Source: a virus
Length of the DNA stretch: 64,000 nucleotides
Virus record (IMG/VR): IMGVR_UViG_3300050138_000176
Location: 1-64,000 of that record
Direction: 5' to 3' (one strand)
In this document: piece by piece, positions 1 through 64,000 of the stretch
How positions within the stretch are numbered: position 1 is the stretch's first letter
Layout of the letters: each line of letters opens with the position of its first letter
Notes under the pieces: generated by a model
What the model saw: only the letters and a program-made list of their open reading frames with translations
The model's database searches: none
What the model was told of the DNA's origin: nothing
Translations under genes and position numbers: made by a program

Positions 1-1
1 G

Positions 2-2224
2 GTCGCCGTGGACGCGAACTCCGCAACTCAGCTTGAGAAGCAGCGCAAGGTTCTCACGGCGAAGGGTGCCAAGCCTTTCTTCTCAGTCATGCACCGGACC
101 GAGGTGGCCGCGTTCTGGCCGAGCCGTTTCTTTTGGGATAAACGCATCGACGCGACCGGTTCTTTCGTTGATGGCGTATGGGCTGAAGGCGAATGGACAC
201 GCGCAGGCCGCGAGGCTGTCGAAGGAAAAGATTTCCGCACGTTCAGCCCCACATTTTTCGTGGACGCGATCCGCGACGACGAACGGAATCCTGCTCAAGT
301 TGTCTGCGAACCAGAAGCCAAGGCCAATATGGGCGCGCTGGAAAACGACCCGGCATTCCAAGCCGCAATGTCGCCGCTCTGGTGCAACCGCGCAGCCTTA
401 AACCAATTTCCCGCCACAACGGCGGCAAACGCCGGAGCACCCGGTGGAACCAACAAAGGAACAATGAAAATAAACAAAAATACACCACCCGCCGAGCTCC
501 AGGCGCGCAAGCAGGACTTGACGCTGACGGCCAACGGGCTGCGTGGCAAAACTGACCCGGTGGCCGTCGCCAACCTGACGGCGGCAGAGAACGAAATGGA
601 CCTGATTGACGCCACGATGGCGTTGCAGGCGCAACAGGGTGACATCGACATCACCAATGCGGCGCTTCAGGCCCGGCGCGAGCAGGACGCCGACGCCTGC
701 ATCTCGGACATGGAACAGGTTGGCTTGATCAAGCCGCTGGACCGTGAACTCAAGGCGGCCCAGCGCGAACAGTTCATCCGTGACCCGAAGTCAATCGAAA
801 CCCAGCGGCGCATCATGGCGAGCATGGGCGGGTTGCAGGTCGCAGCGGCTCGAACTGGCGCAGGTGGCGCAGTCGCCCGTCAGGTCGCACCGAACGCACA
901 GGCGATGGATGCAGCGCGTGGAGCCGGCAGCTACCAGGTCGGCTGGGACATGACCGGCGCGTTCCGCAAGTACATGGAAATTGTCGCCGCGCAGACGAAC
1001 ATCGACTGGGCTGACAAGCAGCGCCAGCAGGACAACTACATCCGCAAAGGACGCCTCGCCCTCCAAGCCGGCGCGTTCTACAAGACTGAACTGGCTCCCA
1101 ACCTCGCTTCGTGGGAACACTGCGACATGAAGGAGCTCGGCGGCCGCATCGGCCTCTGTGCCGCGAAAGGCAGCACGACCAAGATCGAGCTGAAGGCCGC
1201 GCATGAGATCCAGGCGGCGGACTACAGCGACGACAACGCGCCCAGCAACGTGCTCGGTGTGCTGTCCGGCACGCTGGTGCTGCAACGGTGCCTGCCGAAG
1301 TTCGCGTGGGAATACCCGGAACTGTTGAGCATGTACACAGACTTCTCGGACGAGCCGGGCCTGTACAACCAGACCATGACAACCCACATCGTCAACCAGG
1401 TCGCGGTGCAGTTGTTTGACCCGACCAGCGATGGAACCGGCCGCCCGAAAGGCTGGTCCACGGTGTCGCCGGCCTCCGTCACCGACGCGCCGATCACCCT
1501 GACCGCGCACATCGGTGTGCCGATTGTGTTCGGTCAAAACCAGCTCGCGGCCACGGCGCGCAAGCTGTTCGATGAACAGGCCGACCTCGGCATCAAGTCG
1601 ATTGCGGATTACTTCACCAGCATGTTGACCGCGCTGTTCACGGACGCGAACTACAACGCGTATGTCACCGGGCCGACGGCCACTGTGCCGAACCCGATGG
1701 CGCACTACATTCAGGACATCGGCAAGTGGTCTATGACCGACCTGGACGCGCTGGACGCCATGTTCACCAGCAACAAGGTGCCGGAGAAGGACCGCGGCAT
1801 CATGCTGTCGCCGACCTACTACGCGAAACTGCGCGGCGACCCCCGCCTGTTGCAGATGTATCAGGCGTCCGCCAAGAGCCTGACCGGTGTCAGCGACTTC
1901 ACGACCGAGGCCAAGCTGCCGAAGCTGTCCGGTTTCGCGCCGTTCAAGTCGCCCTACCTGCCGGTCACGAACAACCTGGTCGGGTTCGCCTACCAGAAGT
2001 CGGCGTGCATGTTGAAGTCCCGCCTCCCGCAGGACTTCACAAGCGCAGTCAATGCGATGATACCTGGTTCCGTTACCACGATCACCGACCCGGACACCAA
2101 GATCAGCGTCATGCTGGTCCAGTACGTGAGCCTGCAAGGCGGCTGGGCCGAATGGCGGCCCGAAGTCATGCTCGGCACGGCGGTCGGCGACAAGCGCGCT
2201 GGACTCCGCATCACGAGCGCCTAA
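2..2224 (+). CDS. Prohead protease / scaffold / major capsid fusion (5' truncated)
   Basis: The reading frame is open to the window edge, so the true start lies upstream; the first in-window start is GTG at 8. Residues about 1-135 resemble the Mu gpI-type prohead protease, with the blocks EGEWTRAGREAVEG, FSPTFF and ANMGALENDPAFQ. Residues about 150-300 are charged and helical, as expected of a scaffold or capsid delta domain. Residues about 300-738 look like a HK97-fold major capsid protein. Protease and capsid are normally separate genes; here no stop divides them. An in-frame ATG at 464 preceded by AAAGGA could give a separate scaffold-capsid product. The fold assignment of the C-terminal half is inferred from length, position and general similarity. 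Confidence 0.8.
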   Translation, partial: VAVDANSATQLEKQRKVLTAKGAKPFFSVMHRTEVAAFWPSRFFWDKRIDATGSFVDGVWAEGEWTRAGREAVEGKDFRTFSPTFFVDAIRDDERNPAQVVCEPEAKANMGALENDPAFQAAMSPLWCNRAALNQFPATTAANAGAPGGTNKGTMKINKNTPPAELQARKQDLTLTANGLRGKTDPVAVANLTAAENEMDLIDATMALQAQQGDIDITNAALQARREQDADACISDMEQVGLIKPLDRELKAAQREQFIRDPKSIETQRRIMASMGGLQVAAARTGAGGAVARQVAPNAQAMDAARGAGSYQVGWDMTGAFRKYMEIVAAQTNIDWADKQRQQDNYIRKGRLALQAGAFYKTELAPNLASWEHCDMKELGGRIGLCAAKGSTTKIELKAAHEIQAADYSDDNAPSNVLGVLSGTLVLQRCLPKFAWEYPELLSMYTDFSDEPGLYNQTMTTHIVNQVAVQLFDPTSDGTGRPKGWSTVSPASVTDAPITLTAHIGVPIVFGQNQLAATARKLFDEQADLGIKSIADYFTSMLTALFTDANYNAYVTGPTATVPNPMAHYIQDIGKWSMTDLDALDAMFTSNKVPEKDRGIMLSPTYYAKLRGDPRLLQMYQASAKSLTGVSDFTTEAKLPKLSGFAPFKSPYLPVTNNLVGFAYQKSACMLKSRLPQDFTSAVNAMIPGSVTTITDPDTKISVMLVQYVSLQGGWAEWRPEVMLGTAVGDKRAGLRITSA

Positions 2225-2235
2225 CCAACTTGAGA

Positions 2236-2259
2236 AGTCCTGGCCGGGTGGCCGGGACT
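2236..2259 (+). terminator. Hairpin after the capsid gene
   Basis: A 10-bp stem (one G-T pair) closes a GGGT loop just after the capsid stop codon and is followed only by CCTT, not a long T run. It could be an attenuator, a weak terminator or an mRNA-stabilising stem separating the capsid from the next gene. Confidence 0.5.
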
Positions 2260-2296
2260 CCTTAAACCAATCACAACCAAAGAAAGAAATAATAAA

Positions 2297-2911
2297 ATGA
2301 ACATCTTCAAGAAAATCGAAGGCAGCGTGAAGACGCTGATCACTGTCGGCGCAATAGCGCTGGCGGCAGCCGGGTTCGCGCCACGGGCGGCGGCGGACGG
2401 AGCCACAGTGGCGATGCAGACCACGAACAACCTGGCGCCGGGCGACACCAACATTGTCGGCTACCCGACCAACGGGACGACCCACTACCAGACCGGTGCG
2501 GGCGTCAACGTGGATGGCATGGAGAGTTACATCTTCATGTGCTCCGGGTTCCTGAGCAACAGCACGGCGGCGGTGATCTACGTGCAGTTGACGACTGCGG
2601 CCGCCAGTCCGGGCCGCGGATCTGGCCCGCAATTCCTCGGCGCGACGACCAATCAGAATGACTGGGCGTACCAAGGGTACGGCACCGCGTCGTTCTCGAT
2701 CCAGGTGCCGGCGGACACCAACTGGTTCAACTGGCAGACCAACATCGCGAGCACGACGGTCGCCGGCCAGGCGGGGTGGATTGGCATCTACAAGCTGACG
2801 AACAACTTCGCCGCCGGCCAGATGCTGACCAACCCGGTCGGGTCGAACGGCAACGGACTGTTCTTCATCTACAAGAAGGTGAAGCCGGTCATCCTGAACG
2901 GCGGGTTCTAG
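2297..2911 (+). CDS. Hypothetical exported or capsid-associated protein
   Basis: This 204-residue protein starts with a Sec-like signal: a Lys-containing N-terminus, a hydrophobic stretch at residues 12-27 and an Ala-x-Ala-like site near residue 33. The rest is Thr/Asn/Gly-rich and probably beta-structured. It directly follows the capsid gene and is bracketed by two stable hairpins, which suggests a separately controlled, abundant product such as a decoration protein. No family is recognised. The signal-like N-terminus is unusual for a virion protein and could instead be a pro-segment. Confidence 0.75.
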   Translation: MNIFKKIEGSVKTLITVGAIALAAAGFAPRAAADGATVAMQTTNNLAPGDTNIVGYPTNGTTHYQTGAGVNVDGMESYIFMCSGFLSNSTAAVIYVQLTTAAASPGRGSGPQFLGATTNQNDWAYQGYGTASFSIQVPADTNWFNWQTNIASTTVAGQAGWIGIYKLTNNFAAGQMLTNPVGSNGNGLFFIYKKVKPVILNGGF

Positions 2912-2951
2912 GCATTAAACGCACCGCTGCGGCGGTCACTCGGTCAACAGC

Positions 2952-2978
2952 GCCCGGCGGCAGTTCGTGCCGCCGGGC
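2952..2978 (+). terminator. Strong 11-bp hairpin (attenuator or terminator)
   Basis: A perfect 11-bp GC-rich stem (GCCCGGCGGCA and its complement) closes a GTTCG loop between genes 2297-2911 and 2998-3402. It is followed by TTCAGG, so the T run is poor. It probably attenuates or stabilises the upstream transcript. Confidence 0.6.
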
Positions 2979-2997
2979 TTCAGGAAAGGCGAACACA

Positions 2998-3402
2998 ATG
3001 GTTGACATGGTTCCAGTCCAGTCCAGCAACATAAAGGCCATCGGGCACGACGAGGCCGCCGCCGAGCTGCATGTGCAGTTCCACAACGGCGGCCTGTTCG
3101 TGTTCAAAGGAGTCGGCGCCGACGTGTTCGGCCAGTTCCTGACCGCGGACAGCAAGGGCCAGTTCTTCCACCAGAATATCAAGGACATGTTTCCGTGCGA
3201 CAGCAAGGTGGTCGCCACGGAGAACCCGGCGACGATCCTGCATCTGGACGTGACCTGCGGCGTGTGCGGCGAGGAGATGGGCCACAACCGGAATTCAACC
3301 ACGCAGCCGGCGACTGTCTGGTGCAACAACCGGGACTGCCGCCAGACCGGCAAGCGGTTCAAGGCGCCGGTCACAGCTACCGAACTGGAGGAGATAGTCT
3401 AA
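2998..3402 (+). CDS. KTSC-domain protein with C-terminal zinc ribbon
   Basis: The 134-residue protein carries a KTSC domain at about residues 8-60 (SSNIKAIGHD, then FHNGGLFVFKGV and GQFFHQNIK). KTSC domains are common in phage and prophage proteins and in lysyl-tRNA synthetase-related proteins; their role is unclear. The C-terminal half has CGVC and CNNRDC cysteine pairs, likely a zinc ribbon. ATG 2998 is chosen over upstream codons because an AGGAAAGG ribosome site precedes it and the longer frame runs back into the 2297 gene. The stop overlaps the next start (TAATG). Confidence 0.8.
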   Translation: MVDMVPVQSSNIKAIGHDEAAAELHVQFHNGGLFVFKGVGADVFGQFLTADSKGQFFHQNIKDMFPCDSKVVATENPATILHLDVTCGVCGEEMGHNRNSTTQPATVWCNNRDCRQTGKRFKAPVTATELEEIV

Positions 3403-4190
3403 TGGCCTGGCGCCCGCTAACCACCGCCGACTACAAGTTTGCGCCTGCCGAACTGGCCGCGCTGAACGCAGTGGCTGGTGCCAGCACCGGACTGACGGCG
3501 TCCATTGGCGTCGTGGTGCGGGAATGGGTTGGCGCGATGGCGGCGGCAGGCAACGAGGTCAACACGGACGGCACAGTGCCCGACCAGTTGCGGCGGCATA
3601 TCATCGCGCTGGCGGTCTGGAACTGGCTGCGGGACTTCCCGAAGTTCAGCTTCGCCAAGACGCCGGAGCGGCAGAAGGCCGCCGAGGAAGCGGATCGCAT
3701 CTACGAAACGATCTGCCGCAAGACCTACGGGGCAATCGAGTCGCCGTCTGGCGTCCAATCGACCGGCGTCATGTGGAACAGCCAGCCGAAAATCATGGGC
3801 CGGATGCAGCCGGTGCCGCTGCCGGAGCAGCAGTTGCAACGGTCGCCGACGCAGGTCTATGCGAACCCAAATGCGCCGCGGGACAACGTGCGGGTGGACG
3901 GCGGCGTGCTCGCGCAGCCGAACGGGTTGCAGGCGTGGAACAAGGGAACAAGCATCCTGCTGTCGTGGCTGCCGGTGCCATGGGCGGAGTCGTATTCAAT
4001 CTACCGTGCCACGACGAGCGGCGCGGAGACCCTGTTGCAGGCGGACGTGGGCGAGACAAATTTCCAGGACAACACCGGGCTGACCAACCTGACGATTTAT
4101 TATTACCGGGTCACGGCGACCAATGACACCGGCGAGTCCTGTGCCAGCGGCGAGGCGAGCGCCAAACTTGACAGCTCGAAGATACCATGA
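3402..4190 (+). CDS. Head-tail connector-like protein with fibronectin III domain
   Basis: Residues 1-100 resemble DUF1320/gp36-type connector proteins in size and position: a helical start, then a segment on column-like coverage (HIIALAVWNWLRDF) and a helix ending in a Lys/Glu-rich stretch. A Pro-rich linker leads to a fibronectin type III domain at about residues 172-262 (SILLSWLPVPWAESYSIYR, TIYYYRVTATN). FN3 domains decorate many phage structural proteins and may bind surface sugars. The start is ATG 3402 in the TAATG overlap. The connector assignment rests largely on context. Confidence 0.7.
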   Translation: MAWRPLTTADYKFAPAELAALNAVAGASTGLTASIGVVVREWVGAMAAAGNEVNTDGTVPDQLRRHIIALAVWNWLRDFPKFSFAKTPERQKAAEEADRIYETICRKTYGAIESPSGVQSTGVMWNSQPKIMGRMQPVPLPEQQLQRSPTQVYANPNAPRDNVRVDGGVLAQPNGLQAWNKGTSILLSWLPVPWAESYSIYRATTSGAETLLQADVGETNFQDNTGLTNLTIYYYRVTATNDTGESCASGEASAKLDSSKIP

Positions 4191-4930
4191 ACATCCTGAC
4201 CATACCCCACAAGGAGTTCATGGACCTGGCCGTGTGCGCGGCGGCGGCGGATCTGGAGGCTGTTACGGCAGGCCGCAGCAGCAAGTCGCTGAACACTTTC
4301 CTGTCCGCGTGTCCGCCCGCCGACCGTCCCAGCCGCTACGAGCCGCTGTGCTGCGTCGGCGCGGGCGGCGTGTTCTCGCCGGGGCCAGAGTTTGATGACA
4401 TGGTGGACGACACCATCCACCTGATGACCACCAAAGGCGCCGGCCAGATCAATAAAGCGACTGCGCGCCTCAAGCTCAAGCAGTGGCTCAAGGATCATCA
4501 CTACAAGCCGCAGGCGCCCGGCAGCGCCAGCGACCTGAGCACGGATACGCGGCTAGACCTAATCCTTTCTGTCCAAACAAGGATGCGAAGAGCCGAGAAA
4601 CAATATGACCAAGATACAACAAGGCTTGCCAAGTCAATGTATCCAGCTTGGGAATTTACTCGCATAGAGAACCGGCGCGAGCCGAGACCCTGGAGTGAGG
4701 TTTGGCAGGAACATGGGGGACAATTCTATCCCGGTCCAAGCAGCTACCCAGAAGGCAGAATGATAGCCCGTAAAGACTCTAGCATCTGGACTGAGATAAA
4801 CAGGTTTGGAAATAATTTTGGACCCTGGGATTTTAACAGTGGCATGGGCACTCGTCAGGTAGATAGGGACACCTGTATAAGATACCGCATTATAAGAGCG
4901 GATGAATTTCTATTGAAGGAGGCGGCATAA
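4187..4930 (+). CDS. Phage minor virion-type protein, gpF/portal-region-like C-terminus
   Basis: This 247-residue protein has a lone N-terminal part (residues 1-110) and a C-terminal part resembling a segment found in phage minor head or virion proteins: LDLILSVQTRM, YPAWEFTRIENRREPRPW, RMIARKDSSIW, FDFNSGM-like WDFNSGMGTR. Base composition turns AT-richer from about 4555, inside the gene, matching the HNH gene that follows. That suggests the 3' half was exchanged together with the HNH gene. The start overlaps the preceding stop (ATGA). Its role in the virion is inferred. Confidence 0.65.
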   Translation: MNILTIPHKEFMDLAVCAAAADLEAVTAGRSSKSLNTFLSACPPADRPSRYEPLCCVGAGGVFSPGPEFDDMVDDTIHLMTTKGAGQINKATARLKLKQWLKDHHYKPQAPGSASDLSTDTRLDLILSVQTRMRRAEKQYDQDTTRLAKSMYPAWEFTRIENRREPRPWSEVWQEHGGQFYPGPSSYPEGRMIARKDSSIWTEINRFGNNFGPWDFNSGMGTRQVDRDTCIRYRIIRADEFLLKEAA

Positions 4931-4979
4931 AATGAACTTGCTGCTTTTAATTTTAGTGTCAGTCGCTACAATAACGCAA

Positions 4980-5006
4980 AGGCCAACCGCTGTTAACGGC
5001 TGGCCT
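4980..5006 (+). other. Inverted repeat ahead of the HNH gene
   Basis: A 10-bp inverted repeat with one mismatch (AGGCCAACCG ... CGGCTGGCCT) around a 7-nt loop lies between the 4930 stop and the likely HNH start at 5034. There is no T run. It may be an RNA hairpin limiting read-through translation, or a leftover of the insertion. Confidence 0.45.
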
Positions 5007-5033
5007 GAGCTAACCCACAACATAAGGATAGTT

Positions 5034-5822
5034 ATGATGCAAGCTGAGTTATTTAATAATGAAAAGGCAGCAAAGGTCAAGACCGGTCGTAAACCGATAA
5101 ACCTGGCTGGACAAGTATTTGGTAAACTCACTATTATTGAACAGGTGGACGACCCGCGCAAAGGTGCTCACTGGCGCTGCCTTTGCGAATGTGGCAATAC
5201 AACAGTCACGGCTGGTTGCCGAATCGTGTCAGGTAAAACTACTTCATGCGGATGCTGGAAAAGGAACTGCCAGCGCACTCACGGCATGGGGAAAACAAGC
5301 ACTTACTTATCATGGCAGGAAATGAAACGCCGAGTCACAGACCCCAATAAGGAAAGTTATAAATACTACGGCGCACGCGGCATTACAATCTGTGACCGGT
5401 GGAAAGAGTCTTTTGAGAACTTCCTTTCGGACATGGGGCCTCGCCCCGAAGGAACAACGCTGGACAGGAAGGAAGTAAACGGCAATTACGAACCAGATAA
5501 TTGCAAATGGTCCACTCAAAAGGAACAGTGCAACAACAGGCGCGATAACCGTCACATCACATGGAACGGTGAAACGCTAAACTTGGCGCAATGGGCCGAA
5601 CGAACCGGCATAGGCGAAGGCATAATCCGTGACAGGATAGATATTTGGAACTGGCCTGTCGAAAAAGCACTCACGAAACCGATTCGCGTTGTGAACCGCA
5701 TGATTACATTCCAAGGCAAAACTCAACTGATAGGCAAATGGGCTGAGGAGCTTGGAACTAAATACAATATTCTCTACCCAAAGGTGCTATCAGGCGAGTG
5801 GCCGCCAAAGGAGGCCGCATGA
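5034..5822 (+). CDS. HNH/AP2-type homing endonuclease-like protein
   Basis: Contains the blocks typical of phage HNH-associated proteins: an N-terminal zinc-binding segment (CLCECG, SCGCW, residues about 40-70), SWQEMKRRV, YYGARGITICDRW, FLSDMGPRPEG, LDRKEVNGNYEPDNCKW and EQCNNRR. Such proteins are free-standing mobile nucleases or DNA-binding relatives. I chose ATG 5034 because AAGGATAG precedes it and the inverted repeat at 4980 lies upstream; ATG 4932 would add 34 residues. The AT-rich composition contrasts with the virion genes around it, as expected for a recent insertion. The stop overlaps the next start (ATGA). Confidence 0.8.
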   Translation: MMQAELFNNEKAAKVKTGRKPINLAGQVFGKLTIIEQVDDPRKGAHWRCLCECGNTTVTAGCRIVSGKTTSCGCWKRNCQRTHGMGKTSTYLSWQEMKRRVTDPNKESYKYYGARGITICDRWKESFENFLSDMGPRPEGTTLDRKEVNGNYEPDNCKWSTQKEQCNNRRDNRHITWNGETLNLAQWAERTGIGEGIIRDRIDIWNWPVEKALTKPIRVVNRMITFQGKTQLIGKWAEELGTKYNILYPKVLSGEWPPKEAA

Positions 5823-6130
5823 ACCCGGTGCCAATCAAATTCACCGACGAGATATTCGAGACCATGGACGACAAGGGCCGCAACACGTCGCTGGTTCCCG
5901 GCTCCGCGCAGTGGGCCATGGAGCACGCGACCAAACCAGACAAGGTGTCCGGCATCCTGTTCGTGTGCCCGTGCGGCTGCAAGGCGGTTCGCAGCGTCCA
6001 CGTTACCGGCGACCGGGCCTGGCACTGGGACGGCAACATGGAACTGCCGACGCTGACGCCGAGCATCCTGATTGTGGGCGAGTGCGGCTGGCACGGGTTC
6101 CTGACGAAAGGAGTATTCATTACCTGCTGA
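5819..6130 (+). CDS. DUF6527-like small phage protein
   Basis: This 103-residue protein has the pattern of a small phage family (DUF6527 type): GILFVCPCGC, WHWDGN, PTLTPSI and CGWHGFLTKGVF. Two Cys pairs and two His residues suggest a zinc site. Its function is unknown. It overlaps the HNH stop and is itself overlapped by the next start, so it is translated as part of the head-tail operon. Confidence 0.8.
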   Translation: MNPVPIKFTDEIFETMDDKGRNTSLVPGSAQWAMEHATKPDKVSGILFVCPCGCKAVRSVHVTGDRAWHWDGNMELPTLTPSILIVGECGWHGFLTKGVFITC

Positions 6131-6810
6131 TGAATACCATCGATTTAAATATAACTGACGGCATTAGCAACGACCTGCAACGGCTCGCCGCCGAGGTTGA
6201 GGCTCCGCAGATCCGCGAGGCCGCCGGGCTGGCCGCCGTCGAGGAGGTCAAGGCGCACTTCACCAGGTTGGATGCAGAGAGGCCGAACAAGCTCGGCGGA
6301 AAGCGGCAGCACTTCTTCGCACAGGCTGCGGAGTCCGCGCTCTGGATGGAGCAGGGTGCCGACGTGGTTGTGGATGTGAGCGAGCCGCTGGGACTGCGCC
6401 AGGCCATTCAAGGCGGGCCGATCCTGCCGGGACCCGGCAAGAAGTACCTGACGATTCCGGCCATCGCCGAGGCGTACGGGCACCGGGCCGGCGAGTTCAG
6501 CAACCTGCGGCTCCTGTTCCGGCGCAAGGACGGCGCGGTTGAAGCCTACGCGCTGGCCGAGGCACAACAGCAGGAGGTCAAGATCAAGGACGGCAAGGTG
6601 CGCAAGGGCGCGCTGAAAGGCATGACCGTCCAGCGCAGCCTCGGTGGCGCGACCATCAAGACAGCTCCGACAATCTTCTTCTGGCTGGTCAAGGCGGTGA
6701 ACCAGACCGGCGACGGCAGCATAGCGCCCGACCCGGCTGCCGTGGCTGGCCGCGCAATGGGTGCCGTGCGGCAGTACCTGTCCGGGCTGCAAGGAGGCGT
6801 CAAGACATGA
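6130..6810 (+). CDS. Putative tail-completion or virion morphogenesis protein
   Basis: A 226-residue protein with helical N-terminus (EAAGLAAVEEVKAHF), a Lys/Arg-rich middle and a C-terminal segment ending in a helix. Its place between the connector and the tail terminator matches HK97 gp10 or Mu gpG-like head-tail proteins. I do not recognise a diagnostic motif, so this assignment comes from context. The start overlaps the previous stop (TGATG). Confidence 0.55.
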   Translation: MNTIDLNITDGISNDLQRLAAEVEAPQIREAAGLAAVEEVKAHFTRLDAERPNKLGGKRQHFFAQAAESALWMEQGADVVVDVSEPLGLRQAIQGGPILPGPGKKYLTIPAIAEAYGHRAGEFSNLRLLFRRKDGAVEAYALAEAQQQEVKIKDGKVRKGALKGMTVQRSLGGATIKTAPTIFFWLVKAVNQTGDGSIAPDPAAVAGRAMGAVRQYLSGLQGGVKT

Positions 6811-7502
6811 GCATCCTGAAAGGCATCCAGCAGCAGGTCGCCGACCAACTGGTCGCCGACCCGAACTTCGCACTCATTCCGGTGCTGACCGAGGCGTTGA
6901 TGGATATTGACAGCCAGATTGCCATCGGCCTCGGCCCGTGGCAGCAGAAGGGTGCTGTTGGACTCGTCGCCATTGTTACCACGCCGACAGCCAATGCCAC
7001 ATGGCCGAACGTGCCCGGCCCGTTCTTTGACCATATCCCGGTCACGGTTACAATAATCGAGAACGTGCAGACCAACCGGATCGCGGGAGGCACACAGATA
7101 GACGCGCTTTCCTGCGCTGAGAACGTGTGCGCCGCGCTTCAGCATTTCTTCCCGCTGGACAGCAACGGGCCGCTGTTGCCGAAGCAGCCGACGATCCGTC
7201 TGGTGCCGGACCCGGACTACCTTTCTTACAACTGCTACTTTGAAACAATGGGCGGGATAAGAACCGTGACGCCGAACACGGCCACCGTGGCCGACTCCGT
7301 GACCGGCGGCGTCCACACGCTGACCTGCGCGACACCGGGAGCCGCGATCTTCTACACGACGGACGGCAGCCAGGCCAGCCCGCGCAACGCTGCGGCCACG
7401 CTCTACACGGCGCCGTTCACACCTGCCACCGGGCTGACGCTCACCGCAAGGGCGTGGCTCGCCGGCTACCTGGCGTCGCTGCCATTCACAATCGGGACAT
7501 GA
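6807..7502 (+). CDS. Tail terminator-like protein with chitobiase-type C-terminal domain
   Basis: Residues 1-150 fit a minor tail or tail-terminator protein in size and context (TVTIIENVQTNR, AENVCAALQHF). Residues about 155-231 match the chitobiase/beta-hexosaminidase C-terminal fold (LTCATPGAAIFYTTDGS, TLYTAPF, LTARAWLAGY), an Ig-like module often appended to secreted carbohydrate-active enzymes. A surface-exposed sugar-binding addition on a tail protein is plausible. The start overlaps the previous stop. Confidence 0.7.
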   Translation: MSILKGIQQQVADQLVADPNFALIPVLTEALMDIDSQIAIGLGPWQQKGAVGLVAIVTTPTANATWPNVPGPFFDHIPVTVTIIENVQTNRIAGGTQIDALSCAENVCAALQHFFPLDSNGPLLPKQPTIRLVPDPDYLSYNCYFETMGGIRTVTPNTATVADSVTGGVHTLTCATPGAAIFYTTDGSQASPRNAAATLYTAPFTPATGLTLTARAWLAGYLASLPFTIGT

Positions 7503-7527
7503 ACAATCAACCAATCGAAAGCAAACT

Positions 7528-8487
7528 ATGAACCCAGTACTACCAGTAATCGTAACCGGGCCGGCCATCCTGATCTGGAACGGCTACAGCTACTACACGA
7601 AGTCCGGCATCACCATGGACTTCAAGCGCGAGACCTTCAACGTGGAGTCCGACACCGACGGCCGGATCGACGAGCGCATGAAAAGCCAGCAGACCGACGT
7701 GACCTTCACTCCGGTCGGCATGATAAACTCGCTGACCAAGTATTTCCCGTACGGGGTCGGCAACGTCGGCTCGTCGCTGTTCGGCGCAAGCCCGCTGCCG
7801 CTGGTCATCCAGACCAAGTTCGGCGGCGGCTCGAACACCGGCCAGACGATCACGTTCCCGAAGTCGGCGGTCAGCAAGACGCCGCCGCTCCGGCTGCACA
7901 GCCAGGACACGCTGTTCGGCGACATGGCGTTCACCTGCCTCGGCGTGCCGACCGTCCAGCAGAACGTGGCCACGGCGTGGAGCGTGCTGGTTGATAACGC
8001 GTTCGCGGACGCCACGTTCGACGAGACCAAGATCGTCACGGACATCTACCAGGCCGCGTACGGCTCCTCGCCCTACAACGCGATGGGCAGCATGAACGGG
8101 TTTGAAATGGACCTGGGAATCGAGACGGAGAACATCTACGCGGACGACTTCGGTCTGGCCGAGATTATTCTCAAGTCACTGATCGCGACCTGCCGGTTCA
8201 CGCCGTCCAGCCTGACCGAGGCCCAGTACCGGACGCTGCTCGCCGCACAGGACTCCACATTCGTGTTTCCAGGCCAGTCCCTGTCAAAGTCCAACACCAA
8301 CTTCGTGGTGGCCGGCACCGGCAACAACGGGCTGACGCTGACCGCGACCATAATCAACGCCGGACCGAAGCAGGGCCAGACCATGTACTCGACCGGCAAG
8401 CACCGGCTCGGCCCGCTGGAGTTCACCAGCAAGCGGACATGGACGGGCGGCACGCCGAACGCGCTGTTCACACTGGCGATAACGTAA
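7528..8487 (+). CDS. Probable major tail tube protein
   Basis: A 319-residue protein located after the tail-completion genes, where the major tail protein is expected. It is acidic, beta-rich (MDFKRETFNVESDTDG, TDVTFTPVGM) and has no signal peptide. It starts its own unit after a 25-base gap. No specific family motif is recognised; length and order support the call. Confidence 0.6.
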   Translation: MNPVLPVIVTGPAILIWNGYSYYTKSGITMDFKRETFNVESDTDGRIDERMKSQQTDVTFTPVGMINSLTKYFPYGVGNVGSSLFGASPLPLVIQTKFGGGSNTGQTITFPKSAVSKTPPLRLHSQDTLFGDMAFTCLGVPTVQQNVATAWSVLVDNAFADATFDETKIVTDIYQAAYGSSPYNAMGSMNGFEMDLGIETENIYADDFGLAEIILKSLIATCRFTPSSLTEAQYRTLLAAQDSTFVFPGQSLSKSNTNFVVAGTGNNGLTLTATIINAGPKQGQTMYSTGKHRLGPLEFTSKRTWTGGTPNALFTLAIT

Positions 8488-8507
8488 CTTTGCAGCCGCA
8501 TGGACAC

Positions 8508-8735
8508 ATGGAACCGACAGCGAAACCAGCGCCGCCGAAGCCGGAGAACTTCTACTGCTTCCACGTCACGGCGGAGCGGGCGCACGCCAGCCACCCGATT
8601 CACCTCGGCGGCGGGGTGGTTGTCAACGTGTGCGACCTGTGCTGGGGAACCATCGAGGCCAGGGTGCTGCGCGGTGTGCTGGAGCGGTCGGCGGCAACCG
8701 TGCTGCGTGATGAATCGTGGAGGATGCCGTCGTGA
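8508..8735 (+). CDS. Small Cys/His-rich hypothetical protein
   Basis: A 75-residue protein with YCFHVTAERAHASH and CDLCW, giving a likely CxH...CxxC zinc site. ATG 8508 lies shortly after the tail gene; an upstream ATG at 8439 in this frame falls inside that gene. Its stop overlaps the next start as GTGA. The function is unknown, but its place suggests a tail-assembly accessory. Confidence 0.65.
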   Translation: MEPTAKPAPPKPENFYCFHVTAERAHASHPIHLGGGVVVNVCDLCWGTIEARVLRGVLERSAATVLRDESWRMPS

Positions 8736-9172
8736 AAATAATAATGACATGGTCGGCGACCGGCACCTCGGCGGCGACGAGCTTCACGCTGGTGGACAGC
8801 CCTGGAATCGTGCCGTACACCAACCTGTCCATCTCGGCCAGCCGGTCAATCCAGCGGGACAACGTGGTCCGGGCCAGGCAGCCGGTGTTCTCGGACCGGC
8901 GCAACCGCTCCACCGAGGTCACGTTCAACACGACGCGGCTGTTTGCGGACCCGCCGACCGCCGAGGCGTTTCTAATGATGCACGAAACCATGTTCCCGGA
9001 CGGCCAGCGGTTCCTGGTCACGTTCCAGAGCGGGAACGGCGTGGCCGTGGCCTCGAAATACCTGGCGAACGCCGTGGTGCAGTCCATTCAGAGCACGATC
9101 TCCGGGGCCACCACGCGGCACAGCTACCGGATCACCGGCGGCGTGTTCACAACCAACAAGGCGGGAACCTGA
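8732..9172 (+). CDS. Hypothetical minor tail protein
   Basis: A 146-residue protein, basic and beta-rich (SISASRSIQRDN, TEVTFNTTRLF). GTG 8732 is preferred because GGAGG stands nine bases upstream and it overlaps the preceding stop; GTG 8717 would remove that spacing. It precedes the fibre gene and may link it to the tail. No known family recognised. Confidence 0.65.
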   Translation: MKIIMTWSATGTSAATSFTLVDSPGIVPYTNLSISASRSIQRDNVVRARQPVFSDRRNRSTEVTFNTTRLFADPPTAEAFLMMHETMFPDGQRFLVTFQSGNGVAVASKYLANAVVQSIQSTISGATTRHSYRITGGVFTTNKAGT

Positions 9173-9173
9173 T

Positions 9174-12110
9174 ATGCCATTAACGCTTTCAGTCGATAGA
9201 ATAAGGCTCGCCATAGTCCAGACGGACAGGTCGCCGGTGCTCGACGTGTTCTCCGGTGCCGCGCCGGCGTTCTACAACGGCAACGACCTCCAGTTTGAAC
9301 TTGGATTCTTCGACGCCAACGGAAATCCGCTCAACCTGAACAACGTGGACCAGGTCCGGCTCCAGGTGAAGCCACTGGACGGGATTGACGGACTGGCGGT
9401 GCTGGACGCCACGGTTGCCAGCGGCAGCCTGAACCAGTCAATGACGCTTGACCAGTGGCTGACCGGCGACCCGGTTCAGTGGAATGCGCTTATTCAGTTC
9501 CCGAATGCGGTCACACAACTTGACCTGTCCGGGGCGGATTCACAGGCGTTCTGGCTGGTGATCAGTGCGATACTCACGACCGGATCGTTTGCACCGACTG
9601 AATTTACCGATTCGTTCCGGCAGCGCACCAGCAACGTCGCCACGCTGACCGTGATGGGTCATAGCATCCTGAACGGGTCGGTTGCTGATATTTCAGGTGC
9701 TGGCGGTTCCGGTTACAATGTAACAGGAGCAGTTTTGACTGTGGTGGATGCGAATAACATCAGCTACGTCAGCGTCGGGTCCAATGAGGGCAGCACGGCT
9801 GACAGCACGGCGTTAATCACAATCACTTCCGTCCCGGCTCTGGAGGCCACGCTGGCAACCGGACAGATTAACGTGGTGGATTCCGGGTTTAACACGGCAC
9901 CGCCGTCGCTGGTGTCCACGCCGCTCTACCTGACTGCGGCACAAAGCGACGCCCGCTACACGGTCAGCTCGACGAAGGTCAGCAAGACCGGCGACACGAT
10001 GTCCGGCCTGCTCCAGTTCAGCGGCACCACGAATCCCGGCCTGCAACTCAACAGCCTGACCACCACGCAGAGGAACGCGCTCACACCGGCGGCAGGCATG
10101 GCGGTCTATGACACGACCGTTGGCAGCCCGATGTTTCGCATGGCGTCCGCCTGGGCGCAGCCGGTCATGTCCGTCAACGGGGCGACCGGCGTCGTTACCT
10201 TCACCACGGACGGCGTGACACAAGGCAGCACCAACTTTTACATGACCAACGCCGGGGTGCTGGCCCAGGTGTTGACCGGACTGACTGGCACCTACAGCGC
10301 GGTCACGGCGGCGGACACCGTGATTCAGGCGTTCGGCAAGCTGGCGGCCTACGCGGCGGCGGCGACTGGCAGCGGCTCCGTCACCAGCGTGGCCCTGGCC
10401 GTGCCTGCCGCCTTGTTCACGGTGTCCGGCAGCCCGGTGACGAGCGCGGGCACCCTGACGGCCACCTTGGCGCAGCAGTCGGCCAACACGGTGTTCGCCG
10501 GGCCGACCACCGGGAGCAGCGCGACGCCGACGTGGCGGGCGCTGGTCGCCGCCGACATCCCGGCGTTGCCGGAGAGCGCGGTGACAAACCTGACAACCGA
10601 CTTGGCGGCGCGGCTTCAACTCGCGGGCGGTACGATGACAGGGCCGATCAAGCTGGCGCTGTATGCCGGCGGCGGGGCCGCGCCGACACCTTCGCAGGGC
10701 ATGATTGCGTTCGACACCGTGACGAGCGTGCCCATGTTTTACAGCGGTTCGGCGTGGGTTGACCTGATCAGCGGTTCCGGCAGCTACCTGCCGCTGGCCG
10801 GCGGCACGCTCACCGGCGCGCTGAACCTGGTGTCCGGGACGCCAAGCGGCGCGCAGGCTACGAGGGCGGACTACATCGCTTCGACCTACCTGCCGCTGTC
10901 CGGCGGGAACATCGTTGGCGCGTTGACCTTCGCGTCCAGCGGCTCCGCGTCTTTCGCGTTCCCGAACGTGACCACGCCGCAGCGCCTCGGCATCACGCCG
11001 ACGACCGGGATGCAGGTGTTTGACACGACCGCCGGCCTGCCATTCCTCTGGAACGGGCTGGCGTGGATCAGCCCGCTGTCCAACGCGTACGCACTGCTGA
11101 TCTCCGGCGGCACGATGATAGGCGACATTCACTTCGCCACGGTGGCCGGGGCCGGCCTGGTGCTGAACCAGATGTCGGACTCGCAGATGAACGCGATCAC
11201 GCCGCTGACCGGGGCCATCCTGTTCAACGGCACGCACAACGTCCCGTATTTCTACAGCGGTTCGGCCTGGGTCGCGCTGACCACGTCGTCCAACTTCCTC
11301 GCTCTGTCCGGCGGCACGATGACCGGCCAGGCCGCGTTCACCGGGACCGGCTACGCGCCGCTTGCTCTCAATCCTTTGACGACCACGCAGAGAAATGCGC
11401 TTACACCAGCCGAGGGACAGGTGGCATACAACGTATCAACTCACCTGCTGGACTTCTACAATGGATCGGCGTGGATCGAGGTCGGCGCGACCGGCAGCGC
11501 GCTGCCACTGGCGGGCGGCACGATGACCGGCCAGATAGTGTTCACCGGAACAACATACGCTCCATTCGCGCTCAACCCGCTGACCACGACGCAACGGAAC
11601 GCACTGTCACCGGCGGCGGGCTGGGTCTGCTACAATACGACGACTGGCCTGCTGGACTTCTACAACGGGTCCGCATGGGTTGAGGCGGGCGGGGCCGGGA
11701 GCGCGGTTCCGTTGTCCGGCGGCACCATGACCGGGCTGCTGACGCTGGCATCTATTTCCACACCGCTAGGATTCGGGAGCGGTTGGACGGTCTCCGGGGT
11801 TTCCACCACCACGCTTGCAATAGATGTCAATAACGGCGGAAACCAAGCCGTCATCTTTCAGTCAAACGGCGGCTTCACCCAGGTGGATATGACCGTCGGA
11901 AACGGCAACATCAACGTCGGCTCTAACACCTACGGGTTCCAGGTAGCCGGGACGCAGGTGCTCGGCGGACGGCGCACCGGCTGGACGGCGGCCACAGGCA
12001 CGGCGACGCGCACCAGCTTCGCAACAGGCAGCGTGACCACGGCGGCGCTGGCGCAGGCGGTCAAGGCGCTGATCGACGACCTGATCACGCATGGAGCAAT
12101 CGGGCCATGA
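9174..12110 (+). CDS. Large repetitive tail fibre
   Basis: This 978-residue fibre has an N-terminal domain of about 160 residues (NDLQFELGFFDANGN, QVRLQVKPLDG) that resembles baseplate-attachment domains. A long shaft follows, built from about eight units beginning with GGTMTG-like turns (LPLAGGTMTGQI) and ending LDFYNGSAWVE. The units at about 11290-11520 and 11500-11730 are nearly identical. Such repeats form trimeric fibres that bind host receptors. The C-terminus (residues about 880-978) is unique and may be the receptor tip. The start lies two bases from the previous stop. Confidence 0.85.
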   Translation: MPLTLSVDRIRLAIVQTDRSPVLDVFSGAAPAFYNGNDLQFELGFFDANGNPLNLNNVDQVRLQVKPLDGIDGLAVLDATVASGSLNQSMTLDQWLTGDPVQWNALIQFPNAVTQLDLSGADSQAFWLVISAILTTGSFAPTEFTDSFRQRTSNVATLTVMGHSILNGSVADISGAGGSGYNVTGAVLTVVDANNISYVSVGSNEGSTADSTALITITSVPALEATLATGQINVVDSGFNTAPPSLVSTPLYLTAAQSDARYTVSSTKVSKTGDTMSGLLQFSGTTNPGLQLNSLTTTQRNALTPAAGMAVYDTTVGSPMFRMASAWAQPVMSVNGATGVVTFTTDGVTQGSTNFYMTNAGVLAQVLTGLTGTYSAVTAADTVIQAFGKLAAYAAAATGSGSVTSVALAVPAALFTVSGSPVTSAGTLTATLAQQSANTVFAGPTTGSSATPTWRALVAADIPALPESAVTNLTTDLAARLQLAGGTMTGPIKLALYAGGGAAPTPSQGMIAFDTVTSVPMFYSGSAWVDLISGSGSYLPLAGGTLTGALNLVSGTPSGAQATRADYIASTYLPLSGGNIVGALTFASSGSASFAFPNVTTPQRLGITPTTGMQVFDTTAGLPFLWNGLAWISPLSNAYALLISGGTMIGDIHFATVAGAGLVLNQMSDSQMNAITPLTGAILFNGTHNVPYFYSGSAWVALTTSSNFLALSGGTMTGQAAFTGTGYAPLALNPLTTTQRNALTPAEGQVAYNVSTHLLDFYNGSAWIEVGATGSALPLAGGTMTGQIVFTGTTYAPFALNPLTTTQRNALSPAAGWVCYNTTTGLLDFYNGSAWVEAGGAGSAVPLSGGTMTGLLTLASISTPLGFGSGWTVSGVSTTTLAIDVNNGGNQAVIFQSNGGFTQVDMTVGNGNINVGSNTYGFQVAGTQVLGGRRTGWTAATGTATRTSFATGSVTTAALAQAVKALIDDLITHGAIGP

Positions 12111-12571
12111 ACACCATTATTGGAACCAGCGTGGACACGCAGCAGAACCCGAAAGGGATGGCAATATCCTTCGTGTCAGCCTCGACCGGCCTCGTCTCTG
12201 GCGCGCAGGTCACGGTTCACACCACCAAGAAGATCAACAGCAAGCCCAGCGACGGCACGTTCTCGATCCAGCTTGAACCCGGCTACTACATCGTGACGTT
12301 CGCCAGCGCGCCGGAGCCGACCCAGTTCACCATTGCGGTGCCAACCGGGTCGGCCACGCTCAACTTCGGGGACATCGTTGTGAACCCGGTGTCGCTGCCG
12401 CCGGGCACCGCGCCGGCCTCGCTGTGGAACAACGGGGTGCTGTCCGGGAGCAACCTGCGGTTCACCTATGGTGTCGGATTGGAAATATACGACTTTGATG
12501 ACGGGCTGTGGCACACGCTGATCTGCACCGGCAGTCCGGCGCAGATTGGCATATCCTCTGGGCACGCATGA
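12107..12571 (+). CDS. Fibre adaptor-type protein (copy 1)
   Basis: This 154-residue protein is paralogous to the N-terminal half of the 16930 gene: both share the blocks IIGT, FVSASTG, DGTFSI, LEQG/LEPG and TLNFGDIV. It probably forms a beta-sandwich that joins a fibre to the tail; the role is inferred from its repeated pairing with a downstream fibre gene. No signal peptide. It overlaps its neighbours on both sides (ATGA). Confidence 0.7.
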   Translation: MNTIIGTSVDTQQNPKGMAISFVSASTGLVSGAQVTVHTTKKINSKPSDGTFSIQLEPGYYIVTFASAPEPTQFTIAVPTGSATLNFGDIVVNPVSLPPGTAPASLWNNGVLSGSNLRFTYGVGLEIYDFDDGLWHTLICTGSPAQIGISSGHA

Positions 12572-15500
12572 TAAGAAACAGCGCCATCATACTGCTCGTC
12601 ATGGTTCTGCTGGCCATGGCCGGTTGCGAGTTGTCGCTGCACGCGCAGCCGACGAACAACGTGCGGCCCGGCAACAGCGCGCTCACCGTGGACACGAACG
12701 GGCTGCTGCTCGCTCCAACCAATTTCTTCAAGGCCAACTCGAACCTGCTAAACCAGTCGGTCGCGGCCGGCGGTTACACGCTGCCGACGGCCAGCACAAC
12801 CGTTCTCGGCGGCATAAAGGTGGATGGCACCACAATCACGGTGAACGGCAGCGGTGTCGCATCGGTGATCGGAGGCGGCGGTTCCGGGTCTGTGACCAAC
12901 ATCACCGGGCCGACCGGAATCACCTGGTCGAACCCGACCAGCAATCCGTCAGGAACTTGGAACACCCAGTCGAGCAATACATTCTTCGCCGGACCGATCA
13001 GCGGCAGCGCGGCCAGCCCTGGCTTCCGGTTCCTGACCAACGCGGACTTCAACCCCGGACTCGCTCCCATCTTCAATGGTGCGAACCTGACCAGCTTAAC
13101 CGGCGCCAATGTGACCGGAACTGTGCCGCTGGCCACCAGTGCCACGAGCTTCAGCGGATCGCTATCCGGCAACGTGACCGGAACCCAGTCGGCAACCGTC
13201 CTGTCATCCATACCGGCCATCAGCGGCGCATTGCTCACCGCGCTGACCGGGGCGAACGTCACAGGCACAGTTCCGGCTGCCACTACATCCGTGAGCTTCA
13301 CCGGCTCCTTGGTTGGTGACGTTACCGGCACTCAGGGAGCCACGGTTGTCTCGCACATCGGCGCGGTGGATGGCGGCAGCCTGACCAACGTGACCGCTTC
13401 GTGGCTCAACGGCACCGGGCCGGGGCCGACCACGAACTCCGGCGCGCTGGTCGTCGTCCACACGGCGGCCGGCAACGTGCTGACCAACGGGCCGGTGCTG
13501 TCCGCAGGCCAGACCTACGTTTACGACGCCACACAGACAAACACCGGCGGACTCGCGGCAACCAACTTCCCGGCGGGCGGCAGCGGCAGCGTGACCAGCG
13601 TGGATCTCGCCGTGCCGGCCGGCTTCAGCACGAGCGGCGGCCCGGTGACGACAACTGGCGTCCTGACGCTTGGACTGACCGTGGAGACGGCGAATACCAT
13701 CTGGGCCGGGCCAGCGAGCGGGAGCTTGGCGCAACCTGGTTTTAGATTCCTGACCAACGCAGACTTTCCGTCCAGCCTCGCGCCGGTGTTCAGCGCGGCC
13801 AACCTGACCGCATTCCCGCTGTTCACCAACACGGCAAACGTGCTGACCAATGACCCTCGCGGGTTCACGAACACCGGGCCGGTCGCGCTCCAGACGATCT
13901 CGGTGAACAACCTGACCGCGACCAACGAGATAACGAACTCCAGCCTGACGGCCTCGACCGCGCTGGCGTCCGATGCCAACAAAGGGATCGTGTCCAGCTC
14001 CACGACAGCCACCGAGCTTGGCTACGTCCACAACGTGACCAGCGCGATCCAGACCCAGCTCAACGCTCTGTTCCCGGCGGCCGGCACCAACGCGTTCGTG
14101 AACACCAATGACGCCAGGGGATTCACCAACAGCGGCCCGGCGGCGTTGCAGACTTTGTCCGTGAACAACTTCACGGCCACCAACGAGATGACGAACGCGA
14201 GCCTCACGGCTTCAACGGCCCTGGCCTCGGACGCGAACAAAGGCATCGTCAGCAGCACCACCACAGCCACAGAACTTGGCTATGTTCACAACGTGACTAG
14301 TGCGATCCAAACGCAGTTGAACGCACTCTTTCCATCGAGCGGAACGAATGCTTTCGTCAATACAAATGACGCGAGAGGCTTCACCAATACCGGCAACACG
14401 GCGCACAGCACGCTGACCGCCATGGCCGGCACGTTCACAAATTCGGTGATCGACCTCGGCCCGGCCACAAACACACTGGTCGCGTTTGGGAACGCCGGGG
14501 TGCTGACCAACCTGCCGGCGGGAACCAACGGGAACTACGCGATCTACGATTCTTCCAAACTCGGCAGCGTGAAATTCGTAGCCGACGTGAACCTGACACC
14601 CGCCTTCATCGGTTCATCGTTGACCGCGCTCAACGCCTCGCAGATAACCAGTGGCACCCTGCCGCTGGCAAGGTTCGGCAATGTGACATCCAACACCTTT
14701 CTCGCCGGTCCGGACAACACAACGGCGGCCAACCCGACGTTCAGGGCGCTCGACAACGATGATATCCAGAGTTTAACCGTGCCGGCGGCGAACCTGTCGG
14801 GCACCGTGGCCACGGCGCGGCTCGGCAGCGGCAGCGCGACCAGTTCAACCATGCTGATCGGCAACCAGACATGGGCGACGTTCACCAGCGGCACAGTGAC
14901 CAGCGTCACCTTTACCGGTGACGGGGTGGTGGACAGCGCGACGCCAAGCACGGCGGTCACGTCCAGCGGCACGGTTGCTGCCACGATTATCAATCAGACG
15001 AGCAACACGTTCCTGGCCGGGCCAACATCAGGAGGCGCTGCGGCTCCGACATTCAGGGCTTTGAACAACAACGACTTCAATCCCACGCTCGCCCCGACCT
15101 TCAGCGCGACCAACCTGACCGGACTTTCTACAAATGGCGCGACGATAATCCAGACCAACCTTATCAGCGGGCTGCTTTACACGAACAATTATGGCTACGC
15201 GATCACGGTCTCCGCGAACGTGGCATACACCGTGGCTGCGGTGAATGGCAACGCCTCAATCGCACTGCAAATACCCGGATCGATCACGAACACCGTAGGC
15301 GCATCCTCCGCAGTCGGGGTGACGATTGCCATGACCTACTCGAACATGATTTCAGGAGTCATCAGCAACGGCGGGACGTTTGCGCTTACGAACCTGTCGG
15401 CGGGAGCGGGCGACACCGCAACTTATACTGGCGCTCAAATCAGCTATGTCCAGCAGCTTGCCGTTGCAACTTCGTTTGCCGGCAATGGATCGGGCTTGAC

Positions 15501-16107
15501 GAATCTTAACGCTGCAAACATAGCCACCGGAACGCTATCAACCAACCGCTACACGCGCACAGGGGTTTTGCGGACGCTGTTCATCGGTGCTGGAGCCATG
15601 AACCCGCTGCCGACCAACAGCGTCGTCCAGACCCTGCCGACGGCAGCGACCAACTCGGCAAACACCAACATCAACCGGGACGCCTGGACGATGTCAGTCA
15701 CCAAGACCAACGGCGTCCACTTCGCATGGTTCGCACCGCCCGCCTGGAACCAAGGCACTATCGCTTTCCGCGTCATGGTCACGGACACCGGCACGAACGC
15801 GGGCACCGCCACCAACTACGTGTGGAGCGTGGCCGCGCAGGACGTGTCCCAGGCCGGGTCGCTGGCGAACGCACTCGGCACGGCGATCCAGACAACGAGC
15901 GGGCTTTATACAAACACCAGCCAGCTTGCGATGGCCACCAGCGCGGCGGTTACGGTTGGCGGTTCTCCCGTCGCCGGGGATATGATTGACTGCCAGATCA
16001 AGACGCTCGGCGGCAACGGCAGTTTCACCGTGACCAACACCTCATTTCAGGTTCTCGGCGTAATTTTGCAGTACAGCGAGTCCACCAATGAGCCGACCAC
16101 GTTATGA
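12568..16107 (+). CDS. Large tail-fibre-like protein with lipoprotein-type signal
   Basis: A 1179-residue fibre-like protein. Residues 1-30 form an export signal with a lipobox-like LAMAGC. The body is Thr/Ser/Asn-rich with repeated turns (NTFFAGP, TSGSAASP, ANLT) and two near-identical 80-residue units at 13840-14390 (LTASTALASDANKG, TELGYVHNVTSAIQTQLN) of the kind found in phage fibres. The first 60 residues after the signal match the 17897 gene. ATG 12568 overlaps the previous stop; GTG 12508 would bury the signal. Whether the signal is used, or the protein joins virions, cannot be read from sequence. Confidence 0.8.
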   Translation: MIRNSAIILLVMVLLAMAGCELSLHAQPTNNVRPGNSALTVDTNGLLLAPTNFFKANSNLLNQSVAAGGYTLPTASTTVLGGIKVDGTTITVNGSGVASVIGGGGSGSVTNITGPTGITWSNPTSNPSGTWNTQSSNTFFAGPISGSAASPGFRFLTNADFNPGLAPIFNGANLTSLTGANVTGTVPLATSATSFSGSLSGNVTGTQSATVLSSIPAISGALLTALTGANVTGTVPAATTSVSFTGSLVGDVTGTQGATVVSHIGAVDGGSLTNVTASWLNGTGPGPTTNSGALVVVHTAAGNVLTNGPVLSAGQTYVYDATQTNTGGLAATNFPAGGSGSVTSVDLAVPAGFSTSGGPVTTTGVLTLGLTVETANTIWAGPASGSLAQPGFRFLTNADFPSSLAPVFSAANLTAFPLFTNTANVLTNDPRGFTNTGPVALQTISVNNLTATNEITNSSLTASTALASDANKGIVSSSTTATELGYVHNVTSAIQTQLNALFPAAGTNAFVNTNDARGFTNSGPAALQTLSVNNFTATNEMTNASLTASTALASDANKGIVSSTTTATELGYVHNVTSAIQTQLNALFPSSGTNAFVNTNDARGFTNTGNTAHSTLTAMAGTFTNSVIDLGPATNTLVAFGNAGVLTNLPAGTNGNYAIYDSSKLGSVKFVADVNLTPAFIGSSLTALNASQITSGTLPLARFGNVTSNTFLAGPDNTTAANPTFRALDNDDIQSLTVPAANLSGTVATARLGSGSATSSTMLIGNQTWATFTSGTVTSVTFTGDGVVDSATPSTAVTSSGTVAATIINQTSNTFLAGPTSGGAAAPTFRALNNNDFNPTLAPTFSATNLTGLSTNGATIIQTNLISGLLYTNNYGYAITVSANVAYTVAAVNGNASIALQIPGSITNTVGASSAVGVTIAMTYSNMISGVISNGGTFALTNLSAGAGDTATYTGAQISYVQQLAVATSFAGNGSGLTNLNAANIATGTLSTNRYTRTGVLRTLFIGAGAMNPLPTNSVVQTLPTAATNSANTNINRDAWTMSVTKTNGVHFAWFAPPAWNQGTIAFRVMVTDTGTNAGTATNYVWSVAAQDVSQAGSLANALGTAIQTTSGLYTNTSQLAMATSAAVTVGGSPVAGDMIDCQIKTLGGNGSFTVTNTSFQVLGVILQYSESTNEPTTL

Positions 16108-16922
16108 GGAGACGCCAATTTATAAAGCGCACAGCAGCGGCCGGGGCCGGCCTGTGGCTGCCGAAGGCGTTCGCGCAGGAGAACTCGCCATCGCTGGCGA
16201 ACCGGCGCGGCCAGTTCCAGCCGGCTTCCGGCTGCACGGACATAACGAACGGGCTTGTTTTTTATTATCCGCTCGCGGCCAACGGAACTGATTCGACGGC
16301 TGGAAACAACCTGACGCTGTCCGGCTCTCCGAGTTTTGGTGGAAGCCCCGCCGCCGTGACCTGGGTGGCGGCCACGCCGACCTACGGCTACAACACGGCG
16401 CAGCAGTGGCCGCAGAGCGCCATGTCTTATTCGACGTGGATAAACATGACCAGTTCCTCGGCCACGTACTACATCGGGGCCTGCTACAGCAACCCGGCAG
16501 GCACGGTGCTGGCCGCTTATCTTCAGTTCTATACATCATCTTCCGCCCTGGTGTTCAGGATTCATCAGGTGCATGACACCATCTATATCGGCAGAACCAC
16601 ATCCTCGGTGCTCACCAGCGGGCTGCATTTTGTCTGCGCGACCTGGGACGGCACGGTGGGCGCGGACACTGGTATAAAAATTTACCTCGATGGAACCCAG
16701 GTGGACAACGCCAACGCCGACGCCAGTCCGGCCAGCTTCACCGGGCCATACGCCGGGAGCGACGTGCCGTTCGTTGTCGGCGCCGGTTTCGGTCTTGGTG
16801 TTATGACGGTATCCGCGCCATTCGACGGCAAGCAGCTTGGGACTCGGATGTATAACCGGGCGCTGTCATCCAGCGAAGTCACCACGCTTTACAACAACGG
16901 CAATTCCTGCGCAATCTACTGA
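16104..16922 (+). CDS. LamG-like protein with Tat signal
   Basis: The 272-residue protein opens with a twin-arginine signal (RRRQFIKR, then a short Ala/Gly hydrophobic stretch and AFAQ). Residues about 45-270 show a concanavalin/LamG pattern: LVFYYPLAANGTDSTAGNNL, YSTWINM, FVCATWDG, IYLDGTQVD and MYNRALSSSEV. LamG folds bind sugars or proteins. A Tat signal on a phage-linked protein is rare and implies export in folded form, perhaps with metal. It overlaps the preceding fibre gene. Similar proteins occur in environmental bacteria, so host origin is plausible. Confidence 0.75.
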   Translation: MRRRQFIKRTAAAGAGLWLPKAFAQENSPSLANRRGQFQPASGCTDITNGLVFYYPLAANGTDSTAGNNLTLSGSPSFGGSPAAVTWVAATPTYGYNTAQQWPQSAMSYSTWINMTSSSATYYIGACYSNPAGTVLAAYLQFYTSSSALVFRIHQVHDTIYIGRTTSSVLTSGLHFVCATWDGTVGADTGIKIYLDGTQVDNANADASPASFTGPYAGSDVPFVVGAGFGLGVMTVSAPFDGKQLGTRMYNRALSSSEVTTLYNNGNSCAIY

Positions 16923-16929
16923 ATAAATC

Positions 16930-17886
16930 ATGCAAACAATAATCGGAACGGCCATCGATAGTCTAGGACGCGACAAGGGCGTCACCATCCAGTTCGTGTC
17001 CGCGTCCACCGGCCAGGTCGCCGGCCAGGTCGTGACGCTCAACACGACGCGCACCATTGCCAGCAACCCGGTGGACGGCACTTTCAGCATCACGCTGGAG
17101 CAAGGCGTGTATCAGGTGACGTTCGGCAGCCACCCGGCCACGACCAGCTTCACGATATCGGTGCCAAGCGGCACCGGGACGTTGAACTTTGGTGATATTG
17201 TTACCAGCGCGATACCGCCGTTGCCGAGCGTGATACCGGCGACGCTCTGGAACGGGACGTGGGCGGGCAGCTTCGTGTTCGTTCCGATATACGCGCTGAT
17301 ACCAACAGTCACGCAGGTCGCCTATACCGGAGGTAATATCAACGCGGCGGGCGGTGAGAAGTACGCCTACTGGGTGTCCTACGTGAACGCGGTCGGCGAG
17401 ACCATTGTGAGCGCGCAGGTCAACGTGGCTGAAGGCGGCAGCCCGACGGCGAACCTGGCGAACCGGGTCACGTTCGGCGCGATGCCGGCCGGGGCCACGA
17501 CGCTGCGCCTGTGGCGGACCTATGTGGACACCGGGAGCACCTATGTCGCGGCCACGTTCCCGGCCAACGTGTCGCTGCTGGCCACCATGGCGGCGTCCAC
17601 GGCCTATTATGATGACTTCGAGAGCACGGCGGCGTTCCTGGCGCGGGAGCCGGGCACCGTGCCGCCGACCTACAACACGACGGCGGGCAAGGTGTACTCC
17701 AGCGCGGGCAACCTGCGGCTGGCGGTGACGGACACGGCGGTCGAGTTTCCAGGCACCACAGTGCGAGTCGATCCGGTGAAAGGATTGCAGGTTTATAATC
17801 TCACCACCAAACTTTGGTACAGCATTATCTGCACCGGAGCGCTCGGCGCGGAGCAGGTCGGCATCGACGCAGGCAACCCGAACTAA
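16930..17886 (+). CDS. Fibre adaptor-type protein (copy 2, extended)
   Basis: A 318-residue relative of the 12107 product. The first ~110 residues are paralogous (FVSASTGQVAGQ, DGTFSITLEQG, TLNFGDIV). The extension (residues about 130-318) has a phage-like beta domain (TQVAYTGGNINAAGGEKYAY, TTLRLWRTYVDTGSTY) and ends with the same terminal block as copy 1 (LQVYNLTTKLWYSIICTG versus LEIYDFDDGLWHTLICTG). This supports duplication plus insertion of a domain. It precedes a second, shorter signal-bearing fibre gene. Confidence 0.7.
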   Translation: MQTIIGTAIDSLGRDKGVTIQFVSASTGQVAGQVVTLNTTRTIASNPVDGTFSITLEQGVYQVTFGSHPATTSFTISVPSGTGTLNFGDIVTSAIPPLPSVIPATLWNGTWAGSFVFVPIYALIPTVTQVAYTGGNINAAGGEKYAYWVSYVNAVGETIVSAQVNVAEGGSPTANLANRVTFGAMPAGATTLRLWRTYVDTGSTYVAATFPANVSLLATMAASTAYYDDFESTAAFLAREPGTVPPTYNTTAGKVYSSAGNLRLAVTDTAVEFPGTTVRVDPVKGLQVYNLTTKLWYSIICTGALGAEQVGIDAGNPN

Positions 17887-17896
17887 CAATCAAACA

Positions 17897-18676
17897 ATGA
17901 AACTGAAGACAATAATCTCAATCGGAACCGGCCTGCTGCTGGCCGCCGTCGCAATGGCGCAGCCGCCCACCAACGCGGCGGCACCGGCGCGGGAGGCCGT
18001 CATGGTGGACACCAATGGGGTGTTGAAAGCGCCGACGAACTTCTTCGCGGCGAACTCGAACCTGCTCAATGCGGCGGTCGCTGGCGGCGGCGGGGGCGGT
18101 TCCGGCACGGTGACTGCGGTGTCCGGGCCGAGCATCGTCACCTGGGCCAACCCAACCACGACGCCAACCGGCACGTTGAACACGCAGACATCCAATACGT
18201 TCCTAGCAGGGCCAACCAGTGGCAGCGCTGCCGCTCCTACATTTCGCGCTCTTGGCAATGCTGATTTCAACGTGACACTCACCCCGACGTTCAGTGGATC
18301 GAACCTTACCCATATCCAGGCCACCAACACCGAAGGACTGCTATCCGTAACACCGGTAATAATCACGAACTCAACCACGAACCTGACGCTGTCATTTGGA
18401 ACCAATCTTTACTCCATAGCGTCCAGCAATTTCACGGCGCTAAACTTCACCGGGCCGGCGGGGAACGCCGGGGTTGCCACCTGGGGCGGACAGACGACCG
18501 GAACCAATGTAACCTTGTCCTGGCCTACCAGCAGCATGACGCTGAACACGAACGGCTTGATTGTAGTTGGAACCAACTATACACTATCAATCACGAACAG
18601 CGCCTGGGTGGTCAGCTTCTGGGCGCTGGTCGGATCACCGAACTGGACTAATATCATCGTCGCGCACCTGCCATGA
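17897..18676 (+). CDS. Short exported fibre-like protein
   Basis: A 259-residue protein with a Sec signal (MKLKTIISIGTG, then LLLAAVAMAQ with an Ala-x-Ala site). The block VDTNGVLKAPTNFFAANSN and the following TSNTFLAGPTSGSAAAPTFR match the 12568 fibre, so the two genes are paralogues of different length. It follows its adaptor gene after ten bases, mirroring the first cassette. The C-terminal half is unique. A secreted or virion fibre role is inferred. Confidence 0.7.
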   Translation: MKLKTIISIGTGLLLAAVAMAQPPTNAAAPAREAVMVDTNGVLKAPTNFFAANSNLLNAAVAGGGGGGSGTVTAVSGPSIVTWANPTTTPTGTLNTQTSNTFLAGPTSGSAAAPTFRALGNADFNVTLTPTFSGSNLTHIQATNTEGLLSVTPVIITNSTTNLTLSFGTNLYSIASSNFTALNFTGPAGNAGVATWGGQTTGTNVTLSWPTSSMTLNTNGLIVVGTNYTLSITNSAWVVSFWALVGSPNWTNIIVAHLP

Positions 18677-19293
18677 AAATAATATCCATCATTCTGCTGC
18701 TGGCGTTGTCAGTCGCCGCGCAGCCGTTCACCGTGAACGACCCGGCCATGCTGAACCGCAAGGCGGCAGTCGCGCCGCCGCCTCCGTGCAACCAGTTCGA
18801 TTCATTCACGGCTGGCGGCCTTGGCGATTCTACTGAGTCGATTGGCTTGAGCGCGGGCACGTATTACGTCGGAATGTATTACGCGCCACAGACCAATGAA
18901 ACGGTCTGCAAGATGTCGTTCAAACTCACGTCCATCAACAACGGCGGGCATATAAGCGCGAAAACTCTTGTCGCGAAAATCTACCTGTTGAGCGGCGCGA
19001 ATTTTAGCACCTTGATAGGCACGTCGGATAATGTGACCGGCAGCGATTCATGGAGCGGTACGAGCGTCGATTTTCCTTTCAGCACGACGGCGGCAATCAC
19101 CACCGGAAATACTTATGGTGTGGCAGTCACCATGAACGGCTGCTGTTACGGAACCGGGGAATATGTCCTTATGAACCAGGGCGGATTCGGAACCAGCCCC
19201 GGTGCATATTACGGAAACCTGACTTGGAACTCCAGCGGGGTGAACACCGGCGGCGGCACTTACATGCTAGGCTTTAACTTCTTCGGCCAATGA
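18673..19293 (+). CDS. Exported hypothetical protein
   Basis: A 206-residue protein with a short Sec signal (MKIISIILLLALSVAAQ). The mature part is Gly/Thr-rich and beta-like (GTYYVGMYYAPQT, KMSFKLTSINN, TYGVAVTMNGCCYG) and resembles choice-of-anchor or jelly-roll domains in secreted bacterial proteins; no named family is assigned. It overlaps both neighbours by four bases, within the fibre block. Confidence 0.65.
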   Translation: MKIISIILLLALSVAAQPFTVNDPAMLNRKAAVAPPPPCNQFDSFTAGGLGDSTESIGLSAGTYYVGMYYAPQTNETVCKMSFKLTSINNGGHISAKTLVAKIYLLSGANFSTLIGTSDNVTGSDSWSGTSVDFPFSTTAAITTGNTYGVAVTMNGCCYGTGEYVLMNQGGFGTSPGAYYGNLTWNSSGVNTGGGTYMLGFNFFGQ

Positions 19294-20477
19294 AAAACAC
19301 TCTCGCCATATTTTTGCTGTGTTGCTTTAGCGCGTTCGCCGACACGCCATCCGTCACGCCCGGCAATCCAGGCGACCCAACCACACTCAACACGTTCTAC
19401 GCTTACACGGACTCGCATTTGATCTACTGGTTTCCAACGATCACAACCAACTGCGTTGGCTTGAATGAGATTGGCGGCGGTCAACTGGACTCGGTGAATA
19501 CCTTCTCGCCTTTGCAGGTTTCATTCGCGGTGTCCAATACTTCCTCCGTGGACTGGGAATCGGTGCATCAGGCTTATGGCACGTATCTCGTTTCTGCCAC
19601 TGATGGCCGGACTAATTATTTCGGTGCGCGTTCAGTGCAAGGCAGCTACCCGAACGGACTCTACCCGCGCAGCAGCCCGACGTTTTACCTCGTCACGCTG
19701 CCCTACGTAACGAACTGGTTTATCACTATCCGGCTGGCGATGGATGATGGGTTCTCCGGCCTGATGGCCGGAATCGACCTGCCGACTGGCGCGTCTTTGA
19801 TGGCAACCAACACTTTCCCGGCCCAGCGCAAGCTCGTTGTGTTCGGCGACTCTTACGCGAAAGGATACGACCCGCAATCAGGGCAGTCCTATCCGAACGA
19901 CGGCGCGCAGTTCCTGAGCGGGTTCGCAATGGACTTGGAGCAGCTTGGCTCCAATATAAAAGTATTTCCGGCAGGCGTCGGCGGCCAGGGCTACGTGACC
20001 ACGAACGGCACGCCTTCAACCTACCAAGGCCGCACCACCAACGATGTCGCCAACATCGCGCCGCTTTTCGTTCTGGTGACAGGTTCGATAAATGATGAAG
20101 GAGTATCAACCAACACGCTCTACAACGCGGCCCTGCTGCTCTACGGCACGATCAAGAGCAACCTGCCGTCCGCGAACATCGCTGTCATAGGGACGTGGTA
20201 CAAGGACGCCTCGCCCAGCGCCTCCATGATCGCCAACGATCAAATGCAGCAGGCGGCGGCGGCGTTCTGGAGCTTGAACTATGTTTCCCCGGTTCAACAG
20301 GCGTGGGGACAAGGCGGTGTTGGAAGTGACGGGGTGCATCCAACCGCAGCGCAGTACATGAACTACGCGAACCGCATCAGCACGAACATGACATCTTGGT
20401 ACGGGACGAATTGGATTTTCAACTACACGCCGCCCGCGCCGCCGCCGAGCGGGCGCATGGCGATTAGATGGAAATGA
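19290..20477 (+). CDS. Exported SGNH/GDSL esterase
   Basis: A 395-residue protein with a Sec signal (residues 1-18, ending AFAD). The SGNH blocks are visible: block I VVFGDSYAKG with nucleophile Ser188, block II glycine in GVGGQGY, block III TGSIND, and block V DGVHPT with Asp347 and His350. Members deacetylate or deacylate carbohydrates and lipids. An N-terminal ~170-residue beta domain precedes it. The likely role is removal of O-acetyl groups from a host surface sugar. Enzyme motifs are complete; the substrate is unknown. Confidence 0.85.
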   Translation: MKNTLAIFLLCCFSAFADTPSVTPGNPGDPTTLNTFYAYTDSHLIYWFPTITTNCVGLNEIGGGQLDSVNTFSPLQVSFAVSNTSSVDWESVHQAYGTYLVSATDGRTNYFGARSVQGSYPNGLYPRSSPTFYLVTLPYVTNWFITIRLAMDDGFSGLMAGIDLPTGASLMATNTFPAQRKLVVFGDSYAKGYDPQSGQSYPNDGAQFLSGFAMDLEQLGSNIKVFPAGVGGQGYVTTNGTPSTYQGRTTNDVANIAPLFVLVTGSINDEGVSTNTLYNAALLLYGTIKSNLPSANIAVIGTWYKDASPSASMIANDQMQQAAAAFWSLNYVSPVQQAWGQGGVGSDGVHPTAAQYMNYANRISTNMTSWYGTNWIFNYTPPAPPPSGRMAIRWK

Positions 20478-22399
20478 AGACCGCCTTCACCATCCTGCTG
20501 CTGTTCCTGCTGCTGTCGCCAGCGGCCCGCGCCGACACGGTGAACGTGGTAACGGACGAGGGAGCGGTCGCGGATTACGTGACGAACTACACGGCCAGCG
20601 TGGTCAGCAATTCAACCACTGTCACCATCAACAATCCAGGAACCAACACCTTCCACACTGGACAGGTCATCCAGCTCTTTGACGCAGGCACTAATGTTTT
20701 CAGCGGCACCAACCTGATCGTCGCCAGCCAGGACTTGATCTGCCTGATCCAGTCGGTATCGGCAGTAACCAACATCGTGCTGGCTTACCCGTGCGGCGTC
20801 ACCTCGACCAACATCCATTGCAGCATCGGAACGCAAAACCGGACGGCGGTGCAAAATGCCATCAATCTGGCGGAGACCGGGCCGGGCAACACCGTCTATT
20901 TTCCGGCCGGCAATTTCTTCTGGTGCCACCCGGACCTGCTCGATCCCACCATCGCCATGACGAGCGAGTTTCAAGCCCGGCCCGGCGTCACCGTCACCAG
21001 CGGCAGCCTCACCTTCATGGGCACGAACGGCACGCACCTGTTCAGCGCGGGCGCGGGCGTAAACCATCCATGCGCCGGAATGCCGGGCGGTTTCGCGGCG
21101 ATTGACCTGATGCGGTCAACGCTGTTCTGGATAACAGACGTGTCCGGCACTATGGCCAATCTTTCCGCGCCGCTAGTGTTCACGAATCTGGACATGGACG
21201 GCGGCGTGATGCCCGGCACCGGGCTGCAAGCGCACAATTACTTCCCGCCGCAGCAGATCGACGGACAGGGCTGGGACCCGAACCACGACGCCATCATCCA
21301 GGTGAATTCCGGTGCGAGCGGCAATCCGCAGTTTTGCAGCGTCATAATAACGAACTGTAGCTTCCATGGATGGCGCGGTGAAATGGTCAAGAGCGGGATC
21401 GGCAGCGGCGGCACCAACACCGCGATCAAGATATGGGGCAGTTCATTTTATGACGGCAACGCCAGCGGCATTAACTTCACCTTCACCATGGATGTGCAGG
21501 GATGTAATTTTACCAACCTGGTCAAGACGGTGGAGTTCGATCAGCACTACGCCACCGCAGGAAGCCTGTTCTCAAACTTGTTCTGGACGAACATTGTCTC
21601 AAATCCATTTTCAATCGTGGGATCCATCCTTGGAACGCCGCCCCAGCCGGTTATGATCTGCGGCGGAACAAACTACGGCATTTCCGACACCAGCCAGTAC
21701 ACGCTCTCGCCCGGCGAAAACATCACCTACTCAAACCTCACACTGTTCGGTCCCGCGACCGGCTTCCGCTTCACCGGCATCGGACTACAGCCCAGCGACG
21801 GATCAGCCTCCTATATCTCGAACATTGTCATCACCGGCATCACCGGAAACGACACTTTTGAAATGTTCTCTTTTGACGGCTATCCGGCCATGAATGTGAA
21901 GGTGAGCAACTGCACTGGGGCGTCCTCCTACTATTTTGCCGAGGCGGCTGGGTTTAAAAGCAACATCACGTTCACCGGATGCTCACACCCGCTGTCCATC
22001 GCCAGTTCCGTTGGCATCACCTCTGGAAATTATTTCCTTGTGGACACCAACAACAATTTTTTATACATCCCCATAGTGGACAATGTGGGCAAAAGCAACC
22101 TGGTGCAATACATCGAAGGCCCGTTGTGGAGCCTGCAACCAAATGCCGCCGGCTGCGTCTATGCCGCAAGGGACGATGACGCAGCGCTGATTCCGGCCGG
22201 AGCGCAGCTCAGGCAGCGCAATGACGGAACGCAGTCGTGCCAGTATTACTTTTCCAACACTCGCACCACGATTCCTGCCACCATTGCGCCCGCCGCCATC
22301 CTCACAGCATTTTGGTCCGGCAGCGCCTGGTCCACCAACCTGCCGACGTTCGGCACGCTGTCGAGCGGCCTGATCATCAAAGGAATATCAGTCAAATGA
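20474..22399 (+). CDS. Pectate-lyase-fold tailspike-like protein with signal
   Basis: A 641-residue protein with a Sec signal (MKTAFTILLLFLLLSPAARA). The region near residues 25-160 shows the pectate-lyase-3 start of phage tailspikes: a TDEGAVADYVT strand, then RTAVQNAINLAE and NTVYFPAGNFFW. A long Asn/Thr/Gly-rich parallel beta-helix follows (SVIITNCSFHGW, GCNFTNL, ISNIVITGITGN). Such spikes bind or cut surface polysaccharide. ATG 20474 overlaps the previous stop; ATG 20468 would add two residues. Catalytic residues cannot be assigned. Confidence 0.8.
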   Translation: MKTAFTILLLFLLLSPAARADTVNVVTDEGAVADYVTNYTASVVSNSTTVTINNPGTNTFHTGQVIQLFDAGTNVFSGTNLIVASQDLICLIQSVSAVTNIVLAYPCGVTSTNIHCSIGTQNRTAVQNAINLAETGPGNTVYFPAGNFFWCHPDLLDPTIAMTSEFQARPGVTVTSGSLTFMGTNGTHLFSAGAGVNHPCAGMPGGFAAIDLMRSTLFWITDVSGTMANLSAPLVFTNLDMDGGVMPGTGLQAHNYFPPQQIDGQGWDPNHDAIIQVNSGASGNPQFCSVIITNCSFHGWRGEMVKSGIGSGGTNTAIKIWGSSFYDGNASGINFTFTMDVQGCNFTNLVKTVEFDQHYATAGSLFSNLFWTNIVSNPFSIVGSILGTPPQPVMICGGTNYGISDTSQYTLSPGENITYSNLTLFGPATGFRFTGIGLQPSDGSASYISNIVITGITGNDTFEMFSFDGYPAMNVKVSNCTGASSYYFAEAAGFKSNITFTGCSHPLSIASSVGITSGNYFLVDTNNNFLYIPIVDNVGKSNLVQYIEGPLWSLQPNAAGCVYAARDDDAALIPAGAQLRQRNDGTQSCQYYFSNTRTTIPATIAPAAILTAFWSGSAWSTNLPTFGTLSSGLIIKGISVK

Positions 22400-22854
22400 A
22401 ACCCGATATGACTCTTGGAATTAAAGCAACCGGGCACTGGTCGGACAAGGCCGTGGCCGACCTGTCCGCCGCCATGGCCGCGATGCGCCGCCGCGTGACC
22501 GTGCTGATCGTCGAGGACAACGCGGACGAGGCGTTCGTGCTGGCCGAGATGTTGAAAGGCTACCCGTGCGACGTGGAGACCGTCCGGGACGCCGGCTCCT
22601 TCTACCAGTTTATCGCTGACAACAGGAAGCCGATAGACCTCACCTTCCTGGACATCCGCCTCAACAACGCGGACGGCCTCGACCTGATTAAGACCGCCAA
22701 CAAGGCTGGCACCATACTTAAATTCATCGTGCTCACCGGCTATCCAAGTGAAGAAATGAGCCTGCGGGCGCGGGAGCTTGGAGCCGTGGCGGTGTTCATC
22801 AAACCGCCAACCACCGAGCAAATGGACGCGCTGTTCGGCCAAATCAGCAAATGA
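22396..22854 (+). CDS. CheY-like response-regulator receiver protein
   Basis: A 152-residue protein whose residues about 34-150 form a receiver domain: acidic pair Glu40-Asp41 in LIVEDN, phospho-acceptor Asp86 in LTFLDIRL, Thr114 in VLTGY, and Lys136 in FIKPP. All conserved catalytic residues are present. There is no output domain; a 33-residue N-terminal extension precedes it. Receivers accept phosphate from histidine kinases and bind a partner. It overlaps the spike gene and the first holin candidate, so it is co-expressed with late genes. No kinase is seen in the window. Confidence 0.9.
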   Translation: MKPDMTLGIKATGHWSDKAVADLSAAMAAMRRRVTVLIVEDNADEAFVLAEMLKGYPCDVETVRDAGSFYQFIADNRKPIDLTFLDIRLNNADGLDLIKTANKAGTILKFIVLTGYPSEEMSLRARELGAVAVFIKPPTTEQMDALFGQISK

Positions 22855-23171
22855 ATATGGAAGACTATCAATACAAGAACATCGTCGAACAGCTTGCCGA
22901 GATTAACGGACGCCTCAAGGTGGTCGAGGACGCGCTGCGCGGCGACCCGATGAAGGGCGTGGACGGCGTCATGGGCAACCAGCGCAAGATGCTGGTGGAC
23001 TTGTACGGGACTCCAGAAACAAGGGTGAACGCCATCGTCACCAGGCTGTCCGCCGTCGAGGACAAGGACAACCGCCGCATGTGGTTCATCAGCGGCTGGG
23101 CCGCCGGGGCCGGCGTTGTGGCATCGCTGGTATTTGGTGCGGTCAAAGCATTCTTCTTCAAGGAGAAATGA
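22851..23171 (+). CDS. Coiled-coil membrane protein, holin-region (XhlA-like)
   Basis: The 106-residue protein has an N-terminal helix with heptad character (IVEQLAEINGRLKVVEDAL) and a single C-terminal transmembrane segment (WFISGWAAGAGVVASLVFGA) ending in Lys-Glu-Lys. This resembles XhlA-type hemolysin/holin accessory proteins. It sits between the receiver gene and two more membrane proteins, all with overlapping starts. Confidence 0.65.
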   Translation: MNMEDYQYKNIVEQLAEINGRLKVVEDALRGDPMKGVDGVMGNQRKMLVDLYGTPETRVNAIVTRLSAVEDKDNRRMWFISGWAAGAGVVASLVFGAVKAFFFKEK

Positions 23172-23638
23172 ATACCAATTCCATCACCGAGCAGCCGGCA
23201 GGCGTATTCCCGGCGACCTGGCTCGCGCTGGCTCCGTTCCTGCTCGTGCTGGCGCTGCTGGTCGCCGCCGTGTTCGTGCTGCCCATCATGCAGAAGCGGG
23301 TGCTCGGCCTGGACCCGACATTCGTGAAGATGGTCGCCGGGACGTGCCTGGCCGCATTTATTTTTTCGCAGGCATGGTTTTCGCAAATGGATAGCTTCAA
23401 GTATGTGAACCCGTACGCGCTCTACTGGCTCAAGTACGGGTTCGGAATCGCGGCGGCCATGCTGTTGACATTGGACAAGTTCTTATCAAAAGACTACGCG
23501 GAGCACGAGCAGAAGGCAAAGGACGCGGCCAGCCACAAGGTCACGGAGACCGAGACGGACATTCATTCAAAGTCGGTGCTGAGAGATCCACCACAACAAC
23601 TGCCGGACACCACGGCGCAACCAAAAGACAAACCATGA
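23168..23638 (+). CDS. Three-span membrane protein (holin candidate)
   Basis: A 156-residue protein with three hydrophobic segments (around residues 18-42, 55-72 and 92-106) and a charged, coil-like C-terminal tail from about residue 110 (KDYAEHEQKAKDAASHK). Such topology fits a class I-like holin, but other phage membrane proteins look alike. ATG 23168 overlaps the previous stop. Confidence 0.55.
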   Translation: MNTNSITEQPAGVFPATWLALAPFLLVLALLVAAVFVLPIMQKRVLGLDPTFVKMVAGTCLAAFIFSQAWFSQMDSFKYVNPYALYWLKYGFGIAAAMLLTLDKFLSKDYAEHEQKAKDAASHKVTETETDIHSKSVLRDPPQQLPDTTAQPKDKP

Positions 23639-23877
23639 AACTAATTGCAGACATATCAGTCGGAAGCGGCAGCGGCCTGATCCATTCGCTGCTCGCGGTG
23701 CTCATTGTGGGCATCTGCATCGGAATCGTTTACGCCGTGGGTCGATGGTTCATTCTGAAGCTCACCCAGTCCGCGCTGGTGATGACCGTCTGGAACGGGT
23801 TCTTCATCCTGGTCGGCGCAATCATTGTCATAAATTTTTTGATGTCTCTCACCGGACATCCATTCATCCAGTGGTAA
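23635..23877 (+). CDS. Small two-span membrane protein (holin candidate)
   Basis: An 80-residue protein with two transmembrane helices (LIHSLLAVLIVGICIGIVY and VWNGFFILVGAIIVINFL) and a short Lys-containing turn between them. Size and topology fit a class II holin. The start overlaps the previous stop. No endolysin was found next to it. Confidence 0.6.
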   Translation: MKLIADISVGSGSGLIHSLLAVLIVGICIGIVYAVGRWFILKLTQSALVMTVWNGFFILVGAIIVINFLMSLTGHPFIQW

Positions 23878-23880
23878 GGC

Positions 23881-23909
23881 TTGACCCATGGCGGCGGTCG
23901 CCGTAACCT
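23881..23909 (+). promoter_or_regulatory. Promoter-like site ahead of the tape-measure operon
   Basis: TTGACC, a 17-base spacer, then TAACCT, with the ATG at 23921 about 12 bases downstream. It matches the spacing of the other promoter-like sites in this genome. The -10 box is weak, so this is a candidate only. Confidence 0.4.
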
Positions 23910-23920
23910 GACTGCCTATT

Positions 23921-24541
23921 ATGGATAATAAAACTACAAATCAACCAATCAAGATCAAGATGTCGGCGCTGCTCGACGGGCAGCGGTATCTCATGCAAGG
24001 CGGCCAGCAGGTGCTGTTCGTGCCATTCAACGAAGCCCTGCGCGCCCTGGCGAACGACCCGGTGCAGGAGTTCAAAACCAAGTACCGGGCCGGGCGGACG
24101 CTGGACCAGTGCGAGCGGCTGCTCAAGGACTTCGCCAAGACACGGGACGCGCTGATCGAGCAGCACGGCGTCAAGCAGTCCGTGGTGTTCGGCAGGCGCA
24201 AGGCTGAACTGGAGGCCATGATCGACCCTGCCGGACCGGGAGTGACCATCAAGGCGGTTGACCCCATAGCCAATGAACTCAAGCAACTCACGCAGCACCT
24301 GGAGGCCATCGCCAAGAACCCGGCGCTGGACGCCTACACAATCGACCCGCAGGACGTGGAGGCCAACGCGGCGTTCCGCAAGGACATGGACGAGGCTGCT
24401 GCGTCTGAGATCGAGCTGACGCACCTGGCAGGCCCGTTGAAGCTGGTCGAGTCCAAGACCGTGAAAGGCGAGGAGGTCGCCTGCGCGCTGACCGGCGAGC
24501 AACTGGCGCTGCTGGCCGACCTGATCGAGCCGCCGCAGTAA
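23921..24541 (+). CDS. Tail assembly chaperone-like protein
   Basis: The 206-residue protein lies five bases upstream of the tape measure gene, the usual place of the tail chaperone (lambda gpG-like). It is helical and charged (FNEALRALANDP, RTLDQCERLLKDFAKTRDAL). No slippery frameshift sequence is evident. The call rests on position, size and composition. Confidence 0.5.
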   Translation: MDNKTTNQPIKIKMSALLDGQRYLMQGGQQVLFVPFNEALRALANDPVQEFKTKYRAGRTLDQCERLLKDFAKTRDALIEQHGVKQSVVFGRRKAELEAMIDPAGPGVTIKAVDPIANELKQLTQHLEAIAKNPALDAYTIDPQDVEANAAFRKDMDEAAASEIELTHLAGPLKLVESKTVKGEEVACALTGEQLALLADLIEPPQ

Positions 24542-24545
24542 CGCT

Positions 24546-26552
24546 ATGCCAGACCAGGAGTCACAATGGCGGATGGTGCTGAAGTTCGTGACCGAGGCCG
24601 CTGGCCTCAAGGACGCGACTCGTGGCCAGGCTGAACTGACGAAGCAGACCAACGCGCTGACCCAGGCCACCGAACGCTACAACGTGGTCGCGGCGAAGCA
24701 GCAGCGGATCAATAGCGACCTGGCGACAACCGCGTTCCAGAACAAGAAGGCTCCTGACCCGTTCAAGTTCACCGCGCAGGACGCAGCCGAAGGGCAGAAG
24801 CGTTACGACGCGATGCTGAAGCGGGCCGAAGGTCGCAGGATGGTGTACGAGGGCCGGGCCGCGCAGCAGAAGCGCGTCGATCAGCTCTCGTGGCAGTCCA
24901 AAGACTCCGACTTCCTGGACCCGTTCACGGCGAACGCCGGCAAGGCGGCGGCGGCCACGGAGAAGGTGGGCGCGGCGGCGGCGAAGGCCACCGGCCACGT
25001 CAGCGGCCTGTCGCGGGTCGTGAACCGGCTGGGGTCGGCGTTTGGTCTAAGCGGCATTGGTGGCGTTGCGATGGGAGGATTCGTGGCTGGTGCTTCGATT
25101 CTGGTTGGCATCCTGATAAAGATGGTTTCGGTGGCCAACGAGTTAGCCACGCAGATCAGGGACGTGCCGATTGGAAACTTGGTAAAGCAGTGGGAGAAAA
25201 TAAAGGAGGATACCTACGAAGCTGGGCAGGCCACCGACGCCTACTTCCGTTCCTTGCAGCGCATTCTGGCGCGTCCCGAAACCGAGGCCAGTAAAGCCGC
25301 CGCCCGGCTTGCCATGATTAAGGAAGTCGCGGACTACGAGGAGAAGACCGCCGACCACTCACACCAGATGAACCTGTTGCGGATACAGGAGGCCGAATCG
25401 CAGAACCTGATAAGTCACCAAGAAGCACTGCGGCGCAAGTTCCAAGAGGATGAAGCCTACGAGCTAAAGAAGCTGGCGCTCGAACTCAAGAGCCTGCAAA
25501 CCGAACTTGATTCCAAGAAGGAACTCCTCGAAGCGCAGACCGGCCAAGCGATGGATCTTGGCGATCAAATTAAAAAAGCGTCAGATACCGCTACAGCCGC
25601 CGGGGCGAAGGCGTCGTTGAAGCGCGCCACCTACGATCGTGACTTGAAGCACAAGGAGGCATTGGAGAAGCAGGTGGCTGACTACGACGCACAAATAGCC
25701 GACGCGACCGCGAGCATCAACGCCACCGACAAGTTTACGGGGGCGACCTACGGTTCTAAAGCGTCGCAGGCCGCGTCACTGCACCAATATGTCAAGTTGT
25801 GGGGAACGCACGGCGTTCCGGGAGCGCAAGACGTGCCGGGTCTGGAGGATAACAGGAGCAAGGCCAGCGACGAGCTAGGTGCATTCAGGAGCGGACTGGA
25901 TAAGGAATTAAAAGCCGCCCAAGACGCTGAGAAAGCGGATACTCTGGCAAAGGAGGCCGCGCAGGAACTCAAGACACAGTTCGACGCGCTGACAACTTCC
26001 ATTGCCGCGTTGCGGATAGAGATACCGAACTTAACCAACCTGACTGGACGCAAGGCTGCGGACATTACCGCTGAGGAGCGAGACGCGCATAGGAAAATGG
26101 TTCAGGAGCGGGTTGCCTCAGTGGCGGCTAAAGAAGCAGCGAAAGACATCGCGCCAGGTGGTGCTGGTTCGATACTTATGTGGGGAACTGACAAGGCGAA
26201 ATGGGATAGAACCGCGCCTCAGAATCGCGGTGGAATGAACCCGCCACAGCCGTACTTCAACCCGTCCCTCGTGGACCCGGTTTCCGGTATGCCCTACCCT
26301 GCCGGTCAGAAGCTCAATCAGGATCAATGGAACGTGCGGCAGTACGGCAACCGGGCGCCTGGCGGTGCTGGCAACGACTACTCCCAGATTCCTGGTGAAT
26401 TGCAGCCGTTGGCAGAGAGCATTAGTAAGGAAACCGCCAACCTGAATAAAGGGATTTTTACAGGATTCTCCAGCGTTCACGACGAGCTAATTGATATCAA
26501 TCGCAAAATAGCCGAGTTCAACGAGCGCATGAAGGACATGCGGAATAACTGA
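24546..26552 (+). CDS. Tail tape measure protein
   Basis: A 668-residue protein with long coiled-coil stretches (ELTKQTNALTQATERYN; KKLALELKSLQTELDSKKEL) and a central hydrophobic segment (GVAMGGFVAGASILVGILIK, around residue 170-195). These are typical of tape measure proteins, which set tail length and may form a membrane channel. At this length a short tail of roughly 0.1 micrometre would be expected by the family rule. It follows the chaperone-like gene and precedes baseplate genes. Confidence 0.8.
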   Translation: MPDQESQWRMVLKFVTEAAGLKDATRGQAELTKQTNALTQATERYNVVAAKQQRINSDLATTAFQNKKAPDPFKFTAQDAAEGQKRYDAMLKRAEGRRMVYEGRAAQQKRVDQLSWQSKDSDFLDPFTANAGKAAAATEKVGAAAAKATGHVSGLSRVVNRLGSAFGLSGIGGVAMGGFVAGASILVGILIKMVSVANELATQIRDVPIGNLVKQWEKIKEDTYEAGQATDAYFRSLQRILARPETEASKAAARLAMIKEVADYEEKTADHSHQMNLLRIQEAESQNLISHQEALRRKFQEDEAYELKKLALELKSLQTELDSKKELLEAQTGQAMDLGDQIKKASDTATAAGAKASLKRATYDRDLKHKEALEKQVADYDAQIADATASINATDKFTGATYGSKASQAASLHQYVKLWGTHGVPGAQDVPGLEDNRSKASDELGAFRSGLDKELKAAQDAEKADTLAKEAAQELKTQFDALTTSIAALRIEIPNLTNLTGRKAADITAEERDAHRKMVQERVASVAAKEAAKDIAPGGAGSILMWGTDKAKWDRTAPQNRGGMNPPQPYFNPSLVDPVSGMPYPAGQKLNQDQWNVRQYGNRAPGGAGNDYSQIPGELQPLAESISKETANLNKGIFTGFSSVHDELIDINRKIAEFNERMKDMRNN

Positions 26553-26556
26553 CACC

Positions 26557-28677
26557 ATGCCCACCATCGGCACAAACCTCTGGACGCTGACCTACGACCC
26601 GACCGGCGCCAACGTGGAGCAGGCGCTGGCCGACTGGGGCATAACCGGCATGCGGATCGAGTACGTGTCGCAGGCGATGGACACCGTGGCGTTCCGGCTC
26701 GCCGGCTCCAATGTGGACGACCCTCTGGTGTTCGCGTTCCTGAAGGAGTGTGTCATCAAGAGCGGCCGCACCAGCACCGACGGCGTGGTGTTCAGCGGCG
26801 GCAGGTCCCGGTTCCGCGGCCTGGTGCTTGAGCCGAAGCGGGCAGCTCAGGGAGGCGACGAGTCCATGACCTACAAGCTCGGCGGCCCGTGGTGGTACTT
26901 CGAGAATCTGACCGCCGAGGTGGATTTCAAGATCATCACCGCCATCGCTCCAGGCGGCGCCATCACCTACGCGACCTTCCGCAGCACCCATTTCCTGCTG
27001 AATTGGAATGCGCAGAACCTGCGGCAGACCACCGGACAAATAATTGAGGAGATGGTGAAACTCAGCATCACCACCGGCGCGCCGATGCAGATTCTGCCGG
27101 ACGAGACCCGCACTGTGATCAACCTGCCAGGAGAGAACGATGGAACGGCGCTGTGCAGCGCAGGGATACGAAGCGACCTCTACGTGCCGCTGGATGAGGT
27201 GAACACAATCTCGGTCGCGGAATGTATCCGTAAAATGTTCCGCTGGACTCCGGACTTGGTTTCATGGTTCGACTACACGACCGACCCATACCCGACGTTC
27301 CGCTGCTGCCGCCACACGGACATGGCGCAGGTTAACATCGACCTATTGGATGGTGGTGACGTGGCCGGAGTGTCCATCACCAGCGCCACGCTGACGCCGC
27401 GCTACGACCTCCAGCGGCCGTTCGTGAAATTCATCTTCGAGACCACCAACGAGCTGAACGGTCAGAGCACATTCCTGCTCAGTTACCAGACCTACCCGCC
27501 CAGCCCGGACACCACCGGCATCGGCGCGTTCCGTGGCCTGGAGATGACGGTGGCGTTGCAGGGCGCCAACGTGCATACCACCGATGCCACATTGACAAGC
27601 CAGGTGCTGCCGGTTTTCGGTGTAAGTTCATCCGCCGACCTGGCCTACATCAAAGGCAAGTGCAACTGGTTTGCGGATAAGACTGTCGCAGCGCTCACCG
27701 TGAACAGCGTCTCGTTCCAGCAGGCCGACCCGAACGCGGCTCCAGTGGCGTTCTCTCCCACTTACAATTACGAGATCGTGCAGGGCGGCATCACGCCGTG
27801 GATGAGCCAGGGCGGCGTCCCGGCCCTGTGGGATTCGCAGATAGCGATATTCAACGTGGACTACACGCTGTCGAACGGCGAGTTCACGAAGGGCCACAGC
27901 ATCCAGGTGGAGATACGGACGACCAACCTGAACACGAACGGCATCCGCAAGAAGTTCACCGAGGTCAGCGGCACGCCGTTCTCCGAGGCCGTTCCTTCCA
28001 ACCTGGCGCAGGAGTTCTACAACGCGGTCAACGTGCTCCAATGGGACGGCGAGCTGAAGTGCAAGCAGGACGAGGCGGACTGGCTCGACCTGGACGGCGC
28101 ACCGGTCGGCATCGGGTGCGCGCTCAACATCGACGACAGCGCGCAGTTTGCCGGCATGGCCGCCACGATCCAGCAGGTGCGCGTGGATGTGGACACCGGC
28201 AAGACTACGGTGAAGATCGGCCCGAACCGGATGCTGACGGTGAACGACATTGTGGACTTGATGCGGGTCGTGCGGCGGCGGCTGGTGCTGCTGCCTCTGT
28301 CCACGATGACCGGCGGCACGCTCGGCGGCGGCACGTCGCTGGCCCTGGCGGACGCCTACCCGGCCGGCAAGGGGGCGGCGGGCGCCGGCTACAAGCCGGT
28401 GGCCGTGGCCTCGGACAACGGCGGCGCAACGAACAACTACGTGGCGATGAACACGAACCCGCTGGCGTCCGGTCCGGGAGCCGGGTCATGGGGTCTGCTA
28501 GTGCAGCAGGCTGGTGACAATCTTATCAATGTGAGTTACCCGGACGCCATCATAAACGGCGTCAAGCGGCCGGTTGCGCTGCGGCTCTACGACGTATGCA
28601 CCTACGACCCGGCCACTGGAGCGCCGACCGTGCAGCAATGCGTGCTGCTCGGCTCTGTGCCGTTCCCAAAGACGTGA
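26557..28677 (+). CDS. Distal tail / baseplate hub-like protein
   Basis: A 706-residue protein directly after the tape measure. It has a beta-rich N-terminus with strand-loop patterns (FRLAGSNVDDPLVF, SRFRGLVLEPKRA) and central strands with aromatic residues (GGPWWYFENLTAE, LVSWFDYTTD). Position, length and composition suggest a hub or distal tail protein analogous to gp44-type baseplate proteins. No catalytic motif seen. Confidence 0.6.
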   Translation: MPTIGTNLWTLTYDPTGANVEQALADWGITGMRIEYVSQAMDTVAFRLAGSNVDDPLVFAFLKECVIKSGRTSTDGVVFSGGRSRFRGLVLEPKRAAQGGDESMTYKLGGPWWYFENLTAEVDFKIITAIAPGGAITYATFRSTHFLLNWNAQNLRQTTGQIIEEMVKLSITTGAPMQILPDETRTVINLPGENDGTALCSAGIRSDLYVPLDEVNTISVAECIRKMFRWTPDLVSWFDYTTDPYPTFRCCRHTDMAQVNIDLLDGGDVAGVSITSATLTPRYDLQRPFVKFIFETTNELNGQSTFLLSYQTYPPSPDTTGIGAFRGLEMTVALQGANVHTTDATLTSQVLPVFGVSSSADLAYIKGKCNWFADKTVAALTVNSVSFQQADPNAAPVAFSPTYNYEIVQGGITPWMSQGGVPALWDSQIAIFNVDYTLSNGEFTKGHSIQVEIRTTNLNTNGIRKKFTEVSGTPFSEAVPSNLAQEFYNAVNVLQWDGELKCKQDEADWLDLDGAPVGIGCALNIDDSAQFAGMAATIQQVRVDVDTGKTTVKIGPNRMLTVNDIVDLMRVVRRRLVLLPLSTMTGGTLGGGTSLALADAYPAGKGAAGAGYKPVAVASDNGGATNNYVAMNTNPLASGPGAGSWGLLVQQAGDNLINVSYPDAIINGVKRPVALRLYDVCTYDPATGAPTVQQCVLLGSVPFPKT

Positions 28678-28931
28678 ACACCATAGCCAAACTCGTTATT
28701 CTGTTCTGCTGCTTTGCCGGACTGGTTCTGGTTGAGAAGTGGCGCGGCGACCGATTGCAGACAGACTGGGACTACAACCGACGCTCTTTGTGGTTCGAGT
28801 TCCATCATGGCGGCGGGGAAACTATAATTGGCGCTGGTTGGGAAAAGCATTACCCAGTCAACGGTGGATATGATGACGGGTTTTGGAAGCCTTTCTACCT
28901 ATGCGAATCTTGGCATACATCGTCGTATTGA
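28674..28931 (+). CDS. Small membrane-anchored protein
   Basis: An 85-residue protein starting at GTG 28674 in a GTGA overlap with the hub gene. Its N-terminus is one transmembrane helix (AKLVILFCCFAGLVLVE), followed by a Trp/His-rich soluble part. The next lipoprotein gene begins inside its 3' end. The nested arrangement recalls Rz/Rz1 spanin pairs, but no coiled coil is seen. Confidence 0.55.
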   Translation: MNTIAKLVILFCCFAGLVLVEKWRGDRLQTDWDYNRRSLWFEFHHGGGETIIGAGWEKHYPVNGGYDDGFWKPFYLCESWHTSSY

Positions 28932-29284
28932 TTCCTATTTATCTGACCGGCTGCGCCACCGCTCCAGTCACGCCAGTTCTGCCTCCTGTCACCTCGTCGC
29001 CGGCGCGGCCACCGCTGCCGACCATGCCGCCGGGCATGACAGGACATGCGCAACCAGAGGCCGCTCCACAGTCCGTGCCAGTTCAACAGAAGGCGCATAC
29101 AACCGTCGTCGCCGCCGACTGGCCGCCGGTGCCGGGCACCGGGTTCTTTCAGAGCTCGACCGACCTGGTTCATTGGACCACGTTCTACTCGTTCCAAGTG
29201 CCTGACGGCGGCGGCACGGTGACGGCTACCAACCTGTCTCCGGCATCCGTCATGTTCTACCGGGTCGGGAGGTCGGTTCCGTGA
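28901..29284 (+). CDS. Proline-rich lipoprotein with a verrucomicrobial-type C-terminal motif
   Basis: A 127-residue protein with a lipoprotein signal (MRILAYIVVLIPIYLTGC) and a Pro-rich stretch (LPPVTSSPARPPLPTMPPG), features of outer-membrane spanins such as Rz1. The C-terminus (FQSSTDLVHWTTFYSFQV ... FYRVG) matches a motif common at the ends of secreted proteins of Verrucomicrobiota. It overlaps the small membrane protein gene by 31 bases in another frame, as Rz1 does Rz. ATG 28901 is preferred over TTG 28883. Confidence 0.65.
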   Translation: MRILAYIVVLIPIYLTGCATAPVTPVLPPVTSSPARPPLPTMPPGMTGHAQPEAAPQSVPVQQKAHTTVVAADWPPVPGTGFFQSSTDLVHWTTFYSFQVPDGGGTVTATNLSPASVMFYRVGRSVP

Positions 29285-30567
29285 GCGCGTCGGTAGCCTC
29301 GCTGTGCTGCTGCACGGACAACCTGCTGCCGGACTACATCAACGTGCAGGCCGTGGCCGGGTGCCAGTGCTTCGGGCCGCTGCCGTCGGTCCAGGACACG
29401 GTGACAGTCGGCCTGATCACGTTTCCTGAGAACACCCATTCCATCGACCCAGGGCAGGCCACGCGCCGCTACCTGACCAAGACGATGTCGGTCGTCGGGG
29501 TGGTCGGCGTGTCATTGGAAGGCGGCAATGTGAACGGGAGCTATGATTGCACGATCACCGTGGACCGCGTGAACGGGACGGTGTCCATCGGCGAGAACTT
29601 CGGCACGGACGCCTCGGCGGCGCTGACCATCCTTGGCCGTTTCCTATCTTTCGTCGCCACGATGGACGCGAGCGGCGGCCGCGGCAACGGCTACAGCTCC
29701 GCGCAGTTCACGCCGGAGACCATAACGGTGTCTGGCTACCACGACCCGTACGGCACGTTCTCCGGCACGCTGGCGGTCAGCGACGAGTACACGCATGAGA
29801 TGCAGCAGCAGGACGTGACCAACCTGCTCGCGCTGGTGCCATGGACGCCGGAGCATCCACTGGCTCAAGCGATCCAGAAGTGGCTGTTCCGCTACTTCAC
29901 GACCAACTACGCAATCGCGCCCGACCCGGCCATCGCGCTGCTGGTGCTGGAGGGCCAGTTGCACAAGGAGGACTTTGAGAACATCTACATCAGTTACGGA
30001 CCGCAAACTGTGTCCGCCGACTTCCTCGACCAGTTCGGCGACATATCTTCCATCGGGCCGCAGTTCTTCAACCCGGTGTTCCCGACATTCCGAAACGGAT
30101 CAGGCATCATCCCGGCACCGTTCTCCGCAGGAGGCGATGGAGGCATCTATATATTCGGCGTCGCCGGTCTGGTGTATGGAGTGTCAACACCGCAGTCGGG
30201 CGGACTGATAACCAATACACAAAACCCGCCGCTGCGCACCGATGGAAGGTTCCTGTTCGGCGACTACTTCAGCCCGGCGACGCGAGGCAACAAGCTGCGG
30301 TTCACGGACGCCGGGAGCGGCACGGCGGCGGACGGCGGCGTGACTGGCGCGTATCTGGTGTCGCAGAAGACCATGGTGCTGACCACCGGCCTCTACACGC
30401 AGTTCACTGCGTCGCAGGAGTTCGACTTCACGACCGGGCCTGCCGCGCCGGTGACGGCCGACAGTGCGGTGTCGGTTCCAGTGCCGACCGCGTATGAGGC
30501 CGTGCCGCTCCAGTACGTGAATCAGAGCGGTTGGATTAACGAGTTAATGTCCTTATTTAAACAATGA
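29281..30567 (+). CDS. Hypothetical tail-region protein
   Basis: A 428-residue protein from GTG 29281 (GTGA overlap). A Cys cluster near the N-terminus (SLCCCTDNLL, AGCQCFG) may bind metal. The rest is beta-rich and Gly/Ser/Thr-rich, with no recognised domain. Its place between baseplate genes and a Cys-rich small gene suggests a virion component. Confidence 0.6.
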   Translation: MSASVASLCCCTDNLLPDYINVQAVAGCQCFGPLPSVQDTVTVGLITFPENTHSIDPGQATRRYLTKTMSVVGVVGVSLEGGNVNGSYDCTITVDRVNGTVSIGENFGTDASAALTILGRFLSFVATMDASGGRGNGYSSAQFTPETITVSGYHDPYGTFSGTLAVSDEYTHEMQQQDVTNLLALVPWTPEHPLAQAIQKWLFRYFTTNYAIAPDPAIALLVLEGQLHKEDFENIYISYGPQTVSADFLDQFGDISSIGPQFFNPVFPTFRNGSGIIPAPFSAGGDGGIYIFGVAGLVYGVSTPQSGGLITNTQNPPLRTDGRFLFGDYFSPATRGNKLRFTDAGSGTAADGGVTGAYLVSQKTMVLTTGLYTQFTASQEFDFTTGPAAPVTADSAVSVPVPTAYEAVPLQYVNQSGWINELMSLFKQ

Positions 30568-30851
30568 AGCGCTTCACCGAGACCGAGTTCGCGCCGCCGA
30601 CCGTTCCGGCCATGCTGCTGTCCTTCACGGCGGCCGTGGCGCGCTTCGTGGCCGCCGGGCTGCCGGTCGCCAGCGAGGCCCAGTTCCGGGAGCGGCTGGC
30701 CGTGTGCCAGGGCGACGGCGACAAGGCCCGGTGCAGGCACTGGAACGGCAGCCGGTGCCTGGCGTGCGGATGCATAAAGATAAAACTTCACTTGGCTACA
30801 GAACGGTGTCCGCTTGGAAAGTGGTTGACACCCGACCTGAAACGCGGTTAA
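30564..30851 (+). CDS. DUF6171-like Cys-rich small protein
   Basis: A 95-residue protein ending in a cysteine-rich block: RLAVCQGDGDKARCRHW, NGSRCLACGCIKIKLHLATE and RCPLGKW. This pattern is frequent in small phage tail-region proteins of unknown role, probably zinc-binding. The start overlaps the previous stop. Confidence 0.75.
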   Translation: MKRFTETEFAPPTVPAMLLSFTAAVARFVAAGLPVASEAQFRERLAVCQGDGDKARCRHWNGSRCLACGCIKIKLHLATERCPLGKWLTPDLKRG

Positions 30852-30853
30852 AT
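30825..30853 (+). promoter_or_regulatory. Strong sigma70-like promoter, near-leaderless
   Basis: TTGACA, a 17-base spacer, then TTAAAT. The predicted start of transcription falls at or just before ATG 30860, giving a leaderless or nearly leaderless mRNA. The -10 box overlaps the stop of the upstream gene. This is the best promoter-like match in the window. Confidence 0.6.
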
Positions 30854-30859
30854 TGCGCC

Positions 30860-31081
30860 ATGAATAATGATATTGGTAATGTATCAGTTTGGTTTAAACC
30901 CTCCTTTGGCATCCTCTCATTTCGTGACGGCTGGGATCACTACCTGTTGATTTGCGCCTGCTTGTTTAGCTTCTTCGGGTGCGGGCGTATCCTTTGGGAA
31001 GAATACCGATTTAACTTCCACCGCAAGAAGCGCGGCGGTAAGAAAGGCCAAAAGCCAGGTGAGCCACACAATCGTTCATAG
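30860..31081 (+). CDS. Small single-span basic membrane protein
   Basis: A 73-residue protein with one hydrophobic segment (YLLICACLFSFFGCGRILW) and a strongly basic tail (HRKKRGGKKGQK). It follows its own promoter-like site and precedes a good terminator, so it is probably a one-gene unit. Possible roles are host takeover or lysis control; none can be assigned. Confidence 0.55.
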   Translation: MNNDIGNVSVWFKPSFGILSFRDGWDHYLLICACLFSFFGCGRILWEEYRFNFHRKKRGGKKGQKPGEPHNRS

Positions 31082-31106
31082 CGGTTTCAGATGTTTCTGT
31101 TCATTC

Positions 31107-31141
31107 GGGTGTTCGTGCTTGTTACACGAACACCCATTTTC
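31107..31141 (+). terminator. Rho-independent terminator
   Basis: A perfect 11-bp stem (GGGTGTTCGTG with its complement) closes a seven-base loop and is followed by ATTTTCT. It closes the late transcription unit after the 30860 gene. Confidence 0.75.
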
Positions 31142-31150
31142 TCATAAAAT

Positions 31151-31351
31151 ATGACCCTTACTTTCAAAAAAACATCATTCCAAGTCCGGTGGCTGGCTTT
31201 TAAAATGTCGCACAATTTCCGGGTGTTCTTTGCCAGACCGCTGGTGGTGCAATTCCCCGCCAAATGCGACTCTGAAATCAGAGCAATAATTGCCGAACTG
31301 GTTGGCCCGTCAAGCAGCATCCTTGGCGACGATCTGCTTCAAAAGCCTTGA
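31151..31351 (+). CDS. Possible small ORF between two terminators
   Basis: A 66-residue frame starting ATG 31151, rich in Phe/Arg/Lys at the N-terminus (LTFKKTSFQVRW). No ribosome site better than ATAAAAT is seen, and no family is recognised. It lies between the 31107 and 31361 hairpins. It may be real or chance; no other content is evident in 31142-31360. Confidence 0.3.
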   Translation: MTLTFKKTSFQVRWLAFKMSHNFRVFFARPLVVQFPAKCDSEIRAIIAELVGPSSSILGDDLLQKP

Positions 31352-31360
31352 CGGTGGACT

Positions 31361-31397
31361 AGCGTTTACCATGCCACCGATGACGAAACGCTTTTTA
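31361..31397 (+). terminator. Terminator-like hairpin interleaved with a second stem
   Basis: AGCGTTT (31361-31367) pairs with AAACGCT (31386-31392), followed by a TTTTTA run. A second stem, CGGTGG (31352-31357) with CCACCG (31374-31379), interleaves with the first, so both cannot form as simple hairpins. The arrangement could be a terminator/antiterminator switch or a pseudoknot. Confidence 0.5.
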
Positions 31398-31427
31398 TTT
31401 CAAACTGATACACCACCAATAAAATAC

Positions 31428-31473
31428 TTGAACCGCAGGCGGCTACCGGGTTACAGTCCCGGTGAACGGTAAA
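31428..31473 (+). promoter_or_regulatory. Promoter-like site plus ACGGTAAA box for the 31482 gene
   Basis: TTGAAC, 17 bases, TTACAG (31451-31456), then an ACGGTAAA box at about 31466 and ATG 31482. The same box precedes the starts at 34373, 56976 and 62652. A short hairpin (ACCGGG ... CCCGGT) overlaps the -10 region. Confidence 0.4.
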
Positions 31474-31481
31474 GACATCTT

Positions 31482-32795
31482 ATGAAATTCACGATCAACC
31501 TCCTTTTAATCCTTGTCATCATCATTGCACTCTCAGTCCGCGCCTGGTCGCAGGTGCCTGAGCACGCATCGATGCCGGGCACGAACAGCCCGGCCACCAA
31601 CATTGTCGCCGCGCCCGTGACCGACACCGGGGCCGCCGTCACGGACGCCGCCGGGCCGCTCGCGCCGCTGATAAAATCAATGGAGCACAATGGCGGCTGG
31701 CAGAAGTCCGTGGCGCAATGGTTCATGTGGCTGTCCGGGATAATGGTTATCGCCCGCGTGTCCTTCAAGGGATTCGGCGTCAAGATGCAGGCCGCGTTGA
31801 CCGCAAGGATTATCGGCGACATAAGCAGGCCCGGCAGCGACCATGACATCTACACGCAGAAGTCGCTGTCCGCACCGGCCTACCGTTGGACCGTGTTCTG
31901 GATCGACATGCTGCTGTCCATCAAGCTGCCGACGCTGGACACCTATCTGGACGCGCTGGCTTCCAAGTATCCGCTGACGCCACCTCCCGCCGCCGTGGCA
32001 ACCGGAACGGTGCTGACTCCAGAAACCACGCGGACAGGATGGATGCGAGTTCCAGACGGCACGACGCTGGCTCCCGGCCCAGGCGGCACACTCGTCGCGC
32101 ATCCTGCCGCCGATCCTATTCTACAAACGCAACCACAACCACCCATCCAAGCCAATCCCGCACCCATGAAAACCATTGTATCAATCGCCTGCATCGCCGC
32201 GCTGCTGCTAGGCGCGGCCGGCTGCAAGTCCGTCACCACCGTTCAATCCGTCACCACAACCAACGAGGTCGGCGGCGTGTTATCCACCAACGTCACGCTC
32301 ACAACCAATGTGACCAGCGAGTTCGACCTGGAAACCACGACCAACACCATCAACATCGCATTGCCGCCGCTGGTCACGCTGGCGCTGACATCTGAGCCGC
32401 AAGCCCGGCCATACGTTCAAGTCGCTGTGACCGTTCTGGATGGCGCGATCATCAATGGGACGCTGACGCCTGCACAGCTTGACCAGTTGCTCGCGATTGC
32501 CGGCGTCAAGACGCTGACACCACAGGCCCAGGCGGTGCTGAACGCGGCCTCGGCGCTCTACACGGCGGCATACTCCAAGGTGGTTGCGCAGAAGCTGGAC
32601 GCCACGGCGAACCTGCTGCCGGTGCTCCAGTCCATTGACGCCGCGCTGAAGGCCGGTCTGGCAATGGTGCCAGGGCCGACGACCATGCGCGGCATAGACA
32701 AGGCCACCGGCACCAGCTACGCGCTCACCGGCTCACTTGGCACGTTCGAGGTCGGAGGCGACCCGGCTGGCTTCTATCTTCCTGACGCCAAGTGA
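31482..32795 (+). CDS. Exported membrane protein with internal in-frame lipoprotein start
   Basis: A 437-residue frame. The N-terminal signal (INLLLILVIIIALSVRAWSQ) is followed by a region with further hydrophobic stretches. At ATG 32166 a second signal begins in the same frame (TIVSIACIAALLLGAAGC, lipobox GAAGC), so the final 209 residues could be made separately as a lipoprotein with a Thr/Val-rich repeat-like start (TTVQSVTTTNEV). Either two genes fused by loss of a stop or one gene with two starts. The product acts at the envelope; the function is unknown. Confidence 0.65.
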   Translation: MKFTINLLLILVIIIALSVRAWSQVPEHASMPGTNSPATNIVAAPVTDTGAAVTDAAGPLAPLIKSMEHNGGWQKSVAQWFMWLSGIMVIARVSFKGFGVKMQAALTARIIGDISRPGSDHDIYTQKSLSAPAYRWTVFWIDMLLSIKLPTLDTYLDALASKYPLTPPPAAVATGTVLTPETTRTGWMRVPDGTTLAPGPGGTLVAHPAADPILQTQPQPPIQANPAPMKTIVSIACIAALLLGAAGCKSVTTVQSVTTTNEVGGVLSTNVTLTTNVTSEFDLETTTNTINIALPPLVTLALTSEPQARPYVQVAVTVLDGAIINGTLTPAQLDQLLAIAGVKTLTPQAQAVLNAASALYTAAYSKVVAQKLDATANLLPVLQSIDAALKAGLAMVPGPTTMRGIDKATGTSYALTGSLGTFEVGGDPAGFYLPDAK

Positions 32796-33403
32796 GACGC
32801 CTGCTCGCCATCGCGCTGCTCGCCGCCTGCCTCCGGTCGCAGGCGCAGGTCAACTCCCTGCCGCCGGAGAACCCGCAGCCAGCATCGGTGGCTACCAACG
32901 CGCTCACGCTCGGTCTGTCATCCATCATCCCGACCAACGCGGTGAAGCTCGGCGGTGACGTGGTGCTGGCCGTCTCCGACTCCGTCCCGTACTTCATGGC
33001 TGGCACGGAGCGGGTCGGCGTGGCCGCGCTCTACTCGAATCACAAGACCGGGTTCCTGGTGGATTTGATTCACCCGGTGGTCAGCGTGAATACGAACGGC
33101 CAGGTCAGCATCGGGTTCGCCGCCGCCTATCTTGATCACACGTTCTACGATGCCTCAGTCGGGCTGAACCTTGGCATGACTGCGCACGTCCCGGTGCTTG
33201 GCGCGGTCTATCTGTTCGGTGAGAGCGGCCCTGGCTTTCAATTCAAAGACAGCCACGCGGTCGCCCAGTCGTTCATTGGCGTCTCGAAATCCTTCACACT
33301 ATTCCACAAGCTGCCGCTGTCCATCAAAGGCGGTCTTGGCAACATCTCCGACCGGCCCGGCCCGGCGTTCGTGCTCGGACTGGACGCGCAGATGAAATTC
33401 TAA
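32792..33403 (+). CDS. Outer-membrane beta-barrel-like protein
   Basis: A 203-residue protein starting GTG 32792 (GTGA overlap), with a Sec signal (RRLLAIALLAACLRSQAQ). The mature part alternates polar and hydrophobic residues in strand-like segments and ends in Lys-Phe; a C-terminal Phe is a hallmark of outer-membrane barrels. A phage-encoded outer-membrane protein might block superinfection or alter adsorption. That role is inference. Confidence 0.6.
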   Translation: MRRLLAIALLAACLRSQAQVNSLPPENPQPASVATNALTLGLSSIIPTNAVKLGGDVVLAVSDSVPYFMAGTERVGVAALYSNHKTGFLVDLIHPVVSVNTNGQVSIGFAAAYLDHTFYDASVGLNLGMTAHVPVLGAVYLFGESGPGFQFKDSHAVAQSFIGVSKSFTLFHKLPLSIKGGLGNISDRPGPAFVLGLDAQMKF

Positions 33404-33410
33404 ATAAATT

Positions 33411-33749
33411 ATGTCACCGATTCAAATAGCGACAGTGTGCCACGAAGCCAATAGAGCCTACTGCACCTGGATAGGAGATGCCTCGCAGAAAACATGGCAG
33501 GAAGCGGAGCAATGGCAGCGCGACAGCGCGGTGCGCGGTGTTGAGTTCGCGCAGGCAAATCCAACAGCGCCTGCCAGTGCGCAGCACGACGCTTGGCTTG
33601 CAGATAAGTTCAAAGACGGATGGAAATATGGACCGGTGAAGGACGCATCAATCAAACAACATCCTTGTTGCGTGCCTTACGACCAACTGCCGTCGGAACA
33701 GCGTGCGAAGGATGTGTTATTCAAAGCAATAGTGAACGCACTGACATGA
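33411..33749 (+). CDS. RyR-domain protein
   Basis: The 112-residue protein is almost entirely a RyR domain: IATVCHEANRAYCTWIGD, W(Q)EAEQWQRDSAVRGVEFA, HDAWLADKFKDGWKYGPVKD and HPCCVPYDQLPSEQRAKD. RyR domains occur in ryanodine receptors and in many phage and bacterial proteins, where they are proposed to bind nucleotide-like ligands. It overlaps the DUF1353 gene. Confidence 0.85.
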   Translation: MSPIQIATVCHEANRAYCTWIGDASQKTWQEAEQWQRDSAVRGVEFAQANPTAPASAQHDAWLADKFKDGWKYGPVKDASIKQHPCCVPYDQLPSEQRAKDVLFKAIVNALT

Positions 33750-34246
33750 GTCCCGGCTTCCTCGAACCGATCCCGTTCTTCGCTCCCGACAAGGCGCACG
33801 GCTACGACGGCCAGAACTGGCTGCTGGCTCCCAGGATGCCGCTGGTCTATGTGCGGCCTGACGGCACGATCCTGGTCATGGTGCCGGGCGCGGCCACCGA
33901 CGGCCCGTCGATCCCGGATGCCGTGCGAAATATCTTGAAGCCGTATGGCAAGCTCTGGCTCTGTGGAGTAATTCATGATGGTATCTACCGATCCTGCGTC
34001 GTGCGGCTGGTCAACGGGGTGCTGGAGGTCGTGCTCTACAATCAGGCCGACGGCGACGCTTTGATCTACGAGGCGATGCGGCTGCACGGCGTCCCGGCTG
34101 CCGAGGAGTTGGTCGTCTATGGCGCGCTCCGCATGTTCGGCTCATTCGCCTGGTCCGGTGACCTGGCCGCCACGATCCCGCATATTGATACAAAAGACCT
34201 GTTGAACATCCTTCAAGTTCAGTTCGGGCTATCGGTGGCCGCGTGA
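33746..34246 (+). CDS. DUF1353 family protein
   Basis: A 166-residue protein with the DUF1353 core: a substrate-like VPGAATDGPSIPDAVRN, WLCGVIHDGIYR, ADGDALIYEAMRLHGV and YGALRMFGSFAW. The family is common in phage lysis and tail-end regions; its function is unknown. ATG 33746 overlaps the RyR stop. It ends the operon before the regulatory block at 34247. Confidence 0.85.
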   Translation: MSPGFLEPIPFFAPDKAHGYDGQNWLLAPRMPLVYVRPDGTILVMVPGAATDGPSIPDAVRNILKPYGKLWLCGVIHDGIYRSCVVRLVNGVLEVVLYNQADGDALIYEAMRLHGVPAAEELVVYGALRMFGSFAWSGDLAATIPHIDTKDLLNILQVQFGLSVAA

Positions 34247-34372
34247 AACCCTTGCAAACATTGAGCGGAATCGGTGATAAAATAGTTTAAAATATCCATT
34301 GACATCCCGCCGCAATAGGATATCTTGGATACATAAGAAGGCGCTGGCAACGTGCCGGGGCCAAGACGGTAA
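34246..34372 (+). promoter_or_regulatory. Duplicated promoter-leader block, copy 1
   Basis: An upstream AAACCCTTGCAAACATTGA-type segment, then TTGACA (34299-34304), a 16-base spacer and TATCTT (34321-34326). A leader follows with a small GGCAACGTGCC hairpin, a CGGGGCC tract and the ACGGTAAA box just before ATG 34373. The ~130 bases are almost identical to 62526-62651. It probably drives the early operon starting at 34373. Confidence 0.65.
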
Positions 34373-34807
34373 ATGACTACGACTATGAAAAATAAATATC
34401 GCTTCCGCAGCAGCACCCTGAGCCGCCACGCGGTTCCTTCACTGATCAAACACCTCTCCAAGATCGGTCTGCCTCGCTACGTGCGCGGCATCTACGCCGG
34501 GAAGAATCCGTGGTACTCAATCGCGATCCGTGGCGACAATGGCACCATCGTCCTGCGCGGCTGCTCGTGGGGCTACCACGGCGAAGGCCCGCACGCCACC
34601 GTCGCCGTCCTTCGCATGTTGGGAATCAACGAGCCGGAAGCCAAGCTGGTCGCCTTCAACACTCCGAACACCGACATGCCGCAGAGCGGGACGAAGCAGG
34701 CATTTCGGCTGACGCTGTGCTGCCCGGTCGGCGGTTGTAAAGTGGAGACTGATGAACAGAAAGAGTCACGCATCGCCGCCGCGTTCGGCATTAAGGAGGC
34801 TGCTTGA
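34373..34807 (+). CDS. Hypothetical early protein with MTTTM start
   Basis: A 144-residue protein beginning MTTTMKNKYRFRSSTL, basic at its N-terminus. A central GTIVLRGCSWGYHGEG and a later CCPVGGCKVE suggest a metal site, but no family is recognised. It is the first gene after the duplicated promoter-leader. Two start codons, at 34373 and 34385, lie in the ATGACTACGACTATG cassette. Confidence 0.6.
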   Translation: MTTTMKNKYRFRSSTLSRHAVPSLIKHLSKIGLPRYVRGIYAGKNPWYSIAIRGDNGTIVLRGCSWGYHGEGPHATVAVLRMLGINEPEAKLVAFNTPNTDMPQSGTKQAFRLTLCCPVGGCKVETDEQKESRIAAAFGIKEAA

Positions 34808-35043
34808 CCACCAAAGACGAGATCAAGGCCGGACTCCAGACCATCATGGCCGTCGCCGACTCCATCCGGGAGCTTGGCGAGGTGCCCAGCGGCACGCTCT
34901 ACGCGGTGCTGATGGGCAAGCTGTCACTGGAGGGATTTAACAAGGTGCTCGGCATCCTCAAGAACGCCGGGCTGGTCACGGAGACCGAAGGCCACCTGCT
35001 GCGGTGGACCGGGCCGGCGAAGGAAGTGAAGGCGAATCCATGA
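34804..35043 (+). CDS. Small winged-helix-like protein
   Basis: A 79-residue protein from TTG 34804 in a TTGA overlap. It has helix-turn-helix-like character: TLYAVLMGKLSLEGFNKVL, then GLVTETEGHLLRWTG, as in small transcription regulators. No clear family match; the regulatory role is inference. Confidence 0.55.
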   Translation: MTTKDEIKAGLQTIMAVADSIRELGEVPSGTLYAVLMGKLSLEGFNKVLGILKNAGLVTETEGHLLRWTGPAKEVKANP

Positions 35044-35273
35044 GAGCGAAGGACGTCGCCAAGATGGTGCAAGTGGCGCTGGACAAGCAGGAGCAGGTTC
35101 TGTCCTCGCTCTGCACCTCGGACAATCCTCAGGTCAAGGCGACCGCCGCCGAGACCCTGGGCCGGTGCCGCGCCTACGCTGCGGTGCTGGAAGCGATCCG
35201 GGCGCCGAGGCCGCGGGCCGCATTCTCGCTATTTGTGGATGGCGGCAATGTGCTGCCGGAGGGATTGCAATGA
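35040..35273 (+). CDS. Small hypothetical protein
   Basis: A 77-residue, mostly helical protein (AKDVAKMVQVALDKQEQVL) with an ATGA overlap on both sides. No family recognised. It is part of the 34373 early operon. Confidence 0.55.
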   Translation: MRAKDVAKMVQVALDKQEQVLSSLCTSDNPQVKATAAETLGRCRAYAAVLEAIRAPRPRAAFSLFVDGGNVLPEGLQ

Positions 35274-35488
35274 AAGCGAAACGCTTTGTGTCCGTAGAAT
35301 CTTTCGGAGATGCATGGGTGGTTAAATATATCCTGCGGGCACCAGGGCAGCGTTACTGGGCCGCACAGTTTGACAAGCGGATGCGGTCGCGGGCGGAAGT
35401 GGAGAAGTGGGTTCAGAATAATCCGAAGCTGGAACTGGTCAGGCCGGGCGGTTTAATAAAATCAGTTGACACCGCCGCCGGTTCGTAA
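35270..35488 (+). CDS. Small hypothetical protein ending KSVDTAAGS
   Basis: A 72-residue basic protein with strand-like segments (SFGDAWVVKYILRAPGQRYW). Its last residues (KSVDTAAGS) match residues KSVDSAAGS near the end of the 41094 gene, and the DNA coding this stretch contains the TTGACA of a promoter-like site. The shared tail probably reflects the control sequence, not shared function. Confidence 0.5.
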   Translation: MKAKRFVSVESFGDAWVVKYILRAPGQRYWAAQFDKRMRSRAEVEKWVQNNPKLELVRPGGLIKSVDTAAGS

Positions 35489-35577
35489 TAATCTCCCGGA
35501 CGTAAGCCTCTGGTGGCGGGAACAAAACCACCGGAGCAAAAAATGACAACGACTAAGAAATAGAATAGGAATCCAAT
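35466..35577 (+). promoter_or_regulatory. Promoter-like site, hairpin leader and MTTTKK leader peptide
   Basis: TTGACA (35466-35471) is followed by TAATAATCT near 17 bases downstream, a GGTGG ... CCACC hairpin, and a minimal frame ATGACAACGACTAAGAAATAG (35543-35563) encoding MTTTKK. The next gene starts 14 bases later at 35578. The leader frame shows the same MTTT cassette as 34373, 41271 and 62652. Confidence 0.4.
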
Positions 35578-36237
35578 ATGGCAAAGAACCTGTATCATAC
35601 TCACCTCAAGGAAATGGGCAACCCGGTGCGCGTCACCGTGACCAGCGACCCGTTGAAATCCAAATATCCCAAGGAAGGCGTCCCGAACAAGTTCGTCGGC
35701 ATGAAGATCGCCGGCGTGGACTACAGCTATACCTGCGAATCCGACCAGTGCGTCCAGGCGTTGACCGGCCTCAAAGGCAAAGAGGTCATGCTGTCCGTGG
35801 AAGGCAGCCGTGGCGACGCGACGATCACCGTGGTCGGGCAGCCGGGCACCAGCGTCGCCCAGCCGCAGCAACGGCAGCAGGCGCCGCCACAACACGACGA
35901 GCCGATGTCCAGCAACCAGCGCAAGGTGGCCGGTCTGCCGCCGAGCCAGAACCAGCCTCCGCCGCAGGAGAAGGAGAATCCGGTCAACCGGGCGCGGCAT
36001 CACATCGCCAGGAACCGGAGCCTGAACGTGATCGGCCTCAAGGCGGCGCTGTCGCTGATCCATGAGGCCGAGGAGTGGCACCGGAAGACCTACCCGGCGG
36101 ACCAGAACTGGTCAATGCACCCGCAGATGCAGGCCAGCGTGTACGCGTCCATGCTCTACGGGACCAGCGCCAGCGGGGTGACGGATGATCTGCCGTACGA
36201 CCTGTCGTTCTCGCCGAAGGAAGGAGGTGCCAAGTGA
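35578..36237 (+). CDS. Hypothetical protein, OB-like N-terminus, recombination locus
   Basis: A 219-residue protein. The N-terminal 90 residues are strand-rich (GNPVRVTVTSDP, KGKEVMLSVEG, GDATITVVGQ), an OB-like pattern. A Gln/Pro-rich linker (residues about 95-135) leads to a helical C-terminus (RARHHIARNRSLNVIGLKAAL). Located just upstream of the SbcC-like ATPase, it may bind single-stranded DNA. No family match; this role is inference. Confidence 0.55.
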   Translation: MAKNLYHTHLKEMGNPVRVTVTSDPLKSKYPKEGVPNKFVGMKIAGVDYSYTCESDQCVQALTGLKGKEVMLSVEGSRGDATITVVGQPGTSVAQPQQRQQAPPQHDEPMSSNQRKVAGLPPSQNQPPPQEKENPVNRARHHIARNRSLNVIGLKAALSLIHEAEEWHRKTYPADQNWSMHPQMQASVYASMLYGTSASGVTDDLPYDLSFSPKEGGAK

Positions 36238-36569
36238 TTGACGATATTACCGATGGTGAATGGACGGCTGTAGCCAGCATCGGCCAGTTCATGGGATCGG
36301 ATGGCCCAAGGTGGGAAATGGATGGTGCCAAGATCGCAGTGGTGTCCACTGACTGCCCGTACCACATAATTGCGGATTTCTCATGCAACCACACATGCCG
36401 ACTGGATATGGAATGCGAAGCGAACGCCATGCTGTGCGCCGCCGCGCCGGACTTGCTGGCGGCCTGCATTGGGTTTGTAAACCATGTCGATGACAGACAG
36501 CAAGGAGTACCGCCATTTTACTATGAAATGAAAGCCGCCGTCGCCAAAGCCACAGGAGGTGCCAAATGA
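36234..36569 (+). CDS. Hypothetical phage protein of the AAPDLLAAC type
   Basis: A 111-residue protein from GTG 36234. The block ECEANAMLCAAAPDLLAAC is the hallmark of a broad family of small phage proteins of unknown function (ANAxLIAAAPxLLEAL). It overlaps the SbcC-like gene by four bases. Confidence 0.7.
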   Translation: MIDDITDGEWTAVASIGQFMGSDGPRWEMDGAKIAVVSTDCPYHIIADFSCNHTCRLDMECEANAMLCAAAPDLLAACIGFVNHVDDRQQGVPPFYYEMKAAVAKATGGAK

Positions 36570-38782
36570 AGTTATCCAACATTTCCGCCGTCGCGTTTAA
36601 AGGCCGCACATTCTCCTACCCGCTCACCGGCGTCACTCATTTCCATGGCAGGAACCGTGTCGGCAAGACCGCCGTGTTCGATGCCGCGGTGGTCGCGCTG
36701 TGCGGCAAGCTGCCGGGCGTCGGGGTCAACGGGAAGCAGTTGCACGAAGCGCTGGCGTCCGGGGATACAATGTCCGTGAAAGCAACCACGGCAGACGATG
36801 GCTGTATCGGTCGCGCATACATAGCCAAGACTGACAAGGAAGGCAATATCACCGTCAAGGCTTCCTGCGCCACGGTTCGGTTGCCCGAAGACTGGGTCGC
36901 GCCGACCGTCATGTTCGCGCCGTCCGAGTTCCTGGAACTTAGCGACCGGGAGCGGACCAACTACCTGTTCCGGGTGCTGCCGCCGCCGCCGATGGACGAG
37001 TTCGGCCCGGTGGCGCTCAAGGCCAAACTCAAGAACTTCAAGGCGGAGCCGCACACCGAGGCGCACGAGCAGACCATAGATAAACTGTGTCAGCATATTG
37101 ACGGAAGCTACAATGAATCACAAGGTGACGGCTTCCTGATGCAAGACTGGCTTTCAAGCCTATCAGGTGAAGTCCGCGAGAATGCCAACCTCGCCACGCA
37201 ACAGGCGAAGCGGATGCAGGCCACGGCGGCCGGCGTCGTGGAGCTGAAGAAGGCCGGCGTGCCGCAAGGCCAGGCCGAAGGCGACAAGGCCAGGGCGCAG
37301 CGGGCGCTGGACGCCGCCAACGAGGCACGGACCAAGGTGGCCGAGCAGTGGCAGGCGGCGAACCGGGAACTGAAAGCGGCCACGGCGACCGCGCAGAGCT
37401 ACGTGGCGCCGGATCCGGGAGCCAAAGCGCAGGCACATGAGGACGTGGCGAATTGGAAGACGGCGTTGGAACAGCCATTGCCTTTGGCGCTGGAGCCGGT
37501 GCCGGGACTGGCGGACGCGACACGGAAACTTGAGGACGCGCAGGCTGAAGTGATCCGGCTGGCGAAGGAAGCCGCCGAGTTCCACGATGACGCGCCGGGC
37601 GTAGAGTCCACATCACGGCGCACGTTTCAGCAGGCAACCGATGCGCTTTCCAAAGCAAACTACGAGGCGCAAGTGGCGCGGAATAATGTAGAAACCATCA
37701 AAGGCGACCGCGCCAAGTTTGACGCAGCTACCTGCTGCCCGACCTGCCGGGCCGACGGCACCGGATGGAAACAGCGCGTGTTGGACGAACTGGACGCCAA
37801 ACTCAAAAGCCTGACGGCCATCATGGACGGCGCGCTGGTGGTCGTCACGAAGGCCAAGAAGTCGCACGAGGTAGCCGCCAACAAGCTGCAATGCGTTCTG
37901 GAGCGGTTAGGGAAAAAGGCGATCAACACATCCTCTACCGCCGCAGCCAAGCTCGCTGAAGCCAACGCGGTAACGTGTATCGAACGACTAAAGCAACAAC
38001 GGCAGAACGAATTAGTGCTCTTACGGTCGCATCAGCAATCGGAGAGGGATAAATCCATCTCAAGGCTAAAGACAATCACCGATGCCGAGGCCAAGGCCGA
38101 ACCGGCCCGGCTGGCCCGCGAGTCGCTGCCGCAGTTGCAGGCTACTCTGGCGGAGATCGAAGACAATGCGAAACCATTCTGCAAGGAACGAATCGCAGAA
38201 CTCCAGACGGCGGTCACGGCGGCCGACACCGTGCTGCGCCAGTGCATCGCCGAGGCGGCGACCGCGAAACAGGTCAAGGCGGCCGGCGAAGCCTACGACA
38301 AGGCGCTGGCCGAGGCGACCGTGACCAAGCACCTGTCGGAGCTGCTCAACGAGACCTTGGCCGCGTGCGTTGAGAAGTCCGTGGCACCGCTGCTGGACGC
38401 CGCGAATGAATTATTTAAAGGCGTGTTGGACGATCCGTTGGTATGGTACGAAGGCGTGATCGGGATGCATGAAAAGGGCGGTCATTTTTATAGCTGGCGT
38501 ACCTTCAGCGGATCCGAACGTGCGATTGCCTTCGCGGCCATCGGCTGCGCCCTGGCGGCGGCGTCCGGCTACCGGCTGGCTATCATCGACGAGTTGAGTC
38601 GTCTTGATGATACAACGAAGGCACGGCTGTTGGAGCGGCTGTGCGGGCTGGTGACGGTAGGCAAGCTCGACCAGGCGATAGTCGTGGACGTGCGGCCCGC
38701 GCCGGAGCTGGGCGGTTACTTCTCGACTAATCCAGCCACTCCAACCAATCCAATCTTCACCAGCATCGAGGTGCTGCCATGA
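36566..38782 (+). CDS. SbcC/Rad50-like SMC-family ATPase
   Basis: A 738-residue protein. The Walker A motif GRNRVGKT sits at residues 28-35. Two long coiled-coil arms flank a CxxC at Cys391-Cys394 (CCPTC), the zinc-hook position. Near the C-terminus FSGSERAIA is signature-like and LAIIDELSRLD is Walker B-like. Members hold or process DNA ends with an Mre11-type nuclease; none is seen next door. It overlaps a zinc-finger gene downstream. This is a phage recombination or replication-repair protein. Confidence 0.85.
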   Translation: MKLSNISAVAFKGRTFSYPLTGVTHFHGRNRVGKTAVFDAAVVALCGKLPGVGVNGKQLHEALASGDTMSVKATTADDGCIGRAYIAKTDKEGNITVKASCATVRLPEDWVAPTVMFAPSEFLELSDRERTNYLFRVLPPPPMDEFGPVALKAKLKNFKAEPHTEAHEQTIDKLCQHIDGSYNESQGDGFLMQDWLSSLSGEVRENANLATQQAKRMQATAAGVVELKKAGVPQGQAEGDKARAQRALDAANEARTKVAEQWQAANRELKAATATAQSYVAPDPGAKAQAHEDVANWKTALEQPLPLALEPVPGLADATRKLEDAQAEVIRLAKEAAEFHDDAPGVESTSRRTFQQATDALSKANYEAQVARNNVETIKGDRAKFDAATCCPTCRADGTGWKQRVLDELDAKLKSLTAIMDGALVVVTKAKKSHEVAANKLQCVLERLGKKAINTSSTAAAKLAEANAVTCIERLKQQRQNELVLLRSHQQSERDKSISRLKTITDAEAKAEPARLARESLPQLQATLAEIEDNAKPFCKERIAELQTAVTAADTVLRQCIAEAATAKQVKAAGEAYDKALAEATVTKHLSELLNETLAACVEKSVAPLLDAANELFKGVLDDPLVWYEGVIGMHEKGGHFYSWRTFSGSERAIAFAAIGCALAAASGYRLAIIDELSRLDDTTKARLLERLCGLVTVGKLDQAIVVDVRPAPELGGYFSTNPATPTNPIFTSIEVLP

Positions 38783-38979
38783 ACTGCCCGTTCTGTAGCA
38801 GGCGCATCGACGCGATGACCGGGTTCCAGGAAGCTGACAAGTTCCAAAAGCACCTCGGCAGGTGCCGGAAGAACCCGAACAACGTGACGCTCCGCGACGG
38901 CCACCGGAGCGCGACGACACCGGTGCGGCACCAGACGCTCAAAGACGCACTGGAACTGCGGGCGGCGAGCAGACAATAA
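38779..38979 (+). CDS. Small zinc-finger protein
   Basis: A 66-residue protein with CPFCSRRID at the N-terminus and FQKHLGRCRKNP, together a C2HC-type zinc site. The basic tail suggests nucleic-acid binding. It overlaps the ATPase gene (ATGA) and is probably expressed with it. Confidence 0.7.
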   Translation: MNCPFCSRRIDAMTGFQEADKFQKHLGRCRKNPNNVTLRDGHRSATTPVRHQTLKDALELRAASRQ

Positions 38980-39016
38980 CTTTCAACATCAACAACAAAC
39001 CAAAAAGGATAAATAA

Positions 39017-39691
39017 ATGAAGCAGGAAACGAAACGTACCAAGCACGTATTCTCACCCGACGAAAAAGCCGACCTCAACGTCAAGTTCCGTCAGGCGTGG
39101 AAGCAAGTCACAGTGATAGAAGCGGAGTTCGACTCCGTGAAGTCCTCGTACAAGGCCCGGACCGCTGAAGCCGAGGCCGTGGCCGCAAACCTAGACGCGC
39201 TGCTGGACGCCGGGTTCCAGTTGCAGGAGACCGAGTGCGTGGTCGTCTATCGCCCGGACAAGCGCGAGAAGGACTACTACGCGGCCGCCAGCCTGGTTGA
39301 TGGCGCGGTGCCGAAGGACGCAGTTCCGTTGCTCACCGAGAAGATGGATGATGCGGACATGCAGGCCGAGTTGTTCGAGGCCGAGGCGGCGTTTGAACTC
39401 AAAGACACCATCGCGCTGTTCCAGCCGACGGACAAGGATGCCGGGGTGCTGGTGGTGGGAAGATTCAAGGATCGCTGGTACGGCGCCCTGCGGGCCAAGG
39501 TTGGAACGAAGGAGATTAAGGAACGGCTTGACGGGGAAGCCAAAGGCTTCAAGAAGCGGGCCGACTGCGTGTCGGCGAGCGGCAAGCGGTTCCTGGAGTT
39601 CGTGAAGGCCAACATCGGGAAGGACGCATCGAACGGCTTTGCCGCATTCATCGACTCCATGAATCAGGCCCACAAGGAACGCGAGGAGTGA
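39017..39691 (+). CDS. Phage recombination-locus coiled-coil protein
   Basis: A 224-residue protein. The first ~95 residues follow a pattern widespread in phage recombination and early regions: FSPDEKADLN, a coiled coil (EAEFDSVKSSYKARTAEAEA), then FQLQETECVVVYRPDKREK. The C-terminal part is helical and specific to this phage. It has its own AAGGATAAATAAATG start after 37 bases. The function is unknown. Confidence 0.65.
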   Translation: MKQETKRTKHVFSPDEKADLNVKFRQAWKQVTVIEAEFDSVKSSYKARTAEAEAVAANLDALLDAGFQLQETECVVVYRPDKREKDYYAAASLVDGAVPKDAVPLLTEKMDDADMQAELFEAEAAFELKDTIALFQPTDKDAGVLVVGRFKDRWYGALRAKVGTKEIKERLDGEAKGFKKRADCVSASGKRFLEFVKANIGKDASNGFAAFIDSMNQAHKEREE

Positions 39692-40134
39692 TGAAACCTA
39701 TCACGCAGGCAATTATTGGAGTAGGCGCGATGACCTTCAGCATGGTATTATTGATTGTTACCATCTTCAACCAACGCGACCAACTGGCCGTCGCACACGA
39801 CCAGCTAACCCAAGTCTGGACCAACACGGTCAGCTACCGCACCGGCTACGCGGACGGCTGGGTCGCGCTCTACATCGACACGAGCACCATCGAGCAGTTC
39901 CAGCGCATGGAGGACGCGAAGTTCGACGGCAAGCACCTGGTTTCTGGTAAGGAACTGGACGACCTATGGGCCGCGCTGCGGCAGCAGGCCGCCGGGTCGC
40001 AGGCCAGGTGGGATGCGCTGTTGCCGGACGCCAAGACCAACTACCAACCGGTCGTGCTCGGCCCGTACTGGCGGCGGGAGGCCAGGCCGCCGACCGGGCC
40101 GCCGGCGGCGGTCACGGTGACGACGAACAAGTAA
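39691..40134 (+). CDS. Membrane-anchored hypothetical protein
   Basis: A 147-residue protein with an N-terminal transmembrane helix (AIIGVGAMTFSMVLLIVTIF) and a soluble, charged remainder. ATG 39691 directly follows a possible GTG at 39688; the prior stop overlaps both. No family recognised. Confidence 0.6.
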   Translation: MKPITQAIIGVGAMTFSMVLLIVTIFNQRDQLAVAHDQLTQVWTNTVSYRTGYADGWVALYIDTSTIEQFQRMEDAKFDGKHLVSGKELDDLWAALRQQAAGSQARWDALLPDAKTNYQPVVLGPYWRREARPPTGPPAAVTVTTNK

Positions 40135-40139
40135 TCATT

Positions 40140-40463
40140 ATGCACTATAAAAATGGACGGATAGTATCTGTAGGCGACTGGGTGGTTGGAATCAGCCACA
40201 ACAGCGATAATAAAGTAGTGTGCGGCGTGGTGCTGGACATCAAAGGCAACTGCAACATCAAAATCCATCGGTGGCGCACCGAGCATTACACAGAGGAAGG
40301 CAATCCGCGAACCGACCCGGTGGAAACCACGCGAGGCGTAAATGACTTTGGCGACTGCGCCAAGTTCATCCGAGTCGATGATGGTTTGAAGATGGTATCG
40401 GCTGTGGAGGGCCACGGCAAATGGGACGGGCCATACAATAGAATGGAATTATTCCAACACTAA
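40140..40463 (+). CDS. Small hypothetical phage protein
   Basis: A 107-residue, strand-rich protein (GRIVSVGDWVVGIS, VVCGVVLDIKGNC, RVDDGLKMVS). Proteins of this kind are frequent in phage early regions. No named domain assigned. It starts six bases after the previous stop and is followed by a GTG start two bases beyond its own stop. Confidence 0.55.
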   Translation: MHYKNGRIVSVGDWVVGISHNSDNKVVCGVVLDIKGNCNIKIHRWRTEHYTEEGNPRTDPVETTRGVNDFGDCAKFIRVDDGLKMVSAVEGHGKWDGPYNRMELFQH

Positions 40464-40464
40464 A

Positions 40465-41097
40465 GTGAACCACGACCTCTACTCAATCCTCGGCCTGCCA
40501 CGCGACGCCACAGATGCCGACATCAAGAAGCAGTATCGGCGGCTTGCTGTCCTATACCACCCGGACGCCGTTCCTCACGCCACAGATTATGAGAAGGAGG
40601 AATCCGCCGCCAAGTTCCGGGAGGTGCAGGAATCCTACGACACGCTCGGCGACCCGGAAGCCAGGGCGCGCTATGACAAGGACGGCACGACCGGCGACGG
40701 CAGCCGGCTCCAGAAGGAAGCCTTGTCGAACGTGTGCGGCCTGGTGCTGGCGGTCGCGGAGACCGGCGGCGAGGGCTGCGACATCGTGGCGGCGGTCCGG
40801 CAGCAGGTCGCCAACGCGAAGACCATGGCGTTGAACGCGGCGGACACCGCAAGGAAAAAGGCCGCGCTGTTCCGGCGGCAGGCGGCCAGGATCACGCGCA
40901 AGGCTGGCGGCGAGAACGTGCTGTCCACGGCCATTGAAAATCAGGCGGACAAGATGGACGCGGCGGCCAGGGACTTCGAGGCCAGCGTGGCGATGCAGGA
41001 CGCCATGATGGGGCTGCTGGCGGACTACGAGTGCGCGGCTTCAACGCAAAATAAATATGTTGCGATTGGCGGACTCACTTACACATGGACGCGATGA
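40465..41097 (+). CDS. DnaJ-like J-domain protein
   Basis: A 210-residue protein with an N-terminal J domain: YSILGLPRDATDADIKKQYR, the His-Pro-Asp motif at residues 32-34, and ESYDTLGDPEARARYD. The rest is helical without the zinc or C-terminal DnaJ domains. J domains stimulate Hsp70 ATPase; a phage J protein may direct host DnaK to viral proteins, as in lambda replication. The start is GTG 40465. Confidence 0.85.
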   Translation: MNHDLYSILGLPRDATDADIKKQYRRLAVLYHPDAVPHATDYEKEESAAKFREVQESYDTLGDPEARARYDKDGTTGDGSRLQKEALSNVCGLVLAVAETGGEGCDIVAAVRQQVANAKTMALNAADTARKKAALFRRQAARITRKAGGENVLSTAIENQADKMDAAARDFEASVAMQDAMMGLLADYECAASTQNKYVAIGGLTYTWTR

Positions 41098-41297
41098 CAC
41101 CATGGCAGAAAATAAATCAGGTCTTTGAAGATGCCGAAAAGCTAAGGAAGCTGGAAGCGATATATATGGAGAGGGGTGATGTCACCTATGAACAGGCGCG
41201 GCAATGGGCGCTTGAAAAGTGGAAAAATAAATCGGTTGACTCGGCGGCGGGTTCGGTGCAGGATAACAACATGACAACGACTATGACTAATAAATAA
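41094..41297 (+). CDS. Small protein ending in the MTTTMTNK cassette
   Basis: A 67-residue helical protein (KINQVFEDAEKLRKLEAIY). ATG 41094 gives an ATGA overlap with the J-domain gene; ATG 41085 is an alternative. Its 3' end contains a TTGACT promoter-like box (41236) and the ATGACAACGACTATG cassette at 41271, read here in the same frame as NNMTTTMTNK. Part of this C-terminus may be control DNA. Confidence 0.5.
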   Translation: MTPWQKINQVFEDAEKLRKLEAIYMERGDVTYEQARQWALEKWKNKSVDSAAGSVQDNNMTTTMTNK

Positions 41298-41299
41298 CA

Positions 41300-41881
41300 A
41301 TGAAAATCCAAATTACATTCAGCGAAGAAGTGTTAGGGACGGCGTCTCAGAACCCGGAAATACACAGGGAGTTTATCGCAAGCAAATCTCCAGACGCAGC
41401 AACGGTGGAAGATGAAGTGGCGGCAATTGGAGCGGATGCTGTCGCCGATAAAATGATGACCGTATTCCCGCGTGACGGTGGAAAGCCGTTTGTTTACGAC
41501 TACCAAATCAAAGGCTTCTTCAAGGATGCCTGCGCATCTCTGGCGCGGGTACCCGGCACTCAAAGCAATAAACTAAAAGCGTATAAAAAGGTGATCGATG
41601 GAACCATCTTTATCTTTCCACGAAAAATCCATTTCGGCGGTGAGGTTAAGCTTGGAAATTGCCAAAGACCTCTGCGGGCCGAAACAGCTCAGGGGCCGCG
41701 TGTCGCGCTGGCAAACAGCGAGACATTGCCATCTGGTGCGACATTGGAATGCGAGATACGGTGCCTAGATGAAGGCATGGAGAAAGTGGTTAAGGAATGG
41801 TTGAACTACGGAGCGTTGCGAGGTCTGGGACAGTGGCGGAATTCAGGCAAAGGCAGGTTCTCATGGAAGTTAATGGAATAA
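41300..41881 (+). CDS. Widespread phage early protein (unknown function)
   Basis: A 193-residue protein matching a family common in phages and prophages: ITFSEEVLGTASQNPEIHRE, DYQIKGFFKDAC, KLKAYKKVIDGTIFIFPRK, and ALRGLGQWRNSGKGRFSW. The function has not been settled to my knowledge. It is the last coding sequence before the 41882-42172 repeat tract. Confidence 0.7.
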   Translation: MKIQITFSEEVLGTASQNPEIHREFIASKSPDAATVEDEVAAIGADAVADKMMTVFPRDGGKPFVYDYQIKGFFKDACASLARVPGTQSNKLKAYKKVIDGTIFIFPRKIHFGGEVKLGNCQRPLRAETAQGPRVALANSETLPSGATLECEIRCLDEGMEKVVKEWLNYGALRGLGQWRNSGKGRFSWKLME

Positions 41882-42172
41882 GCAACGGCGTGGCAACACC
41901 GAGCACAGCAATGATTAGTACAGCAAAGGCTACGCAAGGCCGCTCACCGTATAGCAATGGCACTGCACGGCGGATCAAGGCGCAGTAAAGCATAGGCATG
42001 GCAACGCCGGGAACAGCGACGGCAGGGCAGGGTGTTGCAGAGCGCGGCCACGGCAAGGCGAGGCAAGGTGCAATAACGCATAGCAAAGGCATTGCGAGGC
42101 GCTGCCGCGAGTAGCAAAGGCTTGGCTCAGTGAGTCAACGCCAAGCATAGCAAAGGCAAAGCATAATAAGAT
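41882..42172. repeat. Degenerate pentamer-like repeat tract, no evident gene
   Basis: About 290 bases packed with short variants of AGCAAAGGC, GCATAGGCATGGC and GGCAAGGCGAGGC, giving GC steps roughly every five bases. No long coding frame with a start signal fits it, and the array lacks CRISPR spacing. Similar GCAAGGC-rich tracts occur in other phages near recombination genes. It may be an origin, a packaging or recombination site, or a structured RNA. Confidence 0.7.
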
Positions 42173-43903
42173 ATGACATCCGAAACCAAACTCGATCAGT
42201 GGCAGGAAGCAGCGGCGGCCAGCACCAGCGACATAATCTACGTGTGCGCCTGTCCTGGAAGTGGGAAAACTGCAACCACCGTAGAGCGTGTGCGAAGGAT
42301 GCTGGCGCGTGGTGTCGCACCGGAAACCATCTGCTGCGTTACGTTCACTTGTGCGGGTGCTCTCGAAATGCAGAAGCGGCTCGGTGTCCGGCTCGGTCAC
42401 TGCGGCACGCTTCACTCCCTCGCGCTCAAAATGCTGACCAAGCACCACAAACTTGCCGGGCTGCCGGCCCGCGTCACCGTTACCGACGAGCAGGAGGCGG
42501 CGGCGTCGCTGGCCGAGATCGTGACCATGCTGCGCTTTGATGGAAAGATTAGCGACAAGAAGCTGGCTGAGGCGGTCAAGTCGCAGCGGCACGCGATGGC
42601 GTTCGCCGGTGCCATCGAATCCTCGTCGCTGACCAAGGAAGGCGTGGTCGCCAAGGAATTCTTCCGACGGCAGCAGGAGGCTGGAGAATTGGACTACGAC
42701 TCGGTGCTGGTCTATTTCCTGCGGCTGCTCAAGACTGGAGTGGAGCCGTGGCCGTTCAAGCACCTGCTCGTGGATGAGGCTCAGGACAACGCGGCGATTG
42801 ACTGGGATATCTATGACCTGATGCCGGTCAAGACACGGTGGGCGGTGGGTGACATCGACCAATCCATCTATTCCTTCCGTGGAGCCAAGCCAGTAAGATT
42901 CCTGTCAAGAATAGGCGAGGCACAAAACAGCATCGCGTTCGGTCAAGCATTCCAACTGCCTACAAACTACAGATCGGGACGCGCCATCGTGACCGCCTCG
43001 CAACGCCTCATTGCGCACAACACGGCCCGCGTTGCAATGACCGCGCAGCCGCGACCGGACGCCGGTGACGGCATGGTGCAGAGCAAGGAGTTCAATGCGC
43101 CGGTCGATGAACTATCGTGGGTCGCCAACGAGTTGTCCAAGCTGGCACCCGGCGACACGGCGGCGGTTCTGTGGCGCACGAATCGTCTCGCTGACCAGTG
43201 CCGACAGCACTTCCAGAGCCTCGGCGTCAAGCTGGCGCAGCCGCTGGCGAGGGAGCCGAAGGAGGCCAGGGCGGCGCGGGCCGTTCTTAATTTCCTAGCC
43301 TCGCCTTGGAGTGATACGGCGGCGTTGCGGGCCGCGAAGGCGGTCGGACTGGACGCTTCAACGGTGCATTCGCAGTGCGACTTCCAAGGCCAGTCACCGT
43401 GCGTTCTGCTCAACGGCGGCATGGGTGCTTTTGACCGTGACGACGGAAACCCGGTCGCGTTTACAGTGGACGAATTCAAGGAGGCGCTCCGTGCCGTCCA
43501 AGTCCTGTCTGCTACCGGCACCGACGGCATCCGCGACGCGCTGCACAAGCTCGCGGCCTCGCTGCCGGAGCCGTTCACGCTCACCGACCTGATCTCGGCA
43601 GCGAACAGCCGCGACGAGCCGGTCGCGGAGCAGGAAGGGATAATAATTTCTACCGCGCATTCTGCAAAAGGACGGGAATGGGATATTGTGATAATTTGTG
43701 GCATGGAACAGGAAACATGGCCTGGCCGCAACGCCGCAGAAGATTTGGAAAGCGAACGGCGCTTGGCGTACGTGGCCACGACAAGGGCACGGAGCAGATT
43801 GGTTGTTACATGGTGCAAGCAGCGTCCCGCACCTGGACGCGCTTGGTTGATGCAGGATATGACACCGTCGCAATTTATTTCAGAACTTGGCTTGACCAAG
43901 TAA
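42173..43903 (+). CDS. UvrD/Rep-like superfamily 1 DNA helicase
   Basis: A 576-residue helicase with its motif set: Walker A CPGSGKTATT (residues 27-36), motif II LLVDEAQDN, motif III AVGDIDQSIYSFRGA, motif V IISTAHSAKGREWDIVII and motif VI LAYVATTRARSRLVV. Such enzymes unwind DNA in a 3'-5' direction in repair and replication. It begins right after the repeat tract. Confidence 0.9.
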   Translation: MTSETKLDQWQEAAAASTSDIIYVCACPGSGKTATTVERVRRMLARGVAPETICCVTFTCAGALEMQKRLGVRLGHCGTLHSLALKMLTKHHKLAGLPARVTVTDEQEAAASLAEIVTMLRFDGKISDKKLAEAVKSQRHAMAFAGAIESSSLTKEGVVAKEFFRRQQEAGELDYDSVLVYFLRLLKTGVEPWPFKHLLVDEAQDNAAIDWDIYDLMPVKTRWAVGDIDQSIYSFRGAKPVRFLSRIGEAQNSIAFGQAFQLPTNYRSGRAIVTASQRLIAHNTARVAMTAQPRPDAGDGMVQSKEFNAPVDELSWVANELSKLAPGDTAAVLWRTNRLADQCRQHFQSLGVKLAQPLAREPKEARAARAVLNFLASPWSDTAALRAAKAVGLDASTVHSQCDFQGQSPCVLLNGGMGAFDRDDGNPVAFTVDEFKEALRAVQVLSATGTDGIRDALHKLAASLPEPFTLTDLISAANSRDEPVAEQEGIIISTAHSAKGREWDIVIICGMEQETWPGRNAAEDLESERRLAYVATTRARSRLVVTWCKQRPAPGRAWLMQDMTPSQFISELGLTK

Positions 43904-43964
43904 CGCTTATGGGTTTTACTTATTGCCAGCGGATTAAGTCCCGTTTATGCAAACAAAACATCTT

Positions 43965-44031
43965 TGCTCCCGACGCCTTTTGGCGGCGACTCCCCGTCAG
44001 CCGCGGCTTAACTCTTGGCGGCGGGAGCTTT
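43965..44031 (+). other. Structured element (nested hairpins) before an HNH gene
   Basis: GCTCCCG-CGCC pairs with GGCG-CGGGAGC across about 40 bases, with an inner GCGGC ... GCCGC stem, followed by TTTA. It lies between the helicase stop and HNH start. It may end helicase transcription or mark the mobile gene's edge. Confidence 0.4.
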
Positions 44032-44040
44032 AGGATTAGC

Positions 44041-44550
44041 ATGGAAAACATTAACATAACCATTCAAAGACCACTCAATGCCAGAACCAAAAGCCATCCA
44101 TTGTTCCAGACATATAAGAGTTGGAGGTCTATGCGAGACCGGTGTAACAATCCACGCATACCAGACTGGAAGCGTTATGGCGCAAGGGGGATTAAGGTTT
44201 GTGAGCATTGGTCTGTATTTCAAAACTTCCTAAACGACATGGGGATCAGGCCGGATGACACTTCCATCGACCGTATAAATAATGACGGAAACTACGAACC
44301 AGGAAACTGCCGGTGGGCATCAAGACAGGAGCAGGGAAATAATCGGCGAACCAACCGAATTGTGGAATACGGTGGGAAAAGGCTAACCATTTCTCAGTGG
44401 GCTGAATTAATTAAGATAGACTATGAGGCCCTGAGATATAGGCTAGACGCCGGCTGGTCAATTAAGGAAGCTTTGGAAACCCCATCCAGAAACGAGAGAA
44501 CGACCGATATTCACACGGTCATGGAACGCGAGCCGCAACTAGACTTATGA
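44041..44550 (+). CDS. HNH-type homing endonuclease-like protein
   Basis: A 169-residue protein of the same family as the 5034 gene: YKSWRSMRDRCNNPRI, YGARGIKVCEHW, FLNDMGIRPDD, IDRINNDGNYEPGNCRWA and EQGNNRRTNR, then a DNA-binding-like tail (TISQWAELIKIDYEALRYRL). ATG 44041 starts the conserved part; the frame is open further upstream into the helicase region. AT-richer than neighbours, consistent with mobility. Confidence 0.75.
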   Translation: MENINITIQRPLNARTKSHPLFQTYKSWRSMRDRCNNPRIPDWKRYGARGIKVCEHWSVFQNFLNDMGIRPDDTSIDRINNDGNYEPGNCRWASRQEQGNNRRTNRIVEYGGKRLTISQWAELIKIDYEALRYRLDAGWSIKEALETPSRNERTTDIHTVMEREPQLDL

Positions 44551-44714
44551 CCACTTTCCCCGCCGCGTCAGACCAATCCGAAGGCAGCGCAGTCATAATA
44601 TGCCAGCCGGCTACAACCGGTCTCGCATTGAGTATCTGTGCGAATGTTCTTATTATTACGGGTCGGCCACGGGCCGCGAGCCGGCACCAGCGCGGCGGGG
44701 ATTCTAATTTATGA
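44547..44714 (+). CDS. Possible 55-residue membrane microprotein
   Basis: A short frame with ATGA overlaps at both ends (HNH stop at 44548-44550 and the next start at 44711). It encodes a hydrophobic segment (IICQPATTGLALSICANVLI) and a basic tail. The overlaps favour translation but could be chance; no family recognised. Confidence 0.35.
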   Translation: MTTFPAASDQSEGSAVIICQPATTGLALSICANVLIITGRPRAASRHQRGGDSNL

Positions 44715-45139
44715 AAATCATAACCAAACACAGCGGCGCGGACTGGCTGCGGCTGCAAGGCATCAAGAACATCTCGCCGCTTGGCGAACAAGTAGCGGAT
44801 CTGGTCGGCCACCTATTCAAAGGCATCTACCATATCAGCGACGAGGCGATGAAAGCGAACTGGGACAACCCGCAACACGTCAAGATATCAATAGCCTGCG
44901 AACTGGCGACCTGGGACTACAACAACCTGACCGAACTCGTGGTTCTGGCGCACGACGCCTGCCTCCGCGTCTCGGTGCGCCCGTACGGGCCGCGCAACCT
45001 GCTGCTCCTGTTTCACCAGCGGCAGCGGGAAGGCGGGTTCAGCGAGCGTCACCCGACGCTGGAGTCCCACGCGGCCATGCTGCGGGAGCACTACACGGTT
45101 GAACCTGCCGAAGTCACCACTTTACCATTAAAGGAGTAA
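44711..45139 (+). CDS. Hypothetical early protein
   Basis: A 142-residue mixed helix-strand protein (SGADWLRLQGIKNISPLGE, ATWDYNNLTELVVLAHDACL). No domain recognised. A good AAGGAG site follows its stop for the next gene. Confidence 0.6.
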   Translation: MKIITKHSGADWLRLQGIKNISPLGEQVADLVGHLFKGIYHISDEAMKANWDNPQHVKISIACELATWDYNNLTELVVLAHDACLRVSVRPYGPRNLLLLFHQRQREGGFSERHPTLESHAAMLREHYTVEPAEVTTLPLKE

Positions 45140-45142
45140 AAC

Positions 45143-46015
45143 ATGCCCAAGTCACCCAAGCCAAAGACCCGTCGCCGCGCCACAGTAGCCGCCGTTGCGC
45201 CGCCACAGCCCGTTCCTGCGCGTAACCGCCGCAAGCCGCGTGTTGACGCCGCCCTGAACCGGGACGCGGTAGCCGAGGCTTGGCTGCTGGCCACACAGGA
45301 GGCCCACCCGATGCCAGTTTTCACGGCGTCACACCGCCAGCTAATTCGTGACGGCACCAAGACCCAGACTCGGCGTGTGGCAAGGCCGCAGCCGCCGCGC
45401 CACAACCCGGAGCCGCCGCTGTTGCCGGAGCTGGCTACCTTGTGGCCGCCGCAACGGAGCGGACTGGCCTGTCCGTACGGGCGCAAGACCGGGCTGCATT
45501 ACCTGCGGGAGCCATTGAAGAAGGTGGTCATCACGGACAAGTTCGGCAAGCGGCGGTCGGTTGCGGCCTACAGCGACGACGGCGAACTGGTGCTGGCTGG
45601 CGGGATCGCCACGGTCAAGTGGACATGGAAGAACAAGTCGTTGCCAGCTATGTTCATGCCACGCTATGCCGCGAGAGTTTTTTGCACAGTAACCGGTCGC
45701 CGTGGCGAGTGGCTGCATGAAATAACCGATAAAGATGCAAAGGCAGAAGGCGTGCCACAAGGAGGCTACATAACGCACACATACGCGAACTACGAAGATA
45801 TTCAGGAACAGCAGCCGGACGGCAGCATCCTGGTGACGCGTCGGGTTCTGCCGCCCAAACCGTTCAGTTACCGTGACAGCTACGCTACAATCTGGAACTC
45901 CATCAACGCGAAGCCACGCGGCAAGCGGCCAGGGTGGCCGTGGCAGGCGAATCCGTTTGTTTGGGTAATATCATGGACACTGGCGCGGCCACCGGCTACC
46001 GTAACCAAGCCATGA
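45143..46015 (+). CDS. ASCH-like domain protein with basic N-terminus
   Basis: A 290-residue protein. The first ~50 residues are Lys/Arg/Pro-rich. The rest resembles a phage ASCH-type family: MPVFTASHRQLIRDGTKTQT, GLHYLREPLKKV, SLPAMFMPRYAARVF, WLHEITDKDAKAEGV and NPFVWVISW. ASCH domains are thought to bind RNA or modified nucleosides. AAGGAG stands five bases from the ATG. Confidence 0.7.
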   Translation: MPKSPKPKTRRRATVAAVAPPQPVPARNRRKPRVDAALNRDAVAEAWLLATQEAHPMPVFTASHRQLIRDGTKTQTRRVARPQPPRHNPEPPLLPELATLWPPQRSGLACPYGRKTGLHYLREPLKKVVITDKFGKRRSVAAYSDDGELVLAGGIATVKWTWKNKSLPAMFMPRYAARVFCTVTGRRGEWLHEITDKDAKAEGVPQGGYITHTYANYEDIQEQQPDGSILVTRRVLPPKPFSYRDSYATIWNSINAKPRGKRPGWPWQANPFVWVISWTLARPPATVTKP

Positions 46016-46035
46016 GGAGAAAAATAAGAAATGGT

Positions 46036-46064
46036 TTGACGCGGTGTGTCTTATTCGCTAATGT
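46036..46064 (+). promoter_or_regulatory. Promoter-like site ahead of the HNH/methyltransferase pair
   Basis: TTGACG, 17-base spacer, TAATGT, with ATG 46074 nine bases after the -10 box, so the transcript would be almost leaderless. The same spacing is seen at 30825. Confidence 0.45.
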
Positions 46065-46073
46065 AAGTCGTAA

Positions 46074-46538
46074 ATGAACAACGAACACCCAAACGGAAAC
46101 AAACTTTTAGGAATGACCTTTGATAGATTGAAGGTTATTAAACGGATAGGAACAACCAAAGATCACCATGTGCTTTGGGAATGCCTTTGCAGATGCGGAA
46201 CAATTACCACGGCAGGAACAAACTCACTAAAGTCCAAACGAAAAAGATCATGCGGCTGTCTAAGATCGGAAGCGGCCAAGCGCCGAATAAAGAAAGATGG
46301 AGTCTGGAACGATGGCAAGAGTTACGCCATTCAAAACGGGGCCAGGTGCTACAAGACCAAACATGCGTGGTCAAAAGCGGTTATCCGACACTATGGCAAT
46401 AAATGTCAACTATGTGGATGGAATAAGGCTCGTTGTGATACGCATCATAAACACCCAAAAGCAAAAGGTGGACTCCACACGATAGCGAACGGTATGGTTT
46501 TGTGTCCTAATTGCCATAGAGTGGAGGAAGCAAAATGA
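46074..46538 (+). CDS. HNH nuclease with zinc-ribbon N-terminus
   Basis: A 154-residue protein. N-terminal Cys pairs (CLCRCG, SCGC) resemble phage HNH-associated zinc fingers; the C-terminal HNH core reads CQLCGW, DTHHKHPKAKGG, NGMVLCPNCHR. It overlaps the C5 methyltransferase by four bases. It may be a homing-type nuclease or a methylation-linked nuclease. Confidence 0.8.
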   Translation: MNNEHPNGNKLLGMTFDRLKVIKRIGTTKDHHVLWECLCRCGTITTAGTNSLKSKRKRSCGCLRSEAAKRRIKKDGVWNDGKSYAIQNGARCYKTKHAWSKAVIRHYGNKCQLCGWNKARCDTHHKHPKAKGGLHTIANGMVLCPNCHRVEEAK

Positions 46539-48073
46539 GGTTTCTATCTTTGTTCAGCGGCATAGAAGCAGCGAGTGTAGCCTTCCTGCCGCTCGGTTGG
46601 GAATGCGTGGCCGTAGCAGAAATTGAAAAGTTTCCGTGCGCCGTGCTCAAGCACCATTATCCAGGAGTTAAGAACTTGGGCGATGTTACAAAGATAACCA
46701 AGGAACAAATCGAAGCACTGGGGCACATTGACGTGTGCATCTTTGGTTTTCCATGCACAGACTTATCGGTGGCCGGTCAACGAAAAGGATTAAAACATGC
46801 AGATGGAACTCTTACAAGAAGCGGACTGTTCTTCCCGGCGGCACGAATCGCGGACTGGAGCCGGGCCAGATGGACAGTCGCAGAAAATGTCCCTGGCCTG
46901 TTCAGCATCGATGAAGGACGCGCCTTTGCTACAGTGGTTGGAGAGCTGGCTGGGAACCGCGTTGACGTTCCAAGAGACGGCTGGCGAAATTCCGGTTGTG
47001 TGCTTGGGCCAAAAGGACTTATCGAGTTCACCGTCCTGGACGCGCAATTTTTTGGCCTTGCGCAGCGCCGGCAGCGTGTGTTCATTGTCAGAGATACTGG
47101 AAACTGGGCTGATAGACCGCCGCTTTTATTTGAGTCCAAAAGCCTGCTCTGGAATTATCCGCCGCGCCGGTCGCCGGGGCAAGGAGCTGTCGGCGGCGTT
47201 GCGCCGAGCATTGGAGCAAGTGGCCGGGGCACAGCCAGGGCCGGGGAGTCCAGAGGACAAGACTGCGTGATCCCCATCAACATGCAGGCTGCCGCGAAGA
47301 ACGGCGCCAAGTCGCCGAACGCGCTCGTTGTCGGGCAGCCTGGCGACCCGGCGCACACGGTGAACGCGAGTGACCAACATGCGGTCGCGGTGCCGGAAGC
47401 TAATGTTGTCGCGCACTCGCTGACCGGTGAAGGCTTCGATGCCAGTGAGGACGGCACAGGTCGCGGCACGCCGCTAATACCGGAGATTGCTGGCACCATG
47501 ATGTCGTGCAATGACAGCGGCGGATTTAGTAACAGCGCGGATCATGCGGCGGCAGGCTACATGGTGCCGGAACTGTCGCCGTCACTGCCCGCTGGCGGCA
47601 ACAAAACAGGCGGCGACCGGCCACCAGGAACCGACGTGGACACATCCACCTCATTGATACCAGAAATAGTCAGTCAAGCCATGTCAGCCAAGTGGAGCAA
47701 GGGGAGCAGCGGGCCGGCCGGCGACGAGGTCTGCAACCTGGTGCCGGTTTCCGGTGACGCGCCAGTTCAAGTGCAATGGGCCAGCGGCGGCGGCAAGACG
47801 GAGAATCCAACCATGCAGGCGTTGCGGTCTGGCGCGGAACACAGTTACCAATTTTTAAGAACGGGGATGGCGGTAAGAAGATTATTGCCGGTGGAATGTG
47901 AGCGCCTGATGGGCTTCCCTGACAGATATACAGAGATACCTTGGAACGGTAAACCAGCATCGGAGTGTCCTGACGGAAATCGATATAAAAGTTTGGGTAA
48001 CAGCATGGCGGTCCCAATTATTTCGTGGCTGGGGCAGCGAATCCAAATGGTGATTAACCTGCCTAAAAAATGA
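46535..48073 (+). CDS. C5 cytosine-specific DNA methyltransferase
   Basis: A 512-residue enzyme with motif I FLSLFSGIEAAS, motif IV GFPCTDLSVAGQ (catalytic Cys), motif VI ENVPG, motif VIII QRRQRVFIV, motif IX RRLLPVECERLMGFP and motif X GNSMAVPI. The large Gly/Ser/Thr-rich insert at residues about 200-430 is unusually long and probably holds the target-recognition region. It likely protects phage DNA from host restriction; the recognition sequence is unknown. Confidence 0.9.
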   Translation: MRFLSLFSGIEAASVAFLPLGWECVAVAEIEKFPCAVLKHHYPGVKNLGDVTKITKEQIEALGHIDVCIFGFPCTDLSVAGQRKGLKHADGTLTRSGLFFPAARIADWSRARWTVAENVPGLFSIDEGRAFATVVGELAGNRVDVPRDGWRNSGCVLGPKGLIEFTVLDAQFFGLAQRRQRVFIVRDTGNWADRPPLLFESKSLLWNYPPRRSPGQGAVGGVAPSIGASGRGTARAGESRGQDCVIPINMQAAAKNGAKSPNALVVGQPGDPAHTVNASDQHAVAVPEANVVAHSLTGEGFDASEDGTGRGTPLIPEIAGTMMSCNDSGGFSNSADHAAAGYMVPELSPSLPAGGNKTGGDRPPGTDVDTSTSLIPEIVSQAMSAKWSKGSSGPAGDEVCNLVPVSGDAPVQVQWASGGGKTENPTMQALRSGAEHSYQFLRTGMAVRRLLPVECERLMGFPDRYTEIPWNGKPASECPDGNRYKSLGNSMAVPIISWLGQRIQMVINLPKK

Positions 48074-48120
48074 AACCGCCTCCCATCACTGGAAGGCGGC
48101 GTGCTGAACCGGGGCAGGTG

Positions 48121-48441
48121 CTAGGCAGCAGGAGCCGCCGGCGTGTTGGCCGTCACGGCGGCAGCCAATGCTGCGTCGCTGGCGTCCAGCTTGGCCGTCA
48201 GGGCCGCGAGGGCCACCGGGTCGGTGCCAGCGGCTTTAATGGCCGCAGACAGACCTTGGATCAGCGTGATCGCGGATTCTTCCACGGTGGTTGCGTTCGC
48301 GACCGATGCGGTCAATGCGTCGAGTTCTTGGGACATGATGATTTCCTTTCTTTCCAGACGGCACAAGATGGATATAATCTCCCGGTGCCGCTGCTCCTGC
48401 CGCGCCTCGCTGGCGCGGAGGAATTGTTCAATGTCGTTCAC
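48121..48441 (-). CDS. Small phage protein, MSQELDAL type
   Basis: A minus-strand 106-residue frame. Residues 36-106 (SQELDALTASVANATTVEES, ALAALTAKLDASDAAL) follow a well-known small phage protein of unknown function. ATG at 48336, after AAAGGAAATCATC, may be the true start (71 residues); the 35-residue extension has coiled-coil character. Together with the 48963 gene it forms a minus-strand island facing the C5 methyltransferase. Confidence 0.7.
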   Translation of the reverse strand: MNDIEQFLRASEARQEQRHREIISILCRLERKEIIMSQELDALTASVANATTVEESAITLIQGLSAAIKAAGTDPVALAALTAKLDASDAALAAAVTANTPAAPAA

Positions 48442-48501
48442 GAAGCGAATTTAAAGGTGCCGCCGTCGCAGGTCAAGCCCGGACGGCGGCGCCGTGATGG
48501 A

Positions 48502-48963
48502 TTAGGCTTCAAGCCGGCGGAGTTCCGCCTTGTCTTCCTTGTTGGTCAGCTTGGCCTGTGCAACCGCGTCGGCTTCATTGGCCTTCGTCTTGGCTTCAGG
48601 CGACAGCGCGGCGTAGGCGCCGGGCTGGCGGCTCGCGTCGTAGCGTTCGGCCACGGTGCGGGTGTCGGCCACCGGGCGGTTGCCGTACGCGCCGAGCGTC
48701 GTGTTGACCCGCTTGCCGTGCTCATCGAAGTCCAGGTCATGCGGCGTGTTGGCGGTGAGCGCCGAGGCGACACGCGACTTGGAGGCGCGAAGGCTGGTGA
48801 ACAGGTCGTTCAGGTCCGCCTGCGTGGCCGGGTCGATGCGGCCGGACACGATGTTGTCCACTTCATTCTTGACCGCCGCGATGTAGGAGTCCACGGAGGC
48901 GCCGAGGTCGCGTTTGCACGAGGCGTCGGCCAGGATTTGATTTACCGTCTTTGGGGTGTTCAT
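48502..48963 (-). CDS. Hypothetical minus-strand protein
   Basis: A 153-residue helical protein (NTPKTVNQILADASCKRDLG, SVDSYIAAVKNEVDNI, SPEAKTKANEADAVAQ). ATG 48963 is chosen; an 18-residue N-terminal extension is possible. It is the first gene of the minus-strand pair, so it probably has its own promoter in the 48964-49093 gap. Function unknown. Confidence 0.6.
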   Translation of the reverse strand: MNTPKTVNQILADASCKRDLGASVDSYIAAVKNEVDNIVSGRIDPATQADLNDLFTSLRASKSRVASALTANTPHDLDFDEHGKRVNTTLGAYGNRPVADTRTVAERYDASRQPGAYAALSPEAKTKANEADAVAQAKLTNKEDKAELRRLEA

Positions 48964-49093
48964 TGCTTTATCTTTCATTTGTTTGTTTTGCCTCCCGGCA
49001 CAACGACACGGCGTCATGCAGGGTCGGGCAGTGACTTTACAATGGATAACTTACCGTGTTCGGCGCAGTCGCGCTATAAGGTGAAAGCCTAAC

Positions 49094-49450
49094 ATGAAGC
49101 CCTACTACGATGACGGCAAAGGAATCCAGATTTACAATGGCGACTGCCGGGATATCCTGCCGCATGTGACCGGGGATTGCTTCCTGACTGACCCGTTCTA
49201 CGGCGTAAACGAGTCTGGTGGAAACGCCAACAGAGGCAAGGCCATGTATGCAGGAAACCATTTCCAAGACACGCCAGAGGAAGTGCAAACGATTGTAATT
49301 CCAGTGATAAAGCTGCTGGACTCACGCGGCATTCCCGGAGCGGTGACGCCTGGCAACAGATGTTTAACGCTATACCCCCCCCTCGTGATGTTGGATGTTT
49401 CTTCCAACCATCTGCGGTCGGTGTCGGGCCATGGGGATTTGTCACCGTGA
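49094..49450 (+). CDS. DNA methyltransferase, N-terminal fragment (frameshifted)
   Basis: A 118-residue frame that starts like a phage N6/N4-type methyltransferase: YYDDGKGIQIYNGDCRDILP and DPFYGVNES in place of the usual DPPY. It leaves the family frame at an eight-C run (49375-49382), after which the last ~25 residues look out of frame. The rest of the enzyme is in the 49360 frame. One extra C or two fewer would join the two. Confidence 0.65.
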   Translation: MKPYYDDGKGIQIYNGDCRDILPHVTGDCFLTDPFYGVNESGGNANRGKAMYAGNHFQDTPEEVQTIVIPVIKLLDSRGIPGAVTPGNRCLTLYPPLVMLDVSSNHLRSVSGHGDLSP

Positions 49451-49749
49451 ACACAATCCTTTTCTACGGCAAGGAACCGCGTGCTGGCAAAGGAAGCAAG
49501 CCAACCGGCATCATGGTCACAGAGACCGCGCCTCGCGTCGGCCACCCGTGCGCCAAGCCGCCGATGGCTTGGAACTGGCTTCTGGATCGCGTATCGCTTG
49601 TCGGGTGGACTGTGATCGACCCGTTCCTCGGCAGCGGCAGCACGGCGCGGTCGTGCAAAGACCTTGGAAGAAAATGTATAGGAATTGAAATCGAGGAATC
49701 CTATTGTGAAATAGCTGCGTACCGCCTCCAGCAGGAGGTCTTGCTGTGA
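49360..49749 (+). CDS. DNA methyltransferase, C-terminal fragment (frameshifted)
   Basis: A 129-residue frame that continues the 49094 enzyme: PPRDVGCFFQPSAVGVGPWG, FYGKEPRAGKG, HPCAKPPMAWNWLL and the cofactor motif DPFLGSGSTARSCKDLGRKC, then IGIEIEESY. Its own start at 49360 lies before the C run and is probably not natural. Together the parts make a ~218-residue methyltransferase. The end overlaps the SF2 helicase start (GTGA). Confidence 0.7.
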   Translation: MFNAIPPPRDVGCFFQPSAVGVGPWGFVTVNTILFYGKEPRAGKGSKPTGIMVTETAPRVGHPCAKPPMAWNWLLDRVSLVGWTVIDPFLGSGSTARSCKDLGRKCIGIEIEESYCEIAAYRLQQEVLL

Positions 49750-50966
49750 CCTCCGCCGCGCCGCTGCTTCCGCCGCCAGTCACCGGCTACGTGCTCCGCG
49801 ACTACCAGCGGCGGGCCTCGGACGCCGGTGTCAGGCACCTGGAATCAGGCACGGAAGGCGGCGGCATCTTGGTTGAACCAACCGGTTGCGGCAAAAGTTT
49901 AATTATCGCCGACATGGTAGCCAAGTTGCAGGAACCGACCATCGTGTTCCAGCCGAGCGCGGAGATACTGGAGCAGAACGTCGCCAAGTTCCAAAGCTAC
50001 GGCTACAGCCCGACCATCTACTCAGCATCGGCAGGCCGCAAGGAACTGGGCGAGGTTACATTCGCAACCATCGGCAGCGTGTTCAAGAAGCCGGAACTTT
50101 TCAGCCACATTAAAAATGTTATCGTTGACGAGTGCCACCTGACCGATGCCAAAAACGACACCGGCATGTTCACCACGTTCCTGAACTCGATGCCTGGCAC
50201 CCGGCTGCTGGGCCTCACCGCGACCCCGTACCGGCTCGCCACAGATGGCTACGGCGGCGCACAACTCAAGTTCCTGACCCGGACACGGCCAAGGATATTT
50301 GACACCGTGGTTGACGTAACGCAGAACGGAGACCTGTTCCGGGCCGGGCACCTGGCGCGGATCGAGTACAAGGAAGTGGCGACCGGGTTTGATGCCGGAC
50401 AACTGCGGCTGAACTCGACCGGGGCCGACTACACCGATGAATCCGTTCAGCGGCATTTCAAGACCCTTCATTTCAGCGACAAGATCGTGCGCTGCGTGAC
50501 CCGGCTGCACGAGCTAGGAAGGAAAGGCACTGTGGTGTTCACCCGGTTTGTCGAGGAAGCAACTTATGTGGCGTCCAAGATACCGGGCGCGGCGGTCGTG
50601 AGTTCCGGGACCAAGCGGCAGGAACGGCGGCGGATACTGGAGGCATTTAAGGCGGGAAAGATTACTGTTTTGGCAAATGTTGGAATCGTTTCAATAGGCT
50701 TCGACTATCCGGCACTGGCTAACGTGGTGCTGGCCGCCCCTACGATGTCCCTGGCCGCCTACTATCAGCGTGTCGGGCGCGTCGTGCGGCCGCACCCGGA
50801 CAAGGACTGCGCTTTCGTCGTGGACATGGTTGGATTGGTGAAACGGTTCGGCAAAGTAGAGGACTTGGTCGTCGAGGACGGCGGTAACGGCAAGTGGCAC
50901 GTCCGCACCGGAAAGCGGCACCTGACGAATGTGTACTTTGACAAGCAGGAATGGAGGCCGCAATGA
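49746..50966 (+). CDS. Superfamily 2 DEAD/DECH helicase
   Basis: A 406-residue helicase: Q-motif region RDYQRRA, Walker A PTGCGKS, motif II NVIVDECH, motif III LTATPYR, and motif VI QRVGRVVRPHPDK. The DECH box and domain layout resemble phage UvsW-like or type III restriction-like helicases used in replication or recombination. The start is GTG 49746; the end overlaps the RecB-like nuclease gene. Confidence 0.85.
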   Translation: MTSAAPLLPPPVTGYVLRDYQRRASDAGVRHLESGTEGGGILVEPTGCGKSLIIADMVAKLQEPTIVFQPSAEILEQNVAKFQSYGYSPTIYSASAGRKELGEVTFATIGSVFKKPELFSHIKNVIVDECHLTDAKNDTGMFTTFLNSMPGTRLLGLTATPYRLATDGYGGAQLKFLTRTRPRIFDTVVDVTQNGDLFRAGHLARIEYKEVATGFDAGQLRLNSTGADYTDESVQRHFKTLHFSDKIVRCVTRLHELGRKGTVVFTRFVEEATYVASKIPGAAVVSSGTKRQERRRILEAFKAGKITVLANVGIVSIGFDYPALANVVLAAPTMSLAAYYQRVGRVVRPHPDKDCAFVVDMVGLVKRFGKVEDLVVEDGGNGKWHVRTGKRHLTNVYFDKQEWRPQ

Positions 50967-51658
50967 AGCGCACTGTCACGCTCCACGAAGCCACGCACAT
51001 CTACACGGACGACCTCGGTCGCCGCTACCAGAGCGTCGGCTCCCTGGTCAAGAGGTTTGTGCCGCCGTTCGACCCGGATGGAACCATCGTGGAACGGTAC
51101 GCGGCCAAGCACGGGCGCACCGTGGCGTCCGTGGCTGCTGACTGGAAGGAGGAAGGCCGTGTTGCCAATGCGTTCGGCCACTGCGTCCATCGAGCCATCC
51201 AGATGTGGGCGCAGACCGGGATCGAGAACGGTCAGGCGACCGCAGAAGTTCAATCGCTGGTCAAGGTGCTGCCGCACAAATGGACATATTTCTCCGAACG
51301 AATCCTATTCAACGAGAACGCTCTGCTCGCCGGCACCGCCGACCTGCTGGACTGGGACGCCGGCCGCCGCACCGTGGACATCTTCGACTTCAAAACGAAC
51401 AAGAAGCTCGTGAAGATCAACGACTGGGATCGTTACCTGCTGCCGCCGCTCGACCAGATGCCGGATAACAACTGGTCGCACTATTGCCTCCAGCTCAATC
51501 TCTACCGCTGGCTCCTGGAGCGGCGCGGCGTCACCGTGCCGAGCATGACCCTGCTGTGGCTGAACCGGGCCACAAGCCGCTGGGAACCGCACCTGGTGCC
51601 GCGACTGGAGCCGGAGACCGAGATGATGATTGCAACGCTGCGTAAAAATAATGCTTGA
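50963..51658 (+). CDS. PD-(D/E)XK nuclease, RecB/Cas4-like
   Basis: A 231-residue protein with RecB-family motifs: HCVHRAIQ, then GTADLLDWD, the active-site DIFDFKTNK, and a QLNLYRWLLE helix (QxxxY type). ATG 50963 overlaps the helicase stop, so helicase and nuclease are translated together and may work as a pair on DNA ends or recombination intermediates. Confidence 0.85.
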   Translation: MKRTVTLHEATHIYTDDLGRRYQSVGSLVKRFVPPFDPDGTIVERYAAKHGRTVASVAADWKEEGRVANAFGHCVHRAIQMWAQTGIENGQATAEVQSLVKVLPHKWTYFSERILFNENALLAGTADLLDWDAGRRTVDIFDFKTNKKLVKINDWDRYLLPPLDQMPDNNWSHYCLQLNLYRWLLERRGVTVPSMTLLWLNRATSRWEPHLVPRLEPETEMMIATLRKNNA

Positions 51659-51683
51659 ACCGGCGGCCGGCAGCCGGTAGCTT
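51655..51683 (+). promoter_or_regulatory. Promoter-like site for the replication operon
   Basis: TTGAAC, 17-base GC-rich spacer, TAGCTT. It overlaps the end of the nuclease gene (TGA at 51656-51658). The -10 resembles the TATCTT used at 34321 and 62602. It would transcribe the structured leader before 51877. Confidence 0.45.
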
Positions 51684-51759
51684 GGCGGCGTGGCTGATGC
51701 CATAGCCGAATGGAAAGCGGCTTGTCGAATTGTAAATTGTATGTTAAATTGTAACAATG

Positions 51760-51862
51760 ACGCCCGTGCGGGCGGCTCGGAACTGGTCGGCAGAGTCGGC
51801 GCTTACATACCGCTTACTTTCCTTTCCAACTCCGGGACCGAGCCTCTCGCACGGGCGTTTTT
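51760..51862 (+). terminator. Long-range stem-loop with T run in the replication-operon leader
   Basis: A ~21-bp stem (51760-51780 with 51838-51858, two mismatches) ends in a TTTTT run at 51858-51862, just before AAGGAG and ATG 51877. The 57-base interior contains further pairing. It may be a terminator/attenuator or a small RNA. The 51690-51875 frame (61 residues, MADAIAEWKAAC) runs through the stem and is thought to be incidental. The inner 71 bases have tRNA size but do not fold as a tRNA. Confidence 0.55.
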
Positions 51863-51876
51863 ATTAAGGAGATAGA

Positions 51877-52431
51877 ATGATAAATAAAAACATCATGGAA
51901 ATTGCCAAATCACCAGTATGTTCAATTCTTATTGCAACCATGCATGATAACGGATGGTCATTAACCGACACACTCGACGCCTTGCAACATTGCCACAATA
52001 ACGTGGACGAATGTGCTATCGCTGCGTTCCAATTAAACGAGAATAAGCCAGGTCTGTGGCGCGGTCTTCATTTTCCATTATTCGTGCAAAAGCATATATC
52101 CATTCCAGAAGTGGTCGCGCAGGCAGTAAGACAAGACACAAAATATCTTACCATTGAACCAACTGCTAAAACGGCCAAACCCAGCCGTGAAGGGTTCATC
52201 TACCTCATGGCAAACTACCGCAATGGATACACTAAAATTGGCTGGTCGCTAAACCCAGTTGTGCGCGAAGCTACACTGCAAGCGGAGGACCCAGACATGA
52301 TTCTATTTCGCCAGTGGCGAGGCACAAAGGAGGATGAAAGAGACTTGCATGGATATTTTGGTGATAAACATAAACGAGGAGAATGGTTCTCTCTCGATTT
52401 TAATGACTTACAACGATTGGAGGCCGCATGA
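51877..52431 (+). CDS. GIY-YIG-like (T5orf172/MUG113-type) nuclease domain protein
   Basis: A 184-residue protein. The C-terminal ~80 residues match the T5orf172/MUG113 version of the GIY-YIG fold: GFIYLMANYRNGYTKIGWS, REATLQAEDPD, ERDLHGYFGDKHKRGEWFSL. The N-terminal half is helical and unassigned. AAGGAGATAG precedes the ATG. Such proteins may be mobile nucleases or host-takeover factors. Confidence 0.75.
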   Translation: MINKNIMEIAKSPVCSILIATMHDNGWSLTDTLDALQHCHNNVDECAIAAFQLNENKPGLWRGLHFPLFVQKHISIPEVVAQAVRQDTKYLTIEPTAKTAKPSREGFIYLMANYRNGYTKIGWSLNPVVREATLQAEDPDMILFRQWRGTKEDERDLHGYFGDKHKRGEWFSLDFNDLQRLEAA

Positions 52432-53225
52432 GCGAGCAAACCATCTACGTCCAGAAGGAAAAGACAGACCCGTTCGCCAGGGTTCCGAAGGAGATGCTGG
52501 ACTGCAAAGAGATATCTTGGAAGGCGAAAGGCATCTTGAGCTACCTCCTAAGCAAGCCGAAAGACTGGAAGCTGCGCGTGTCGGATATCTGCAACCACGG
52601 GCCGGAAGGGTCAGCCGCCGTGCGGGCCGCGCTGGCGGAATTGCGCTCCATCGGCTACGCTGACCTGGAGCGAAAGCTAGAAAAAGGCAAGGTGGTGGAG
52701 TGGGTCTGGAAAGTGTGTGACAGCCCTATTTTCATTGATGAGCAGCCAGATGGTGATTTCCCACATCTGGCTAATTCAGATGTGGCTGAACCAGATCTGG
52801 AAAATCGCGACCATACTAAGACTAATAATACTAAGAAAGAGGTTACAAAGAAAGAAGGGAGCTGCGCTGCGCCTCCAGAGGTTGAGTATTGGAATGGAAA
52901 AGGTGTGCTGCCAAAGATTATCAAATGGGATGGATCGCGCTTCAAGAAGTTGCTATCCAGACGCAAGGATTCATTCTTCATGGAGAATTGGCAGGCCGCG
53001 ATTGATAGAATATGCCAATCGAAATTTTGCCTTGGACAAGTTAAGAGCGATAGGGATTGGGTGGCAGATTTTGATTGGTTCCTTAAATATGAATCATTCG
53101 TGAAAATTATGGAAGGCAGGTATGATGATAAGAAATCAAAACTCGACAACCATGGCCTCAATCTCGACTGGGGAAAGCCGATGCGCGACCCGGACCCGGC
53201 AGAGCGCAAGGAGGAATCGCAATGA
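52428..53225 (+). CDS. Replication initiator / replisome organiser
   Basis: A 265-residue protein. N-terminal helix-turn-helix region: PFARVPKEMLDCKEISWKAK, GILSYLLSKPKDW, GPEGSAAVRAALAELRSIGY. The C-terminal third ends DWVADFDWFLKYESFVKIME, a pattern of phage replisome organisers near DnaC-like loaders. An AT-rich stretch at about 52780-52860 codes a Thr/Lys/Asn linker and might include an origin. It overlaps both neighbours. Confidence 0.75.
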   Translation: MSEQTIYVQKEKTDPFARVPKEMLDCKEISWKAKGILSYLLSKPKDWKLRVSDICNHGPEGSAAVRAALAELRSIGYADLERKLEKGKVVEWVWKVCDSPIFIDEQPDGDFPHLANSDVAEPDLENRDHTKTNNTKKEVTKKEGSCAAPPEVEYWNGKGVLPKIIKWDGSRFKKLLSRRKDSFFMENWQAAIDRICQSKFCLGQVKSDRDWVADFDWFLKYESFVKIMEGRYDDKKSKLDNHGLNLDWGKPMRDPDPAERKEESQ

Positions 53226-53893
53226 GTTCCGAGGTCTGCAAGGTATGCCAGTTCCGCTTCGAGGCGCCGGAGCCAGTGGAGTTCGCCGGGCGCAAGTTCG
53301 GGATGACAACCTGCCCGTCATGCCGGCAGGCGTCAATCGATGAGACGGCGGCCAAGGATGCCGCAGTCAAGCGGCAGCGGGCGGTGGAGGCGTGGGGCCG
53401 GCAATGCCCTGCCCTGTTCCAGGCAACCGACCCGGCGCGGCTCAATCAGAAGATGCTGGCGAAAGTCATGGCGTGGCAGTTCGGTCCGAAAGGATTGCTG
53501 GTGTCCGGGCCGAGTGACCGTGGCAAGACGCGGGCCATGTTCCTGCTGCTGCGGCGGCTGGCCGTGGACGAGTTGCGCGATGTCGTGGTGTTTCACGACA
53601 ATGAGTTCGCACACCAGTGCGCCAGGGCGTTCGGCGACCAGACCGGCGAGGCGTGGGTGGAGAAGATATGCAAGGCGTCGGTGGTGTTCTTTGACGACAT
53701 TGGGAAGTTCAAGCTGACCGAGCGCGTGGAGTCCGAGCTGTTCGGGATCGTGGCGTCGCGCACGGCGTGGATGCGACCGACGCTGTGGACGACGAATTTC
53801 AAAGGCGAGGAGCTTGCTTCCAAGCTGTCGCCGGATCGCGGTGTGCCGCTGGTGCGAAGGCTCAAGGAATTCTGCGAAGGAATAGAAGTATGA
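53222..53893 (+). CDS. DnaC/IstB-like helicase loader
   Basis: A 223-residue AAA+ ATPase with an N-terminal zinc-finger-like part (CKVCQFRF, CPSCRQAS), Walker A SGPSDRGKTRA, Walker B VVFFDDIGK and sensor I-like TLWTTNF. It loads the DnaB-type helicase encoded at 55460 onto DNA. The start overlaps the initiator stop (ATGA). Confidence 0.85.
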   Translation: MSSEVCKVCQFRFEAPEPVEFAGRKFGMTTCPSCRQASIDETAAKDAAVKRQRAVEAWGRQCPALFQATDPARLNQKMLAKVMAWQFGPKGLLVSGPSDRGKTRAMFLLLRRLAVDELRDVVVFHDNEFAHQCARAFGDQTGEAWVEKICKASVVFFDDIGKFKLTERVESELFGIVASRTAWMRPTLWTTNFKGEELASKLSPDRGVPLVRRLKEFCEGIEV

Positions 53894-54435
53894 GCTGCCA
53901 GCCCATCCACCTGGTCGCCAAGCCGCAGGTCGGCTCGTTCTACCTGGTGCCGTGCTACCTGCGCGCTGACCACGGCATCAATGCGTGGTGGCCGGTCGCC
54001 GGGCCGAGGCATGAGGATGCGGATATTGGATTCCGTGAGGAGCACTACCATCTCGACGCGAGGTTCATGTCTTCGGCAATGTGGGAGGCGATGTCAGTCC
54101 ATAGTGAACCTGTGATAAATGGGGAGCGATTCCGATTGTCACGAGTGACGATCAATGTGACGCCGGACATGATACAGCACCGCTGCATGAGGATGAACCG
54201 GCAGATGCCGGACTTCCCGGCAAGAATGACCGATGGTAAAATATCAGGTATCTGCACCACTCTGGAAAAGCAGTTCACCGACGTGCGCATGAAGTGCATG
54301 ACCTGTCCGCACCGTGGCATGCCGCTGACCGGGCTGCCGGTACGCCCTGACGGCACCGTGGTCTGCAACGGGCACGGCCTCAAGTGGCACCTGGCTACCG
54401 GCGTCATGGTGTCGCGCAAGGGGGACAGGGAGTGA
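53890..54435 (+). CDS. Rieske-like iron-sulfur motif protein
   Basis: A 181-residue protein. Near the C-terminus it has Cys139-x-His141 (CPHRGMPL), 17 residues, then Cys159-x2-His162 (CNGHGLKWHLATG): the exact spacing of Rieske [2Fe-2S] ligands. The N-terminal region (FYLVPCYLRADHGINAWWPV) is unassigned. Rieske proteins carry electrons or sit in oxygenases; the role in phage DNA replication or metabolism is unknown. It overlaps the loader and methyltransferase genes. Confidence 0.8.
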   Translation: MSCQPIHLVAKPQVGSFYLVPCYLRADHGINAWWPVAGPRHEDADIGFREEHYHLDARFMSSAMWEAMSVHSEPVINGERFRLSRVTINVTPDMIQHRCMRMNRQMPDFPARMTDGKISGICTTLEKQFTDVRMKCMTCPHRGMPLTGLPVRPDGTVVCNGHGLKWHLATGVMVSRKGDRE

Positions 54436-55463
54436 GCGTCGAAATTATCCAAGGCGACTGCCGCGAGACGCTGAAGCTGCTGCCTGAATGCTCGGTGCAG
54501 TGTTGCGTGACGTCGCCGCCGTATTTTGGTTTGCGTCGATATCTAAAGCCTGGACACCCGGATGCTGTGAAGGAGATAGGACAGGAGGCTACGCCGGAAC
54601 TTTACGTGGCCGCGCTGGTGGACGTGTTCCGGGAAGTGCGGCGGGTGCTGAAGGATGATGGCACGCTCTGGCTTAACATCGGAGATTCTTATGCCGCCGG
54701 TAAGACTGGAAGAAGCGATGATGGAAGCGGTGATCCAACGAGCACTCTTGGACCGAAACGGGACGGCAATCCTGGCAATAGCGGGATGGGTCCGGTATCG
54801 CAACGTAAAGCACCGCCGGGCTACAAACCGAAAGACCTGATCGGCATCCCGTGGCTGGTCGCCTTCGCGCTGCGGGCAGACGGCTGGTGGCTGCGGCAGG
54901 ACATCATTTGGGCCAAGCCGAATCCGATGCCGGAGAGCGTGACCGACCGTTGCACCAAGGCGCATGAATATATTTTCCTGCTCACAAAATCGCCAACATA
55001 CTTTTACGATGCTGCCGCCATCTGTGAGCCTAGCAGTGGGTGGAATGGTTCATCGTTTACAGATGACAGAGATGTAAAAACAAAGCGCGGACTTGGATTA
55101 GGACCAAGAAACATAGATGGCAATATGAGTGCCAACGGCGTCGGAAGAACAACTGAAGGTTTAAATCTAAAAACCGCAGAGGAAAAAACAGGACCAACTC
55201 GCAACAAGCGCAGCGTCTGGACCGTCGCGACAAATCCATACTCCGAAGCGCACTTCGCCACGTTCCCGCCTGACTTGATCAAGCCGTGCGTGCTGGCCGG
55301 CAGCAGGCCCGGCGACACGGTAGGCGACCCGTTCGGTGGAAGCGGCACCACGGCGCTCGTCGCGACCGAGCTGGGGCGTAACGCGGTCATCTGCGAGCTG
55401 AACGAGGAATACATACCGATGGCTAAAGACAGAACCAACGTGACCGGAGGACTCGCGTTGTGA
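54432..55463 (+). CDS. SPPY-type DNA methyltransferase (N4-C or N6-A)
   Basis: A 343-residue enzyme with catalytic TSPPYFGLRRY near the N-terminus and cofactor motif DPFGGSGTTALVATELGRN near the C-terminus, the circular order of the beta class. SPPY suggests N4-cytosine modification but N6-adenine is possible. Start GTG 54432 overlaps the Rieske-like stop. It probably shields phage DNA from restriction. Confidence 0.85.
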   Translation: MSVEIIQGDCRETLKLLPECSVQCCVTSPPYFGLRRYLKPGHPDAVKEIGQEATPELYVAALVDVFREVRRVLKDDGTLWLNIGDSYAAGKTGRSDDGSGDPTSTLGPKRDGNPGNSGMGPVSQRKAPPGYKPKDLIGIPWLVAFALRADGWWLRQDIIWAKPNPMPESVTDRCTKAHEYIFLLTKSPTYFYDAAAICEPSSGWNGSSFTDDRDVKTKRGLGLGPRNIDGNMSANGVGRTTEGLNLKTAEEKTGPTRNKRSVWTVATNPYSEAHFATFPPDLIKPCVLAGSRPGDTVGDPFGGSGTTALVATELGRNAVICELNEEYIPMAKDRTNVTGGLAL

Positions 55464-56920
55464 GCGACCGGATGCCGTGGGAGCCGCAGCCTCCCGCACC
55501 GCCGCCGCGACCGGCAGCAGCACCGGCCACGAACGGCCACGCGGACCTGAAGCAGGAACGGCGGCAGCGCGCCGGGTTCAGCGACGCCACGGAGAAGGTT
55601 GATAAACTTCCGCCGCACAGTCCTGAGAGCGAGCAGGGCGTGCTCGGCTGCATCCTATTGTCACCACAATCCTGCGTCGCGGAAGCCGTGGCCGGCGGAC
55701 TGACACCGGACTCGTTTTATGATCTGAGACACCAGACCGTGTTCGATACCATCGTCAAGATGACCGACGACCGGGAGGCCGTGGACATCATCACGCTGTC
55801 ACAGAAGTTAAAGGATAATCAAAGACTGGCCGAGGTTGGCGGTGTGGCCTACCTGAACTCGCTGCCGGACACCGTGCCGAGCGCGGCCAACCTGAGCTAT
55901 TACCTGGACATTGTGCTGGAGAAGGAGGTCCTTCGCAGGATAGTCCACACATGCACCGAGGCGGCAGTTCGCGTCCGGGACCATGAAGGCGAGGTTGATA
56001 ATTTACTGGACGAAGTGGAGCGCGACATCCTGGCGATCCGCCGCAGCGCAGCCATCCCGGACACCAAGTCGCTGATCAGGAGCTCGCTCGACCGGATAGA
56101 GCTGATGCACGAGCAACGCGGCACAGTAGGAGGAATCGCAACAGGATTCACCGACGTGGACAAGCTGACCGACGGCCTGCACGGCAGTGAGATGATCGTT
56201 CTGGCCGGCGAGACCAAGGGCGGCAAGACCTCATTCGCCCTGAACGTGGTGGATCACGCGGCGGTCGCGCTGGCGCTGCCGGTTGGGATATTCAGCCTGG
56301 AGATGTCCGCCGAATCTCTCGTCACCCGGATGCTGTTCACCCGGTCAAGGATCAACGCGAGAAGCGTCCGCGACCAGGGCATGACTGAGCGCGACTTCCC
56401 GGCGCTGACCTCGGCGGCGGCCCGGCTGAACGCGGCCAAGCTGTTCATCGACGACACCGGCGGCCTCACGGTGAGCCAGCTCCGGGCAAGGGCGCGGCGC
56501 TGGGTCCAGCAGCACGGCGTCAAGCTGCTGGTCGTGGACTACCTGCAACTGTTGTCCGCTCCCGAGGTGTCGAAGCGCGGCAGCCGGGAGCAGGAGGTCG
56601 CGGCGATCAGCAAAGGATTGAAAGGTATGGCGAAGGAGCTTGGCGTCCCGGTGCTCGTGCTGATCCAGTTGAACGCGCTCGGCAAGGCCAGGGAATCGCT
56701 CGCCATCGAACAGGATCTGGACGCCTTGTGGGTGCTCAAGCGGCAGGAGGATGATGAAAAGAAGAACGTGAACCGCGAGGCATGGCAGGTGAACCTTGAG
56801 GTTGAGCTGTGCCGCAACGGGCCGACCGGCTACGCTCCGCTCACGTTCCTGGCCGGGATAACCAAGTTCGAGAGCTGTGCTAAAGTGAGCGACGACGAAC
56901 CGCCGCAAGAATCACGTTGA
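55460..56920 (+). CDS. DnaB-like replicative helicase
   Basis: A 486-residue helicase with a Pro/Ala-rich N-terminal 35 residues, a DnaB N-terminal domain (SEQGVLGCILLSPQ, DIITLSQKLK), Walker A GETKGGKTSFALN, LEMSAESL, Walker B LLVVDYLQLL and IQLNALGKARES. Start GTG 55460. With the initiator and loader it forms a complete phage replication-initiation set. Confidence 0.9.
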   Translation: MSDRMPWEPQPPAPPPRPAAAPATNGHADLKQERRQRAGFSDATEKVDKLPPHSPESEQGVLGCILLSPQSCVAEAVAGGLTPDSFYDLRHQTVFDTIVKMTDDREAVDIITLSQKLKDNQRLAEVGGVAYLNSLPDTVPSAANLSYYLDIVLEKEVLRRIVHTCTEAAVRVRDHEGEVDNLLDEVERDILAIRRSAAIPDTKSLIRSSLDRIELMHEQRGTVGGIATGFTDVDKLTDGLHGSEMIVLAGETKGGKTSFALNVVDHAAVALALPVGIFSLEMSAESLVTRMLFTRSRINARSVRDQGMTERDFPALTSAAARLNAAKLFIDDTGGLTVSQLRARARRWVQQHGVKLLVVDYLQLLSAPEVSKRGSREQEVAAISKGLKGMAKELGVPVLVLIQLNALGKARESLAIEQDLDALWVLKRQEDDEKKNVNREAWQVNLEVELCRNGPTGYAPLTFLAGITKFESCAKVSDDEPPQESR

Positions 56921-56963
56921 CAACCGGCCAGTAACCGGCTATTCATTTTGACAGACGGTAAAA
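56917..56963 (+). promoter_or_regulatory. Promoter-like site and ACGGTAAA box for ssb
   Basis: TTGACA (56917-56922), 17 bases including an ACCGGCC ... AACCGGC partial repeat, TATTCA (56940-56945), then AGACGGTAAAA at about 56953-56963 and the ACGACAACGACTATG start cassette at ATG 56976. It shares these elements with the 34373 and 62652 genes. Confidence 0.5.
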
Positions 56964-56975
56964 ACGACAACGACT

Positions 56976-57428
56976 ATGAACTGGAATAAAGTAGAACTGG
57001 CCGGGCACACAACGCGGGACATTGAACTGCGATACCTGCCGAAAGGCACCTGCGTCGGCGACTTCTCGCTGGCGGTCAACCGCAGGTGGAAGGATGACTC
57101 TGGCGAGCAAAAAGAGGAGGTATCCTTTATCAACTGCGTGGCCTTCGGCAAGACCGCCGAGACGCTGGCGCAGTATGTGAAGAAGGGACACCCGCTATTC
57201 ATTGCGGGCCGTCTCCGTCAGGAAACGTGGCAGGACAAGACCACCGGCCAGAACCGGCAGGCGATCAAAGTAATCGTCGGCGAGTTTCAATTCTTGGCGA
57301 AGGCAACCGGCAACGGCACTGCCGCGCCCCGCGCCACGGCTCCCGCCGCAGGCCAGGGCGCCGAGGAGCCGCAGCCGGACGCGGATGCCGGCGGCTACCA
57401 GCCGGGAGATGACGGCGTACCTTTTTGA
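56976..57428 (+). CDS. ssb: Single-stranded DNA-binding protein
   Basis: A 150-residue SSB: OB-fold starts WNKVELAGHTTRDIELRYLP, then DFSLAVNRRW, SFINCVAFGKTAETLAQY and GHPLFIAGRLRQETW. An Ala/Pro-rich linker leads to an acidic C-terminal tip (GDDGVPF) that binds partner proteins. The start is fixed by the ACGACTATG cassette and the family N-terminus. Confidence 0.95.
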   Translation: MNWNKVELAGHTTRDIELRYLPKGTCVGDFSLAVNRRWKDDSGEQKEEVSFINCVAFGKTAETLAQYVKKGHPLFIAGRLRQETWQDKTTGQNRQAIKVIVGEFQFLAKATGNGTAAPRATAPAAGQGAEEPQPDADAGGYQPGDDGVPF

Positions 57429-57429
57429 T

Positions 57430-58536
57430 ATGGCTATCAAGACTAAGATTTCCTGGGCCGACTCGACGATCAACTGGTGGAGCGGTTGCACCATGGTCTC
57501 GCTGCCGGCCACCGGCCTCAAGGAGTCCGGCTGTCTCCATTGCTATGCCAAGGAGCGCGACGACCGGCAGATGCAGGAGCCGGTGAGCCACTGGGGCAAG
57601 GGAGCGAAGCGGCTCAAGCACACCGGCGCGGTGAAGCAGGCGCTGGCGCTGAACCGGAAGCCGTGGATCTGCGACCATTGCGGAAATGCCTTTAGCGGAG
57701 TTGGTGATCCGGTTCTTGCTGGCGGAAACCATTGCTGCGGAAGTGAAAAAGGAGTCAAGCCGTCCGCGCACCGCCGCCGCATCTTCTCACTCAGCCTCGG
57801 TGACATCTTTGACCTGGAAGTGCCGATTGAATGGCTGGCCGAGGCTCTGGATACGATCCGGCAGTGTGACCAGTGCATCTGGATTCTCTGTACCAAGAGG
57901 CTGGAACTGTTCTTTGAGCGCACCGGCGCGGCCATGGATTATGATTTTAACCACGGCAAGCGCACGCTCTGCGGCTGGCTGCGCGACTGGCGCAACGCAA
58001 CTTTGATTCCAAAGAACATCATCCTTCTAACATCGGTCGAGAACCAGGAAGCCGCCGACCTGCGCATCCCGCAACTGCTGCGGATACCGGCGGCGTGCCA
58101 CGGGTTGAGCGTGGAACCCATGTTAGGCCCAGTCCACTTGACGCCATATATCGGCGGCGAGACTCACCAGTGCCAGTGCAAGGGCCGAAAAGGTGTAAAC
58201 AGCCTTGGATTCCACGAGACGGAATACACGCTCCAGAGCAGCGGGCGCGACTGGTTCTGTGTCCATTGCAATACCAAGGCGGTGACACGACCTGCCTGTC
58301 GATGGATAATTCTAGGCGGAGAGAGCGGGCCGTCTGCCAGGCCGTGTGATCCACGATGGATTAAGGACTGCTTGAAGCAGGGACTGGACGCTGGCATCTC
58401 CGTGTTCGTGAAGCAGCTCGGAAGCAATTCGCTTGTGAAGCACAATGACGAACAAACTATCCGCGACAAGAAAGGCGGCGACCCTGCGGAGTGGCCTGAA
58501 TCGCTACGGATACAGCAATGGCCGAAAGGATTTTAA
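57430..58536 (+). CDS. DUF5131 (phage Gp37/Gp68-like) protein
   Basis: A 368-residue protein with the family start TKISWADSTINWWSGCTMVS, LHCYAKER, SLGDIFDLEVPIEW, ILCTKRLELF, LTSVENQEAADLRIP, and LGGESGPSARPCDPRW. Extra Cys-rich inserts (CDHCGNAF; CQCKGR; CVHCNTK) may bind zinc. The family is common in phages; function is unknown, with suggested links to radical-SAM-like folds. ATG 57430 follows the SSB stop by one base. Confidence 0.85.
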   Translation: MAIKTKISWADSTINWWSGCTMVSLPATGLKESGCLHCYAKERDDRQMQEPVSHWGKGAKRLKHTGAVKQALALNRKPWICDHCGNAFSGVGDPVLAGGNHCCGSEKGVKPSAHRRRIFSLSLGDIFDLEVPIEWLAEALDTIRQCDQCIWILCTKRLELFFERTGAAMDYDFNHGKRTLCGWLRDWRNATLIPKNIILLTSVENQEAADLRIPQLLRIPAACHGLSVEPMLGPVHLTPYIGGETHQCQCKGRKGVNSLGFHETEYTLQSSGRDWFCVHCNTKAVTRPACRWIILGGESGPSARPCDPRWIKDCLKQGLDAGISVFVKQLGSNSLVKHNDEQTIRDKKGGDPAEWPESLRIQQWPKGF

Positions 58537-58539
58537 TAA

Positions 58540-59220
58540 ATGAACACACAGGAAACATCAACGTCCTACGCGCCGGACTTCGTAAAGACCTTCATCCAGC
58601 TGGTCGCGGCTTTGTGCGCCAAGCCAAAAGACCTCCGGGTGGAAGTCATTGACGGACATGTTCTGATTGTGAACATCAACCCGCACGCATCCGACTTTGG
58701 GTCGTTGTGCGGCAAGAGGGGGTCAACCATCCGGGCGTTGAAAGTCGTTGGCGGCATGATGGCCGACCGGAAAAGCATCCAAGCAACCTTTGCCCTGAAT
58801 GAAGGCGGCGGCGGCTGGGACAACCGCAGGCAAACGATAGTCAAACCAGATTCAAAGGAATGGACATCGGAAGACCTGGACATGCTGGCCAGCCTGGTCT
58901 GCAAGGAGCTGTTCGACGGCCCGGTGCAGGTGGAATGGAGAAGATTTGGCCCGTCCGATGTGAAAATGACTCTTATCGCTGACGTGCCGCCGTCAAGCAT
59001 TCTGGAAGACGCGATAAACAAATACGTGACGGTGCGCGTGGACCTGGACGGCATGGAGGATGAATCCGACCTGGCAGAAAAGAATGAAGCGGTTTCCAAC
59101 CCTAAACGGTGGTTTGAGAAGCAGATTGGCCGCGTGTTCCATGTCGCCGGCAAGCAGCAGGGTGTCAGGATTGCATTTGAGTTGCGGGACATCAATGAGA
59201 GGAGGAGTCCATTACAATGA
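58540..59220 (+). CDS. KH-domain RNA-binding protein (KhpA-like)
   Basis: A 226-residue protein. Residues about 12-80 look like a KhpA-type KH domain: DFVKTFIQLVAALCAKPKDL, VLIVNINPHASDFGSL and the GxxG loop GKRG at residues 58-61, then IRALKVVGG. The remaining part is unassigned. A KH protein suggests RNA binding or translation control by the phage. It overlaps the ASCH gene. Confidence 0.75.
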   Translation: MNTQETSTSYAPDFVKTFIQLVAALCAKPKDLRVEVIDGHVLIVNINPHASDFGSLCGKRGSTIRALKVVGGMMADRKSIQATFALNEGGGGWDNRRQTIVKPDSKEWTSEDLDMLASLVCKELFDGPVQVEWRRFGPSDVKMTLIADVPPSSILEDAINKYVTVRVDLDGMEDESDLAEKNEAVSNPKRWFEKQIGRVFHVAGKQQGVRIAFELRDINERRSPLQ

Positions 59221-59699
59221 AGGCATTGTCTCTCTGGCAACCATGGTCCACATTTATGGCGGACGGTAAAAAACTTATCGAAACCCGCGGATGGGAGACT
59301 TCCTACCGTGGAGAACTCGTCATCTGCTCCGCGAAACGGAAACCGTCACTTGCCGAGTGCGGCGACCAGGCCACGTACGATGCCGCGCTCAAGCTGCCGT
59401 TCGGATTCGCGCTGTGCGTTGTTGACCTTTACGATATAGTGCCAACCAGGAACTTCATCAATGGAGCGCACCGCGCCCTGCTGCCGCTGCGGGTGCTCAC
59501 GCCACAAGAAGCAGAACTTGGCGACTACACGCCAGGCCGGTTCGGATGGATGACAAGGAGGCTGTTCAAGTTCCAGAAGCCGGTGCCGGTCGTCGGCAGG
59601 CAATCACTGTTTGACCTGTCACCGGACGAGGAGCGTCTGGTGCGGGAGCAGTGCGGATATATTGTCACCACATCGAAAGCGCAGGAGGAATTGCTATGA
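59217..59699 (+). CDS. ASCH-domain protein
   Basis: A 160-residue protein with a clear ASCH start: MKALSLWQPWSTFMADGKK, ETRGWETSYRGELVICSAKR, and FGFALCVVDLYDIVP. ASCH domains bind RNA or nucleosides and are near PUA domains. A second ASCH-like protein is at 45143. It overlaps the KH gene (ATGA), suggesting joint action. Confidence 0.85.
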   Translation: MKALSLWQPWSTFMADGKKLIETRGWETSYRGELVICSAKRKPSLAECGDQATYDAALKLPFGFALCVVDLYDIVPTRNFINGAHRALLPLRVLTPQEAELGDYTPGRFGWMTRRLFKFQKPVPVVGRQSLFDLSPDEERLVREQCGYIVTTSKAQEELL

Positions 59700-60103
59700 G
59701 CCTCCGCGTCACCCGGCTGCCGGGCCACGCCACCATGTTCTCGGTGGAAGGCGAGTCGTTCGGCTGCTCCCGGACCAGCTACTGTGATTATGTCAATAGC
59801 AGCCAGACACCAACCATCGCCGGTCGCAACTGTCCGAAGTGCGGCCTGGGCGTGCTGGAGCGAAGGAATCATCAAGTTGATTTGGCGATTAATCAATGCG
59901 GATGTGAGGACTTTAAAACACGAAAGTCAATAGCGCAGAGCCTTTTGACGGATGAAGAAATCGCATCCATGACTCAAGATAAAAAAGATACTACAATCAG
60001 ATGCAAACATCTGCGCGCCGCCCGCGCCTTCCTGTGCGGTGACGGCGACGCGCTGGACGCCCTGCTCCAGGCCGTGCCGCAGCAACGGGAGGACGGGCCG
60101 TAA
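59696..60103 (+). CDS. SWIM-like zinc-finger protein
   Basis: A 135-residue protein with an N-terminal GC/CPKCG site and a SWIM-type pattern CGCEDF ... RCKHLRAARAF (CxC then CxH). SWIM fingers bind DNA or proteins. ATG 59696 overlaps the ASCH stop; the next start overlaps its own (TAATG). Confidence 0.7.
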   Translation: MSLRVTRLPGHATMFSVEGESFGCSRTSYCDYVNSSQTPTIAGRNCPKCGLGVLERRNHQVDLAINQCGCEDFKTRKSIAQSLLTDEEIASMTQDKKDTTIRCKHLRAARAFLCGDGDALDALLQAVPQQREDGP

Positions 60104-60612
60104 TGAGTATCACACGCGAAACCATTTTCAGCCCCGATAAACTTTACAGATACACGTTGTGGCGCGAGTTCGGCGGCGAGCTACTATGGGAAGGCGTCAA
60201 CCACCAGAAGCAAGGCTTCGTTCAATGGATCGGGCTTAATCCTTCCGTCGCAGACGACGTGGTTAATGATAACACCATTCGCCGCTGCATGGCCTTCACC
60301 AAGAAGTTCGGCTACGGGGCCATGTGCATGACCAACCTGTTCGCGTGGCGGGCCACCGACCCGGCGGACATGAGGCGGCAGAAAGACCCGGTCGGCCCGG
60401 ACAATAATATGTGGCTTGTATCCTTGGCTGGTGAGGCGTCGCTAATCATTTGCGCCTGGGGCAACCACGGCGCGCACATGGGCCGGGCGCAATTCGTGCT
60501 CAACATCCTAAAGAACGGTCCGCCACTCTATCGGCTCGGCGAACCGAACGCCGACGGCAGCCCCAGGCACCCGCTCTACCTGAAGGAGACGTTGACACCA
60601 GCACCGCTATGA
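60103..60612 (+). CDS. DUF1643 protein
   Basis: A 169-residue protein of the DUF1643 family: YRYTLWREF, GFVQWIGLNPSVADDVVND, TIRRCMAFTKKFGYGAMCMT, NLFAWRATDPADMRRQ and LIICAWGNHG. The family is common in phages and its function is unknown. Confidence 0.9.
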   Translation: MSITRETIFSPDKLYRYTLWREFGGELLWEGVNHQKQGFVQWIGLNPSVADDVVNDNTIRRCMAFTKKFGYGAMCMTNLFAWRATDPADMRRQKDPVGPDNNMWLVSLAGEASLIICAWGNHGAHMGRAQFVLNILKNGPPLYRLGEPNADGSPRHPLYLKETLTPAPL

Positions 60613-60842
60613 TTTATCAGGCAACAGGCTTCCGTTACTGGTGGCGGCGTTACCTCGGCTGGTTCCCGGTCCAATGGTGCATGGTGTGCGGGCGTCCGTA
60701 CTGGGGAGGCTGGCCGTGGCCGTTCCGGTGGCCGGCAGCGTGGCACTGGATGCCGTGGTGGAAAGATTACTGCTCGCAACAGTGCTGTGATATTGATGAA
60801 CTGGAAATTGATTCGGACAACCTTAAACTGGAATATAAATGA
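60609..60842 (+). CDS. Small Trp/Cys-rich protein
   Basis: A 77-residue protein with many Trp residues (RYWWRRYLGW, PYWGGWPWPFRWPAAWHWM) and Cys pairs (CMVCG, CSQQCC) that could form a zinc site. No family recognised. It overlaps DUF1643 and the next gene by four bases. Confidence 0.55.
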   Translation: MIYQATGFRYWWRRYLGWFPVQWCMVCGRPYWGGWPWPFRWPAAWHWMPWWKDYCSQQCCDIDELEIDSDNLKLEYK

Positions 60843-61111
60843 TACCACTCACCATTAAAATCTGCGACAAGACACAGAAGGAGCCAGCGTTCCCGGAGCA
60901 GGCCAAGAAGTGGAAAGGTGAACTGACCGACCTCCATGCTTCCGTGCTGGAGGCTGGAACAGTCCAAGGCAATACCACGATCTACCTGAGCGGAAGAACC
61001 AAGGACGGCGGCTGGTATGGTATGCAACTCACGGCAAACCTGCTGCGGACGCTGGTGGCGACCATAGACGGCGCGGAGGCCCGGTGGCGTGTGGAGTCGA
61101 GAAGGAATTAA
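60839..61111 (+). CDS. Small hypothetical protein
   Basis: A 90-residue protein with strand-like segments (LTIKICDKTQKEP, GNTTIYLSGRTKDGGWYGMQ). No family recognised. The next gene starts directly after its stop. Confidence 0.55.
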   Translation: MIPLTIKICDKTQKEPAFPEQAKKWKGELTDLHASVLEAGTVQGNTTIYLSGRTKDGGWYGMQLTANLLRTLVATIDGAEARWRVESRRN

Positions 61112-61702
61112 ATGTCACTCCACGGCTACAAACGCAAGACTGCCGCCGCGATATGGGTCAAGGCATTTCCCGACCAGGTCTCTCCGCCGCTGGCTCGTGC
61201 CGCGAACCAGGCGGCAGGCAGGCGCGTATTCAAAACGGATGGCAATCGTCCGGCATGGCACAAGGCGCTGCCGAAATACATGGCGAAGCAGATGGGTAGA
61301 GATCTCGACGCTGCGGTTAAAAACACAATAGCGCACGCAATTAAGAACTGGCCGAAGCCGATCCGCCGCCGTGCCAGACGGCACCAGGCCACGGACGCCG
61401 AGTACCGGCGCGAGGCGGCGGCGTTTGTGGCGGCGGCAGTGGTGCGTGGCGAGACATGTCCGGTCGTGATCACGATACCAGCTCTGCGGAATGGAATGAA
61501 ATATGGGCATCCTATTTCGGCGCGTCTGAACGAGATACACCACACCAGAGGCAGGGCAGGGAGCCTGCTGCGCGATCAGCGTTTTTGGTTAGCTGTCAGT
61601 AAACAGGGTCATCGATTTATCCATTCAAACATTGAGGAGTCACGGCGGCGCGGCTGGATCTGCGCTGCCGGACTCTGGAACACACCACCAAAGGAAACAT
61701 GA
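61112..61702 (+). CDS. HNH/His-Me finger-like phage nuclease
   Basis: A 196-residue basic protein. The C-terminal part has a pattern seen in HNH-like phage proteins: SARLNEIHHTRGRAGSLLRD, FWLAVSKQGHRFIHSN and RRRGWIC. The His cluster fits a His-Me-finger active site, but a complete HNH is not certain. The N-terminus is Lys/Arg-rich. Confidence 0.6.
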   Translation: MSLHGYKRKTAAAIWVKAFPDQVSPPLARAANQAAGRRVFKTDGNRPAWHKALPKYMAKQMGRDLDAAVKNTIAHAIKNWPKPIRRRARRHQATDAEYRREAAAFVAAAVVRGETCPVVITIPALRNGMKYGHPISARLNEIHHTRGRAGSLLRDQRFWLAVSKQGHRFIHSNIEESRRRGWICAAGLWNTPPKET

Positions 61703-62049
61703 ACGACCTATTGAAAACATTGATCGAAAAACTATCACCAGAAGGCGCGGAACGAGTGGCTCTAATCATGGCGGATCGGCTCGGCGGCAACATGCAAATC
61801 GCGCTGCCGCGACTGGAGGCCATGACTGCCACGCTCTGCTCCACCGACGACAGCGCGGGCCAAGCCTGCAAGGAAGCCTGCGACCGGCTGCTGGCCGCCA
61901 TTGCTGGCGCATCCAAGTGGAGCGGAGTGCCGACGCCTGAAGAAACCTACGGAAGTAATATCGGCTGGGCTACCGGCGACGCCATTAAAACGATTCACGC
62001 GCTCACCGCCAAGTTAATCGACATCGCCGCTCCGAAAGTGCAATTCTAA
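61699..62049 (+). CDS. Small helical hypothetical protein
   Basis: A 116-residue helical protein (NDLLKTLIEKLSPEGAERVA, LEAMTATLCSTDD, DRLLAAIAG). No family recognised. It overlaps the preceding gene and sits two bases from the next. Confidence 0.55.
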   Translation: MNDLLKTLIEKLSPEGAERVALIMADRLGGNMQIALPRLEAMTATLCSTDDSAGQACKEACDRLLAAIAGASKWSGVPTPEETYGSNIGWATGDAIKTIHALTAKLIDIAAPKVQF

Positions 62050-62050
62050 C

Positions 62051-62527
62051 ATGACCAAGCTGGACACCATGCGGCGGGAGCTGCGCGAGCGTGTCGAGCG
62101 TGCGCTGCGCGGCGAGTCCTCGCTGCCGGTCAAGCGCCAGTTGCCGCCGCTGGTCACGGCGGCCAGCGTGCTCGCGGAAATCGGCGACAGGAAACGGTTG
62201 CGCCAGTCCAGCAAGCCGCTCTGCAACAAGCTGGAGGCATCGTGGGGCGAGCACCTGAAGCGGACGCTGCCGCCGGAATCGCTTCCGACGTTGCGGCCAC
62301 AGGCGATCCAGTTTCGCCTGTGTAACGGTTCTCAGTATCGACCAGACTGGACTGCGCTGGTGGCCGGGAAGCCGATTGCTTGGGAGTGTAAAGGCGGATC
62401 GAAAATGCACGGAGCGTCAAAGGGGGTCCAAACTGTGAAGCTGGCGGCGTCGCTGTGGCCGGAGTGGACATGGATTTTCGTGTGGCGGGAGCGCGGTGAA
62501 TGGTTCACGCAGGCCGTGTTATCATAA
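62051..62527 (+). CDS. PD-(D/E)XK endonuclease-like (DUF1064-type)
   Basis: A 158-residue protein. The C-terminal core reads FRLCNGSQYRPDW, then WECKGG (E-x-K) and a WPEWTWIFVW strand, the layout of small phage PD-(D/E)XK nucleases often annotated as DUF1064 or Holliday-junction resolvase-like. The N-terminus is basic. It ends before the duplicated promoter-leader. Confidence 0.7.
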   Translation: MTKLDTMRRELRERVERALRGESSLPVKRQLPPLVTAASVLAEIGDRKRLRQSSKPLCNKLEASWGEHLKRTLPPESLPTLRPQAIQFRLCNGSQYRPDWTALVAGKPIAWECKGGSKMHGASKGVQTVKLAASLWPEWTWIFVWRERGEWFTQAVLS

Positions 62528-62651
62528 AACCCTTGCAAACATTGAACGTAATCGGTGATAAAATACTTTAAGATATCCGTTGACATCATTCCCGTAAATG
62601 GTATCTTGTCTCCATAAAGGCGCTGGCAACGTGCCGGGGCCAAGACGGTAA
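62526..62651 (+). promoter_or_regulatory. Duplicated promoter-leader block, copy 2
   Basis: TTGACA (62580-62585), 16-base spacer, TATCTT (62602-62607), then the same leader with the GGCAACGTGCC hairpin, CGGGGCC tract and ACGGTAAA box. Upstream CCTTGCAAACATTGA and TCGGTGATAAAATA are also shared with 34246-34372. It drives the 62652 gene. Confidence 0.65.
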
Positions 62652-63074
62652 ATGACTACGACTATGACAACGAAACAAATCGACAAGCAGTTTCTGAAAC
62701 TCATGCGGCCAGACATCGATGCCGCGCTCAAGGCGGTCGCCGAAAAGTACGGTGTCCAAATCGCGACAGGCAACGCTTCGTTCTCAGCCAACGAAGCCAC
62801 CTACAAACTCAAGGTCAATGTGATCGGCGAAGGCGGCAAGGTGCTGACGCAGGAAGTGGAACGGCTGGCGCAGTACGGCGAGATGATCGGCCTGCCCGGC
62901 GTCAAGCATGGCGACAAGTTCACCCACAAGGGAAGCGGCTACACGATCTACGGACTCAAAGCCGATATTTCTGGCAAGCATCCGGTAATTGTCGATGGTG
63001 CTGCCGGTCGCCGGTACGCGTTCCCTGTATCCATTATTCAAACCGCCTTAAACACCCAACATAAACCGGCATGA
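62652..63074 (+). CDS. Hypothetical phage protein with MTTTM start
   Basis: A 140-residue protein with a coiled N-terminus (IDKQFLKLMRPDIDAALKAVA) and an SH3-like C-terminus (GDKFTHKGSGYTIYGLKADI) seen in small phage proteins. It starts in the ATGACTACGACTATG cassette directly after the second promoter-leader. Function unknown. Confidence 0.65.
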   Translation: MTTTMTTKQIDKQFLKLMRPDIDAALKAVAEKYGVQIATGNASFSANEATYKLKVNVIGEGGKVLTQEVERLAQYGEMIGLPGVKHGDKFTHKGSGYTIYGLKADISGKHPVIVDGAAGRRYAFPVSIIQTALNTQHKPA

Positions 63075-63385
63075 CCACCACCCAAAAGCTACAGTGCCGC
63101 ACCCTGCTGCGGGCCACCGAGCACATCATAGGAAATGACCGGTACGAAGCCTGTATGGAGGGTGAGTTTGAAAGCGGCAAGTTCAGCAGCCACGGGCCGC
63201 AGGCCAACGCCAAGGAAGTCCGGTCCATGCTGGACACGGTCGGCGTCACGGCGGCGGAAGCCGTGGCCATGCTCACCGAGATTGACCTGAGCCACCGGAT
63301 ACTGCCGGAGTGCGGGCCGGGCCGCTACCGGGACGCCGCGTGCTGGATCGAACAGGCGCTGACGCCGGAACTGGAGGCTGCATGA
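63071..63385 (+). CDS. Small hypothetical protein
   Basis: A 104-residue helical protein (TLLRATEHIIGNDRYEACM, GVTAAEAVAMLTEIDLSHRI) with a Thr-rich start (TTTQKLQC). No family recognised. It overlaps both neighbours. Confidence 0.55.
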   Translation: MTTTQKLQCRTLLRATEHIIGNDRYEACMEGEFESGKFSSHGPQANAKEVRSMLDTVGVTAAEAVAMLTEIDLSHRILPECGPGRYRDAACWIEQALTPELEAA

Positions 63386-63615
63386 ACCCAATAATTTCGG
63401 CAGGCCATAAAGGCCGGCGAGCCACCGCGCCGGAATACAAGACCGGCGATGCACGGGCCGTCCTGCCGACTCGGTCGTCACAGGTTCAATCGCCGGGCGG
63501 TGGCGCAATTCAAATGACCGAACAGGAGAAGGCAGAATTGAACGCTGCCTTCGAGCGGGCGCTGAACCCGAAGCGGATCGTGACGCGGGACTACGGGCTT
63601 AATAATAATACTTGA
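63382..63615 (+). CDS. Small hypothetical protein near tRNA-like inverted repeat
   Basis: A 77-residue frame from ATG 63382. Its C-terminal 33 residues from ATG 63514 (TEQEKAELNAAFERALNPK) look like a compact helical product; the part before it overlaps an 84-base GCCACCGC ... GCGGTGGC element at 63421-63504. The short product may be the real gene. Confidence 0.45.
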   Translation: MNPIISAGHKGRRATAPEYKTGDARAVLPTRSSQVQSPGGGAIQMTEQEKAELNAAFERALNPKRIVTRDYGLNNNT

Positions 63616-63639
63616 TGTTCTAAACAAATCAGCTATTTT
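63612..63639 (+). promoter_or_regulatory. Promoter-like site for tnpB
   Basis: TTGATG, 16-base AT-rich spacer, TATTTT, with ATG 63647 eight bases downstream. The AT-rich stretch 63600-63646 marks the edge of the transposon-related insert. Confidence 0.35.
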
Positions 63640-63646
63640 ATTTAAA

Positions 63647-64000
63647 ATGTTACGCGCATATAAATATCGCCTATATCCAAATGTTGAACAAAAGGTGTTA
63701 TTATCTAAACACTTTGGCTGCGTGCGATGGGTTTGGAATTGGGCACTGGCGGAGCGCACAAAGGTTTATGAGGCAACCAAGAAAATGGTATCCAAATACG
63801 AGCTATGCAAGCGGTTGCCGGTAATGAAGAAGCAGGAGGCGACTGAGTGGCTTGGTGAAGTAAACGCGCAAAGTTTGCAGGGGGCGCTTCATAATCTGGA
63901 CGAGGCTTACACCAAATTCTTCAGGGAAAAGAAAGGATTTCCAAAATTCAAATCCAAGCATAACTACCAGAGTTTCCAATGCCCGCAAGGAAGCGATGTA
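63647..64000 (+). CDS. tnpB: IS200/IS605-family TnpB (OrfB), 3' end outside window
   Basis: The first 118 residues of TnpB, running off the window edge. The N-terminus has the standard family start: MLRAYKYRLYPNVEQKVLL, FGCVRWVWNWALAERT, NAQSLQGALHNLDEAYTKFF and KKGFPKFKSKHNYQSFQCPQ. TnpB is an RNA-guided nuclease that aids transposon retention. No TnpA is seen upstream, so it may be a stand-alone IS1341-like copy. Codon use is AT-richer than the phage genes. Confidence 0.9.
   Translation, partial: MLRAYKYRLYPNVEQKVLLSKHFGCVRWVWNWALAERTKVYEATKKMVSKYELCKRLPVMKKQEATEWLGEVNAQSLQGALHNLDEAYTKFFREKKGFPKFKSKHNYQSFQCPQGSDV

Follow-up and report, generated by a model that had tools for sequence, protein, structure and literature searches.

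The window that we analyzed is a 64-kb stretch of phage DNA (IMG/VR record IMGVR_UViG_3300050138_000176, positions 1 to 64,000). Within it, a small gene, a degenerate repeat tract, and a helicase gene follow one another on the same strand. Their coordinates, together with those of the nine 6-nt units that phase the tract, are as follows (all nine units are taken from a Viterbi parse).

41300..41881, + strand: vipr-like gene for a 193-aa protein, a predicted Cas7-family RAMP with the C-terminal glycine-rich loop GLGQWRNSGKGRF (AlphaFold2, Foldseek, homologues)
41882..42165, + strand: repeat tract, or vrRNA-like array, of about 52 degenerate units (autocorrelation, Viterbi parse, same-strand adjacency to the gene in 115/118 sequences)
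41882..41887, + strand: phasing unit 1, GCAACG, directly 3' of the vipr stop codon
41923..41928, + strand: phasing unit 2, GCAAAG
41954..41959, + strand: phasing unit 3, GCAATG
41990..41995, + strand: phasing unit 4, GCATAG
42016..42021, + strand: phasing unit 5, GCGACG
42047..42052, + strand: phasing unit 6, GCCACG
42083..42088, + strand: phasing unit 7, GCAAAG
42114..42119, + strand: phasing unit 8, GCAAAG
42150..42155, + strand: phasing unit 9, GCAAAG
42173..43903, + strand: UvrD-like helicase (Pfam UvrD), a neighbor that starts right 3' of the array

The tract follows the first gene without a gap, its first base (41882) being the one after the TAA stop of the open reading frame at 41300-41881. 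The last clear unit ends near 42165, and the ATG of the uvrD-like gene follows at 42173; a preliminary description of this DNA had placed a repeat tract between these two genes, and it lies there. The 5/10-base repeats which that description reported do stand out when the tract is compared with itself against 1,000 dinucleotide-preserving shuffles (lag 5, z = 5.9; lag 10, z = 4.9), but it overlooked the stronger peaks, which fall at lags 31 (z = 7.0) and 36 (z = 7.3) against the same shuffles. The rhythm is one of 5 bases with one 6-base unit per ~31 to 36 bases, not a plain 5/10 repeat. By the Viterbi parse, the array is made up of about 52 degenerate 5-base units (consensus G-C/Y-N-N-N), with nine 6-base units of the GCAAAG type setting their phase, and the steps between successive 6-nt units are 41, 31, 36, 26, 31, 36, 31, and 36 nt (range 26 to 41).

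Tandem Repeats Finder did not report the tract because the copies are too degenerate, and no second site in the whole 64-kb window approached its sliding period score. T makes up 11.7% of the tract versus 17.7% of the window. The run AA-CG-AC at variable positions is common to three blocks within window positions 41882-42020 (from 41893, 41934, and 42001), and these blocks are probably old duplicates inside the array.

The tract was also said to hold no gene, and indeed we found no support for a reading frame. All six frames contain stops, any frame is open over >90% of its length in only 36 of 120 tracts, and none is consistently open among the relatives, in which tract length ranges from 225 to 1975 nt. 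We therefore rejected a coding repeat based on a period that is not a multiple of 3, phase steps of 1 base, the lack of a consistently open frame, and the variable length. Dinucleotide usage at array positions 2-3 is somewhat closer to that at codon positions 1-2 than is usage at array positions 3-4, and general genome bias accounts for most of this likeness.

A predicted RAMP precedes the tract

The 193-aa protein had no Pfam or PHROG family match. Its AlphaFold2 model, built with 51 homologues, had a pLDDT of 84.6 and a pTM of 0.79, with low confidence at residues 21-50, where we checked for the thumb domain expected of a VIPR protein. Foldseek against the PDB returned, among the best 50 matches, only chains containing CRISPR RAMPs (Csm3, type VII Cas7, Cmr, Cas7-11, and complexes with them), the best being Csm3 (6xn3_F, E = 6.8e-7, probability 1.00). 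A viral relative in BFVD, 61% identical to the protein, is annotated as a RAMP superfamily protein. The C-terminal GLGQWRNSGKGRF fits the RAMP glycine-rich loop pattern; across the 51 homologues, the motif GxGxxxxxGxG is nearly invariant, and G175, Q178, N181, and G185 are invariant. Based on the Foldseek matches, the annotated relative, and this loop, what had been called a recombination-locus protein is by its predicted fold a Cas7-family RAMP, not a recombination protein.

The other window neighbors of the locus are the UvrD-like helicase, a DnaJ-domain protein, and proteins with no family match. The helicase adjoins the array in the window phage only (1/76 downstream neighbors), and a search with a helicase pattern yielded no relatives; we rejected a link between helicase and array on these grounds, and the helicase is probably not part of the system. 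The DnaJ domain is N-terminal in a phage protein encoded directly upstream of the vipr-like gene (window 40465-41097), and among the loci compared this neighbor occurs in the window phage only.

Linkage, register, and turnover across relatives

We pooled 53 IMG/VR loci, 37 bacterial contig loci, and loci from a tract-pattern scan into a set of 118 sequences, in which a few phages appear twice. A tract lies within 300 nt of the gene homologue in 115 of the 118. Two of the three sequences with no scored tract have the gene at a contig end, and the third (L029) has a weak tract that is visible by eye. Every one of the 125 tracts within 300 nt is on the strand of the gene (0 opposite); 92 are downstream and 33 upstream, with both arrangements at some loci. 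In the reverse test, which started from the tract pattern alone, the gene adjoined the tract in 27 of 33 contigs, while three contigs had no tract and three were cut at the tract. The median distance from the end of the gene match to a downstream array is 9 nt, arrays on the upstream side end ~43 nt ahead of the gene, and in the 3' flanks of the arrays only ribosome-binding sites and the following gene are present. We searched these flanks for an invariable structured 3' tail and found none, nor was a vap accessory gene, which VIPR loci usually but not always have, found beside the array in the compared loci. No accessory neighbor is common to the loci; the neighbors are mixed, and the most frequent, an HTH protein, is near 13 of them.

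Comparable tracts do occur in unrelated phages, as the preliminary description had held. The carriers of gene and tract are IMG/VR records and prophage-like bacterial contigs, in keeping with the VIPR systems discussed below, most of which reside in phages, archaeal viruses, and prophages. Homologues with tracts were also seen in MAG contigs assigned to Saccharibacteria (L087), Sedimentisphaerales (L089), and Verrucomicrobiota (L084), phyla distant from the common Clostridia hosts, and these may reflect binning errors. In some phages, further tracts lie several kb away from the main array (L075:11301-12100, L116:7701-8050, and L004:551-1025).

The tracts share one register. When 51 tracts (30 kb) are pooled, their autocorrelation has maxima at lags 5, 10, 15/16, 21, 26, 31, and 36, and on through 62 and 93, with register coherence reaching ~120 nt, the longest lag tested. 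The log-likelihood gain of a periodic model is 5030 at 31 nt versus 765 at 30 nt and 823 at 32 nt, and the 31-nt model yields the consensus GCAANG[GC][AC]A[AT]GGCANNGCNNNGCNNNGCNNN. The same register appears in 44 bacterial-contig tracts outside the model set (0.121 at lag 31, -0.007 at lag 30). Within the 5-nt units, base retention is 0.83 for G, 0.60 for C, and 0.73 for C/T (Y), with the other three positions near background. The first G of the VIPR motif GGY is not conserved in the present clade (0.27), and the resulting consensus, NGYNN, is related to the GGYNN of VIPR.

Pairs of close relatives point to how the arrays change. In one pair (L024 and L054), the genes are 96.4% identical, and the arrays differ by whole in-register blocks that have been inserted, lost, or replaced, with the other blocks identical. 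In another (L078 and L083), the genes are ~96% identical and only 27% of the array is in common. Tandem block duplications occur in some arrays; at L067:5540-6060, for instance, two near-identical blocks are adjacent, GGATTG GCTCG GCCAC GAAAT GTGAT and then GGATTG GCTCG GACAC GAAAT. These copies suggest, at the level of sequence, that the array grows by block duplication. From the few pairs available, array change seems to resemble spacer turnover more than the drift of a fixed element.

Such duplicated blocks, and the degenerate, low-T sequence, are what one would expect if the tracts were decaying coding repeats or neutral products of slippage. We regard this explanation as already contradicted and its probability as close to nil, given a register that is coherent over >120 nt in 51 tracts, a G that is kept at 0.83 while neighboring positions are free, and the strict linkage of tracts to a single gene across contigs that were assigned to several phyla.

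The linkage also bears on whether the tract works as DNA, as a filament or binding site for a protein at an origin, packaging site, or recombination site. The region is one of early replication and recombination, with SSB, RecT, Sak, DnaB, and YqaJ as neighbors in some phages, and the average period of 5.17 is close to half a turn of DNA. Yet the tracts share the coding strand of the gene in 125/125 cases, which a double-stranded DNA site would not require, and nothing but a ribosome-binding site separates the end of an array from the next gene, an operon-like arrangement. The non-integer average stems from discrete 6-nt units and not from smooth drift, and the predicted fold is that of RAMPs that bind RNA. 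We consider a DNA site very improbable; in particular, a helical-phase DNA element was rejected based on the discrete 6-nt step and the total strand bias. The origin or recombination hot spot that had been suggested for the tract finds no support, because the tract follows a single gene family, which is not one of replication or recombination genes, and is always on its strand.

The third role that had been put forward, a structured RNA, was right in kind as to RNA and wrong as to structure: the tract folds no better than shuffled sequence (z = -0.59), and an Rfam search of it returned no family. No intrinsic promoter or terminator was found at the tract above chance.

A probable guide-RNA array

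Tracts of this sort had been taken to lack an explained role, but one has been proposed. In VIPR (PMC13142463; bioRxiv 2026.04.26.720920), the phage RAMP protein Vipr binds vrRNAs of 9 to 16 YNNGG repeats. The NN bases of the vrRNA pair with dsDNA, one target base is skipped between pairs, and competing phages are repressed (PMC13142463). According to the same preprint, the consensus of other VIPR types is a related one, and in some of them the arrays are staggered and the vrRNAs overlap (PMC13142463). We propose, with a probability of roughly 0.87, that the present tract and the preceding gene make up a VIPR-type system, the tract being its guide-RNA (vrRNA) array and the gene encoding its Vipr protein.

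In this proposal, the operon transcript would carry the array. Vipr protomers would coat the array RNA, presumably one per 5-nt unit through the conserved G-C/Y, much as Cas7 subunits hold crRNA. The variable bases between the grips would pair noncontiguously with the dsDNA of rival mobile elements and block them, most likely by repression, given the absence of an attached nuclease. The 6-nt GCAAAG-type unit, which recurs every 26 to 41 nt, would reset the register and probably mark the end of one guide and the start of the next, with guides perhaps overlapping, such that the stretches delimited by these units act as guides. The array anatomy, the strict same-strand linkage, the RAMP fold, and the block-wise turnover come from the present analysis. 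RNA binding, gapped DNA recognition, and repression are carried over by analogy from the VIPR preprint (PMC13142463), and we infer from it that the present clade would read DNA in the same way; our assignment of a single protomer to each unit, and of a role to the 6-nt unit, is likewise extrapolation.

A more specific version of this model, which we advance tentatively and at somewhat less than even odds, is that the array is one continuous, phase-locked code. The 6-nt unit at about every 31 nt would then be a register mark for cutting or reading overlapping guides, each transcript would give a staggered ladder of guides, and new specificities would arise by gain and loss of 26-41-nt blocks.

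The same components could instead form a ribonucleoprotein in which the tract is a decoy or scaffold RNA, such as an RNA anti-CRISPR that sequesters type III or type I complexes of the host, with variable bases that carry no target information. The protein is Cas7-like, phages are known to carry RNA anti-CRISPRs that mimic repeats, and the searches that we ran found no targets. A decoy would need a constant sequence, however, and here only G and C/Y are constant, with blocks gained, lost, and replaced between near-identical genes; the published homologous system, moreover, reads its variable bases as guides (PMC13142463). We judge a decoy to be unlikely.

For the target searches, guides were decoded by taking positions 2-3 as NN and allowing skips of 0 to 3, and they were compared with both strands of 2.5 Mb of locus DNA in which the tracts had been masked. 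In this small DNA sample, no match at any of the four skip lengths was clearly above those of shuffled guides; an excess at skip 1 stemmed from low-complexity matches and was gone with in-block shuffles. Scans of IMG/VR with three decoded guides as exact patterns, which are unforgiving, gave nothing convincing. A guide from the window matched one phage sequence (two contigs) at 20/20 positions, in a tail-region gene but out of codon phase and at near-chance frequency; the other two guides had no match. One guide searched against 308 genomes gave a single match with two mismatches, which is chance level. As the locus DNA was small and the patterns exact, these searches neither support nor refute a code with a 1-nt skip.

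Two separate vipr-like genes, with one tract apiece, occur in a single Clostridia genome (G002:C1:197324-197935, L085; G002:C21:48551-49123, L132), which is a natural case for conflict between prophages. The decoded guides from the arrays of these two VIPR-like prophages had no mutual matches.

If our reading is correct, a class of degenerate phage repeat tracts, tied to a single RAMP family in >100 sequences from phages and prophages, would be explained as guide arrays. Nature would thereby offer a large set of arrays in which to test the reading of the VIPR code, the delimitation of guides, and the ways in which arrays change, matters relevant to where Class 1 CRISPR came from. For guide processing, a direct prediction follows from the 31-nt register and the 6-nt unit.

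Comparison with known systems

The predicted protein resembles Csm3 and the Cas7 backbone subunits of CRISPR types III and VII in its fold, its G-loop, and a putative periodic grip on a guide RNA. Unlike them, it has 193 aa with no extra domains, and its guide period would be 5 nt versus 6. The locus also differs in having no CRISPR repeats and no cas operon: we looked at the tract for near-identical repeats with unique spacers and found none, and a cas operon is absent among the window neighbors. In type III toxin-antitoxin systems (ToxIN), too, a protein gene is accompanied by tandem RNA repeats (~36 nt). Unlike the units here, the repeats of ToxI are structured and nearly identical to one another, and ToxN is no RAMP. 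Like the present locus as we read it, TIGR-Tas (PMC12045711) is borne by phages and combines a tandem array of guide RNAs with a single small protein, but Tas carries a Nop-type domain where the present protein has a RAMP fold, and the anatomy of the arrays differs.

The closest parallels are with VIPR type II of Escherichia phage SUSP1 (KT454805), in which a small phage RAMP gene likewise lies beside noncoding degenerate 5-nt repeats on the same strand. Both have a conserved G/Y with free bases, both occur mostly in phages and prophages, and their C-terminal G-loops align. In hhalign, the profile of the 193-aa family matched SUSP1 Vipr with the G-loops in register, though this is a weak match (E = 3e-4, probability only 39%). 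In SUSP1, four separate arrays consist of plain GGYNN units with a strict 5-nt period and no extra base, whereas here one continuous NGYNN array is interrupted by a 6-nt phasing unit at about every 31 nt. SUSP1 also has structured 3' tails and a vap1 gene, in contrast to the present clade, which has no tail and no common accessory gene. A staggered-array VIPR type (fig. S18 in PMC13142463) is described in terms that fit a continuous array with periodic markers, and the present clade may be that type. Given the two core VIPR parts, the differences from type II, and the weak profile match to SUSP1, we file the present locus as a putative VIPR-type variant whose reading code is taken by analogy from the known system.
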